The notes below the pieces were generated by a model that saw only the letters and a program-made list of their open reading frames with translations, was not told the DNA's origin and ran no database searches. Source: Patiria pectinifera (lineage: Eukaryota > Echinodermata > Asteroidea > Valvatida > Asterinidae). Taken from it: 64,000 nucleotides of DNA. The DNA lies in assembly GCA_029964075.1 (NCBI GenBank), contig CM057150.1, positions 5,433,717-5,497,716 on the forward strand. The letters are read 5' to 3'. Below, piece after piece: positions 1-64,000 of the stretch (the first letter of the stretch is position 1; each line of letters begins with the position of its first letter). Both the position numbers and the translations under genes were made by a program.

Positions 1-676
1 AGCTGCATGACTGGGAATTAATTTGATGTAAGAAACAAATTTGAAACTGTAAAGGCCTTTATGTCATTTCGTTTTCCGCATATTAATACACTAATACCAA
101 AATCAGCGTCAGTCTAAACCTACAGCGAATTATTCCTACGTGTAACGTTTTATACATGGAACAGACGTCGGGAAAACGTAGCTTCTGAAGGGCCCGATAC
201 GCTTCGTCAAACGGTTCGTGCATGCATCAAGATACCGACACGATTCACTGCGAACATGAGTATCTTCGCTACCAGTCCTCAGCAATATGATTGCGTTCTT
301 CGAAATCAAATCATGGATGTCGCTCCCAATGCAGAATGCTTACCTACCGAAGTTTTTTTATGACTACAAATAAATCCAAATAACAAAATAGGTCTCAATA
401 TACATCGTGGTATATTCAGTTGTGTTTTTTGTTTCATTCAGAGAGTACTAAGACACTGGTAGTTTCAATTTTCTAAAGTAGTGCCCAACATCTTGCACAT
501 AATACCCCATAGCATCTTGGAATCCTTTAGGGCACCACGACCCGTTACGTTTGCACAGCACATCAAGAGTGTTAGTTTGCATAAACGTCATTTACCGAAA
601 TGTTCAAGGTCGAAAAACTGAACCCACATTACAGCCCCAAATATACCCGAGAGGGGAGCTATGGTGGTAGCGTACT
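1..676. other. No gene seen
   Basis: Unique-looking AT-rich sequence. The short open frames are isolated and have no domain character. Confidence 0.5.
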
Positions 677-890
677 GGACCCAATTTTACAGTGCTGCTA
701 AGCACAACAATTAGCTTAGCACAAACAAAATCTGGCTTATAAAAGCAGAATAACAGCCAAAACTTCCTGTGATTTTCACGCTGAGCAAACAACAGCTGAA
801 TACTAATCACGAGCAATCCCGTGGAGTTTTGGCCGGTAACCTGCTCTTATAAGCCTGACTTTTTGTGCTAAGCGCCGTGAAATTGGGCCC
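677..890. mobile_element. GGGCCCAATTT-ended foldback element, copy 1
   Basis: ACCCAATTTTACAGTGCTGC at the left pairs with a GTGCTAAGCGCCGTGAAATT-type segment followed by GGGCC at the right, giving terminal arms of about 28 bp. The same ends occur in the element at 36.6 kb, so this is a dispersed non-autonomous family. Confidence 0.65.
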
Positions 891-2155
891 TGCTCGCAAC
901 CACGGTATCGTGAATGCTTTTTGTAGGTAAACTCATCACAACAAAACCTCCATTTCTTTTTAAAACGCCACAAGAACAACTACGCCAAGGCGCCAATATC
1001 TTCTCCGGTGTGCTCACCAAGGCCGACATGATTGTGTTTAGAGCATTGCCAACGTTCAATTATATCCTCATTTGCTGCATTGTTGCGCGTCATTCCACGT
1101 GCGTGAGCATATACTGTTTTCCTGGTATAAATTGAGGGTCGGCAGAAAATGAGGCAGACCGTGTTGTCTAATTGCAGCCACCCTTTCAAGGTTTTTTCTT
1201 TCTTCAAAAATACAAAACAAATTACGGCAGCAGACTGTGATTGCGACATGGAGAGAAATAAAACCACTGCTCACTGCATGCGCCGGAGTCATCATTTTGT
1301 GTATGCTGACTAGAAACAAAAACAGCTATAGGTGGGTGTGGATGTTTAAGAAATGTTAGGGAAAGGTGAACAACAAATGAGAAACAAAAGGTTCTGATTG
1401 TTCCATGTTTGGACCGACATGGCCAAGGCACAAGAAAAGTTGCGCCTACAGCGTTCTCTCTCATTTCTTTTGGATTACACAAAGGGGCGCGACTGCCAGG
1501 CTTATATTTACGACAAATGTCACGCTACAGAACCTTTAACAAGTCGAGTATTTCGCCCCCTCAGACATAACAGGTCTGTAGTGTAAAATGTCCATCAACT
1601 GTACATAGCTTTATATCTCAAGGCGACAAAACCAACAAAATTAAGCTAGTCTTACCTTTTTTTGTTGAGTGTCTATGTGTAGACTGGTCTGTTTTGCGGC
1701 CGTTCCAGCAACAAAATCACTGTTCACCTTTATCTGCAAGTGCTTGTTATATGTCTTTATACCGCTGGAGTCACAAAAGTCATCAATCTTGGAGAGAAAA
1801 AAAACAGACAAGATTTATTTGTGAGAAATTTTGTTTTAGACCATTTTGAGCAGTTTGGCTCTAAAAAAACACCTGCATTTAAACAGCATGATGTTTTGAA
1901 CACTGTTCGTCTAAAGAACAACAAACCGTTCGAAATGTTGAGTTTAACACATAAATTACCACACAAAAAAGTTGTTATGGTGTCATCCGGTAACTTCTAA
2001 AAACTGCTGACCTCACCAGACAAACCTTCAAGTTTTGTGCCTTCTCACTTTGTTGTCCAACTATTTTTACTTTACATTTAAAGGAAACGTACAGTAAACT
2101 CTACTTTAATTTATATGATAATTCTGTAACACACATCTAAAAGTCGCATATCTCG
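891..2155. other. No gene seen
   Basis: Overlapping open frames of 60-95 codons run on both strands without codon bias or known motifs. I regard them as chance. Confidence 0.45.
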
Positions 2156-2372
2156 ACTACAAGTAAGATTTGAAACTTTGCATGGTGTGGTATGAACTAG
2201 TTAGGGTTGCGGTAACACCATGTGGAAATCTCTTTTGAGGAAGATGTGTGGTTCCGAAAACAACCAACCGGTTCTTTTCAGAACCAGATATCTTCCCAAA
2301 AAGAGATTTCCACATGGTGTGACCACAAAGCTTCACTAGATCTCGACTATAGTAAGGAAAGGCGGTTTCCAT
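2155..2372. repeat. Foldback with a histone-like stem-loop at its apex
   Basis: The arms at 2216-2244 (CACCATGTGGAAATCTCTTT and following) and 2291-2319 are near-perfect inverted copies, with ATCTCGACTA near both outer edges. The apex contains GGTTCTTTTCAGAACC at about 2270-2286, which fits the metazoan histone mRNA 3' stem-loop consensus. No histone reading frame lies upstream, so the match probably comes from the palindrome. Confidence 0.6.
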
Positions 2373-2595
2373 TGGACGGTGCCCAATAGCTGTAGTTTGT
2401 TGGAATGCATCAGTGGCAATGCGATAGCTTTCCCAGATGCCAGATCAGTCAAAACATTTTTGCTCAACTGCTTCCAGTGATAATCAAAAGCTAAAGTTCA
2501 CCAAGTGGTTCTTCTTCTTGCGTGTCCACCTGTGCGACCCGGGTTCGAATCCCACAGACCACTGATCTTCATGTAAACAAGTGCGTCTGACAATA

Positions 2596-2770
2596 ACCTC
2601 TAGCCGTCTTGCATGAAAGTCTTGCATGAAACCTATCAACATGATCCGTGCCAGAGCTTAAAAATTGCGACGCCCAAAAATGCGACGCCGATGGCACATA
2701 TGGAACACCATAGTGTAGATTTATACCTAGATTTATAGCGATTTGTGATAAATACCACGTGACTATAACA
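2596..2770. repeat. Dispersed repeat family, copy 1
   Basis: Shares with 3898-4060 a duplicated GTCTTGCATGAAA, then CCAGAGCTTAAAAA, two GCGACG boxes and TGGAACACCATA. The reverse strand can encode the peptide S-G-T-D-H-V-D-R-F-H-A-R-L-S-C-K-T-A-R, nearly identical to the other copies. Confidence 0.75.
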
Positions 2771-3468
2771 TTACTTCACATATTTTAAATCACACCCTCT
2801 GTTTGCGATCTGTGTCAGAAATCGGTAATGTTGCGAATAGGCCCTTGCATTATTATTAATATAAGTAACCATCTTTGGGGTATTTTGGTCGTGAGTAACA
2901 ATGAATGCATATAGCAGGTGAATTCACACTGTACGCGAGTCACCGTGAAACTAAGCAGCATCTCAAAGATGGCTCCAATGCAAAAGGTTTATTCTTTTAT
3001 GAAAGACACCGCGCAAAGCTTAAAGTGCCCATCCACGCTCCAGCTGTTTTGAAATAAATTTTCCCAGAGTGACGGCAAAGTTGTGTAACAATATCAAAGC
3101 GTCTTTTCCACTGAGATAAGTACCTTTTTGTCCCTCTGGTATATAAAAGATGGAATGTTGAATTATTTAAGGGTATCGTCGAGATTAATTGAGATGTCTT
3201 CCGTTACACTTATTACTGATAAGTTGGAACACAGATGGTCACTTTAACCTTTCGTTCAAGGCTACAAGCAAATGAAAATGAAAAAAAAGAATGAAACTGC
3301 AGTCTTGCACACACGACACGCAACTGTTCACGCGTCATCGCGAACGACGGCAGTACTGCTCGATTTAATTATTTTTTTTGTCGATTGAAAACAAAAATGA
3401 ATAACAAAAAAAAAACACGTCTCTGCTTGACTCGGTCGTGTCCTTCAAGCCCATCTGGGGGATGCAGT

Positions 3469-3510
3469 AAAATAAATAAATAAATAAATAAATAAAAAAA
3501 AATTAAAAAA
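3469..3510. repeat. (TAAA)n microsatellite
   Basis: About seven AAAT/TAAA units followed by A-rich sequence. Confidence 0.9.
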
Positions 3511-3897
3511 AATGGAACTGTGATCACAAACAGAACCCAAGGCTTTCAGTTTTTAATTTTTAATTTTTCGATTTTTAAATCAAAGTACAAAAAACATGCA
3601 AGTTGCATAAAGTGCAAATTATTGACACTTGCAAAGAACCTTGAAAAATGAAAAATGAATTAATAAAGTGCAGCTTTACTTGAGGTCACGTGACGTTGTA
3701 ACGTCAATTTTCGATTGTGGTCTTGCCGGTCGTCCGGTTTAGGGTTTCTGTCTCTACGAACCGCCAAAAGAACTTGCAATGAATTGACACTGGCAAAGAA
3801 TTTCGTAATACGAAGATTCACTAATGCAAAAAGACACCTTTACGTACTTTTCAATGTTGGAGTATTTGGCTGTAGAAAAACAAGTGCAAGTGCACAA

Positions 3898-4300
3898 GAA
3901 ACTCTGGCCGTCTTGCATGAAAGTCTTGCATGAAATCGATCAAAATGATCCCTACCAGAGCTTAAAAATGCGACGTCCAAAAATGCGACGCCAATGACAC
4001 ATGTGGAACACCATACTTTAGATTTATACCTCAATACCACGTGAGTGTAACATTTCTGCACATATTTTGCCTCTATTTACGAACTTTTCATAAAAATCGT
4101 TCCGAATTGTTACAAACAATTTTTGCTAAAGTATTGAATTCATTTTTTTTTTTTTTTAGAATTTGAATTTGGTAGTTATATATATGGGAAACTTAATAGA
4201 GGGCTTATTTTGGTAATTTTCTTGGGACCGACAAACTGACCGACCGACCACAAAGTGGCATGTAGAATCTCCTGGCAGAGCTTCAAATTCTGTCATAAAA
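3898..4300. repeat. Dispersed repeat family, copy 2
   Basis: Same core as the copy at 2596, extended by a CCGACCGACCACAAAGTGGC segment that also occurs, inverted, in the third copy at 47.4 kb. The reverse strand carries SGRDHFDRFHARLSCKTAR. Confidence 0.75.
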
Positions 4301-5007
4301 GGCGTCAAACTGGTAGCAAAGCTTAGTGCTTAACTATTGTATGACATTACAAACATTATACTCCCCATTATGCATACAGAGCAATAAGGCCCTCAGTTTC
4401 AAATTCTGATTTGAAATTTCTCTACAGCCGCCCAGGGATGATATCCGACATGGATTAATCCCAGCCTAACTTTTTAAGACCGGCAGTAACGGTGTAATTT
4501 CAAGCGTATTGGTATATTTATGGGCGAAACAGTGCGTGCCACGAATGAGATAAAAATCTGGTGTGCAGCTAGCTTGACAGATTGCCTTGATTCGCACCTG
4601 ACTCAGCGGCAATAAATATTGTCTTACGCCGTGACTTGTAACGGAGCCTGCGACACTTAGCACGTGCCGGGTCCGTGACAAGCACACAATGGGAGAGCAA
4701 TGTGAGATATGCACGCTCAGGCTACTCCGGCCAATTGCCATTATCAAATGTGCGAATCTCCGCTTTTTTCCTCATCAATCACGAAAAGAGTAAATTCGGA
4801 GGCACGAAAGCACGTCATTTCAAAATAATCGCATCTACAAGCACCTATAACTGTAATGGTAATTTATATTCATGAATACCAGAGACAGTTTACCCATTCC
4901 TATTGGACAACTTAGCCCGTTACGTGGGTGGTTTTTGAACCGCAGATAAAACACCGCTGCGTTCTGCACCACATCGGGCAGTACGCGCCGCATCGGGCAG
5001 TACGCGC

Positions 5008-5664
5008 CGCGCGCGCCAATTCCCACAAAAAGGCGATTTTTAGCATGACGCACGCAAGGCACATGCCATTAGACAGGGCTAGAGGGTTGTTTCACAAAAC
5101 ACGAAGTAAAATTGTTAAACAAAAAACGAAATTAATCCATGGCGGATATCAACGTCCAGGCCCCTAGCCGGTTTTAAACGTACTTGTTTAAAACCGGCCA
5201 AGCACATACATATTTATTCCCTTAGTTGTAACTAAACAAATTACTAATCCCAATATGTCTTCACTTTTCCTCTCGAATAATCAACAGACTCTTGTCTTAA
5301 ATGTACGCAAAAATGAAGAAGAGAACCGTGAAAACCGTTATGAGTGAGAACTACAAGCGAAAATGCTGCACTTTATTCAATGTTTGAAGCCCATCTTAAT
5401 TTTTCAGTGACCAATATTATTCAATTTTAGTCGGTTTCGTTGTAACTCCGCCTGTGCCAATTTCCCCCCAAAATCCGCGATTTTTAGCATCACGCGCGCG
5501 AGGCACATGCCATAGACTTGGCTACAGGGTTCTTTCACAAAATTTGAAGTACAATTGTTGCACAAAAATTCAAGTCAAAAATTCGTATTTCCAACGATTT
5601 GAACTTCATATTTTGTACAAGTCAAAAATTCATATTTCTAACGATTTGAACTTTATATTTTGTA
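5008..5664. repeat. Direct repeat pair and 47-bp tandem duplication
   Basis: 5008-5135 and 5454-5575 share about 120 bp (CGATTTTTAGCAT, then AGGCACATGCCAT, then TTTCACAAAA). The second copy runs straight into two tandem 47-bp units at 5571-5617 and 5618-5664 containing AACGATTTGAACTT. Confidence 0.7.
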
Positions 5665-5669
5665 CAGAT

Positions 5670-8600
5670 GTAAGAACTTGCCAGGATGGCTGGATGGCTT
5701 TTTTCGGGTTTTACCCCTTAAATTACCCTTGCTTGAAAAATTGCATCCTCTTTTTCTATCGAAACAGCCCCCCCTCCCCCTAAAAAAAATATGGCCGAAG
5801 TTCAGTTCCGGTATTCGTATTTGTACAGATTTCGAATTTTGTTTTCATTGAAATAAAACATACCAGTTGGAAATTTGTCGTTTTACATATAAACACGTTG
5901 CCCCAATTGTCTTGCCATACTCGAAATTGCATACTAAAAAAATCGAGGCCAATGCATAATCAAATGATGAATTTGTTGTCCGATATGGGAGCAGTTCCTA
6001 TTTTTACGACAATAATTCGAGTGAACGCACTCGTGCCCTGGTTTCTCCAAGTGATTCCCACCAACAAAAATAGACTAAATCATTTCTTTACAAAATACTT
6101 CGTGGTCATTAAATGATCGGTTTGAATTTCTGATTACATCTATCGGCTGGGAATTTTACACTTCTCAATCAAACGTTTTCTTTGAATTTTGATCATTTCA
6201 ATAGATAGCTGGTTGGTAGAAATCAAATGAGAAAAAATCAAGACAACAAAAGTCAATACTCGTCAATACTGTGATGTCCTTCAGTAATAATACCCTGAAT
6301 TTATATTTATTTTAAGCTTGGGAAAACGAAAAGGCAAATAATAAAAAAACACGACACAACAAACAAACAAACCAACTCATAAACAAAACCAGCAAAACCA
6401 TAACAGAGCAAAACTTAAAAATCAGGCCGAGACGTATCAATAGTTGATGTATTAAATATAACACGGGAAGGAAAGGTCACAATAAAGAAATGCACTTTCT
6501 GAACGCGCTATCGCTGATTGCATAATGCTCTTGACAACGCGCGTGCAAAGCTGTGGGTGTCGTTTCATTTCCGACATGATTCTTGTTTCTGATATTTGTC
6601 ATCAGAGAAACCGTGCAATCACAACACATCCGCGGCCCCTTTCAAGGCGGTCAGGTTACTCAATCGGGAACCCAATCAGCCTACATATGTGCCGCCCCAA
6701 GGCCTACACGATTTACCAAAAGACACAAATGTTGCCAATGACATTGTGCTGATCATATCGCTGCTGTACGGCCGCAGCTTTGCTGCCGGGCTTCGCGCCG
6801 CTAGATTGATGAGGTATTATACCCCCTTCACGTCCTTTGCTTCAAGGGTCCCCCTGCACTTTCAGGTGCTTAGGCATTGCCATGGGAATTAATTAAAAAG
6901 AGAAGGCAAGCACACAACCTGAGATATTGTACCGTTCTCACTGCGATTGTTGGTATTTTGTCCGCACAGTACAGCCAGGGGACGGTATTACTTAAGAGCA
7001 AATTGGGACATCTTTCTGCGGGGTACAATGGCTAGACATGAATAACACAGATGCTTCTTTGGGGGGAAAAATAATGTCTATATACGCTCTGTGACGGAGA
7101 AGAATCAGCGCACACAATGGGTTGTGAGGATAATTGCACGCGCGTCTTTCCACGGTGAAAACTGAATTTGTGGGCCTTTCTCTGTAATCAAATAGTCCCC
7201 TTTGTTTGACTTTTCGAGCTCGCCATTTGCATGGAATTGGAAAAACAGTTATCATTGAATGCTTGATAGATGGGTCTGGAGATTTCAATCAGTCACCGGG
7301 TCTGCAGTAGAACTGACGTCTAACAAATTAAAACCCACCACAGCATGAATCGAGGTAAATACATTTCATGGTGCATTTCCCCCAGTTGCTGTCCCACTTT
7401 CAGCGAGATGCTATTAGTATATACCCGACCTTTGCAATCAAGATGTCCATTTTGAATTCATGAAAGAAAAACGAATGTTCTCCCATTTTGAATGGTCCGG
7501 AATCTGATTTCTTTCTCTTCAGATGAAATTTCCTTTTTCTCTGATGATGTGATTTTGACGTTATTAAATGATGTCATCCCTGAGATACAACTAAGAATGC
7601 CTGGAAGGTTGTGCACCGGAGAGTTTTGATATTTGCGCAAAATGAGCAGCCACCATTCACAGGTCCCTTTTCCCAAAAGATAAATTAGTTCAGGAAGAAT
7701 AACGGTGGTTTACAAGACAACCGTACAATAGACCTCGTGCAGCTGACGTCACAACTCTGGGCAGGTCTTTAATCCTCTGTGAAACGCATGACAATACACT
7801 TTGTGCTTTCAATGTCAGTGAATTTACATTTCAAAAAGATAGCTGTCCTTAACGATGACGCCCGTGAAAGTGGTGTATATCATGCAACTGTTTCCCATAT
7901 ACATTGATATACATGTGCATACTTGCATGTCTATAGGCGGGAAATAACCGCCATAAGATACATTACAGAAAAATATACAAACTGCATAAATAAATGAATA
8001 TAAGTAACACAGAAACTGATAACTCTTTTACTGAAGTAAATTAAAGGCAAACACATGCCATACTTAATATTAGTTTATTTGGTCCACCTTATGTCCAAGC
8101 TAGTCGTGTTGATTACAAATTGTTGATCGTAGCTAAAGTTAGGCCTACAGTTGCCATCGTAAAGTTTTACAGATTTATTTGCCGAATTAACCCCAACTGA
8201 AACTCGTCCAATTTTGTCAGGAGCAGAGTTTGATATCGAACTGGCTTACTGCTATGATTCATAACAATCACCAGTTACCATGTTCAACAACCCATGGGTC
8301 CCCTCTGAGCTGAACACGACTATCAATCTTGGCTGGGAATAAAAAGACCCAGCGGATTTAGGCCTACTTGTACCGGATCAGACCGGAACGAGAGAATGTT
8401 TTCCTTTCTGGACCAAGTAATAAATGCGATGTATGTAAAGCCGTCCGCGGTTCTTCTTCACAGTGGTAATAAATGACGTTTGATTTAAGCCGGCCATTAT
8501 GGACCCAATCGAGGGTACACGGTTAACGATCGCTTCGAAATGTCCCATCGATTTCCCAAGCTTTTTTTTTTTTTCAACCTTCTCTTATAAACCTTCTTCG

Positions 8601-9186
8601 GCATCGCTTGTTTTTTTTCGTTTTACAGGACAAGGTTCAAAACATGAAAAAAACGGCCGTCATTTCGCAAGTCCCAATTTCCCTGGAACTGGTATTTGAA
8701 GACGTTCAGTAATTTGTGTCTGCCGAACCGTGTTTTCTAATTCTGATTTCAACACAGAATCATTGATTTTGTTCTTCCTTTGGAGAACACAGGCAACCAT
8801 ATTTCAACTTGGGTATAGATTTTTTCCCCTTTTTTCCCCACATTATTGGCACACCTAAAAGTCTCCATAAATGCATTTCTCTTGGATGGCCACCCATTTC
8901 GGCAACGAAAACATGCCATGACCTGTCTCAAAACTTAATTTCCTCTTCACATTTTTACCACTTGGCGTCCTCGTTTCGCATTAATTTTATTATAAGTGTA
9001 GTCACCTTTCCAACCCAATTGGTGAAATAATGTAGTATTCTTTTTTTTTATTACTCTTCAAAGGAACCTTCTAAACTTTCGGGTCGGATATCTGAAGATC
9101 ATTCTGGTCTCTGTAGAGGACAAACATTAGATATTTAGAAAAGTCAATTTGGTTGCTCCTCCATTGCGTACTCACTGTAAATAAGT
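5670..9186. other. No gene seen
   Basis: About 3.5 kb of mixed AT-rich sequence with poly-T and poly-A runs. The longest open frames are under 100 codons, and I see no repeat longer than about 30 bp. Confidence 0.4.
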
Positions 9187-9570
9187 TGGTGATGGTGGTG
9201 GTGGTGGTTGTTGTAGTTGTGGTTGTTATGGTGGTGGTTGTTGTAGTTGTGGTGGTTGTTATGGTGGTTGTTATGGTGGTGGTGGTTGTAGTTGTGGTGG
9301 TTGTTATGGTGGTTGTTATGGTGGTGGTTGTTGTTGTTGTTGTTGTGGTGGTGGTGGTTGTGGAGGTGGTGGTGGTTGCGGTGGTTGGGTGGTGGTGGTT
9401 GTGGTTGTTGTTGTAAGTTGTTGTTGTTGTTGTTGTTGTGTTGGTGGTGGTAGTGGTTGTGGAGGTGGTGGTGGTGGTGGTAGTGTTGTTGTTGTTGTTG
9501 TAAGTTGTTGTTGTTGTTGTTGTTGTGTTGGTGGTGGTAGTGGTTGTGGAGGTGGTGGTGGTTGTGCGGA
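9187..9570. repeat. GGT/GTT trinucleotide satellite
   Basis: Almost pure G and T on the plus strand, in GGT, GTT and GTG triplets with interspersed TTGTAGTTG and TGTTATGG words. A longer unit (TTGTTGTAAGTTGTTG, then TGTTGGTGGTGGTAGTGG) occurs twice, at about 9404 and 9493. Poly-Val, poly-Cys and poly-Thr open frames here are artefacts. Confidence 0.9.
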
Positions 9571-10574
9571 AACCCAAAGGGTGTGTTAAACGACCAGTGA
9601 AGTGGTGTGGAACTACCTCAGTTGTTCGTGAATTCCAGCAAAATGTTACAATGTGTGGCAAAAAAAGTCAATTACTTTTTGACCGACCTTGTGCCAGGAA
9701 TTGGTCGTCATTTCCCCTTTTTTTGTTAACGATGTGCACCCTCCAATATGGAAGCCACTGGCAACTAAACCATTACACCATAATCATCATTCGTTATTAG
9801 GTGTGCTCCGGGGAACACCTCTCAATTATATATTTTAATTGCTTGGTTTTCTTCGGGGGAACCCAGAGTTTTGATCGAGCTCCTTTGCGCAAAAGATCGA
9901 ATCTTGGCTGCGCCATCGGTGTCAAAGGCTCAATGTTGACATAAAAAGTTAACCCCGATCACTGGCGTAAATCAGGACACCAAAACATGAAACAGTTCGT
10001 AGTATCGATGCAATACAGGCTTTTGGAGGACTCTCTTTGACGTTCCTACAAAATAGTGACCTAGTAAGCTAACAATAAACAATCCGGTCGAGGTCAGTGT
10101 TTGTAGGTCAGTTAAATTTAAATTGAATAAATTTATAATTTAATTTACAGTTCTCGTAAAATCGGAGGCACATCTTTGCGCATGCACCATTTAGTTACAC
10201 ACGTTGTTGAGCAATTCTCTCTTCAGAATTGGACTCCGTTAGATGCTGTTTCGGCTCATGATTGAACTCCAAATTTCACGCGGCTACAAGTACGAACCGA
10301 AGACTCAAAAATACTTTCGTAAATAAATTCATTAACATTGCATGAGTGCTTCACGTACGTAACAACTGAATCCAAATGTACAACATTTCAGGGCACAAAT
10401 GGTAGATCAACTTATCAGTTCAATTAACGTGTTTAATACGGCTCAAACGCAATTAGTGTGGTTGTGTACTGGACACCCCAACCTGTGCAGGAATAATCAA
10501 CTGGAAAATGACTCTCTCTGTTTTTCTACCTGGGATCGTGGAGGTAATTAAAATACCGACAGGTAAGTAGTCAC

Positions 10575-10752
10575 TACAGGGTGAGTCAAAAAACACGAAA
10601 CCCAAATGTCGGGACCATTGTTTCAGTGAAGTTCTGTATGTAACACTTTCAAAATCTAGCATATGAAAGCCCAATTCATAAACTTTCTTTGAGTATAAGA
10701 ATCATTGAAATCACTTTTGTACTTTTTAATTTCACGGAATTTTAAACTTTTT
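10575..10752. mobile_element. CAGGGTGAG mariner-like foldback family, half copy
   Basis: Starts TACAGGGTGAGTCAAAAAA and carries the AAACCCAAATGTCGGGACC and GAAAGCCCAATTCATAA blocks of the family, but ends at the middle with no inverted right half. Confidence 0.8.
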
Positions 10753-10805
10753 TTTCTCCTATTAGGGTAAGTAGTGTATTCATCTTAAAATGTTGCCTTG
10801 TTTTT

Positions 10806-11298
10806 TTTAATGTCGTCTCTGTGCTTCAAGTGTATGGCCAAAAAACTGAAAGCCTGAAAATTGAAATATAGCTTAGTGAATCACAATAAAATACCTAACA
10901 TGGTGCAGGCGCACCATGTTATTTTTTTATAGAAATGCCTTTAAATAATGCCCCCCCCCCCCCCCCGCTCTGACTACCAAAAAATGAAACTGGTAATGAT
11001 GTCCGCCTGTGCCCAAAATATGGACAGAGCTTGCCTGGTTAGGGGGTATTTGTACACAATTCTGTAATATAGTGTTAATAATCGTCGGATTTGAACAGCG
11101 CCCCATTAAAATTATGTTACAAGCTCCCCCCCCCCCCACCTATTGGTTTTCGGAGGCCAAGTGTCTGGAGAAAAGTAAATTGCTGATGACCCCCCCCCCC
11201 CTGCGTTCTTTGTGTGCTTCAAGTACATGGTCAAAAATTGAAAGCCTGAAAATTGAAATATACCTTTATGAATCATAATAAAATACCTAACATGGTGG
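10806..11298. repeat. Direct repeat pair with poly-C tracts between
   Basis: 10806-10905 and about 11205-11298 share GTGCTTCAAGT, GAAAGCCTGAAAATTGAAAT and ATAAAATACCTAACATGGTG at the same spacing. Between them are three poly-C runs (10951-10966, about 11127-11138 and about 11190-11201). The layout suggests an element flanked by short direct repeats, or a tandem duplication. Confidence 0.7.
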
Positions 11299-12142
11299 TC
11301 CACACTGAAGCTTCCATTTTTTTTTTAAAGCGATGATATTTAAGTGTAATTTATCGTTTTGTATAGCTTTTGCCAAATATTAATAAAGCAAAATCGAGAG
11401 AGATTATGTATTAGTTTGCGTCATGGCTTCACCTCCCACGATTTTAATTTAGCTGCATGGAATCCAAAGTCCGACTCTTTCTTAATTGTTTTGTTTCATT
11501 TGGTTGGGAATTAAAACAGCTGTCTAAAAAAGGTTCTGCAGACAAGAAAAAAAGATTGGAGGATGGGAGATTTACTCCCCGAGAGATTTTTCATCCCGTA
11601 CCAACGGAAGCATGAAGTGACATATGGTAGCGTAATTTTGACAATCTTAAGTGAAAAGCCTCTTCTTATCTTAGAGATAACGTCGTTAGAATGACGAGGA
11701 GGAAACGGCATTAACTTCTCTTCAGTTATTAAAGCTGGCGGATATTTTAGCTGAAAACTCCGTACTAAGCCCCTTACAGTAGGTATTCCATCTGGAAAGT
11801 TCAACGAGGAGTTTTGAAAGTCTGGAAAGTTTCTTTGTTTCCTGTTTCAAAAGATAACTGGAAGTGTTTTATTTTGTCCTGACGATTCGTTTTTTTAGCC
11901 TGAGGCAATCGTCGCCTAGTGTGTTTCTTAGCATTGAAGTTTAACATCCGATAAAAACCAACATCCATTTGAATCGATTCTATCTGGAAAGGGTTCTACA
12001 CTCAAGGGTATGATTTAAGTTAACATGAAAATTGTTTGTCTCTCAACAGGATTCAGGTAAAACATCAAATACAGTACGTCATAACAAAATATTGACGATT
12101 ATGTTAAAAGCAGTTTCTTAACATTGCAAGTTGCGCATGATC

Positions 12143-12905
12143 ACTGATCCACAGATTTCCTGCCAAACTCAATGGGTTCTACAGACGGACACGTGATCAG
12201 TGCACACTGGCGAGGCCCCCTTTCAATGGAGAAAGCATTGTGCACGCTATTGTACAAAGCAAATGTCCCGTGACGAAAAGCCAGCACAATGCTTTCGCCA
12301 TCGAAGGGGGCCATCGCGATAGCGCGTGCTCGGCTTTGTCTATGGAAGGTGGAACAAGGAGATGACTCCCTATAACTCTGTATACGTAAACACTTTGTTA
12401 GTTTGATCTGGTACACGGTACCCTGTGGAGACATGTGCACAATAGGGAACAAAAGATTGAATACGTCTCCACAGGGCAATTTCTATGGGTAAATCACAAG
12501 GTTATCACGAAATAGATATAGGGATTTTACTAAAAAACTAGTAATTTCTAAGGTGTGTTGATCCGTCGCGAATTGAAGTATTTTATGTAAGGGATATTAA
12601 GTCCGAATTTCAGCCAAGGAAATTATTTCTGGTTAAAATAAGAGCATTTTGAAAGTACACTTTCAAACTAGAAAACTTTAGTACACGAGAACAAAGAAAT
12701 GACCCCACAAGGATACAAATTTCAGTACGTCTGTTTACACCATGTGTACGGACACCAATGAGTCTTCGTCTTTCGTCCATTGTATTGCAACCGGTCGTGG
12801 ATAAATCGAACAACCAAAACTTATGTGAACTATTCAGTCCAAAATTGGGAATTGTTTTTCTTTCCCAAGTTTGACCGATATAGTATTTACTGCTCACTGC
12901 AGGCT
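12143..12905 (-). CDS. Weak candidate gene end, one or two exons, product unknown
   Basis: A 112-codon frame (12479-12141) ends in TGA and contains HGTFALYNSVHNAFSIERG, which reads like real protein. Upstream on the same strand, 12905-12735 is open between an acceptor-like CTGCAG and a donor-like GGTGTAAAC. The two exons do not join in the first frame. The alternative frame gives IALWRRIQSFVPY and STGYRVPDQTNK, and the inverted copy at 19.4 kb conserves that frame. I do not recognise a family and cannot choose the frame. The overlap with a dispersed repeat lowers the case. Confidence 0.2.
12404..12735. repeat. 330-bp dispersed repeat with hairpin, copy A
   Basis: The reverse complement of this stretch matches 19168-19500 over its whole length, at roughly 80-85 per cent by eye. 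One end holds a hairpin whose arms are CCCTGTGGAGAC (about 12421) and GTCTCCACAGGG (about 12465). Confidence 0.8.
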
Positions 12906-12919
12906 TAGCTGGTAACATT

Positions 12920-15900
12920 GTATTTGTCAGTGTAATTATTCAAGCCAACTCTTCCGGACGATATTTTACATAACTTTTCGAATTTTCTTGACCTTTTATG
13001 GAAAAAAATAGGAAAATGAACTCATCAGTAATATAATAGGAGGAATGATCGATTTTTTCTATGAAAAGTATTAAAAACAAAAAATACAGCATGGAAATTC
13101 ACTGAGTGCGCAGGTCAAAAGTCGCAGAATTTTCTTTCCGTTTTGCACGTCAACTTATGCGATTGACCATTTTTGTGGGACAATTAAAACGACCAAATCC
13201 CCCGGACACGAACCGCTCATCACCCCAAAACGAAATTGTAGCTGACGAGCCTACATGTCTGAGTCCGGATTGGAAGCTTTCTTTGTAATATCCCGCTTTA
13301 GTTCAACCGGATCTCTCACCGTCAGAAATCTGCGTGAGATACTGCCCACACGATGCGACAACCAGCGTCAGTCCGTGAAACCATGGAGCTTCACCCGCCG
13401 CGGGCAGTTTTCCCCAAAGATTAGAAGCCAATTTTGCCGGTCTAAAGCGAGTGTAATTGAGTAGACTGCTTGTTGCTAGTTAGTTCACGACCCTTCTTTT
13501 TTTAATAAGATGAAACGATATACACGAGTCGGGCAATGTGCAGAACAGAAGTCAATGCCTTCGGGGGGTTTCTGTGTGATTCTTCACTTTCATCGGATAA
13601 GTTTCGGCACATTGTAAAAATAAAATGTGCGTGCGTACCATAGCGTTTACATCCTTTCATGGAAGTATTTTTATTTCTACTGCTCGAGGCTATTTTGCAT
13701 TTTTGTATGATTCATCCGTAGATGCAAATGGAGTGCTGTGTATTGCTATTTATACCTGCGAGATTGACGTAACGTATATTTCAAAATATAGCTCTGTTTT
13801 TTTGTATCAAGGTCTTAAGAAAACACGGAAAGATATCACAAGTGTCAAGTGCCATTTGGTTTGGGATGGAAGGACTAAATATGGGAAATTACATTGTTTT
13901 GCCAACGTGTTGCAACTTTTCACTTATCCGAATTTGATTTTTGCCCATTGCAAGGCGCGCCATAATTAAGAGATAGCTTGCAAGTGTAAAACAAAAACCA
14001 TTGCGCGTCGTCACTATGCAGGTTGCCTATATTGTGGCAGGTGTTATATAAAATGACACCTGTTATCTGCCTAGCTCCCTTTCGGCCAAACCCTTGCAAA
14101 GTTTCCATTATAAGATTAATAAGGTAGAATCACCGAAGCAAACGCTCTTCAAACTTTAAGTTTTTTCCTGCTATCCTATTCCGATGACGTCACTTCCAAA
14201 AAGGTGCCTTTTTTGTTTATCAGCGAGGGACTTAAATCCTGAAACACGAAACAAATCCAAATCATATTTTTTCATTTAGTTACCAATTTGTGATTTTGAG
14301 CAGAACCACTATTCTGTGGAGTTTTTCTTCAGTTAGTGTGTGATATTAACTCAAGAGAAGACCATACCAAAGACCCAAACTCGTCCCCAGGGTGGCGAGC
14401 AGTACGCGCCCACCACTACCCGCTCTCTCACCCTGGTATTGGATCATTTGCATGTGCAAGATCAACACGTATGCAAATGAGGAATAGTCTGTTGCCTGCC
14501 TGTGCGTTACATTTGCGTTTGTTTTTGTATGCGGTGTCTGGGGTAAAAACAGAATCAATTCGTCGCAGTGCGAGCATGGCGTGAGTTACGAAAACACAAT
14601 TTTATTTTAATCAAACTGTTACGATCTTAACGAGACAACATGCAGTATCACATTTCAAATTAATATTAACAATCGGAAAGGAATTGAATATTTTCGACAA
14701 GGCGTGGACGAATGATCGCGAAAACACGTACTGCACGTTGTGAATATTAACACCAAGTACACGATTGCGGTATCGAATCAGGATCCAGGAAGACAATTTC
14801 CTATCCAGGGCATACTATTGGAAACGAGGTTGGAAATAAAGTAAGCACTGGGGACGAGGTTGACCAAGGACCATGCCTTTACAAGAATGAGGAACAAGGA
14901 AAGGGGGAAATCTTACAACAAGGAGAAGGCTGTGAGGGAAAGACTGAACAAAATTGAGTGCTGATGTTCTGCAGATCTCCCATATTTCAGCGTCTGGACG
15001 ACCAAGAACAAAATCATATATAGAAAGACTTTCCTATGTAAGCCTGTACTTACGATTGATCTCCATGTGAGCTTATCCCTTAAGGCCGACACGAAGCGCT
15101 GCTCGGCCTACTCCTCAATGTTCAATCACAAACGCATTTATGGACAAGCTTAAAAAGAAGTATACCTTACCGTGAAAATGTTTGGCTCACACCCAAACAC
15201 ATTTTTCCTGATTTGGTGTCGGATTGTGAGAAAGCTTTAGCAGAACTATAGGGTGGGGGGGGGGGGGGGTGTAGGGGAAGCATGGCCCCAAACGTACACA
15301 CGTGTGTAAACACCTTCAATCGTGGAAAGACTTTTTAGGAAGACCTCCCATATGTTTTGCACACGATCGTCAATTGTGGACCTTCGGGAGTGGTGGACCC
15401 TATTGTCCTCTATTGTTCAACGTCCCCTACTGAATGGAAAACAAACCCGAGAGAGCTAACTCCCATCACCCCCCCCCCCCTCAGAATTATAAGAGGACAG
15501 CGAAAAAAAAGCTTTGGATTGTTTTGCAATCCATTGAATTCCACCACCAGAAAGTGAACCCAGTCACCACTTCTGCAATTTTTACCCCTTTTGATTTCTC
15601 CAGGAAGAACAGTAAATTTCAAGATCAATTATGTTGCGAATGTTAGCTGGAATAGAGTTGTCGAACGGATCAAGGGATCTGTTCGGCTTGACACATTCAG
15701 GTCTAACATCGGTACGGTGAAGATGTCCATCTATCACAGCGAAGGTAATTAGGCATATGTGGACTTTTAATTTAAACCAAGAGCTATTTATAACTACGGA
15801 CGTCCGAAATAGTGTCATCAATTAAAACAGATTTTCAGTGAGTGCACGGCAAGAGCGTGAAGGCTACGGTTTTTGAAAACATGTTCTTGTTTAACCATTT

Positions 15901-16629
15901 TCGCGTAACTTTGGTTATATCGCTGGAACGTTTCGTGAAAGAATGTGATCCAACCAAAAAGGAATGGAATTAAACGCTTTTTTATTTAAAGCCTGGGAAA
16001 CGACACATTCTAAGGAATCCATTGGAAAGTTCTTCCAACCATCATAACACAAAGTCAACCATTTGCGTGAAACGCTTGATAAATCAAAACGGAGAATGCC
16101 GTTAATTAAGAGACGTTTAAATGTACTTGAACTGTCAAAACTGTCATAATAAAAAATGAACATTTCGTTTCTGTCTCAGTATTTTTCAACGATGGCCAGC
16201 CAACCAAAAGTCAACTTTTCTTAAAAATGACAGCACACCAGGTGCCACGATGTCACAGGATGCTTGAGACTGTTATTCAGTTACAGTCAAGTGATGTATT
16301 TCATAATAATTTGGTAGTTTTGTTTTTTGATGTTTTCAAATGTTGTATATTGCCTTTAATCCAGGCATTTAACACGAAAGTAAACTCATTCAATGCATAT
16401 CATATGAGCAGTACACAATTAACAGTCCTCAGAACCTCACGGTCAACCTAGAATGTCTCACTGTTATGTTACGACCTCATTGATTAAAATGAGAGATGAT
16501 GAATCGGAGCAACACATCTATAGAGTGAACACGACAGTTATACGAACAGGCCGACATTAGGGATTGCGTTTTCGGCCAATTGGTGCTCCGTGCGTTTGTC
16601 CCTATTGCGGGTTTTCAACCCAACATTTT
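12920..16629. other. No gene seen; octamer pair inside
   Basis: About 3.7 kb with short chance frames. It holds an inverted octamer pair at 14446-14478, a poly-G run near 15253-15270 and a poly-C run near 15470. No dispersed repeat was recognised. Confidence 0.4.
14446..14478. promoter_or_regulatory. Inverted pair of octamer (POU) sites
   Basis: ATTTGCAT at 14446-14453 and ATGCAAAT at 14471-14478 are perfect octamers in opposite orientation, 25 bp apart start to start. Perfect octamers bind POU-domain factors. No adjacent gene was found, so function is inferred only. Confidence 0.35.
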
Positions 16630-16725
16630 GTCTTCAATGTCGGCCTTCCACGGTTTCTTCAGGCTTGCGAGCTATACATGTAGGGGCGCTTCGCTCGGGG
16701 AAATCCTTGGCAACACTAACACAAC
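16630..16725 (+). mobile_element. tRNA-derived SINE, 3' fragment
   Basis: GGTTTCTTCAGGCTTGCGAGC followed by a weak AATCCTTGG segment matches the tail of the SINE copies at 23.9 and 27.2 kb. Confidence 0.6.
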
Positions 16726-16729
16726 AGAC

Positions 16730-19167
16730 AACGATGAAGCAAATTGGCGGAGGAAACATGGATAAAGCTCCATAGACATTACTTTTTGAAACATAAGCAA
16801 TATCAACAACAGCGTTACGACAATGAAAGCCCACTGGGGACGGGAGATTACGAGATTTTCTTTCAACGTTGCTTTTTGTTCGTCACAAATAAGGTAACAT
16901 TGAAAATAACAGTAAACGCCGTAATGCCAAGTAATAATAATCTTTTCAAACCCAAAAAAGCAGACTGTTTAGAAATCAGTCACCCAAGGGTTTCAGGAAA
17001 TAGCGGGTTGTTTTGATGCCAAACTTGAGCGCATTCTAGAATAACATTCGCATAGCTCAGCCTTCAGGGCGCGTTATTCGCTATAAAAAGCTAAAAAGCA
17101 CTCCGTGAGCGCAAACCTCCGCCAAGGCTAAACAATTCCCCGCCATATTGTCAGTACACCGAAAAGAAATACTCGCATAAATGGTGAAGAATTCTTTAAA
17201 ATAATCCTGGATCCAGACCCAGCTCCGGATCACTTCCAGAATCTAATCGATTTGTACTTGTACCAAGGACCATCCCTAAACACACGCAAATCCGTCCATT
17301 ACTTTGTGAGTTATCTTGTGAACAGACAAACCAACGACGATAAAAACATAACCTCCTTGACGGAGGTAATAACAGACCAAGGAACACGTGAAAACTTTCA
17401 ACCTGCCAGCTTCCTTTCAGCAATTCCGATATACATACCATCCACCAACCATATGTTAGTTCGAAACACGAAAGAACTACGGGGTATCTCTTCAACTTGA
17501 CAAATTGGCGGGTGGCGGGCAGCCGACCGCGCCATCACGACCGCTTAAACCAAATATTTAGTCTGTTTTCCCCGCGAAAGTTTCTTTCCTCCGCCGTGCG
17601 AGATATCATTCTCTTCACGAGGGAGCCAATTAATGCGGCTGTTATTAGCACAGACATGTTGCTTGTTTTACCACACTCCCGAGGACAATGATTTGTGTTT
17701 TTTCCCTTTGTCCATGTAATATAACATTCTCCCATAGACTAAGCACACAAACCTACTACAGAGGACTGTTTTGAAAAAAAAAGACCCAACTCCCGAGGAC
17801 TGAAAGGATATGTTGTTCCCCCTTTGTGTGTTTGTCCTCGGGGGTTATGTTAAACAAGTACATTACGACACCCGCAAAAAAAAAACCCAAGCAACCAAAA
17901 ACTAAACTAACAAGGTAACCAGCCTAATCTTTCACGCGATGTATAATTGCTAGCTTTACATCATGAATTTGCTTAGCTTTATTTTCCACTCGGGCGGCAC
18001 CGTCAAATTAAGGCCCAGGACGAACCTCCCGAATCACACTGTTAATTGAGAAATGCGCATGCACATCAGGACAGCTTGTGCTCGACATAATCATCAGTCT
18101 GCGCGTCTATACACACAGTGAGAAGTATTGCTTCCTCAGCATGCGAGTTGCATCCCGCTGAGAACAATAATTTATAACTGATGACTGATTACCGTAACCG
18201 TGTCTTCTTCAAGGACGAACGGGAAGAATCCACCCAACCAGGCCACGGACCCACATTAATTTTGCCATTCAACGGCACTGGAAAATCTTGATTTATTTAT
18301 AATTTTTGTGTGTGTGTGCTGAATATTTAAAATCGTTTCAGTGCTGGAGCATATAAATGTACGAGATTTTGAAAGCCTCTCGAGAATTTGAAGCTGTTTT
18401 GAAAACTTGGCTTAGGAAACACTTTTGGAGGGACAACCGTGTCTTATTTTTGGAAGAATTTTTTTTTATTGAAAAACACTACCTACACTCTGGACTCTGG
18501 ATTTGTTTTATGGGGGGAGGGGGTGTAAATACTGTTTTCAAAATGTCTCCGAGAAAATTGATTTACTGCTGGAAAATAAGATTGGAGTGTTTTCTACAGC
18601 TTGAGGTTTTCGATATAACTGAGTCATAGATCTTATAGAGTGAACCGGCAGTCCCGAAAGACGTCTTTGCACTTGCAGCATTACAGAAGTAAATATCAAT
18701 GCGCTCCTATGTGTCGTAATTCTTTTCAGATTGATGTGAAATGCGAAAGAAAATGAAGTTTTCTGCATGCTCGTTTATCAGTGAATTTCTGATTCTTCAC
18801 CGCTATAGGCCTATGGGTATATGGTGAAGATTACACAGCATGCTGATCTGATGAAAACCAACAAGTAAAACTAACCGATATAACATGTCCTATATGTGGA
18901 AACATATTTCAAAGTAAGATAATAAAATCCAAAAGCAAGAAAGAATAACAAGGCATTCTTTGTGAAACTATTTTTTTGGTCCCAGCTATCAAACTGACAG
19001 ACTGAATGATTCACACCCTCACTGTCATTTGTGAACCGGGCAGTGCGATCGTATAGGATGACCCCGTAACGCCAATGATTGGACTAAATCCAGCTTATTG
19101 TGTAAACCTTCCAGTGAATAGCCATTCTGAATCCAATGAAATAGCATTTTGTGCACTCTGGGGCCAC
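16730..19167. other. No gene seen
   Basis: Contains a short inverted repeat, CCCGAGGAC near 17795 and GTCCTCGGGGG near 17835. A GC-richer stretch at 17500-17690 has TTGGCGGG and CCCGCG words and could be regulatory. No coding evidence. Confidence 0.4.
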
Positions 19168-19500
19168 ACATACTGGAATTTGTATCCTTGTGGTGTCATT
19201 CTTTGTTCTCGTGTACTAACGTTTTCGAGTTTGAAAGTGTAGTTTCAAAATGCTTCTATTTTAACGAGAATTAATTTCCTGGGCTAAAATTCTGACTTAA
19301 TATCCCTTACATAAAATACCTCAATTTGCGACGAATCACCACATTGGAAATTCCTAGTTTTTGAGTAAAATCCATTATCTATTTCGTCATAACCTTGCGG
19401 AGACGTATTCACCTATAGAAATTGCTGCGTGGAGACGTATTCAATCTTTTGTTCCCTATGATACCCATGTCTCCACAGGGTACCGTGTAACAGATCAGCT
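19168..19500. repeat. 330-bp dispersed repeat with hairpin, copy B (inverted)
   Basis: Matches copy A at 12.4-12.7 kb in inverted orientation. It has a short extra segment near 19405 that repeats GGAGACGTATTCA. The WRRIQSFVPY and HVSTGYRV reading seen in copy A is kept here in frame. Confidence 0.8.
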
Positions 19501-20373
19501 AAACAAGTCTATTCTTGTCTTGTTATTGCTTTATCTATTCGCTGTGGTTTTCACTATCGATTTGGTTCCTGCCCTCAATTCATCGATGGTGTTGCACGTG
19601 TGTGTCCTCTATTTACACCATAAAAAAACGCGGCTTGTATGTTGTGATTTGGCTTGTTATGTTGTGAGCACCCGAGAATAGACAGTTGTTTACAGGTAAC
19701 TGTCGTAAACGTCATAGCGTTGATTGTGAACCAGTTTTCAATTTAGAATGGCAACACGACCAGGGAATGACGTGAAAGATTCAAGCAGCAAGAAACAACC
19801 CAGTTGAACGTTTCCAACAAACAAAAGTATAGAAAAACAATTTTATTTTGTGAAAAGGACGAAAATAGATATTCATCAAACAATATCGCTATAACCACAG
19901 TGGTAAAATGTTCCGACTGCACAAAAATAAGCATAGGAATTTTTTTTCCAGTTTGAAATCTCTGAGGTTTTCCTCCTACGCTTGAAAACACACAATATTT
20001 GGTATCACTGTCTGCTCTCGAAGGATATGTGTGCTCACATCGTTGAGATTAAATTCACAAAAGGTACTTGGCAGAGAGAGAAGAAGAGCTTAAAGAATAT
20101 TAAATTGAACCGAATAAAGTGTTCTTTGCAAAGTAATACAGGTCAAACCGACCTGTGTTTTCTATATGAAGTCCTTGTCAGGGACACTCTGTCGCGTCCC
20201 AAGCAAATAAACACAGCAAATACCAAACCGTCTTTGGAGATGCTTTGCCAAAAAAAGTGAACCTAATGAAATGGTCTTGTATTGTTGATTGCAGGGAAGA
20301 GGTGAAAAGATCTTTCAGGAATAATCCCGAACATTCGCAAATGTCAAGCAGGACTGTGACAGACGATCGAGGG

Positions 20374-20535
20374 GAGGGATTGGCGTAGTGATACTTCAAT
20401 CTCGGTGACCCAGGCTCGAGTCCAACCATGGGCCGAGTCGTGCGGATTTGGATTTATCCCTCGGATATCTTTTCCGCCTCTAAAACTGATCATTTCTGAA
20501 ACATGGAACAATTTCTTCACCATCTTCTGTATCTC
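20374..20535 (+). mobile_element. tRNA-derived SINE, copy
   Basis: The head reads GGCGTAGTGATAC, then GGCTCGAGTCCAACC (degenerate B box). The body shares CCGCCTCTAAAACTG and the TTCAGG tail with the copy at 23.9 kb. Confidence 0.65.
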
Positions 20536-20650
20536 AGTTTATTCAGGCTACAGTGCATGTGTAATTTGTGAGAACGTTAATTCCTGTTAATTAATCAATC
20601 CCTCCAGAAGACATTTTTCGTCATAAGTTGTACCTTAGGGAGACACAGGG

Positions 20651-20685
20651 CATTAGGGAGACATTTCAATATCTCCCTAATGTCA
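20651..20685. repeat. ATTAGGGAGACAT hairpin, copy 1
   Basis: CATTAGGGAGACATTT is followed by ATATCTCCCTAATG, the same palindrome as at 22.96 kb. Confidence 0.7.
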
Positions 20686-20689
20686 CAAC

Positions 20690-22600
20690 TCCTATCTAGG
20701 GGCAAAAGTTTAATGTCGCAAATAGGCTAGATCGAATGTTCATGGTCCAGAATGTCAATATACCAGAATTCGCGGGAATAGGATAAGGGAAATTGGGGTA
20801 AGGGGTGATTAAAGTTTGACAAATTTTGCGCACAGCCCTATAGGAATGTCCCCCTAAAGTACCTTTCTCCGTAATGACAATTATTGCTGTCATTAACATA
20901 CAGAAGTAAAGTATTAATGAATTAATATCGGAGAGCAACCCCTAGTGCGTTCATTGACATACTTCTTTTACAAATAACCGTCGGTTTTTATGCTTATTAA
21001 AGATATTACATGGAGCATACAGTAAAGTTGTAAGTTTTCATTCATGTAATCTCGATATTATTAAAGTCTACACGTTTGATTGCAACACAAATACAATGAC
21101 ATAAGATGATAACAATGTTTCGATGGGGTTTGGGTGCAGGATTGGTTACCGGGTTTTTTTTGTACTGGTAAAAGAAAAACAGTGTTTATATTTAGGTTAG
21201 TATGAAATTTTGAATATATAATCCTTGATATTAGGTTTTGTTCAGTTCACCGACGTTATTGTTGTAAGAACAGTTTGCTCGGCACAGGTTGATAGGGTGG
21301 GAATCGAACCAAGGACCATGTTCTTTATTGTACAGATATATCTTAAATCACCCCGGCCGATTTCGAATCCGATATGTTCGCGGGTGCTGAAATTAATGAC
21401 TTCACACGTCGGCGAAGGGCACAATTCAATTTGGAAACGCTCAGCAGTGTTTGTTCTAGTACCCGAAGATAAATATTCTGGCGTGATGCCTGGTGGTCAG
21501 AGAATATGTTGACCCGATTTTTGGCAATCGAATCAACCGAAATCTTTGCGAGACTCTAAGCAAATGTTTAAGAGCAGAGATCGAAGTCGGTGAGATCAGT
21601 CCCTACGTGTCAGCGTTTGCTAAGTATCAAATGGCCACTCCATCTCGTGGGAGAGTATTTTAGCCATGACCCATAAATATCAAAAGCGAGACATACAAAC
21701 TTGTTAAGCGAGAGGCAAAATACGATACAGGGTATAGGCAAACATATGGTGCGGCTCGTGCTGCCAAAAGCATCTCGGTCCATTAAACGAATCCAGCGCG
21801 CACAGGCCATACGCACACAGGCCATATACACGAGGCTAGAAAAAGAAACCAGAATCTTACCTTCTGTCGTGCAATCAGGCGTTTCTCCCAAGCACCATGA
21901 TTAGTTAGTGTGTTCCAGCAAGTGTCGTGGCCAGCCACTCGTGGAAACTTTATAACCGCGCCGTGGGTCGGCGTTTTCCTTTCCGACGTGCAGTTGGTGT
22001 TTAATCATGTGATGAGACGCCGGGCGGTTTGGCAACCGCTTTTGTTTAGCAGTAGAAAAAGCTGCGTAGGCCCACCCATGCGCACGGTGAGGAAGAGGTG
22101 GCAATCAAGACGTCAACTACTTGGTTATTATTATTATTTTCCCGCGACGACAACGGCTGGCAGGGATTGGGGCGTGCTGTGGTTGTTTTCTCCCAATTGA
22201 GACATTCTCATCACTGTTAATCCTCCCTCCGGGGAGATTGCCACCTCCTCCATTCTGGCAGATGAGGCGGGTTGATTTGTTTTCTCACCAGCAGCCGATG
22301 GCGGGGATTTGGAGCTTTTTGACGTCGAGAGAAAAAAACAGTAATCGTAGAAAATTATTCTGACGTCATTGCAAAGTGGGGGCATCGGTGTAACACCAAC
22401 GCGCGTCACTATTAAGAGCTTTGTTAGGAAATCAATATCCTTACTGACTATCTTTTTAATTTCATTCTGGTTATAAAATGGAAATTTCCACAAAAGTCCG
22501 CAGGCGTTCTATCCCAGAAGAGCGAAGAAAACTACAGAGATAAGAAGATGACGACATGATGTTGTTTTGAAGTTGCAGGCAGGAAAAAAGCCGGACTCAA
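20690..22600. other. No gene seen
   Basis: Holds a degenerate tRNA-like word (GGGAATCGAACC) near 21299. Open frames of 60-119 codons on both strands lack domain features. Confidence 0.4.
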
Positions 22601-22621
22601 AACTAAGAAATCAGACAAGAA

Positions 22622-22712
22622 CTGCAAACCCAATCCATAATTAGAGACGTAGATGGGACTCGAACCTTGGTCACTGAGAAGTGGAAGGAAGCTCAACTGA
22701 CCGAACCTGACT
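22622..22712 (-). mobile_element. tRNA-derived SINE, head fragment
   Basis: CCCAATCCATAATTAGAGAC, then GGGACTCGAACC, then CCGAACCTGACT aligns with the head of the minus-strand SINE at 24.1-24.2 kb. Confidence 0.6.
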
Positions 22713-22956
22713 CTATTACAAAAAACCTGACTCTATTACAAAAAAATTGTAATATTAATAATAATTACCGAGAATGGGTCATTTGGGAGACATTCCCATA
22801 GACTTGTGCACAAAAATTTTCAAACTGAAATGTGCCCTAACCCAATATTCCCTTGTCCTTTTTCCACGAATTTCGGTATTTTTACTAATTAGACTACGAG
22901 CAACAAATATAACCTGATTGTGACAGTAAAATATTGCCTCTAAAGGGGGCTGTGGA

Positions 22957-22987
22957 ATTAGGGAGACATGAAAATGTCTCCCTAATG
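22957..22987. repeat. ATTAGGGAGACAT hairpin, copy 2
   Basis: Perfect 13-bp arms, ATTAGGGAGACAT and ATGTCTCCCTAAT, around a four-base loop. A third TGTCTCCCTA follows just downstream. Confidence 0.8.
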
Positions 22988-23050
22988 ACCAGTGTCTCCC
23001 TATTGTCGAAGAAATTACGATAACGTGTCTCCATAATGGTACATTTGTAG

Positions 23051-23095
23051 GAATAATGATAATGACTAGTAATAATGATAATGATAATGATAAAG
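23051..23095. repeat. (AATGAT)n microsatellite
   Basis: Repeated AATGAT/AATAATGAT units, slightly imperfect. Confidence 0.85.
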
Positions 23096-23931
23096 ACTTT
23101 CTATCTACTACGACATTTTATGAACTTGGGAGCATGACAACATCAGTACCCAGGAGCAACAGTCCGAAGAATTCCGCGGCTCACTTGCACGATTGTTGTA
23201 AATTTCCCCAACTTTCATCGCATGACAAAGTTGCTTGTCAAACCTTGCCCGTGTATTTTTTTTTTAATCGGCCTTAGGGATTAAATATTTCTTACTTAAA
23301 TATCTTCACGTGCATATCATGGATTTGAACTGCGACCCAGTTAGTGTGCATGTAGGCCTACTTCACAATTTAATTTTACCGTGACAGTTTTTAAGATATA
23401 AATGGAAAACTGCACTTAACCAATGTCAAATTCGTGGTGGGTCTTTCGGCCTCCGCCCGCTTCAAAGGCCTGCAAGTGATGAAGTGACAGGGAACAAGTT
23501 CGTGCCATCATGTTTATGTAGTAATAAGTAGAAAATACACGTACGGGAGTCGAAAATGATACAGACCTTGGTTTATATTTGTTTTAGGAACATGCTTAAA
23601 TGCTCTGACCAAGTAACCTTGTTATTGCACCGCCTCTGAACCTTGCTACGTGTCCAGCAATATCTTACCTCCATTTATTTTTTGCGCGTAAGACGTTCCA
23701 TGAAGGACGCAGCGTGGTTACACCGTGAACGTATTTTATTGCCAGCGGCTTGCAGACATTGAATTCATCAATTCGTAACAAGTGCAGAACAGGAGAGCTC
23801 TTCGGTCGTCATGATTTCAATAACGTTCACCTTGAGCCTACAGCTACAAAAGCGATATATCCCATCGACTAAATGGAAATCATTTTTAGAAGGACCCCAC
23901 ACGCACAAAATGAAAGAATGGTTTGAGAATT

Positions 23932-24219
23932 AATGCTTTATTTTTTATTTATTTATTTCTGGTAACGAAACCAAGGATTCCTCAAAAGTACCCTAAGCAC
24001 TGTAGCTCGAAAGCCTGAAGAAACCTGTAGAGAGAAGACAATGAGAAGAAATTACAGTTTTAGAGGTGGGAGGAAAAGCCCAGAGGAACATTCGGAGGAA
24101 AACCCACGGAATCAGGGAGGGACTGAAGACCCAATCCACATATTGGCCCAGGCGGGATTCGAACCCGGGTCACAGCGGTGGAAGGCGAGGAAAGTACCGC
24201 TACGCCAACCTGACTCCCC
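23932..24219 (-). mobile_element. tRNA-derived SINE, best full-length copy
   Basis: Reading the minus strand, the head AGTCAGGTTGGCGTAGCGGT (A box region) is followed by GACCCGGGTTCGAATCCCGC (perfect B box). The body then has CTCCCACCTCTAAAACTG and AGGTTTCTTCAGGC, and the 3' end is rich in AAATAAATAA units. The Pol III boxes and A-rich tail identify a SINE. Confidence 0.8.
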
Positions 24220-25444
24220 TTATAAAGTTTCAATAGTTACAGATAACAAATAAGCTTTCATTGGCTTTGATTTTGTTGCGATGCAATGCTGTGCCCACCA
24301 TCGAATAATATCTACTGCCCCAATCATTACCAAACACATTACCTTATCGCTACCTTTACCTCATGCCCATCATGTGGGTAACCCAAACCCCAATGTCAAC
24401 CCGACTGGATTTTTAACCAAATCCCACAAATACCCTTAACCAACCCTCACTTCTGCCTTGTTGTTCAACCTAAAATAAAATTGAAAAAGGATATTAATTC
24501 CAACCAAAATCTTGTCTCACAGCCAAAAGCTTGCCTCACAAAGCCAAAAGCTTGCCTCACAAACCTAAAAGCTTGTTCACAACAGTAGTTCGTTCACCTA
24601 ATATTAACGCGCCTTTAATAAAAAAATTGACGCTTTGTTTGTATAGGCTTTAGCCTCAATGAAGCATCGCTCGTGAAGTCCAAACACTGAAATCTAATTG
24701 ATTGGCCTACATAAAAGATCAGGCTAATATGACAGAGCAGGTCGTGGTCAAAAGGCATCCATTATACAAAATAGGCATTGATGTATACGTTTCATTCTAA
24801 GAAAAGACGCAGATTCCGTGATAGATCGGACTCTGTGTGGTGATTCTTTAACTCACAATGATCGCACTGTAAAGCGTTGTGCTGCATTCAATGGCCGGTA
24901 TACTGAACTTCAATATGTGTAGGCTTAGTCAGAAGTGCATCCACCCTATTCATTGCAACTCGACCCCACCTCCAAGATTTGCTGTCGCCGTTTGTTCGAT
25001 AGTATCCATTGAGGGGATTTCAGAAAGATTCAAAACACTGGACGCAGTGGCAATCCAACGTACATTAATGACTGTAAATGCACTTGTCACGCGCCAAAGA
25101 TTTTCCATTTGAAAACAGGCCTTCAAAAAAAAAGCCTGTAGCATCGTGTTGCTTTTAATTAATTTCTCATTATTGTTTAACTTCGTTGCCATGCGAATGT
25201 CTCACGATGAAGACTCCTTTTTTTGTCGATTTATGATTTTATTATGATTAGCTTCATTTCAAATTAAAATAAACTGGTGGAAAAACAAGTAACTTCTTCG
25301 TATTCTGTTGCTTGACATTGGTCGTAAATAGGCTCTCATTCCCTCTCATTACTGTATTGTGATAACACGCTAATTATGGCGCTTGTGACAGGAGCACTGT
25401 TAAGAGTCTTAGTTGTGAGTTCAAAAACAGTCAGATTCATGGTA
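24220..25444. other. No gene seen; short tandem repeat inside
   Basis: Three tandem copies of about 22 bp, each carrying CCTAAAAGCTTG or CCAAAAGCTTG, lie at about 24515-24580. Confidence 0.45.
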
Positions 25445-25824
25445 TACAGGGTGAGAAAAAAAACCGAAACCCAAATGTCGGGACCATTTTGTAGTAAAGT
25501 TCTGCATGTAGCACTTTCAAAATCTAGGATATGAAAGCCCAATTCATAAGCTTTCGTTTAGTGCAAGAATCATTCAAATCACTCATTTAGTTTTTAAGTT
25601 ACGGAGTTTTAAGGTTCTATATATCCACGGATAACAAAACAGTTCCAGCGTTCTCTCAGCAACACGAAAACAAATCACTAAGGACATTTTGTGTGAGGAT
25701 TGTTCTTGTACTAAAAGAAAGCTTATAAATTGGGCTTTCATATCCTAGATTTTACTACATGCAGAACTTCACTAAAACAATTGTCCCGACATTTGGGTTT
25801 CGGGGTTTTTTTACTCACCCTGTA
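25445..25824. mobile_element. CAGGGTGAG mariner-like foldback element, complete
   Basis: Begins TACAGGGTGAG and ends CTCACCCTGTA. The two halves are inverted copies for about 110 bp each (CCCAAATGTCGGGACC, GTTCTGCATGTAG, CTAGGATATGAAAGCCCAAT). TA at both edges fits Tc1/mariner target-site use. No transposase frame, so non-autonomous. Confidence 0.88.
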
Positions 25825-26763
25825 CTTCCGTTGAAAAAAAAAATAAAAAAATCCTGAATTTGACGCTGTTTAAACTTGGAACTACGTTTGGTATTTTCCA
25901 TATCATTACTGACGGTACAGCACGCGGTAAGTCAACGCAAAAGTTGAACAACCTTAAAAAGTCCCGGTGTATAAGGCAATTACTCCTGACCAGTACATGC
26001 TCTTCGACCTTCAAATGTCAATCTTTAACCCCAAATTTGGACTACTTTGTTTTATAAGTATATTTTACTCGGTCATCTCAGTAAAATATTTTTTAATTCC
26101 CGTATCACTGCTGTGATAAGCAAGCTGAGTGTGTCTCTGACCAAGGAACTTTACTCCAGTTAATACATCCCTGACCTTCAAATTATTATGTGTCCTCAAA
26201 TTTGCAGAATAATGGTTCGTATTATGAGCACGGTATGAGATGGTCTTAAGTACATTGCAGGGTTGGCTTTGACAACTTTTCCGGGGGCGGGGCGTTATAA
26301 TAGTGTGTTATCGCCCGTGGATATAGTTGATGTTCGCTGATAGTAGATGCGGTAATTTTGGTCTTGTCTGGCGCCGCCAATGGTTCAATTATGGTCGGTA
26401 TGCTCCCTGGCGAGCTGTGAAGGTTTTTCAATTGATATATTGATTCAATTTGTACCCGTTTCTGCGTGAGACGCATCTAAATTTCTTTCGCTGAAAGAAT
26501 AATGAATAAAAAGACATCGCTATATATTTGAGTTATATCATCACCCCTTGATTTCCCTTGTTTAAAACTGATGAAATGGTCTTCGCTGACACTTATCAGA
26601 CTTGCTCATGCGACGTCATAGTCATGGGCCATCATGGCTCGCTTGCACAATTCTTCACCTCGAACGTGTGACATAAAGTACTGAACGGAATCGGGGCACC
26701 TCCGCTTAGACATTCTTGCAACAGTGACTTTATAAAACCTCAGCAGTTAACATAGACATTACA

Positions 26764-27375
26764 GTCATCTAAGGGGAGTCTGTCATCTGTCCTCGCCTTC
26801 CACCTCTATGGCCCGGGTTCGACTCCTGCCCTGGTTCACATTGGGTGTCACAGATGTGACTTTATTTTAATAAAACGAATTAACTCTTTATTGGTTGTAG
26901 AATCAAGATTTATTTTTGAGCTAGCCAAACCATGTTTTGTTGAGCCTGTGATGTTTAACAAATTAAGCCACACCTAGTTTGTCATTGGCCAATGGGGCTT
27001 ACGTAATACTAAATGTGAATTTTAAATACAATCGTAGACAAATGTAAAAGAAAGGACTTGCTAAGAGAAATTCCGAGTAGTTGGCACTGTGGCCGGACTC
27101 GAAGATAGTGGTTGCTAATGAGACTTAGAAGCCGTAGGAGATAGAGCATATAGCCAGCCTGCGGCAGAGCTAATGAAACATTGGGTTTTCGAGTCCCTAC
27201 CTGATTTCCTGGGTTTTCCCGAGAATATTCTATCGGGGTTTTCTCCCACCTCTAAAACTGTAATTCATTCTCATTGCCTTCTCTCTACAGGTTTCTTCAG
27301 GCTTGCGAGCTTACAGTGTATACGGCGGTTTTCAGGATTCCTCGGTTTCAGTGGCAGAAATAAAATATTTATAAT
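26764..27375 (+). mobile_element. tRNA-derived SINE split by a 331-bp insertion
   Basis: The head (CTCGCCTTCCACC, then GGGTTCGACTCC) ends at 26846 in ACATTGGGT. The tail resumes at 27178 with the same ACATTGGGT, followed by the normal body (CCACCTCTAAAACTG, AGGTTTCTTCAGGCTTGCGAGC). The intact copy at 23.9 kb has no such gap, so 26847-27177 is an insertion. Confidence 0.65.
26847..27177. mobile_element. Unidentified 331-bp insertion with 9-bp flanking duplication
   Basis: Flanked by ACATTGGGT on both sides inside a SINE. It starts GTCACAGATGTGAC and ends GCAGAGCTAATGAA. I see no terminal inverted repeat and no gene, so its class is unknown. Confidence 0.55.
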
Positions 27376-28739
27376 AATCAACATTCGTTACCTCGATGAA
27401 AAAAATGCCGATATGAAAAGTAATGATCCCTCAATTAGAACAAAGATACCACAATAATCTTCGCATTTCAACTGTTTCAACATTACACAACGCGTCCCAC
27501 CTGGCTCTCGTAGGAAGGCGCACAATAATAATAATAATAATTAATCAACTTTTTAAAAAATCTTTGATGTCAATCATCTCCGTATGTATGTTTTTTGTGT
27601 ATTATTATATAATTGTATTAAGGCTAATTTTTGTTGTCAAAATGTTAACAGTTGGTTGCACTTAATGTTTTAATTCTAATTTCATACTGTAAATTCGCAT
27701 GCAATATGGCCTTTGGACCACGATTTGTGAATGAATAAACCGAACTATCTATCTATATTTAAACAAAGCGTGACGTCATTAGCTCTAAGGACTTTTCAAG
27801 ATATACAAACTCAAACACTAAGAAAGTTGTTTTTGTGGTTTCAATTTGAGGGCCAACGCGGGAATGTTTATCTTTCTGTGTAATTTTCTTGTTTGGCTTA
27901 CACGATTATAAACACACATGCACCAGTGGTAGATACATTATAATGAATGCATTGCGGCTTTATGGCAAGAGCAATGAACTCACGTCGATGCGCTGAGTGC
28001 ACTAACAGTAATTATAGGGGCAAACAAATTTGACTTGCACATTTTCACGTCTACGAATTCTCTTTCAGCTTCTGGTAATATGGAAATTAGGGCAAACCTT
28101 TTAGCTGCGGAGAAATTTTCGAATGACGACCCCAGCAGCACTCTTGGCGTACTCTGGCCAATTTTATAATGGACATTTTCCCGTTCCGCCTGATGATGTA
28201 CAAACTCAATATAAGTCTGGACAGCCAATGAACGTGTATAATGTTGGCGACACCATATCAGAAATTATAGATAAGTTGTCATGGTATGGCCTCGCGAGCA
28301 GCAGAATCATAATGAAGAGGGTGTGAGTGAGGCAAAGTGAGATCCTTTGTACTCAGCTCATTTAAGCGTGTCCTCCCCCAAATTTCATCCAATGAAACTT
28401 TTCCACATCGAGCAATATTATGTGAAAGCACTGGTGGGTATTAAACTCTACGTTGAGAAAGTCTCATGAAGGCCCAAAGCCCAAAGTAATGGGTGCACTG
28501 TGCATATCCTTTGTTTTCAAACACATCATTCAGACACTTCGATATCAGGTATAATATCAGATAACTCCCCGCGATTTACTGGAGCTATAATCCCAATCGT
28601 TGAATCGACTAACTCAACTTTATCAAAAGCACGAAAAGACAAATCCGACGCCCACAATCACAATAGGCCTAGTACATTACTAAGCTGGCTACAAGCCTAT
28701 ACGCACATGCCCGCACACGGTCGCGTTATCCGGTTACAC
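27376..28739. other. No gene seen
   Basis: Has a short (AAT)n tract near 27523-27545. The open frames (up to 96 codons) end in the telomere-like tract or overlap on opposite strands. Confidence 0.4.
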
Positions 28740-28885
28740 CTCTATGTTCCGACACCCCTATGTTCCGACTGCACATATTCCTATTCCTAACCTTAACCCT
28801 AACCCTAACCCTAACCCTAACCCTAACCCTAACCGGGAGCAACACAATCTAGGTTGTCGGAACATAGGGGTGTCGGAACATAGAG
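28740..28885. mobile_element. Foldback with telomere-type core
   Basis: The left arm (28740-28769) contains TATGTTCCGACACCCC followed by another TATGTTCCGAC. The right arm (28856-28885) is its exact inverted copy. The core 28786-28834 is about eight CCCTAA-type units. A single arm of the same sequence occurs at 42372-42396, so the arms belong to a dispersed family. Confidence 0.8.
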
Positions 28886-30066
28886 CAGTCACCGCGTTAT
28901 CCTATACTTGTGAGGACCTCCTATCGTTCCTTCTTTTTTCCTATTGTTCTCAACATCTGCCATAAGGTTGGTATACGAAAACCTCCCGAGGACTTGGATC
29001 AGGGTTATTGTTATCGCAAATCCCCCATTGTCCCAAGTCCTCAGTCCTAAAGGATAACAAGATCACGCATTCTTGCATTATTTTTTTAGGCACGCGTGCA
29101 TATTTGAAAGTTCATGAAGTTGGGGTGGCTCTAATTTGGCACAATTAAGGAGCATCGGCGCTCATGTTCGAGGGGTAACCCCTCCCCACCGCCCAGAGTC
29201 CCTATACACTATACACACTCAAGACTATTGTTATCTAACTCATCCTCTTATATCACGGAAGAATTCCTGAGATTCCGGGTACAAACCGATCAACACATAT
29301 ATGGGGTGGGGTTTACCTTCGTCGCATATCTTGAATCAAATGTTTATCTGGTTCGTGATAACACTTGGGTATTGTACAGGCGCATTTCAATACAATCACT
29401 GATAGATGTAAAATTATACGCAGCAGTCACATTTCTATTTGCTCTCTGCGCTGTGTATACGTACCCCAGTTTCTTTGGATGTTGTATTTGATTTGGGTCT
29501 CGCGCTACGCGATCAGGCTGTTATTTCTATGCAGATAATTCGTCCAAACAATGTTTTGATCTACTTCCTTATCAAAGACCAGTATGTGTAACCTATATGA
29601 AATGGATTATGCATCAATTTCTACTCGCCGCTACCTTTGGGAAAAAAATCCCCCGCGAGAATACGGAGAAAATCCAAGTTTCATTTCTTTCTGTGTCGGT
29701 AACTAAAAAAAGGGATATTTTTCTTGTCTTCCATTTGCTAGCCGGGAGTCGTCAACACCTTCCCCATTCATAGGTTGGGACTGCTAAAGACTGTTTTGCT
29801 TTAATCTGAGGACTTTTTTTTGTCCAGATCAATAAATCCGGAAAATCGCTATTGGAAATGTAGGATGTTAGAGCTGTAACTGGCGAAATATATCATTATG
29901 GGCCTTGCGTTGTAAAACAACTTCCATAAATATGTAGGACTCGCTAAGCCCTCGAATGCATTTAATGCGGAGTGGTATTTATGAGCTTAAAAAGACTTAA
30001 TTAAGGTGCATAAACGATGCACTCTGCATTAACAAAATAGTTTTTGGCGCACGTATATCATGATAT
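28886..30066. other. No gene seen
   Basis: Unique-looking sequence. An 87-codon frame at 29228-29491 has hydrophobic stretches but no supporting splice or motif evidence. Confidence 0.4.
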
Positions 30067-30940
30067 TACACTCTTAAAAAAAATTACACAAGTTGTGTAA
30101 AAATTAACCATGTTTTATATGTACTATACGAACTCGCTTGCAATTGTGTAAAAAGTAAAAAATGCGTGTTGGGTAAAAGTTTTCTTGACAGTTGTGTAAA
30201 AGTTTACTTGATGTCTGTGTAATTATATTTACACATTTATTAGGTGAAAGACAACTTTATACAACTTTCAGGTGAAATAATACTTCATTACCATGTAGAA
30301 TTATGTTTTCTAAACGTAAACAACTACAAAAGCCCATAAAAACACGACCTGTTTCATTTTTATTGTTTTTATTCCTTTCCCGAACTGTGCAGCATAATGT
30401 GAAGTTGGAGAAACCATGACGTCTGTGACAAAAGCTACTTTCGGTCTTTGAAGGTAACATTTTCCTCGATGTTCTGTTTCCATGCAGTCATGATGTAGGC
30501 CTAGCCTACGTACGTGTGGCATGCATATACGCGCAGTGGCCGAGTTATTCACTACTCATATTAAGAATATCCTGTTATATTTTATCTGGGGCTTGGGGAT
30601 GGTATAACAATCGCAAGAGCTTTAGAAAATGTTACCTTCAAAGACCGAAATTAGCTGCGGCATACATGTGGTAACAGACGTCATGGTGTTCTCTCTTCAC
30701 TTGTGCTATGCTGTGCTGCATCGCGTCACTGTGCACCGCGTGTTCGCTTTTACCTTGTTTTAGTTCGTTTTACCTTATTGCAGTACGTTTTTACACAATC
30801 AAGGTAAACTGACTCAATTACTCTTTTACAATTTACGTGTTTTCAAGGTACTTTTTTCCCGGCGAATTTAACGAAATTGTGTATTATTTTACATAACAAT
30901 TTGTACCTAATTATTTTTTATATATCTTTTTGAGAGTGTA
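30067..30940. mobile_element. TACACTC-ended foldback element
   Basis: Starts TACACTCTTAAAAA and ends TTTTTGAGAGTGTA. Inner arms of about 60 bp, at 30415-30475 and 30625-30690, pair (GACGTCTGT, TTTCGGTCTTTGAAGG, TAACATTTTC). It is rich in TTTTACAC/GTGTAAAA words and has no gene. Confidence 0.7.
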
Positions 30941-30944
30941 GACA

Positions 30945-33150
30945 TGGCTTTCATACGACCTTTTACAACTTTTCTTTTGTAAGCATGATAAAAAGACAAA
31001 GAGCATTTTGCTTTAATACTTATTTTTTAAACATAAACTGGTTTTTTCCCTTCTAAATGACGCCTCGATAGTAACAAAAGGGGGGAAGAGTTACGCCCAT
31101 CCGCACTGTACGTAGGCATAGCGTGAAGAAAATTACTCTACGCATGTACAGATGTAAAGCTGCAGCTCCATCATTTGCAGATATCCAAAAGTAACAGACG
31201 AAATTATTGTTGAAAAGCGTACTTGGTTGAAAGATAGTAATGGGACTAAACTCCCTGTGAAAGTGTTCTTTCTGGCATGCTGTCATTTTGAAGAAAACAA
31301 TTAAAGAAGGCCATTTCCAACGATGCGTCTCAAGACGAATTCTTGGAAATTTCCGTCAGTACAGTTCGTTTTTAGTTCGGCGAGGCCGTCAATGAGTGCG
31401 CGCAAACGTTGACACGACGCACACTCGCGCGGTTGCTATAATTCGTCGGTTCAGCGCGTGACAATCGCGTAGCTGCAATCGGCTGAATGACAACGTGTCC
31501 CGGACGCTGATTTCGGGCGCAATTATTCAAACATGACTCGGCAACTCTTGAATTGACACTGAAATCCTAGAATATTGTTTTCTCTGAGCATACATCACTG
31601 AGCTAAAACTTCATCAGGTTAGTTGTTAAACCCCCTTCGTTATAGATTTTGAGCACTTTCGTAGCTTCCAACGAAACAAATGCAAAAATGACAAATGATA
31701 CCTTTAAGTTGCCCTAAGCTACAGCGCCAGAATGCATTGTGAATCCTAACATGCGTCACGGCCACACATTTCACGATGAAATCCCTTAACAGGCTAGGCG
31801 CCTTAACGGTTCGAGTCATAGAATAGACTTTATGCGTAGCAGCCATCTTTAGAGGGCAATGCCTTTGCTTTGCTGGGATATGCATGAGTGAACCTTAATG
31901 TGCATTCATTGTTGCTGAATTACGATAACAAATGCTGCCATCTAAGATGGCCGCCACGCGTAAGGTATACAATGGTGGTAAGTCGTAATAAGCACGGGAA
32001 ATGGAACACCGCCTACAGGCTACTACACTACAGCGGGGTTTTTTAACAGTGGGACGAAAATGAGTTATCTTAGGTGAATGTTTTATAAATAATGGCGTCT
32101 TGAATTGGAAACATGTCTGAGATGTTCGATCGATGTAGATGCAGGGAGTAGCTCACGGCAAGAGGATAGTGTCTTCATGTCCGGAAGGATTGTACTCAAG
32201 CGTTTGCCCTCTCATATCAACTTGCTCTCAGCTGTTTCTAAATGTTGTAACTTCAACGAGCGAGGTTCCACGATCTTCAACAGATAACTGTAATTTTCCA
32301 CTCAAGACTCAAGAGGTAATGGGCTCTGTTGCAGAGCACATGCCGTTTTACCTTGGGCCGTGTTAGAGGGAAGGAAAGGGGGCAGTTCGAAAGACAGTAG
32401 ATGAGAGGCACTTCAAACGCTATCCGGCGCCACTTTGCAAGTATCGCAGATGCAACAGAAGTACATTTTCGGAAATGTTCCCATGGTTACCATTTTGGAG
32501 GATGTTTGCTTAAGAACGAGGGACTCACCCCAATGCTAGTATCTCCTCCTTTGACTCTATGTTGTATAGTAAATAAGATATCGTGAAGACCATGATACAG
32601 ATACCTTAGAGTAGGCCTATAAAAACGCTCCAAATTACGAGCGAAAAGGGGTTACCGTTAAAGTGTTTAAATGTCCAAAACTGCTTTCTCCTATGCCCAG
32701 TATTATACCAAAAGCTCAGTCTGGAATTCATTATGATAAGTATTATACCACATAAATTCTAGAGTGGGAAAACTAGGTCTTTTGAAAGGGTGTCCAGCTT
32801 CAGTTTAGTCTAATGGAGTCCATCAGTTCGCGTCACATTAAAAAAAAAAGGGCACTCGTTAAAAAAAGGGCGGTCGTGAAAAAAGGCACATGTGAAAAAA
32901 AGGGCACACTATATACAAAATATTGGGAAGGGGGAATACCCCCTTAACCCCCCTCCCCCTGCTCACGTGCATCCGTAAGTGGTATTTTGCATGGCTTTAG
33001 ACGAATCCGATATAGAAGATACCTTCTTTTTGATCCTTTGGCTGGATAGGCAAGATGGAATAGTTTCCAGAAACGCATACTATTTCTGCTTGCTACTTCT
33101 TCGGAAGTTAGCGAGTTGTTTTAGATGTGGTTAAATATTGAAGAACAAAA
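30945..33150. other. No gene seen
   Basis: A CpG-rich patch at 31376-31520 (TGCGCGCAAACG, CTCGCGCGG) could be regulatory. An AAAGGGCACN-type run at 32838-32910 is low complexity and resembles 53.45-53.58 kb inverted. Confidence 0.4.
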
Positions 33151-33152
33151 AC

Positions 33153-33218
33153 ATCAGTACAGCAGGATTTGAACCCGCGACCTCGGATGTGCAGGTTCAT
33201 CAGCCAATCCAGCCACTT
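33153..33218 (-). repeat. tRNA-like SINE head
   Basis: The minus strand reads TGGCTGGATTGG (A-box-like), then GCGGGTTCAAATCCTGC (B box), about 30 bases apart. No cloverleaf closes, so it is not called a tRNA gene. Confidence 0.45.
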
Positions 33219-33219
33219 T

Positions 33220-36200
33220 TAACTCAATTTTGATTAAAAGTTTACATGTGGTAAATCATCTTGGGAGTAGGCCAATGTGCAGAATTTACCATTATTTCAC
33301 TCATTTCTAAAGCAACAGATTTTCACATTATGTTCAAAATCTTTTTTACATCATAATGCAAGGTAAGTACCACACAAGTCTTACACACAGTAATTTATAA
33401 TAAATAATGATTAATACAATTTCCATTAGGTACCAAAGCCATAATTTACCTAAATATCTGAGTCACCATCAGACAGCGGTCCACGAAATGCTTTAAAGAG
33501 CACCAATAAACTACTTCTATACCATAAAATTACCCAAACTAATTGAATGTTTTGGTTGGCTCGCGATTGTCATACCATGTCCTTGAACTGAGCGTTTAAC
33601 TCCTAGATCGTATTCATACAGCTTTCCCCCTTTCAACATGCAAAGCATGAGTGACGGCGTTAACGTAATACGGGAATAATATTGGTGCTTACCACCCATT
33701 AAGACGTGTTTTGACACGAGACATCATCCCAGTTGACAGGGCGTGTGCGAGTGATTAAAACATCAAGTCACCAGAGACAGGTGTTTCAACGCGGGAATGC
33801 CTACAGACAGACCAAGTTCACAATTTTCATTTTACATGTAAGAATATGAAATCAAAAACATTGAAGGGGGCTATCTTCGTTGTGTGTAGTCACGGGAAGG
33901 TTAATCGGTGTCGTGACTAGTGGAGCACCCCTCCCTATCAGCTTGATACCTGTGCCCCCTCTAGTCTGTGAGCCCCGCCCCCGCTCAGATTTGAAGGAGA
34001 CAAAATTGAGCTTTATATTGTTGAAACTGAAGCCCATGAAACGATAGCTCCAAAAAGCACTCTAATAACGCGACTGACGTCGAGGCATTTATTTTATGTT
34101 GAGAATACTTTAACTGCTTCAGTGGCGGATTCAGGATTTTCCGAAGGGAGTAGGCGGAGTATTAAAATCCAAATAAATTTCAAGGGGGAGGTGGACCCTA
34201 TATTAACGCAGCGGATTCCACACTGGCGTTTCTACGGTTAAATTCTAACCTGGCATCAACTCTTTTCACCTTTTGGTCGGACACTTGATAGCACTTGCCG
34301 TTACGATTGGTAACGTTGCACATGCAAGAAAACAGACCGTAATTCCTACCACATCGATGTCAACAGAACATTTTGTTTATTTCCACGCGGTGTTCACGAT
34401 AAACTAGCCATTGGTGTTACATCAAACGTGACAAGGTTGCATAAACACCCACTTTATGGATTGCATGGAAGGTCACTTGAGCAGCAGAATGCGAGAAAAC
34501 GATGATTTATGGGCAGCGATGGAGCCACTCATCCATTTAACTAATTGCAGCGGCGCTTTTTTATGGCGAGTTCTCTAAATCGTGGAAATTAGAAAACCTG
34601 TGCACAAGATGGTGTATAGTTTGGTGCTGGTTTCCCTAAGATGTTATTTAAAGAGAAAAAAATAAATCCCCTTAAAAAAAATAACACTAGTTCTGCATGC
34701 TACAATAGACAGAACTGTTCATTCAATCGTTTAGGGTTTTTTCGAACAGTGTTCATCATTTGAGAATTCAAGTTTTTTTCGGGGAGGGGAACATGGGAAA
34801 AAGAATGCGATATAGCGTCCCCCTGTCTTTTTGCACAAGTGGTTTAATAGCTCTGCGACATTGCTTGTGCGCCACCTTGTTTTGCTGTTCATGCGTTCTG
34901 TTCGCTTACACGCCTAAAAATCCAAAGAAGACTGTTCAAAACCTAACCTGTTGAACTTTCAGCTCAGTGGATATTACCCTTTTTAGAAGAAAAGTGAAAA
35001 TCCATATGCACATCCTTTTCGGTCACGAAACACGATTACGTCCATAGCACTCTTTATTTCCAAAAATCAGTCAATTGATTGACCTCTGGAAATCACCAAC
35101 ATTTCTTGTTTGTTTTTTTAAATGACAGCAAGCCAGACGGAATAATTTCACGGGGTGTTTAGTTCCAGTGCGATCTTTAATCCAAGTAATCTTTTTGTAA
35201 ATGATTCGGTAGGTTACTTTTGGGATGCATGAAATGATCCCATATGCGTTGACGAAGTGCAACAGTAGACTGCGGGGAATGGGCGTACAACGCGCATAAT
35301 CTAATGTTGGTAAGATAAGCTGCTTCCGATGGTACGGACAGGTGCTGAGCAGTTATTGCACGGGGAAAGGGGTGCAAGTTGCCCCACCCTCGCCTTCCTC
35401 TCTACCGCGAGACATCCATACTTGAGAATAGCAAAGGTGTGCAAACTTCTCCATCTAAACCGCACACCCGAGGCGTGCTGTTTTTGCCCCATCCATGAAG
35501 ATATCACAACTCGACTCCCATTGCGACTTGCTCGCTGGATGTACATGAAGAATGAGTCGAACAACAATAATACAATACAGGTTTTGAAATGAAATGTAAT
35601 AAAAAAAAAATAGAATTTTGCCTCTGGCCTTGGGCTACAGATTTTCCTCAACTTTTCATTAAAAGTAACTGCTGCACACGCCGAAGAAGAGTAAATCATC
35701 CCAAATTGAATATCCTCATCTCGACCACATACTCGAGGCGAGCTATATGTTTTACTCATCAACGTAAAAATCTAGTTGACTCACAATCTATCAACACAGT
35801 ACCTCCAAATCCATTCTCTTCTCGTTTCGTTGGGTCTCGCACAAAAACAATACGTCACTAGCCGTTTTTGAAATGAGATGAAATGAAATAAATTTTGCTT
35901 GCGGCCACTCGGCCTTCAGATATTTCATCAAATTTATCCAACGAAGAAAAAATAGATGAAGATTTCAAAACCGCACGTTTAAATTTGATTTACTCTGATA
36001 TGTAAATTTCAGAGAAATGTAATTTAATTTCCCGTACGGTGTACACAACTTTTTTTTTTACAGTGAATCCACCGTAGCCTCTTTTCATCGTGCACTTTGG
36101 TGGAGGTCCCGGTTTAACGCTCTGGGGACGTGTGGTGTAATTTTCGTAGAATTTATTCCGTAAATAATTCCCTGCCCTGATACTCTTTATAAACACATTC

Positions 36201-36597
36201 CCGTTAAAACAATTAACGTCGGCGCCATGTTCCTGGAAAGATCGCGCCATGACCGCAGATTACACTCATCAGAATATCCCTCAGGAAATACTAGCGTGTA
36301 TCCAGGTTTTGATTTAGGGGAGGCAAAAGTGTAATTCTTCGAAAAAAGTAGCCAGATGTTGTTGTTTTTTGTTTCATTCGTTTAAGTCGAAATTATAAAA
36401 GGTATGGAGGGATATCACTACTTATAGCGCCTGTGAGCTACGGACACTTTTGTTTCCTGAAAAAAAAATATAAAATAAAATTATCTAAAAAATGGTGTCA
36501 CCTGAAAGGTGGGCGGGGCGATCTTTTTTTCCCAAACGAGATCGGACAATATCAAAAGCGGGTGCTTTCTCTGCATTATACATATTCATGATGTCCT
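33220..36597. other. No gene seen; diverged duplication near 35.6-35.9 kb
   Basis: 35585-35690 and 35869-35950 share GAAATGAAAT, ATTTTGC and GGCCT-rich words, suggesting an old tandem duplication of about 285 bp. 34119-34215 has a GTGGCGGATTCAGGATTT word typical of old inverted-repeat elements. Confidence 0.4.
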
Positions 36598-36875
36598 GGG
36601 CCCAATTTCACAGCCCTGCTTAACAGTTAGCAGAAAAATTGTACTTAGCATAGCAGAAAGGTTTGCTAACCTTAAGCACTATTTCACGGCGTGGATGTGC
36701 TAACGGTCGCGTGTGCATGGAGATTGCTATTGTTACGTCACTAAGTTGAGCAAATTTTTCCTCTGAAGCAAGCGTGCCTTTTGCTGCGCTTATGCTTACG
36801 GTCTCCATGGAATAGACGGAGGTTCTGTTAGCAGGAAATCGTGTGCTTAGCAGCGCCGTAAAATTGGGCCCTGGG
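36598..36875. mobile_element. GGGCCCAATTT-ended foldback element, copy 2
   Basis: The left end GGGCCCAATTTCACAG pairs with CCGTAAAATTGGGCCC at the right. The interior has TGCTTA/TAAGCA words like copy 1 at 0.7 kb. Confidence 0.75.
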
Positions 36876-36879
36876 CTTT

Positions 36880-39800
36880 AGAGAATACGCTTTACATCGA
36901 GGAATAATGGTGTTTAAATCACCAACGATTGGAAGTAGTCCTTACTCCCAATCAGGTGATTCAAATATCTTAGCGAGAGAGCGTTTCACTTCTTCTCATT
37001 TTACCTTTTAAAATAACCAAAGTGAGGAAAGAACATTTCTCACAAGACGTAAAGCCTATAAGTTTGTGTTGTGGAGAACAAGGCATTAGATCTCCATTTA
37101 AAGGACTAATCAGAAGATGGGAACGGATGTCGTTTGGGGAAAAAAATATTCGCGGGCGGGGGGGGACAAATCATATTTTCAATTGAAGGGTTTCCAACAT
37201 AATAAGAAGCAGAATATAGTACGCTGATATTTTCTTATTAAATGGTTTTGCTCATGAAATCGTGGGAAGGGGGGGGGAGTTGCCTTCTCGCACATCCTCA
37301 AAATAAACTGACGCGTGAGCCTATACAATTTGGGAGTCAAGCTTAATGGTTTTTATTCTTTAGCATACAGAGCGCAATGATTGCAAACACATGAATAGGG
37401 ACTGATAGGGCGAAAAAGGACTGAGAGCGCGACAAAGACGTTTTGTTGGATTGTGTAAATTCACGATCTGCGGTCTATTGTGTAAGGATGTCACTTTTTG
37501 ATGGAGTAGCATCCTGGGAGAGAGCTCCGATCCGCAGTCTGTTCTTCTACGTGCTTTGAAAGCAAGCGTGTATAAATTCCCGCAGCCAACCACACCGAAG
37601 TCTAATCACTCATTACTAATTGATATCAATAATAATATTCTTTCCGGTGGCTGCCCCCATACGGCATAATTTCCCCGCCGATGTTTGGTCACTATCAATC
37701 ATCCATAGCCCATCACTAATTGAGCGGAATTAAAGATTAAAACCTCCGCTGCTCGGTGTGGTTTCCTGGACCCATCCATCACCGGCACCACACAATGTTG
37801 GCTTAATGAGTCCGCTATGTTCACGGTGAGTGATGACAATATTGTCAGCTTAATCAAAAGTAATATTCATTTGGACAGTCAATATAAACAGAGATAAGGT
37901 GTAAATATGGAGTCCCTTTTCACATGCATGTCTGCTGAATGCAGTGCGTGATTCACAACGGGTCAATGACGAAATTGGTTACTTCTTCACTTTTATGCAC
38001 TTGTTGGAACTATTTGGTGCAATCGTCACGTTTTATTACGAAAGACTTCTCTTAAGACTCCAAGGCCGTACCGCAGCTGTTGAACAGGCCATTGTTCGTC
38101 ATTTTACTTGACCAAATTATTATTATGTATGGAAGGTTAATGCCTAGTGCATTTATTGTAAACTCTAACAAAATGACTTGAGCGATCTTGGACAGCATTC
38201 AGAAAATCAATAATTAAAACTTTACTAAATGTTTTTTTTTCGCCTTGAGAAGTAAATCCAGCAAATCGCGAAAATTGTACAAAGAACCGGATGGAGGAGG
38301 ACCTTCACTCGGTTTGGATATATAACGGAAAGCGGTTGATGAAAATCACATTTTCAATACCCTTCTCGTTTCGATAATGATTTTGTCAAAGTCATGAGGT
38401 ATGGAGCATGTCGCTGTGTAGACACAACAGTCCTGTAAGTTACAATGCTCAACAGATGCTTGCAGGCACTTCATAAAACTCTCCCATAAATCACATTCAA
38501 GTAATGTCCCCAAAAAGGAAGAAGTTCACTTCATGTCTCTCGCGTTCTATACTTCCTCTCATCTAGCTCTCCATACCACTTCAAATCCTCTGATGACACA
38601 CCGTCAATTTTGAAACATCCGATCGTTTGGAATAACACCTTTTTTTCCCCTCGAGATGACTCCTCTAGACGAGGATGTAATCTCTTTCCTGCCAGTTATT
38701 CCTAATCCCCGCGATTTACAAGCCATCACGTTGCAATAAGGCCTCACCATCTGGCGCCCTTGAGGTCGTCCGTCCTACCCGTAGTATTTTTGTAACGCCC
38801 AAGGAGCTGATTTGGTAGTTCGGGGAAAGAATACGGCAGCTTTAGAAAATTCACCACACAGTGTTGGACTGACAGGAATGTTATGATATGAGCTTACCCA
38901 AGATGAGTTTTTAATTTACGGAGGAAGGCGGGGAAGCGACAAACACTGAGCGGTGCACACCGGTAAATTGGCCTAAACCCATCCGCCGAGCTCATGAATA
39001 CCCGCAAAATGTTCTATATTAGAGAGTTCTGAGAGCCAGAAAATTAGGGAATTGAAGAGATATGGCACTAAACCTCTGGCCCGGACTTGGGCTTCCAATT
39101 CTGAGCATTTTGGATGCAGTTAGACTCGAAAGTGGCGCTATTTTGCCATGTTGCGGAGGGATCGTTTTTAAAGATGGTTAGTTTTCCGCTTTGGGAAAAA
39201 TAGGGGTCGTCTTCTTTGGGTGAGAAATTCTCGAAAAGTCAACACTCAACCAACCACAACATGAAAAGAAAAGGCGAAAGATGACATGTTGATCATCATT
39301 TTTCTGTGCAGCTTAGTGAGAGTTCTGAGTATTTGTAAAAGAATGTTGAAGTATGGGCATTTAGCACTGGTGTCTGTGGGAATTCAGGGTGGCATCCTAT
39401 GAGCATCTCCTGTGACATATTTACGGACGAAAATTATATCAAGGCTCTAATTCTATTTTGGCACTTGATTCGGTAGCGAGTTCGGGTCTATTGTATTTCA
39501 ATGCCGGTTTTTTTTTTTTACAAGTTTACCCACGGCACAGTCATTCTCGATTTATAATAAACCCAGAAAATAAAAACAATAAATGCCCTTTTATTATGTA
39601 ACTTAGCTTTGATTCCCTTCAATAACGAGTTGTTAAAGTCATATAGTGAGCGCTGCCGGAGAGCTGACGAGGAGAAGATGATCATAAGCTTCCTTTGTTG
39701 GATTCGAACCCAAAACCTCATACCTTCTAGCGCAGACGTCTTATCATTCTGTGCGTGCGAGAATTCAGAGAGCACAGTGGTTAAGGTATGCAGTGAAAAA

Positions 39801-40526
39801 TAAGGGGTAAGCAGGCATCACAAAGATGACAGGGACAAAAACCGCACACTTTTGATAAGCTTGTGGGTGGTAAGAAGACGCGGGAGTGGCGTTTCAGTAC
39901 TTTGATACAAAGTTTTCAGCTGTACCAAGATGACGTCAAATTTGCAATGAAAGACAGTGTCATAATTTGACCCTGACCGATTCCCCTGTCTGATTTTTGT
40001 TCAACTACTTCTCAGGAGTTATATCAGGAGCTCACTCAGCCTGACCGATCGGTCGTTATTCAGTTTCAGTCGGTAATACCTTATCGGCTCATCTTGACTT
40101 TTCTTCTTCTTTTTTTTTTTGACGGGAACAACTCCTCTGTGTATCGTCAACATTGATAACATCTTCCACGGAAGGCCTATCAGCCAATGTCAAATGCAGT
40201 ATTACCACTCCGAAGCCATGATTTATTGCGACATTTGAAATGACCATTAACGCCTAATGACGCCATAGCCGATCGGTGACTGTGTTAGTCCCTTCGTTTG
40301 ATAGGTGGGCAGTCCGTCGATACTTTCGAGTAACAGCGTCGGCAGTCGGAAATTCCTCCCTGGTGGTTCTTCGCTCTTTCTGTGGAAACACCATGTTGGG
40401 GAAGAAAAAAAGTGGGGTCGCACTTGCAACTGAAGACTCTTCCGCGCGATTGCTGCATGCGTATGTCGCCATCAGTGTTCAAGTCAAATCAATTCAATAC
40501 AACATTTATGTTTATCCAACCTTAAA
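36880..40526. other. No gene seen; candidate regulatory block at 37.6-37.9 kb
   Basis: 37600-37880 is free of repeats and dense in TAAT-core words (CTAATTGA, CACTAATTGAG, GGCTTAATGAG). A degenerate tRNA-like B box (GGTTCGAATCC, minus) lies near 39700. No coding frame above 95 codons. Confidence 0.35.
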
Positions 40527-41153
40527 CAAAATACCATTTTGCGAGGCTCTAGCGTCGCCGTGAAAACACGTACCGCCATTATATTTATATCATTTTAAAG
40601 CTTGGAATCTTAACTTTATCCCTGGTAAGTATTGGTTTGATTTTCCAAAAGGTTTTGAAATGATTCGTGTTCAAATAAAGGCATGTCAAAAACAAACTCA
40701 ACCGATTTCAAGGAAAATGAATCATGCGCATTTTTTCTAATGTGGAAATGGTTCATCCTGTTCATGATGTGACGATCTCGTTGCCTTTTACTTTCTGTGG
40801 TTCCTGTTCTTTTTCGATCCACATAGACTTTACCTAAAATTAATTCACAATATTGTTCTTAGTTTCAAGTTCAATTTTGAAATTCACTTGCAAGTACGTA
40901 CCTATTCAAAAAGCGCGCTCAAAGTGTGACTCGAGTTTGCATCTGATGTACCGCATCATCAATTTTCCTTGAAATCGGTTGAGTTTGTTTTCGACATGCC
41001 TTTATTTGAACACGAACTATTTTAAAAATATCAAACTAATTCTCGCCAGGGATAAAGTTCAGATTCCAAGCTTTTAAATGGTATAAAAAATAATGGCGGT
41101 ACGTGTTTCTGCGCCGATGCTAGAGCATCGCAAAAGAAGTGCGGGTATTTTAG
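40527..41153. mobile_element. Foldback element with about 170-bp arms
   Basis: 40541-40724 and 40963-41135 are inverted copies (AACACGTACCGCCATTAT, ATTCCAAGCTT, GGCATGTC, CTCAACCGATTTCAAGG). The loop of about 240 bp has no gene. Confidence 0.8.
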
Positions 41154-41154
41154 G

Positions 41155-42371
41155 ACGCGCTGTACATTAGGAAATATATATAAAGTATGTATAGGAAAAA
41201 CAAATGTGGAAAATTATAAATGAAACAGCAATTAATTAAAGCCATAATAAACCTGAGCTTGTTAATGACAGGAGCTGAAAGAACACTGTGAACACTCAGA
41301 AGCAATTAATTGAAACAAAAAAGCATTCAATAGTAGAACGATTATAAACACATAATACTCAGTCAATAAAAATCCAAGTAAACAGGTAATTAATATTCAA
41401 AAATTAACTTACCAAAAGTTCGAAAACAGAAAAGGAATGTATATAAAATTACCAAGTTTTTATGAAATACCTTACTAGGATGTTGGTAAATGACGGTCTA
41501 AAGCATCCTGTAAAATTATAGCACCTGGTGTGAAGTCATTTTCAAGAAATTGTATTTTTGTATAAATTTCCAACAGTGGTCGGCCGACCACCGTTGGAAA
41601 AACCTAACTTTTTTTCAACTACTACTCTAACTTCACCATTTTTTTCAGTCCAAATTTTGTTTTATTGGTTACATGTTCATGAACGGATGCAGGCCAGCTA
41701 GACTGGTTCCCTTACTTTACATATTTCTGGCATCTATAAATTGATCCACTTTTTATCTTTAGTGGAGTCAGGGAACCAGACTACTCCACCATTTGTATTT
41801 TTCTTGGTTTTCCAGCATTTTCGAACACAAAACTTCAAACATGTCAGTGGAACAATATTTGATCTATCATAGTAACCCCTTTAAATAGTTCATTTCTGAG
41901 AATTACAGAAAAAAACCAATGATGTACATTCCCTTTAATTATGACTTGACTTGTGAAAAGACTTGTGATTTACTTTTGATCGACATTGTGATAGAATTGT
42001 ATTGGACTGCACTACAACACTTGACTTTGCATGTTTTGTCTTTGACTATCTTTTTAATTCTTGCATACTTTTGTAATATTTTTAAATTCATGCAATGATT
42101 CTGTCTATGTTTAATCTTTATTTAATGAAGCATAACTTTTTATTGCTAACTTGTATTACTCATTGTGAATTCCATGCAATTTTGCCTTTGGCAACCAAGT
42201 TGAATTTTAATAAGCCATGAATTATAATAATAACACTGTTCTACATTATGGTTGTATAACAGCAGTGTTGCATATTGTAGCTCATAAAAAATGACTCCAG
42301 CATTCAAGTGCTGCTTCTCTTTTAACCTAACTGTAAAATTGGCAAACACCTACTGGGCAAGAAGGTGACTG
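41155..42371. other. No gene seen
   Basis: AT-rich, with TTAAT-rich tracts and no element ends recognised. Confidence 0.45.
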
Positions 42372-42396
42372 CTCTATGTTCCGACACCCCTATGTT
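42372..42396. repeat. Solo arm of the telomere-core foldback family
   Basis: CTCTATGTTCCGACACCCC followed by TATGTT matches one arm of the element at 28.74 kb. Confidence 0.75.
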
Positions 42397-42494
42397 TTGG
42401 AACATATGTGTGTAACCGGCTAGACTACATTCAGAGCGATTCAAGTCCGCTTCGTGATTCGTTGCACTCCTGAAATAACACTTGATGCAAATTG

Positions 42495-42861
42495 CTTAGG
42501 CCAAAAAAAAAAGTCTCCGGTTTCTGGTATGCGCGCGCGTCGCCGTAGCCATGCGCGTCGGCAAAATGAAAAAGGTTTTTTTTTTTTCAATAAAAGATGG
42601 TGTCTCAAAACTGCCAAACTCACTGGTTTGACTGGACTCCTGTTGCTGCACAATTTTTAACGTATTTTTAGATGGGGTTATGATCGAGAATAAGCTTTAT
42701 GTGGCCTCTCTGGACTCCCAGATATTTTCACTAAGTTTAGTCGGGCACCAATTGCAGTCATCAGCCGACATTTGAAGCAAAAAAAAAACAGGTAAAAAAC
42801 CGCACCACTTTTTTGGGCAAGCTCCATACCAGAAACCGGAGACTTTTTTTTTGGCCTTAAG
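42495..42861. mobile_element. Foldback element with GTCTCCGGTTTCTGG arms
   Basis: The left arm 42495-42532 (GGCCAAAAAA, GTCTCCGGTTTCTGGTATG) and the right arm 42824-42861 are inverted copies. The edges read CTTAGGCC and GGCCTTAAG. Length is about 367 bp, with no gene. Confidence 0.8.
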
Positions 42862-43283
42862 TGACGGTTCCTAAAATCCACGTCCACAAAACAAGATCGT
42901 TATTCTTCATATCAATACAATAATTATACATAGCTAGATTTGTAAAGGTTCAGAAAATAAGGCTTTTTTTCTTAATGGAGCTGTATCAGCTCTATACCCA
43001 CCAATTCTAACCAGCGCAAAATAAGATTGAAATGTAAAAAATATCAGCCGTCACATGAAGAAAACGAACTTAAATTCTTGGGATTATTTGACATGCTTGA
43101 TCCTTTGCGAAACTAAGTGTGTACTACAAAACGGTTACTTTACAGTAACTTGAGTCACGGTGTGAAATCAGAGAGTCTGCAGTAGAGAATATCTCTGCTC
43201 AAAATGGGGTGCAAACCTATGTCCCCCAATACCTATCAATACCTATACATCGGGTATACCCCCTCAAAATTTTAAGGCACCCG

Positions 43284-43483
43284 GGCAGTGGTGTATAAGT
43301 ACGGGGGCACGGAAGGCACGGGGCACGTGCCCCAGCGGATGTTCCCCCCCCTCCCCGTTTGAAATCTTGAATCGAAAACTGTTCAAATGATTTCATTTGC
43401 TTTAATTTCCCCTTGAAAAATTGATGCGCCCCACGTGCTCCCCCCCCCCCCCCAAGTTTGACTCTAGTTACGCTACTGGCCCC
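43284..43483. mobile_element. Old CAGTGG-ended inverted-repeat element
   Basis: GCAGTGGTGTATAAGTACGG at the left pairs loosely with CTAGTTACGCTACTGGCC at the right. GGGGCACGTGCCCC and CCCACGTGC lie inside, along with a poly-C run. It is diverged, so the limits are approximate. Confidence 0.5.
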
Positions 43484-44320
43484 AGGGTTCAAACTCGCGT
43501 TCAATTACACACTGAAGTTGTTGGACATGGCTATGATTACCGATATAGACGCTTTTGCGTATGGTATGAGAGAAGGTAACATTAGCGTTCATAAAACTCG
43601 CCCATTCGTCAGCTATTAACAGCAAGCCCAAGGGTATTGCACGAAGTCAGTGACCGAAAATGAACTTCATCAGTGATTTAATCAGATTCAAAGTTGCTAG
43701 ATTATGTAGCCGTTTTCATTTAAAAAAAACAGAAGGCACTTTTTTTCACGGGGGAAGGGAGCAGGGTTTCACGCCCCGCGCAGTGTGTCGTTGTGGGGGC
43801 TTGCATTATCTTGAGAACAGCAATCAGCTTATTTATGACGTTATCACTGCCGTGAATAATTAGCAAAGCTACGAACTACAATTCTGGTGATGAAAATTGA
43901 TTAATTAACGGCCACAACCATAGACCAAATAGATGTGTTTATCTCTTCAACGATGAGCGTTTATATCTGCCGTTTTAGCGGCAAAATTCGTTGCCAACCA
44001 CCTGAGAATGTGTTTGAAACTGATATGGGCGTCGCCAGAGGGCGAAGCACTTTTTTCCCCCAAAAATCTCTATAGTTCCCAGCATTGTTCCGATTGCTCT
44101 TTTTTCGAGGGTGGGCAGGGACATTTTCCCCCCACCCCAACCCATTAAATTAACAACAATATGATTTCGCGCCTCTTTTTCTTATTTGTTTTCTGTTTTT
44201 CTCCTTTTTTTGGGGGCTCGCCTGGGGGCCTCGCGACGCCCATGAACCGCCCTTTCCAAATGGAGCTCAATGAAAAGAGAGTAGCGAAAGATCGACGGTT
44301 GTCATTTGGAAAAGATACTG

Positions 44321-44837
44321 TATAGTGTGAGTCAAAATACAACGAAACCTAAATAAATATCGGGACCATTGTTTTAGTGAAGTTCTGCATGTAACACTTT
44401 AAAAATCTAGGATATAAAAGCCCAATTCATAAACTTTCTTTTAGTATACGAATCAGTCAAATCACTCATGTACTTTTCAAGTTACGGAATTTTAAACACA
44501 ATCACCGTCTTAAAGTTCAGTCCACGATTCACAAGAAGTTAAGTGTTCTTTCAGCAAAACGAAAACGAATCACATAGGGGTGTGTGTGAATTATTTTGGT
44601 TTAACTGAAAGAACGCACACCTTTTTTGTGATCCTCGGGCAGAACTTTAAAACGGTGGCTGTGTTTAAAAATTCAGTAACTTAAAAAGTACATAAGTGAT
44701 TTAAATGATTCCTGTACCGAAATACAGCTTATGCATTGAGCTTTCTTATGCTAGATTTTGAAAGTGCTAAATGCAAAACTTCACTAAAACAATACTCCCG
44801 ACATTTGGGTTTCGCTTTTTTTTTTACTCACCCTGTA
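44321..44837. mobile_element. CAGGGTGAG mariner-like foldback element, complete
   Basis: The left end is mutated (TATAGTGTGAG) and the right end is intact (CTCACCCTGTA). Outer arms match the 25.4-kb copy. An inner inverted pair (TTAAACACAATCACCGTCTT and AACGGTGGCTGTGTTTAAAA) is shared with the 50.8-kb copy. Confidence 0.85.
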
Positions 44838-44839
44838 TT

Positions 44840-45701
44840 AAAAAAGAAAGTGGTCCTCGCAAAAAAGCATGTCTAGTCAAAAGGAGACCCTTATAACAAC
44901 AAACCAAGAATGTTTGAAAAGCCTTTGCTCTGGACAAAACGTCTGAAGCGTGAACAATTATTAACACTTTCAAGACACCAGGTGCGATTCAGACATGAGT
45001 TATGTCTGAAATAGTGACAAGTACACGAGACGATAGTTAACTATACCCACTTTCTCGTCTTTCGGACAATTTGTCCGGAACTTAAAAGCATCTCAGACAA
45101 TTTTCGTTTCATGATGCATAGTACTAATCAACAGTGGGAACGCGAGTGGCTTTTATTGAATTTACAGCTGGGCGCTGACATCAGGGATTTTTTATTGACA
45201 GGCGCTTATCAAGCTCCAGACATAATGTTCTTGAAACTCAATGGTTCTCGAGTCTGGAGTGCTGAATGATAACATTAACACATAGCAACCGATGGAAACT
45301 GGTGTTCAAATGAATAGATGATGTCATCGGATGACGTCAGTTCTCTCACCGATACCTGTACATGACTGGTACGGCGTTATTCACTTTGGGATAACTATAG
45401 TTTCAAATGCTTTTTTTTTTTTTTTAAACAACTATGAAATATAACGCCTTCGAAATTATTAATTTTTTTCCCCGTCTGACTGAAGATTTGGGTCACCGTT
45501 ACGTGTCACTATAAATAAAATAACCTGCAAAAAAAATCAGGATTTCTCAAGCAATTTCATTTTGAGGTAATATCCCCTTCCCAAACTATCCTACAATATC
45601 CTGAAATGATCTTTTAGTTATCATCAGCACAGCGGATTTGTACATAGTAAATCATTGGGCAGACAGTGTTGATTTGTTTATCCAGATTGCAATCCCTTCT
45701 C
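44840..45701. other. No gene seen
   Basis: A poly-T run lies near 45412-45425. Otherwise plain sequence. Confidence 0.45.
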
Positions 45702-46423
45702 TTAAGGGCCTGTCACATTATATGCGATCTCATAGGAGACCTTACGGTGACCAAAAATATTTCATAAATTTAACAATCGCAGCGAGGACGCAAGAAAATG
45801 ACAACTTTCTGTCTCAAAGAAGCTCAAGCTACCCTCATACTGTGCTCTTCCCGCGCTTACAATGCGCTCAACTCGCTCTCTATGCGCCCCTGTCAAGCCC
45901 AATTACTCGATCTAGTCGCTGCCGCTGCGCGCTGTCACTGCGCTCACACTACGCTCTGCTCGCTGTTGATACGTCCTAGTAGCTCGCGTCGCGCTCTCTA
46001 TTCGACCAAAATACGCTCATGTGACGTCACTTGCGCTGTATAAATACCACGACAAAACGGTCAATACACAGTCCAGTTTCAAACTTATTCTACAAGTTCA
46101 TCGCAGTCGAGTTACTTTCTCATGGGGGAGACTACATCGACTGCCTTGCGCCTATAGGTTGCCTCAATGCCACTTCAATGTCGCACGATTCACGCTCGCA
46201 CAGCGCCAGAGATGCGTCCTGGCCAGAGCGCAGAGGTGTTACGATTGTTTTGAGCATGTTCAAAGACCTTGGCGCTCATCGGAGACCATTAAGACCCTCT
46301 GGCGCCCATCTGGCGATCTATGTTGTTGTCGCTGCGATCTAGTAGTTGTTTTTGCGCCCCAGCTATTTTTCAAGGACGCAGTGAGAGCGCATATAAGATC
46401 GCAGGCAGTGTGACAGGGCCTTT
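45702..46423. mobile_element. Inverted-repeat element with GGCCTGTCACA ends
   Basis: AAGGGCCTGTCACA at the left pairs with TGTGACAGGGCCTT at the right, with GCGATCT inside the left end and AGATCGC inside the right. The interior is C- and CpG-rich (repeated CGCTC/GCGCT words) and gives frames of 81-130 codons in several registers, which I take as compositional. Confidence 0.7.
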
Positions 46424-46424
46424 A

Positions 46425-47400
46425 CTGTGGGATACTCGGCTTATAATCTGTAAAATATAAGCAAAATTTGAATTGTCCCGACAAATTTTCAATTTTAGTT
46501 TATTTGCACCTGACCTGTTTACTTTTCATCTGCCCCCTCCCCCGCCCCCGGTTGGGAAAAGTCAATGAAGCTTCCGCCTCTATAGCCACTTTCCATCCAC
46601 ACAAAGTTTTACTCGGATGTGACCAACTGGCTGAATGGAAAAATAGGCTAATCTTTCAAATCTTCCAAGCGCCAATAATCTTGCACTTTTCCCAGTTCTG
46701 CCATCAATTTTAGATGAGACTCTGCGAAGTACGAGCTTAAAATAGCTCACTTCATTTCCAATAATACTCGTGGGTTGAACCTCGATTCTAAACCACCTAT
46801 CGATCACAGAAAATGACTATTTCTAAGCGACAGTAATAAAAACGGATAAGTGCGCAGTGTCGGAAAGTGCATCCGTTGAGAATTGAAAGAAAATACGGGC
46901 CAAAACATTCTCACAATCACGCATATCCAACGGCGGTTTTAAATCTATCGAACGACACAATCCAGACACCAAAAAAGTAAGCCGTGAAATGGTCCCAACA
47001 ATCAAATTGCGGTTTGGGCGTTGTATGCTGAACGTGCTTCGTGTCTTCCCAAGCACAATATCGACTACTGATCTTTCTTCCTAATACCATGAGAGGTTCT
47101 TATAATACTACCATTAATCTTAGAAGAGGCAAAAGAAAGAAGATGAAGTGCGGTCTGTCGGGAAGGTGGCTTTGAGATTAAATAGTCATCAATCACTCTC
47201 CAGAACGGTTTAAAAAAAAACTTACTAATGCTTTAAGAAATACCCAAATTGTAAGGCATGATTTCGGCAAATGGGTTGGTATTTTGGCTGATATTGTTCA
47301 ACATACTAACTGCCGACATTCTTGGGCAAATTCTTCACAATCGTTGGTTACTTTTTACCTGAATGAACTAACAATGAGGTATGCTTCCAACCATTGTTGG
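46425..47400. other. No gene seen
   Basis: Mixed sequence, with an ATTGTTGGGCAAAT/CTTGGGCAAATT word repeated near 47320-47405. Confidence 0.4.
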
Positions 47401-47429
47401 GCAAATAACATGGCCAACAGAGTTACCTG

Positions 47430-47800
47430 ACCTTTTTAAAGCTCTGGCTGGAGCTTCTACATGTCACTTGGTGGTCTGTCGTGCTGTCTGTCTGTCTGTC
47501 TGTCTGTCCCCGAAAATTGACGAAAAGTATGGTTTTCCATATGTGCCATCGGCGTCGCATTTTTCGGCGTTGCATTGTCAGCTCTGGCAGGGATCATTTT
47601 GATCGATTTCATGCAAGACTTTCATGCAAGACGGCCAGAGCTTATTGTACATCTTCCTCGAACAACATGGACGTCATTTTGTGTAGTTGTTGGACGGTAT
47701 CCAGAAGGAGGAAATGTCCCCAAAATTTACCAAAAGTATGGAGTTCCATCGGCGTCGCATTTTTCGCCAGAGCTTATTGTGCACTCGCACTTGTTTTCAG
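47430..47800. repeat. Dispersed repeat family, copy 3 (inverted), with TGTC microsatellite
   Basis: The plus strand carries SGRDHFDRFHARLSCKTAR, as the reverse strands of the copies at 2.6 and 3.9 kb do. A (TCTG)n run lies at 47486-47509. The end segment CATCGGCGTCGCATTTTTCG occurs twice, about 200 bp apart, showing internal duplication. Confidence 0.8.
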
Positions 47801-48129
47801 TGTAGTGCTTGTTTGTTGGGGTTTTTCATATCTTATTTCACTTAAGTCTGGTAAGCCAATACGATATTGTGCGACTATTTTGATATCGGGATGAATACAC
47901 AACTGATGATAAACACACACCCGTTGATGGACAAATGGCAATTTATGTGCACCATGAAAAACTTTACGCAAGCCGACCGAAAAAAAGGACATGGGAATTA
48001 AGTTCGCAAATAAGTTAAGGCATTAAAAAAAGCTGTAAAGGTTTGGTGACGTCCTCTATACATGTATTCAGAAGTTTGTTATAACTTCAAACAATAGCTT
48101 TTTGTTAACTTCGTAGGTGGTGATTCCAC

Positions 48130-48787
48130 CGGGTCCAAATGTTCCCCAGTCCCTATATTCCCCAGTCCCTATATTCCCCAGTCCCAATGTTCCCCAGTCC
48201 CTTGGTTCCCCAGTCCCAATGTTCCCCAGTCCATATTGTTCCCCAGTCCCTATGTTCCCCAGTCGCAATGTTCCCCCAGTCCCTTTGTTCCCCAGTCCCT
48301 ATGTTCCCCAGTCACTATGTTCCCCAGTCCCAATGTTCCCCCAATCCCTTTGTTCCCCAGTCCATATGTTCCCCAGTCCCTATGTTCCCCAGTCCCTATA
48401 TTCCCCAGTCCCAATGTTCCCCCAGTCCCTTTGTTTCCCAGTCCCAATGTTCCCCCAGTCCCTTTGTTCCTCAGTCCCTATGTTCCTCAGTCCCTATGTT
48501 CCCCAGTCCCTATGTTCCCCAGTCCCTTTGTTCCCCAGTCCCTATGTTCCCCAGTCCCTATGTTCCCCAGTCCCTTTGTTCCCCAGTCCCTATGTTCCCC
48601 AGTCCCTATGTTCCCCCAATCCCTTTGTTTCCCAGTCCCAATGTTCCCCCAGTCCCTTTGTTCCTCAGTCCCTATGTTCCTCAGTCCCTATGTTCCCCAG
48701 TCCCTATGTTCCCCAGTCCCTTTGTTCCCCAGTCCCTATGTTCCCCAGTTCATATGTTCCCCAGTCCCTATGTTCCCCCCTGTCCCT
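48130..48787. repeat. 16-bp minisatellite, about 40 units
   Basis: The unit is GTTCCCCAGTCCCTAT with T, A or G variants at the third-last positions and occasional extra C. Two blocks of roughly 190 bp (about 48412-48600 and 48620-48790) repeat the same variant order, so the array also has a higher-order period. Three overlapping frames of over 220 codons are artefacts. Confidence 0.95.
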
Positions 48788-48789
48788 TC

Positions 48790-50751
48790 CACCTTTCTTA
48801 TGGCTTCTAAAAGACATACTGACATCACGCTTTGTCTTGTCCCCACCTGGTTCCCATTGGAAAGTGCGCAGGAAAACAAAGTGTGGCGTCATCGTGCCTC
48901 AAGGCTACTGAAATCACCGAGTTCGTCTACTTGCTCACGTCTATCAAGTAAGATATAATAATGTACTATCACCGCAATTATTAAACAGCGACATTTTGTG
49001 CAAGGTGAGAAGGTTGAAAAGTACTCAAACTGCACTAAAGGCTGTATAGTTTGAATCGGTAATGTGTTGGCGCAAAGTAAACTGAACTATTGGAAGGTGC
49101 TTCGTGCGGGGACTAAATGGACAGTAAATATCTGGGTTAGCAACTTCATCATCTCTAGGAGTAAAAGGATTATAAAATGTGTCGCTAATAGTCTGAAATC
49201 GAATCAGAATGACGCTAAATGCCGCCGATTGCGAGACCGTGTGGTCCCGTCTAGGAGACACCTGCTCGTCGTGTGGAGTCAGGTGCGTGGTTATTTGATC
49301 AGCAAAGAGTCATGGAGGCCCTTGCGATGGGTGAGAGAGACTTCAAACAAACTGGCTCGTGCCTTGCTGAGAGTATAAACGCCAAACCCAATATCACTTG
49401 TATTACATTTTTACTACATTGTGTTTATTCCCTGGTAATATAAGCTTACAGTACTCTGGGGTTTACGCGGTGTAGAGAGCGAATTACAGTCATGCAGGGC
49501 CTTTTTTTTGCCGGGGCAGCGCTGGAATTAGGTTTGAGGTTGTCGACGTTTCATCCAATTTGATAAAGTTACCTAAGTTGAATTTTTCATGTTGAGGTTT
49601 GAGAGTGTGATAATGCTGAATTAGTCAGAGTAAAATTGACTGGCGGGTTTTTTTTTTGACACGATTTGGGGATTTAATTCGTTGAGAGCTACACTGCTGT
49701 CATTAACAGCTACACTTATTACATTGAAACCATTCAAATACGCGATTTTAACATGAGTGCCGTTCGTCTTAACCACGGTCTGACGATTCTTAGAAGACAT
49801 TACATTTTGTTATTGAGCTATCGACGTATCCAATGCATTTCCCTATTCCACATTCAAATTTTGACAGAAACTTGTAAAAGGAGTTTTGAAAGAACCAACT
49901 CGCGCAAGAGTAACGACGTGACATAATGGAATTATAGATTCGTTAAGTGCAAAAATGTAAGTGGTCTTATCACGGGGAGTTGCCTTGGGAGATGTGAACA
50001 AGCCGTTCGCTGCACTATGCTGGTGTTTCTCGCCATACAAGTGCGAAGTATTTTCCATATACCTCTTCCGCATGCACATACAATCGGACCCACACCGATC
50101 CGCGAGCATTCAGTGCGATCAATTGCATATTCTGCTCCACTCTATTCCAGATGAACGATTTCAGAAAATGCATGGCTCTTACAGTCATCACGAACCAATT
50201 ACAGTCATGATACTTTAGCCCCAAGCCGAACGTGAGTAGACTTCTCCTTCACAGTGAAAAAGCAACAACATAAATTTGTTTTCATGTGAGGTGTCATTTA
50301 TCTGAAAATTTAATTTAAAAAAAAATGTGTTACGTTTTAACATCACAAGGCGCATGAAATAAACATGTGCAGAGCGAATGTCTTCTTTTTTACAGCATTT
50401 CTTGTTGAGTCGGCTGGCTTGTATTCAGTGATTTTACAACAATGTTTACGTCGCAGTAATGTTGTTCTCTCACAAAATGTCATTCATTCGATATAACTGA
50501 ATGTTTGTAAATTTGCAAATGGAATGATTTTGGCTAAAGATTGTTAATGAAAGTAAATAAATGTTGCGATTTCGAGATTAACATTATAGGGTAAGAGTTA
50601 TTTTTTTATATAAATTGTGACAATTAAGTAACGACCACAAAGAATTGGCAAAGGAACACCCACACTAAAAGCTAAGACCAATTCAGTGCTCCAAAATATT
50701 AAAATGTTGAAGTGGCAAACAATTTTGTTTATTCTACGAGTTGTTAAATTA
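48790..50751. other. No gene seen
   Basis: A 104-codon frame at 49064-49378 is the best open stretch. It is basic, lacks known motifs and is probably chance. Confidence 0.4.
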
Positions 50752-51227
50752 TACAGGGTGAGTAAAAAAAAAAAGAAACCCAAATGTCGGGACCATTTTT
50801 TTAGTGGAGTTCTGCATGAAGCACTTTCAAAATATAGGATAAGAAAGCCCAGTTCATAAGCTTTCTTGAAGTACAAGAATCTTTCAAATCACTCGTGAAG
50901 TTTTCAAGTTACGGAATTTTAAACACATCCACCGTTGTAAAGGTCTGTCCACGGACACGGATCACAAAAAAGGTAATTGTTCTTTTAACAAAACGACTGC
51001 AAGAACGCACACCATTTTTGTGATCCGTGGACAGAAATTTTAAACGGTGATAGTTTTCAAAACTCTGTAACTTAAAAAGTACATGAGTGATTTGAATGAT
51101 TCTTGTACTAAAAGAAAGCTTATGAATTGGGCTTTTATATCCCGGATTTTAAACGTGCTACATGCAGAACTTCACACAAAAATAGTCCCGACATTTGGGT
51201 TTCGTTTTTTTCTTTACTAACCCTGTA
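50752..51227. mobile_element. CAGGGTGAG mariner-like foldback element, complete
   Basis: TACAGGGTGAG at the left and CTAACCCTGTA at the right, with full-length inverted halves. It shares the inner ACGGATCACAAAAAAGG pairing with the 44.3-kb copy, which marks a longer subfamily than the 25.4-kb copy. Confidence 0.88.
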
Positions 51228-51229
51228 TT

Positions 51230-52267
51230 TCATTAATAAAGTCGCCTTACGTCTAAAAGTATTACGTCCATGCAAACGTCTTTCTATACCTGTTGTAAAC
51301 GCACGGTATAAACTTCAAGCAGGTTGTAAAAATGCTTAGACATGAGAGAGTTTATGAAAACATTCGGTAGATTAAAAGTAGATTAAAAATTCAGTCTAGG
51401 ATAATGGATAAAGCCTGACTTGTTTTGTCAGGGACAGTCACAATAAAGGGCCCCCTAGCCTGTAGGCTCTTTTCTTGTTATTATTTACCGCACACCGTAT
51501 ACTTCCAATAAGTACTTTTGATTAAGTGTCTTTCGTTCCGATATAATAGTGTTGCCATTTTGATTGGCACAACACACCGTTAATTCCTGCAACTGGATAC
51601 AGCATTTTCTCCCGTTGAAATCCCCGCCAATGACTGTACAATGATCCGCTGCTCGTCTTCGGCCATATCCGTCTCTAATCCCGGTGAAGCCGAGTCACGG
51701 ATTCAGCAAAAGCTTTTCATCCGTCCGACACCAGAGAGTTGTCCAAAAAACTAACTCCATTCCGCAAATCTGGTCCCAAGAGCCGTGATATATCCTTTTA
51801 AATTAATCTACCAATTTTACAGAGTTTCAACTTGAGTTGCATAACAACTTACATGTGGAAGGTTTAGCTAAGTGCAAGTTCACATTTTGAGACAACAGAT
51901 GAAAAAAAAATTAGGGGCACATTTTTTGGGGTTTCGTAACAGGACAAAATCACGTTGCTTAAGCCCGCGGGCACATTGTCTTAAACCACATTTAATTATT
52001 GTTTTTTTTTTCCGAACAATACCATTTTTAAGGCGGATTACTTTTACAGGATAATTAACACCCATATCTAAGTTGAAGTCACTTTGACAAATATTTTTTT
52101 CATCAAATCGGTAGTGTTCGTGAGTGCCCTTAAAAAGGCTGCAGATTAGGCAAAAGACAAAACAGGGCCAAGTTGGCAAGATATACATCCAATATTACTC
52201 AGAAATTCAAGCAAAGCTGCATAATATTGATCAGCAAAGTAATTGCGTGCAGGTCAGCCGCAAGGGA
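51230..52267. other. No gene seen
   Basis: 51580-51720 is relatively GC-rich and free of repeats. No coding evidence. Confidence 0.4.
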
Positions 52268-52557
52268 GTGTTTCGCCCGTACCCGGACCCACCGCCCTCA
52301 ATCGGGCACTGGAAAGGATTAATTTCCTTCACAAAATTGTGTGAAGGAAGCACGGGCGCGCAAAGCAATGTGGGAAGCTAACTGCCTCATCCAATGCACG
52401 TACATTCTCATGCGCAAGCGGATTGATTGACCCGTACTAATGTTCAAACAAAATTGTATCCAATAGGGACTCGAAGAAATTACGTCATGCACCCAGAATA
52501 AGTTAGACCTTCCCACCGCCCTGTTTCAGGACGGTGGGTACGATACCGGGCGAAACA
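52268..52557. mobile_element. GTTTCGCCCG-ended foldback element
   Basis: GTTTCGCCCGTACCCGG with ACCCACCGCCCT at the left pairs with AGGACGGTGGGTACGATACC then GGGCGAAAC at the right. About 290 bp, no gene. Confidence 0.8.
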
Positions 52558-52711
52558 GCATGTTGGGGTGGCGTTTTACCACCTGCGTCACCAAATAAAG
52601 TGGAAATTTGGGGTGGAGCCTAGTAGTAGTAAAGACTCACAAAAGTTGTTAACACTTAAATGCTGCAAACGTGTGACAAAATAATGTGTGTAGGCCTAAA
52701 ACTTCGCTTTT

Positions 52712-53283
52712 ACCCCCCCCCCCCGCGGGCCCCGCCCTGCAAACAGGACGCTGGGAAGGGCTGACGAATTTACGCTCTGATTGGATAGATTTTGCGTGAC
52801 CTGTGACCTGTCAGTCATCACGACCACGACCCTGCTAAGTTTGAAACGGCCGTTTAAGACTGAGTCATTCATCAGTCTCTTATTCCCATTCATAAGGGCG
52901 GCGCCCTTTTAGGTTGAAGCATAATAATGTAGGAAAAGTGTCAAACTTATCTGTTTTGTAAATTTTCAACTCCCGTCAGTTGCTCAGGCTCCGTTTCGGA
53001 TTCACGTAAAGGGTCGAAATGCCAATCACTCAACGCTCAAAATTTGTCCACATGGTCCGCAATGAAAAAGAATTCACATCCCGTATGGTGTGTTTGCATT
53101 TCTATGGCAAACTTTTCGGATAGTATTTGCGCGCATTGGCTAACCGCGGTCTACAGCTGCAGCCAGATGCTTTATACATAGGTCATGATAAATTACCCAG
53201 AATACCACCCCTACTTCCTTCACAAGATTCTGTGAAGCTCATCTGCCCTTCCCAGCGCCCTGTTTGCAGGGGGGGGGGGGTAC
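52712..53283. mobile_element. CCCTGCAAACAGG-ended foldback element
   Basis: CCCTGCAAACAGGACGCTGG with GAAGGGC at the left pairs with GCCCTTCCCAGCGCCCTGTT then TGCAGGGG at the right. It lies 155 bp from the previous element, and both share a CCC...CAGG...GGAAGG layout, so they may be related. Confidence 0.7.
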
Positions 53284-53284
53284 G

Positions 53285-54429
53285 AGCATGCATGGGTACG
53301 AGCGAAGCCTAAAACCCCCAGAATAAACAGAGGCGTAGCAAGCGGAGGGGGGGGGGGGGTAAGGGGATCCCCCAATATTGCGATTATCTTCAGCCATGAT
53401 GTATGCACTTGTAAGGAAGAAGAAGAATATTCTGTAAAAGACTGCCCTTCCAATCAAGTGCCCTTTTCACCAGCGTTTAACCCCCCCTCCCCAATATTTC
53501 TTTAAAAGTGCCTTTTTTTTAACAAGTTTTTTTTTAACAAGTGCCACTTTTTTTTTAAACAAGTGCACTTTTCATGAGCTTAATTGTGCTTAAAAATCTC
53601 ATTGACTCCTTTGTACAAAGAAATCAATGAGATTTTTAATACATTCAAATACACGTACAATTCACATTTTTTTCATGTCATGATTTAACACGTTTTAAAA
53701 AACATCAAGGTAAGTTTAAAACATTGGGTGCGTGTTGGTTACGGGTCCCATGTCTCTTGTGGTCTGGTCCGAGTTGATCTAAGCCCGAGTTGGGCTGGGG
53801 CCGACTTGGTCTTCCTGGGTCCGAGTTGAGAAGGTCCGGACTCCGGACCGGGTTGACTCGAAGCCTTCCAAAAAACCAGCAAGCCTCGAGAAGTGCACCA
53901 GTCTAATTATCTTTGGCACTTGTGGTCAACAATAGTCTGTTACCCAGAGCCTAGCTTAATTTCCATGTTTTTCGTGTTGGTTTTATGCGGGTACCGTGTA
54001 CACGGTGTGTGAGGATCGAAACACCGACCGTCGTGTGCAATCATTGGTGAATAACAATGTAATTCAATGCTTTGTGTGTTTTGGTAATAGTTGCGCTTAA
54101 ATACGATGGTCATGATGGTGTAGCCATCAGCTTGTAATCCCTAACTTTGTTGAACACACATCTGCACATGAACGAAGTGGCTATCGTTACGGCAGTCGTT
54201 GTTTAGCGCCCTCTACGATACTTTATTGATACGCACGCAGGTATATAATTATTTGTTTCCCCACGTTTTAGTCATGGAGGAAGGAATTAACAGGAGTTCG
54301 AACGACCATAGGATCAAAGGTTCAGGGTTCGTTGCCGCGGTCGTAAAAACAGCAGCAGTCCAGATCGGATAAACACCCGCGAGCGCTATCAGTAAATCAA
54401 TTAGCGGTCGCGACCGCAGCCCGGACACT
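53285..54429. other. No gene seen
   Basis: Begins with poly-G and poly-T low-complexity sequence (53345-53560), then a palindrome AATCTCATTGACTCCTTTGT with its inverse at about 53595-53640. It was searched for a left transposon end of the PHD/transposase pair and none was recognised. Confidence 0.4.
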
Positions 54430-54488
54430 CGCCGCAAAGCATTATGGGATTGCCACGCATGCGTACTGCGCCCGCGCCATGTTGTAAA
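54430..54488 (+). promoter_or_regulatory. Promoter-like motif cluster before the PHD gene
   Basis: Three motifs known from TATA-less animal promoters follow one another. GCATTATGGGATTG at 54439-54452 is close to a reversed ZNF143/Staf site. CGCATGCGTACTGCGC at 54456-54471 is close to an NRF1 site. AAAATGGCGGC at 54486-54496 is close to the YY1/short-leader initiation element and contains the preferred start codon. Motif identity is by eye, and use as a promoter is inferred. Confidence 0.5.
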
Positions 54489-56720
54489 ATGGCGGCGTAC
54501 GGTAAGGACGATTTTGTTACGGGCTCCGATTTGAGCGATTTAAGCGACGTTTCTGACGAAGAATTCGATGAAAATGAGGTGGCAGAACTCGACTACGAGT
54601 CCGAAGATGACGGTCGGCAGTATTGTGTGTGTGGGGAGCCTTCAACCATGGAGATGATCGCGTGCGATGATGATCAGTGCACCATTGTGTGGTGGCATTA
54701 TAGCTGCGCCGGAGTTTGTGCCGATACAATCCCAGACACCTGGGTTTGTAGTCGCTGCCTCCCTGGAACGACTGAAGAAATAGGTAGGCCTACGTGGTAA
54801 AAGTATAGCTAAGAAAATAAACAGAAGAAAAAAAAACTTCAGTGATGTTGGTCAACATGAAAAATTGTGACATGTATTTTTATTTTGGCTAAAAATAATT
54901 CCTTCTTTCGCTGTCGTTAGTGTCAGTTATTGTTAATATTTTTTATATTTATGCCCACTTGAATACTTGCCAAGCACCACAGTTCAATAAAAAAAAAGTT
55001 TGAAAGATATAGATATGCAATTTCATTAACAAAGATGGATGTAGGCCTATAATTTAGTTGGAACCATTTTATTTTACAGAGCATCTCATCCAACATGTCT
55101 CCAAGACTTATTTGTTAAAAAAACTTTTCCACACAGATTCATCTTCTGGTCCTGATCCTACAGTTTCAAGACCACCTCGTTCTCGGAAAACCAGACAGAA
55201 ACCAAAGAAGACATCTGAGACTACAGATGCAGTGACCTCGGACGCACAGCCATCTGCCAAAAAAGACAAAAAAGCTCGAAAGCCTCCAAAGCCTGGTAAG
55301 TAGTTATAATTCATACTTCATGTCTTAACATTTAACAGAAATGCATGTTTTGAATACATGTATGTGTTTGGGGCATTTGTATCTCCAAAACACTATGTAC
55401 ATCATGTACATACATGAACATAAAATCTCGATAAGGCAAATCTCAATGGAACGAGCTCAAAATTTGAGTTAAGCAGAAATTTGAGTTAAGAGAAGTTTTA
55501 TCATTGTTATATTTCTGAAGGGAATATATTCTTTGTTTGGCTTAACAGGAGTTTTAAGTTATCAGAGTTTGACTTATTGAGATTTCATGATATTTAAATA
55601 ATTAAAGTTTTAAAATCCACAATCCTCCTGCCATGTTTAATCCTATGTATGCACAATGTAATAATATAATTTTTCAATCATTTTGTTTGCAATAGCTGTA
55701 GAACGTCCCGAGGCAAAGTTCCGTGAAGTTGATGCACTTCAGAAAGCCAACCATTACTTCACGTCTGGACTACAGCAGCTGCAGCAGCACCCAATCTGCC
55801 TTGGAGTCTACCCCACCGCAGTCTGCATGCTGAGTCTAGTCGCGAGCTTGATGGCCAAGACCAACACCGAAGCATTGCAAGATTTCTACGCGGCTACAGT
55901 TAGCGGATTGTGGTTGGTCATAACAGCCGGAGATTCTAAGTATCTTAAACCAGAAGGCTATGAGATTCTTTGGCGAGCCTTTCACAAGTATAGACTGGAG
56001 GTAAACGATAAGTGGACAGAACTTTTGCAAGCCATGGGACTGTACAGAGAGGGGCAGCATGTCCACCTTGTTTGCCAATTTCTATTGCAGGCAGTTTTAC
56101 AGGCTATCATTGAAGATAGGAATAAACAAGATAAACCCATTGATAACCCAGCTGAAACAAAGTCTGAGAATTTAAGTCCTCAGGAGGAACAGGTTTTGAG
56201 ATATGTATCTGGATATATTCCATTTTCTCTGTTCAAAAACTTAAATAAACAAAAAAATGACACTGCTATGACATACTGTAAGTTCCTTAAATCCTGGAAA
56301 GTAGACTGTAGTGATGAAACTGCTAGGACATTTCTCCAATACACAAACGACTGGATTGATAAACAAAATCGTGGTGGGTTATTTCGTGTGTCTGATGGCG
56401 TGTATTTATTGTTCCGAGCCATGGAGCAGGAGACATGCAAGTATTTGACCAAGAATAATCTAAAAACATTTCAAGGATGTGATATTCAGAGCACGCTTTT
56501 GAACAATATTAAAGGTAGTCATCGAGTACAAACCTACTGGTGTAGTCTAACACAAGGAAAGATAACAGGGGACACTTCAACAAACTTACTGAACATGACT
56601 GTGAAGAAGTGGATTAAAATCAGAGCAAAAGCTTTCATCAATGTGTATTTAAACTTGAAGAAAGCAACACATGGAAATGTTGGGAAAAAAGCAGAAAAAG
56701 CTCTGCGTAAGGATCTGTAA
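54489..56720 (+). CDS. PHD-finger protein, three exons, partner of the adjacent transposase
   Basis: Three exons join in frame: 54489-54783, 55080-55295 and 55696-56720. Both introns are GT-AG and phase 1, and the split codons rebuild Glu99 and Ala171. The product is 511 residues. Residues 1-43 are strongly acidic. Residues 45-90 form a Cys4-His-Cys3 PHD finger (CVC, CDDDQC, WWHYSC, CSRC). It resembles ING PHD fingers and keeps the Tyr, Met and Trp positions that form their H3K4me3 cage, so methyl-histone binding in the nucleus is inferred. Residues 120-170 are a basic, Ser/Lys-rich linker. Residues 171-511 are a largely helical domain I do not recognise, with a VLRYVSGY motif at 337-344 reminiscent of the YxAGY motif in some transposase C-termini. 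An in-frame ATG at 54444 is also possible. I prefer 54489 because it sits in an AAAATGGCGGC context and promoter-like motifs lie between the two ATGs. It converges on the transposase gene. Confidence 0.88.
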
Positions 56721-56872
56721 ATTCTGATACATATACATCGTACTTTGCAAGTAAATCAAGTGTCTGGATTCCATGTCTCAATTGTAATTGTAAGCATGCT
56801 ACCCAACAAGCTGATACACCAGTTCACAAAATGCATTACTATATTCTCAGCGGCTTTTTGTTATCATTTAGT

Positions 56873-57034
56873 ATTAAAGGGAATTAGATGTACAAGTAGC
56901 GATACTCGTTGAAAGTTATACAGATATGCAATAACATTTCAATGTTGACAGCTGACAGCTTCGAAGTACAAGTGCTGTACATATTCATTGTTAATGTAAT
57001 TGTATCATTAATACAGTACATGTATACTAATAAA
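56873..57034 (+). promoter_or_regulatory. Candidate polyadenylation signals of the PHD gene
   Basis: ATTAAA at 56873-56878 and AATAAA at 57029-57034 are the first two poly(A)-signal-like hexamers after the stop codon at 56720. Either would give a 3' untranslated region of about 160-330 bases, ending well before the convergent transposase stop at 58160. Confidence 0.45.
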
Positions 57035-58159
57035 GGTTTGATCGCAAACATGCCTTTGTAGATGCAATGTGACATATTTTTTTCCTCCTTTAATATGCCC
57101 TGTACTTAATACCCAAATTATTATTACATCTGTACAATGTATTTTGAATGGTGCTTCTGTACATTTTCGATCCTTTTCATTGCAGCGGCCATCGTGTAAC
57201 TGCTTTTTCCCAAACAGAGATTCACGCAATACAGTGTATGAACATTTAAACTCACTGAATTAAACAAACACTAACAGCAAGGTATCATTTGATTTATAAA
57301 TGTCTCTATTTTGTTAAATCAACCTTTGGAATGTTCGCTTTCTATCAGTAGTACAAGAAGAAATGTCAAGATTCTAATCACTTTTTCCCCTGTGATAACA
57401 CATGGGAATGAAAACTGTATAGCTATATATTACAATACTTTGAATTCATATACATGACAGACTTCGTACAATCCCTCATGTCTCAGATGACACTCCCATG
57501 TTACTCCAACCGATATTTACAAATGTATAGTTTTGTAGAGTAACCATGCCAATGAAACAATTTATGAAAATTAAATCCATGTTGTACAAACTGTGGCAGA
57601 AAGTGATGCATTAAAAAGGAATATGAATTGAAGGATCCTCTTAATTAAATTCTGCGTGTCAGTTATTTTACAGGTTTACTGCAACCACTTATGATATGAC
57701 TCCTAAAAAACTCAATGAGGAATGGCAATTTTTGGGGGTTCATCATAATTGGCATACACTACACAAGAAAGCTGAACATTTTAGGATTATTGGAAGCATA
57801 CGTTAAAGTCGAAAGAATCAAAATGAGCATCAAACCACTGTTGTTTGACGGAATCAGATGTTGAATCTTGCAGTCCTTGCACTGTATTTTTTTTACCCAA
57901 TGTGAGAAACATTTGGTCTCTATATCATGCATGATATAAAACATTATTTTGGGAAAGAATGTTGCAACCTGGCGCCACTTTTTTCTTAAAACATCATCTC
58001 AATAATGGTTAGTCATTATGAAAATGTTGCAAAGCCATGAATCTGGGGCCGAGAAAACTTTCCAATATTGTAAGGAAATACACAATTTCTTTTTGTAACC
58101 CTCCATACACTTTGTACACAACCGCTGAAGTGGCATCTGGATACTACATTCTTTCCTTA
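57035..58159. other. Gap between the convergent genes
   Basis: AT-rich sequence holding the presumed 3' ends of both genes. I see no open frame with domain character. No clean AATAAA for the minus-strand transcript was found close to its stop. Confidence 0.5.
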
Positions 58160-61100
58160 CTATCTCCGAGGAAGAGGTGTGCTATCAAGAGCAGCCTTAT
58201 CATCTGCACCCTGTACTTTGCAGTTGCCTCTCTTGGATGCTTTGATGCAGCTAGATGCTACATACAGGGCCTGCATGTTATGACCAAACTGCTCCACCGT
58301 CGGATTATCGCTACAGCCACCTGTGCCACGCTGCTTGCTAAAATACTGCTCTAAAGGATCCTGATTAAATTTCTCGCTGAGAAGAAACTTAACACCAGGA
58401 ATCTTTAACAGCAGCCTCCCCATCTCGACAAATGAATGCACTGAAACAGAAAATCCAAAAAAGGGATTTGTGTTAAACTTTGAAGAGCCAACTGTCGTGT
58501 ACACATGTATGCATACACTGTACAAACAATGTCAAGACAAACTCCTTAGGTACAGCAATTCCTTCCTCCATGGGTACAGCATGCATGGAGGAAGGAATTC
58601 CTTCCTCCCTGGTTACAGCAAACAAAAACCTTGGTCCCGACTGTGTATTTACATGTCATCGTGTCAGTGCAACAAAGGTTGTATCTCGACGTCCATTTAC
58701 TTTGTGTGCACATCCGGGTTATATTAAGCAAGATACAACCTTGTGACATTATTAAACTGGAGTTTCGTGTAAGTGCAATTTTAGAGATATGACCTTGTTG
58801 CAGAGATGACTTTAAAACAAAAAGGGAAATGATTCAAGCAAACCATTGCTCCCAGATTTCGTAAAATAAAACAAGACTGTGACATTCTACATTGAAGTTT
58901 TACAGTTACAATTAACTGCATTCATTGGAAATATAGTTCACAATGTATATGGTATTAAACACACACACACACACACAGGATGGATTGATGGCAGTTTTTG
59001 GTACCGTTTCTAAAACACTGTTGATCTAACCTGTTATTCTCATCCCCTTGAGAGTTTCCTTGCTGAGGATCATCTTCGCCTTGGCTGTCTTATCCAGGGC
59101 TGGGTGTGACTCGACTTCAGCCTCCCATTCATCAAGGAAACCAAGAAAGTCGTGCATCAGCCACTGTTAACAAAAAATGAAATCATCTGAAAATTATAAA
59201 TGTAATACCAAATCACTGTGGTAATACAAGACAGTTAAAGTAACACAACAATTGGCATTCATTGAGACATCTTCTACTTACATCAAATCTTTTATCCTCA
59301 GCACTGATGTAAGGTTCCAAGTTGGGCTTCCTGAGACGAGCGCAATCGTAGGCATTGGAGACATTCAGGCAGTCAAAGAAGTCATCAATGTACCTGATGA
59401 ATTTGATGGTGGACTCCAGACCAACCTTGCCTGCCTTCATCTGTGCATCAAGAGTGTTGGCAACCGTGGAGCTCATAACCTAAAAAAGAATTAGAATGAT
59501 TATACTTCCTGTTTCACTGTCTGTACACACTGGAACTGTAGGTTGTGACGGTACATTTGCCACCTTAGCATAAACAATGTTGCCACCAGTGGGCCAACAG
59601 ACTTCAACGCTGCAACTGTTTTCTTAATTTCTAAAACAAAAAAATCCCAATAGATTTTGATGACCGCTTTGCTTTGTAAAAATTTGCAACTTCAGAATTT
59701 ATGACCTTCTGGGGTTCCCATGTTTTGAGTGCTTTTAAAAGGGGGATTTTTAAGCATGTGTTCAATCATGCAATAACTTAAATCATTTTTTTTGCACCAG
59801 TACGGAGATTAATTGGTAAAATCAAAACCATGTCAAACTAAAAGCTTACCTGTGCAGCCATGTACACCCGCATTCTGAGGGACGGAGTTAGGTGCAGATG
59901 TTCATAGGTTATCTTGTGCAGGCGACGGAGACCCGGTGAGTGGCGATCCAAGCCGACATCCCACTCATACAACTGAAGGAGTTGCGTCCACTTGATGTCT
60001 TGCTTATGGTACTATGAAAGAAATACACAACACAGCCCACAAAATAAATAGATGTACTTAATAGCGCAAATATCACTTAGGTGTTTGCATCAATTTCAAA
60101 CAATTCTATGGACGACAGAGAGCATTCTGAATTCGATTTTGTAAACATTTCTCAGAAATTTATAGTTTCTTTTTAATTATAACCTTTTTGATGCATGTGG
60201 GGACTACTGTATGATTAGATAATTTTAGCATCCCATACCCAAGCACTCCTTAAAATAGATTTCTGTTTAGATTTTTTTGTGTATTTTCTTGCGGTTAATA
60301 TACAAAATATGAAAGACAAAATAAATCAAACATGAAACTCACGCAGAGTGTCCTTGTCTGCCGATTGTATCCTGAGTTTTCGAAGTTGTTCCTTGTAGTT
60401 TTCAGTAGATGGGGAACATCACACAGGAAAAAGATTTTCCGGTTTGGGTCAAAGGGATTCGGAGTGCAATACGTTGGAACACTTGTCTCAGAACTCTCTC
60501 CGTGTAGCCGATAGAATTTCCTATTTGGAGAGGCTCCATCGGACACCAAAGCCCGAACCTTCAGCCCAGCTGTTTCTAACCACAAAACAGCTTCCCACAT
60601 GCACGGGTACAACTGGTCGCCTGTGATGCCGGTAGTTGGGAAATACGCCACTGGAGCACGTAAAGAACTGAAAATGCCCCTCACCATCAGAACCATGACA
60701 TGAGTTGCTATAGGTGGCTCCTCGTCTCCTCTGCACCTCCTTTCAAAAGCAGCAATCTCGTTGGCCACACTCCCCAAATCAGTGAAACCCATGATTTTCC
60801 CAGACCGCACAGAGAAGGCCAAGCCTGCCTTCACCTTCATCTCATCAAATAGAAGAGACACATTGCGTTCGAACTCAGGAACGGTCTCCAGATGCCAGTC
60901 CTGATAAATCCTAGCAAGCATAGAGGCATTAAACCCTGTAGTGAGGCTGGCAAAATGGCTGTATGAATGCAGCGTGCTCGGGTGGGGTAGCTTAATAAAG
61001 CCTGAATCACGAAGAAGACCATACCCTGCTGAGGACTTGCTCTGAAGGGCAATGCACCATCTGATAATGGCAGGATGCCATCGCATCTGTTTGCCCTTCA

Positions 61101-62160
61101 GAGCCGACTCCTTTTGCTGTTCCCATAACAGCCTTGCTGGGGAGCTCAACCCAAGGATTTTCTTCATCTCGTCATCACAATCACCTACTGTCGCTGATAA
61201 CTGCTTATGCTGAATTCCATCAACTGCCACATTCTCCTTTTCCAGCATGGAGGCTACTTTGTCCTTCAAGGCTAGACTTCGCCGTTTCAGGTTTCTCCTT
61301 TCGGTCTGCAGAAGAGACACTTTCTGTTGAAGCTGTTGATTTGTCAAGTTCTTGTTTGGAATTGTTGAATCGACGGACACATCCTTGAACAACTTTCCTT
61401 TCTCCCGACTTGCAAGGACCATCAAGTCACTCCGATGAATCCTGCACACATCACACCGGGGCCTATTACTAAGAAGGAGACATTTGATGTGTCTAATTGT
61501 TCCCTGACAGTAGATGTCGTTTGCTGTAATCCTGATTGGCATCTGACCTTCTGCCCCCTTCCTTGCCTCCACAACGCCATGAAGATCATTGTTTCCCTCA
61601 CAAACAAATAGTGAAGACAACTTCCGCAGCATATCCTGGAAATCTTCCACACTCAGAACCCTTGGGTGCCCACAACAGACGGGAAGGTCCCCTTGTGCAA
61701 CAATACCAGCTACAATCAAACGCCACGTACAGTCATCAAATACTGTAAAAAACACAGAGGGCATACCCTCACCATCCATCTTCATGACTTGAAGACGACT
61801 ATCTGTCAACCATGTGTTGAGGCCTGCACTTCGAGCTGCTTCCTCCCATTCAACTTTCGCCAACGTGGTCGATTGTGAAGAGATCCCTTCACCCCTTGGA
61901 AAATTAGAAACTTGGATGTTGAGGGAGGCCTTCTTCTTTTTCTTTGTTGCATCCCACCATCTCCGCAACTTCATCTCGCATGGTCGACAAATGTAGGGTG
62001 GATGAATCCCAGTGACATCTTCTTCTACGTTGATGTTCAGGCCAGCTCGAATAATTTTCGAAACATCCTCCTTCCGTGTAGGATTTCGATGTGATTCCGA
62101 ACGCCTCAAAACCCCACATAATCTACACAAGTCTTGCAACTCTGGACCTGACATCTGCAT
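58160..62160 (-). CDS. P-element/THAP9-type transposase with RAG1-N-terminus-like zinc module, five exons
   Basis: The exons, in transcription order, are 62160-60343, 60011-59850, 59479-59282, 59163-59031 and 58440-58160. All introns are GT-AG, the phases match (0,0,0,1), and the product is 863 residues. Residues 11-62 hold CRLCG, then IHP, then CxxC; a second CDVC pair lies at 236-239. Together these resemble the N-terminal zinc region of RAG1. Residues 270-310 are a leucine-rich coiled coil. Residues 344-402 match the helical region preceding the P-element RNase H fold (WHPAIIRWC, LPHPSTL). The likely catalytic residues are Asp439 (LLFDEM), Asp541 (VSDGASPN) and Glu801 (QDPLEQYF). The intervening CDVPHLLKTTRNN and MRVYMAAQVMSS segments match P-element/THAP9 insertion-domain signatures. 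The expected role is cut-and-paste DNA cleavage and joining. An acceptor-like tract ending GCATGCAG lies just before an ATG at 62154, so a further 5' exon is possible. No frameshift or stop interrupts the model. Confidence 0.9.
58554..58605. repeat. Hairpin in the last transposase intron
   Basis: AATTCCTTCCTCCATG is followed a few bases later by CATGGAGGAAGGAATT, and then by another partial copy of the first arm. It lies in the intron between transposase exons four and five. Confidence 0.6.
58957..58978. repeat. (CA)n microsatellite
   Basis: About nine CA dinucleotides, in the same intron as the hairpin, roughly 50 bases from the donor of exon four. Confidence 0.9.
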
Positions 62161-62742
62161 GCAATAAATAGACAGAAAATAATAGAAAACAAAATTGGAT
62201 CAATGCTTCTCAGTGCAGTATTCTAACATTTGCTTGGAAAGTGGAAATGCTTTAAAGCAAAATTGCACGTCTTTACAAAAAAAAATACATAAAATAATAA
62301 TCACATTCCTTTTAACTATATTTTAAATCTTAAAATGAACCACAAAAAAATTATGTTTAGAGAAAAAAGTTAACTGAAATGTCACAATTAAGAAGAAAAA
62401 AAAAATAAACGTATGTAATTAATGATTGAACATGCTGAACTTGAAGTACAAGTTCCGATAAAAAAATGGTGTAAATGGTGAAAGTGTTGATTTGTAGTTA
62501 AAAAATTAAAGAGACTTAACAATCAGACAATGATGTGCATTGGCCCTAAAAAAAAGCTAAGAGTAAGAATAAAAAAAAAAAAAATAAGTAATGAAGTGAA
62601 ATATAGTTCTGTAACCATTTACTTAACCAAATATTTTTTTTAAAATCCCTATCCAAAATAAAAAAGATTTCAGTAATTAACGTTAATAAGAATTATTCAA
62701 AACATTTGAAATAATAATTGTTGCCATTATCAATCATGATTA
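62161..62742. other. AT-rich upstream region of the transposase
   Basis: Homopolymer-rich AT sequence between the transposase start and the palindromic element. It must hold the minus-strand promoter or a 5' untranslated exon. I see no coding sequence or clear core-promoter motif. Confidence 0.4.
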
Positions 62743-63987
62743 TGTCGAGCGCAATTTGAGTCCCCCACGCAAGTTTAAACTTGCGCGCGCAAGTTTAAAC
62801 TTGTGCGAGGGACTCCTGAAGCACGCAAATTACACCGCGCCATTTTAATTTTCGTGCGCAAGTTTAAACTTGCGCAAAGGCGATCGCAACCTTCTTTTGC
62901 GGGCGGGATTTTCATTGATGAAGAATTTTTTTTTTCAAAACACGAGTACATGGAGAAATAATGGAATAAATGAATGAATAAAGAAATAAATAAAAAGGGG
63001 AATTCAATTAGCGTCAATGAAAAGAATCATCAAAGAAGCAGTGCTTATCAGAGAAGTTATTTAAGGGTCCGTGGGGGCGGGGCCAGGGAGGGGACCGGGC
63101 AATTAAGCAATCAACTTAAGCACACGGCGATTGCTTGGAAAGTGTACTGAAGTTGTTCAAAAATGGAGACCAGCTTCAGGTTTTTTGCCTTGTAAACCTA
63201 ATTAGCATTTTATTTATATTGAATGTAAATAATTCATAATTTCCTAGGTGTAAAACCCGCTGTTTACGTAAAAAGAATGATTAAGATCCCTTCAATTGTT
63301 CAAGTTTTGACATTATACAAATTATTTACATTTTTTTAAAAATGCTTATGTATTCTACAATTAAAAAAGTACTTACTCTTAAAAAAATACTAATTAATTT
63401 ATCAATTAATAAATTGTACGGTACAATAATTCATATTGTTTTTAGAAATACTTGCATAACATTTCGAGCGTTGTGTACACTTCAAAAATGCATAATTTGA
63501 AAAAAAAAAATAATGAATGCATTACTAATTTAATTAATTAATTAAATGTATTACTTTAACAAATATTTTTTATTTCAGGCTCAATAATTCATATTAAAAA
63601 AATGTTTACACCCTAAAAATGCTATGCAAATAAAATGGTAATTATTTTAAAAAGTAAATACATTCGCAAATCATTTAATTAATTAATTTAATCAAATCTT
63701 TCAAAAAAAGGAATTAAGGCATTGTCTCCCGAAGCTCAGTGATCGGAGAAAAAAATCTGCTTTAAAAATAATGTTACATATCTGCATTAGTATACCCAGG
63801 GGCAAAATAGTTTAGCGGCTCTGTATGCGTGGCCGGGAAAATCTATGCAGTGCGCAAGTTTAACCTTGCGTGCGCAATTTGTAGCAAGGAAATGAATGCG
63901 CGCGCAAGTTTAAACTTGCGTGCGCGCAGGTTTAAACTTGCGCGCGCAAGTTTAAACTTGCGCGGGGGACTCACTTTGCGCTCGACA
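62743..63987. mobile_element. Inverted-repeat element with CAAGTTTAAACTTG palindrome ends
   Basis: The left end starts TGTCGAGCGCAA and the right end finishes TTGCGCTCGACA, with GAGTCCCCC next to it on both sides. The 14-bp palindrome CAAGTTTAAACTTG occurs at 62770, 62790 and 62859 on the left and at 63905 and 63947 on the right, with one-base variants at 63855 and 63927. ATTA flanks both ends (62739-62742 and 63988-63991), which fits a 4-bp target duplication. The interior is very AT-rich, including runs of TTAA, and has no credible gene, so this is a non-autonomous element. Confidence 0.8.
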
Positions 63988-64000
63988 ATTATAAAACATT

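Follow-up and report, generated by a model that had tools for sequence, protein, structure and literature searches.

Which kind of mobile element joins, in a single protein, the catalytic core of a P-type transposase to a zinc module resembling the N-terminus of RAG1 is the question raised by a locus of the sea star Patiria pectinifera (CM057150.1, positions 5,433,717 to 5,497,716; this stretch of 64,000 nucleotides is referred to below as the window). The best explanation, given a probability of about 65%, is a DNA transposon of the cut-and-paste type with two genes, one for a P-type transposase with a ZAD-like/Chapa front and one for a presumed partner protein bearing a PHD finger. The matter bears on an open question, the source of the N-terminal region of RAG1. 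Its occurrence together with a P-type core, in an element whose other gene encodes a PHD finger, would show the front end passing between recombinase families and would provide an independent system for testing the roles of the RAG1 N-terminus and of a histone-reading partner in a transposase. A passage of Kapitonov and Koonin (PMC4411706) states that Chapa and RING are absent from known transposable elements beyond Chapaev and the RAG1-type Transib relatives, and no description of such modules, RAG1-type or PHD, in a P element was found among the literature titles and abstract openings searched, a scope that excludes Repbase.

The first gene is encoded on the minus strand (62160-58160) as an intact protein of 863 amino acids, the exact length obtained when its five exons are joined at GT/AG ends in the splice model. 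Exon 1 (60343..62160) is one open frame of 606 codons comprising the zinc module, a middle part and the N-terminal part of the RNase H domain with Asp439 and Asp541; exons 2 (59850..60011) and 3 (59282..59479) each encode part of the GTP-binding insertion domain; exon 4 (59031..59163) has a junction identical in the related copies L014 and L011; and exon 5 (58160..58440) supplies the C-terminal part of RNase H, Glu801 and the stop. Pfam models matched along the 863 residues are TNP-like_RNaseH_N (residues 407-552, 60505..60942 of the minus strand; E=9.2e-25), TNP-like_GBD (2.4e-14) and TNP-like_RNaseH_C (2.3e-8), with PF21787, PF21788 and PF21789 each above cut-off, and the P transposase chain 6p5a matches at E=7.1e-17 with D439, D541 and E801 aligned. 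The initial annotation had proposed a P-element/THAP9 core with these three acidic residues, and both Pfam and 6p5a agree with the positions it gave; its frame, coordinates and residue numbers are also correct for gene 1. Judged from its sequence, the core belongs to the P superfamily (RNase H fold, GTP-binding insertion and D/D/E residues). The interval 58160..62160 spans gene 1 alone; the element is larger and holds two genes.

Several domains were looked for in this protein and not detected: THAP (Pfam scan of all 863 residues, E<=10), the P C-terminal models THAP9_C and Tnp_P_element_C, RING, and the RAG1/Transib core PF12940, which is absent among the Pfam matches. Six checked elements are likewise without THAP among the 148 THAP matches listed (from the best 150 of 250 candidates scored). 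An exon or assembly artefact was ruled out, the module and both aspartates lying in one open exon, and splicing cannot account for the chimera because the zinc module shares the uninterrupted 606-codon exon with the core; the same order, module then core, occurs in one open frame in L014. For the core, pN of 0.197-0.285 against pS of 0.704-0.832 indicates constraint at the protein level, synonymous sites being saturated between diverged copies, and in the recent C7 copies pN is about equal to pS.

The identity of the N-terminal module requires closer consideration. Its first two cysteine pairs (residues 12-61, 61978..62127, minus strand) begin with CRLCG at residue 12 and IHPPYICRPC at residue 52, and in the modules of the family the first CxxC and the HP-x-x-x-C-x-x-C pair are collinear with RAG1. 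The RAG1-like order that had been read in residues 11-62 (CRLCG...IHP...CxxC) is thus present, and it scores above shuffles with fixed cysteines. The same does not hold for residues 233-240, which had been assigned to the same RAG1-type zinc region: in seven relatives, of the ten rows aligned, a counterpart of the third CxxC of RAG1 lies about 35 residues past the second pair (the rows of L017 and L018 stop before that position), the window copy has none, and RPRCDVCR, starting at residue 233, is part of a separate C-x8-C-x2-C-x2-H motif (residues 227-242, 61435..61482, minus strand) seen in the rows of the window, L014, L012 and L023.

Residues 1-260 had been expected to score better to RAG1 than to ZAD families, which is true of the first 87 residues of the window copy but not throughout the family. 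Residues 1-87 alone match RAG1_imp_bd at E=2.3e-5 (24.6 bits, cut-off 23.3) and zf-AD at E=0.011 (16.3 bits, under its cut-off of 28); RAG1_imp_bd reaches just E=0.16 on the full 863 residues, and the window module alone finds RAG1 weakly in PDB (E=0.93). Among ten members zf-AD outscores the RAG1 model in six, with its cut-off passed in one (L012, 32.1 bits); in this comparison the window copy reaches 15.7 bits. Over 14 rows RAG1_imp_bd matches eight and zf-AD seven at E<=0.1, the better of the best E-values being that of zf-AD (2.1e-6, against 3e-5). The predicted fold of L014 residues 9-79 aligns with the ZAD structures 7po9_A (rmsd 1.9) and 7pok_C (2.2); the Foldseek search of PDB with the N-terminal model gave 645 matches at E<=10 and none at E<=0.001; the absence of RAG1 among those listed is uninformative on the fold.

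A rival reading is that an ordinary ZAD was fused to a P core and resembles RAG1 through a common ZAD-type fold without closer kinship. The lead of zf-AD in six members, the score of L012 and the two ZAD structures speak for it, but the profile comparisons point elsewhere. When a ten-row profile of the family modules is searched against PDB, RAG1 chains occupy ranks 1-3 and no ZAD chain appears at E<=10. The closest sequence found by this profile is the module of L010 (40.9 bits, with RAG1 itself at 26.4 and the best of 3000 Cys-fixed shuffles at 15.0). L010 is a Chapaev-like protein with Chapa and RING, encoded in the same genome; RAG1 ranks first among its PDB matches, and zf-AD and RAG1_imp_bd score equally on it. 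In the reverse test, a profile of RAG1 and the Chapaev-like module gives the family modules 20.7-31.4 bits (the window copy 20.7) and 3000 Cys-fixed shuffles at most 14.3. Retention of the third CxxC of RAG1 in the seven relatives also argues against an ordinary ZAD, which is considered unlikely. Because of the ZAD-like predicted fold and the lead of zf-AD in those six members, the module of the window is best classified, by sequence and predicted structure, as a ZAD/Chapa module related to that of RAG1 and not as a piece of RAG1 proper. The earlier proposal that the RAG1 N-terminus was shared or swapped between unrelated cores survives in so far as a module akin to that of RAG1 sits on a P core; such a module has probably passed between recombinase cores, in one direction or the other.

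Insect zinc-finger ZADs share the predicted fold and the Pfam matches, whereas the family described here has the third CxxC and an HPP word and is placed on a transposase. Chapaev elements have the Chapa module in common, but the core here is P-type, and the RING that follows the Chapa module in RAG1 and in part of the Chapaevs was not detected in gene 1. The N-RAG-TP transposon of Aplysia has RSS-like ends. As far as its description in PMC8355894 goes, on which the comparison is based, it carries a RAG1-N-like protein on an invertebrate transposon, as here, but that protein consists of nothing beyond its RAG1 N-terminal-like part, while the present one has a P core too. Chapa modules without RING also occur according to a passage of Kapitonov and Koonin (PMC4411706).

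The second gene (54489-56720, plus strand) is convergent with gene 1 and encodes 511 amino acids over all exons in a GT/AG model without stop. Exon 1 (54489..54783) contains an ING-type PHD finger (residues 42-91, 54612..54761; PDB 2qic_A, E=1.3e-10) that further ING chains in PDB also match, Pfam PHD_2 giving 17.6 bits (under its cut-off of 28). Exon 2 (55080..55295) is a basic linker with an alternative acceptor at 55137 that leads to 492 amino acids, and exon 3 (55696..56720) holds a novel domain with no Pfam or convincing PDB match. No kelch match was obtained in the gene 2 exons examined, and no RAG2 chain is among the 50 PDB matches of the PHD exon (E<=1). The predicted structure is poor (mean pLDDT 52.3, four-row alignment). 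By eye, exon 3 bears a tempting likeness to the P C-terminal domain. Its origin as a split-off P C-terminal domain is not supported: the profile ranked shuffles above the THAP-type P C-terminus of C13, and THAP9_C gave no match at gene 2 loci.

Gene 2 might be a passenger, that is, a captured gene playing no part in transposition. The lack of a known relative for exon 3 favours this, as do gene 2 pieces standing alone: five of 12 clusters have no nearby gene 1 piece among the matches listed. Two further clusters (C7, 38.68 and 42.58 Mb) share the strand of the nearest gene 1 pieces. On the other hand, the facing orientation of the two genes is kept in four diverged elements, those whose gene 2 matches at full length in one piece, the PHD exon is found in the three elements where it is readable (3/3), and non-synonymous change is the lower (pN 0.294 vs pS 0.753 and pN 0.366 vs pS 0.769, under the saturation mentioned above). 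A passenger is therefore regarded as improbable, and gene 2 would rather act as a partner of the transposase.

In the two-gene transposon preferred here, the transposase would recognise subterminal repeats and pair the ends, its RNase H site doing the cutting. ZADs dimerise and assemble proteins, and the zinc module may serve mainly in dimerisation and assembly of the transposase in the same manner. The gene 2 protein would bind the transposase and guide it to open chromatin marked by H3K4me3, so that the two proteins would share the work much as RAG1 and RAG2 do, though with a different core. The likeness to RAGL/ProtoRAG elements (RAG1L plus RAG2L) extends to a kindred N-terminal zinc module, two convergent genes inside one pair of ends and a partner protein that carries a PHD finger. 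Their core, however, is of the Transib/RAG1 type, their partner has kelch (none was detected here, and the PHD is nearest to ING), no RING was detected here, and their target duplication is given in a passage of PMC8355894 as 5 bp, against 7 bp here. On core, kelch partner and duplication length the element was rejected as a RAG transposon; it is a P-superfamily variant whose two genes are arranged in RAG-like fashion. A bolder and rather improbable proposal is that a RAG1-type zinc front and a separate H3K4me3-reading PHD partner form a set of modules that moved from one recombinase core to another, unrelated one, or else evolved on two occasions. If so, this P-type element would represent another two-component recombinase working by RAG logic, independent of the first, and its relatives might be among the transposons from which the N-terminus of the RAG transposon was taken.

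The element extends from 54273 to the end of the window at 64000 and on to 64736 (minus strand; 10,464 bp in total). Inverted ends and flanks were read in this copy and in L025. The 3' terminal inverted repeat (CATGGAGGAAGGAATTAACAGGAGTTCGAACG, 54273..54305, plus strand) pairs with a repeat outside the window whose end is at 64736; the target site duplication TTTTAGT lies at 54266..54272, with the right copy beyond the window adjoining 64736; and the subterminal inverted repeat TTCGTTGCCGC has its 3' copy at 54328..54338 (plus strand), while the 5' copy, also beyond the window, is at position 172 counted from the opposite end. In each of three elements the same two subterminal positions hold words specific to that element. 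Nine loci with THAP have the 5' subterminal segment in common with this family. Both ends were read in only four elements, all with identical 7-bp flanks; the end scan gave no convincing ends in the other loci examined.

That the window holds a domesticated host gene, as its intact copy and the mere 70% identity of the second-ranking core match genome-wide might suggest, was rejected as extremely improbable once element ends with a 7-bp duplication were found, together with 17 matches to the module and 93 pieces of the core across the genome and a 962-bp deletion derivative carrying its own target duplication.

P element ends begin with CATG, and so do those found here. Beyond the core common to both (GTP-binding insertion and D/D/E), the ends are of similar design: the Drosophila P element has, in a passage of PMC7776569, terminal inverted repeats of 31 bp and a subterminal inverted repeat of 11 bp, the corresponding values here being about 33 bp and 10-11 bp. 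Differences from canonical P elements and THAP9 are a target duplication of exactly 7 bp in 4/4 elements instead of 8 bp, a ZAD-like/Chapa module in place of THAP, no detected P C-terminal domain and the additional second, convergent gene. An inverted repeat at 62743-63987 was considered as the ends of the element and rejected, as it falls inside it. The same genome also holds THAP-type P elements.

Gene 1, the transposase gene on the minus strand (62160-58160), comprises five exons with standard splice ends and encodes 863 amino acids; exon 1, 606 codons without a stop, encodes the zinc module together with the two catalytic aspartates. The P-element signatures with Asp439, Asp541 and Glu801 described in the initial annotation are borne out, as Pfam matches three P-type transposase parts and the proposed search of the C-terminal part, run with residues 337-863 against PDB sequences, gave the P transposase 6p5a as the sole match at E<=10 (E=7.1e-17), its catalytic positions aligned with these three residues. 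Intron positions are the same in two related loci of the genome, L014 and L011.

The gene lies in a 10.46-kb element with terminal inverted repeats (TIRs), one starting at 54273 (CATGGAGGAAGGAA) and its inverse partner ending past the window at 64736, flanked on both sides by TTTTAGT. The target duplication is exactly 7 bp in all four elements with both ends read, the others being the C19 element (CTTAAAC), the C7 element (CTCTTAC) and a 962-bp deletion derivative in L023 with its own duplication (GTATAAC); a scan of the remaining examined loci, allowing up to 11 mismatches in 33, gave no further convincing pair. The first exact run between the two TIRs of an element is 14 bases in the window (followed by a one-base indel), 33 in C19 and 8 in C7. 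Internal to the TIRs, a subterminal word that differs between these three full elements recurs at two corresponding positions (TTCGTTGCCGC at 172/56, TGGTACCGCT at 173/59 and GGCTGCCGCG at 172/59), and the longest shared word was reached by 1, 6 and 9 of 300 shuffles, respectively. In this register the two ends of the same element agree at 11 of 12 bases and the ends of different elements at 7-10 of 12; the ends of an element therefore stay matched while the word changes, and the word appears to behave as expected for a site bound by the element's own transposase. Three extra copies of the TIR start word (one with a mismatch) form a small palindrome in intron 4 of gene 1 (58559-58611). Between gene 1 and the element's 5' end, 62743-63987 is occupied by an insertion built from CGCAAGTTTAAACTTGCG units, an inverted repeat whose 65-nt arms are 92% complementary.

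For the zinc module, the initial annotation had described a RAG1-like N-terminal zinc region, a reading favored in the window copy (residues 1-87), which scores 24.6 bits with RAG1_imp_bd (cut-off 23.3) and 16.3 with zf-AD (cut-off 28). A 79-residue module query found 17 places, its own included, in the genome (613.5 Mb, 1020 contigs). Among the rows aligned from 14 of them (L010, L020 and L022 omitted), RAG1_imp_bd matches eight and zf-AD seven at E<=0.1, with best E-values of 3e-5 and 2.1e-6, respectively. In the trimmed alignment of ten rows zf-AD is the better model in six (L014, L011, L012, L016, L009, L017) and RAG1_imp_bd in three (window, L013, L019), and the L018 row matches neither. 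Against PDB, RAG1 chains are the top three matches of the ten-row profile (21wb_A, E=1.9e-5, with collinearity extending from the first to the third CxxC), with no ZAD chain among the matches listed at E<=10; RAG1 is again top with the 14-row profile (E=0.0022), and the window copy alone reaches RAG1 at E=0.93 only. Seven of the ten rows have a counterpart of the third CxxC of RAG1, about 35 residues beyond the second pair; it is absent in the window copy, and the L017 and L018 rows stop short of that position. Residues 233-240, which had been counted as part of the RAG1 region, belong instead to a separate C-x8/10-C-x2-C-x2-H motif (227-242), present in all four rows covering it (window, L014, L012, L023).

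A bridge to RAG1 is provided by another protein, a 340-aa frame in L010 (1849-2868, minus strand) in which a RING comes after a Chapa-like module. In the PDB it matches RAG1 best (chain residues 142-380, E=6.6e-8), and it may be termed Chapaev-like by its Chapa+RING make-up, as described for Chapaev in PMC4411706. The ten-row profile scores its module at 40.9 bits and RAG1 at 26.4 (3000 shuffles with all cysteines fixed, <=15.0), and a profile built from two sequences, RAG1 and this protein, gives 31.4 bits for L019, 23.1 for L014 and 20.7 for the window (3000 shuffles, <=14.3). Since the L010 protein scores equally with zf-AD and RAG1_imp_bd (23.3 bits each), a zf-AD match is to be expected of a Chapa module. 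Match values at C7:27544 are identical to those of the L010 protein.

THAP, restricted to animals according to PMC7776569, has at least 148 matches in this genome, which points to an animal. Among the matches listed, 15 divergent P cores (28-37% identity) were found, 11 of them preceded at 1.2-1.4 kb by a same-strand THAP match and four (C13:7501485, C10:9446308, C7:22557873, C13:3858169) with none; no THAP match is listed either at the six zinc-module elements checked (C22:5.49, C19:5.62, C7:7.59, C19:8.47, C14:42.43 and C14:42.59 Mb). A segment at the 5' end of the element (positions 21-119) is repeated at nine other loci with 79-85% identity (C210:21329, C7:19346691, C7:14708022, C1:10573401, C1:10432293, C14:22661714, C13:19710227, C7:15264060, C106:20064), all nine with a THAP match upstream on the same strand among the matches listed and eight with a P core between the two. 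The orientation of this segment differs from that of a second inverted end. Chapa-bearing and P-type transposons coexist in the genome, which gives opportunity for exchange. RAG1_imp_bd has 51 genome matches at E<=1, of which just two coincide with the 17 hits of the module query, and RAG1-core matches occur at five places. Two of these, C7:5681019-5681981 (directly adjoined by a RAG1_imp_bd match) and C7:13017885-13019549, have stops in the matched frames and are likely RAG1-like elements.

Gene 2 is convergent with gene 1 and located between its 3' end and the near TIR, with exons at 54489-54783, 55080-55295 and 55696-56720 (plus strand) encoding 511 amino acids without a stop. Exon 1 contains a PHD finger nearest those of ING proteins (2qic_A, 1.3e-10 against PDB), which are readers of H3K4me3; Pfam PHD_2 stays below its cut-off, and the 50 PDB matches listed include no RAG2 chain. 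RAG2 has a PHD finger that binds H3K4me3, according to PMC9885083. The PHD exon was found in all three elements where it is readable. Exon 3, with no Pfam and no convincing PDB match, occurs in the genome as 22 pieces, grouped by us into 12 clusters. Four clusters match in one piece at nearly full length (C22, C19:5.62, C19:8.47 and C7:7.60 Mb) and all face a gene 1 of the same family, that of C7:7.60 being decayed (nine stops in the matched frame); a fragment at C7:42.584 Mb is a fifth cluster facing gene 1 pieces. In two clusters, 74-88% identical to the window gene 2 (C7:38.68 Mb and, as a broken copy, C7:42.58 Mb), gene 2 and the closest gene 1 pieces share a strand; for the remaining five, the gene 1 matches listed include none in the vicinity.

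Between diverged copies, where pS reflects saturated synonymous sites, pN/pS in the core is 0.197/0.832 (window-L014), 0.214/0.704 (window-L011), 0.251/0.825 (window-L016) and 0.285/0.778 (window-L019), and in gene 2 0.294/0.753 (window-L014), 0.366/0.769 (window-L016) and 0.375/0.737 (L014-L016). The N-terminal part gives 0.397/0.772 for window-L014, and dN 0.02 and dS 0.10 for L014-L023. About equal values in L018-L020 (0.019/0.022) and L018-L021 (0.018/0.021) are what dead copies would show and count against selection. L018, L020, L021 and L022 are four copies at C7:41.0-41.6 Mb, 94-97% alike over 4-9 kb, in which the gene 1 matches skip approximately residues 84-237.

By its core and ends the element belongs to the P superfamily, yet it is not a canonical P element, as no THAP was detected and the duplication is 7 bp. 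The likeness to RAG1/RAG2 consists of layout and one module, whereas core, kelch partner and duplication length differ from those of RAG transposons, and it is therefore not classed among them. In a possible mechanism, the zinc module would dimerize the transposase, the transposase would recognize the ends through the subterminal words, and the gene 2 protein would be a partner bringing it to marked chromatin. According to PMC4411706, known transposable elements other than those named there do not encode Chapa and RING; no P element with a RAG1-type or PHD module was found in the portions of the literature covered, and an earlier record may exist, for instance in Repbase or the N-RAG-TP paper. 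Elsewhere in the window, about 40 tandem copies of a 16-bp unit, ATGTTCCCCAGTCCCT (48139-48778), give rise to three long plus-strand frames.
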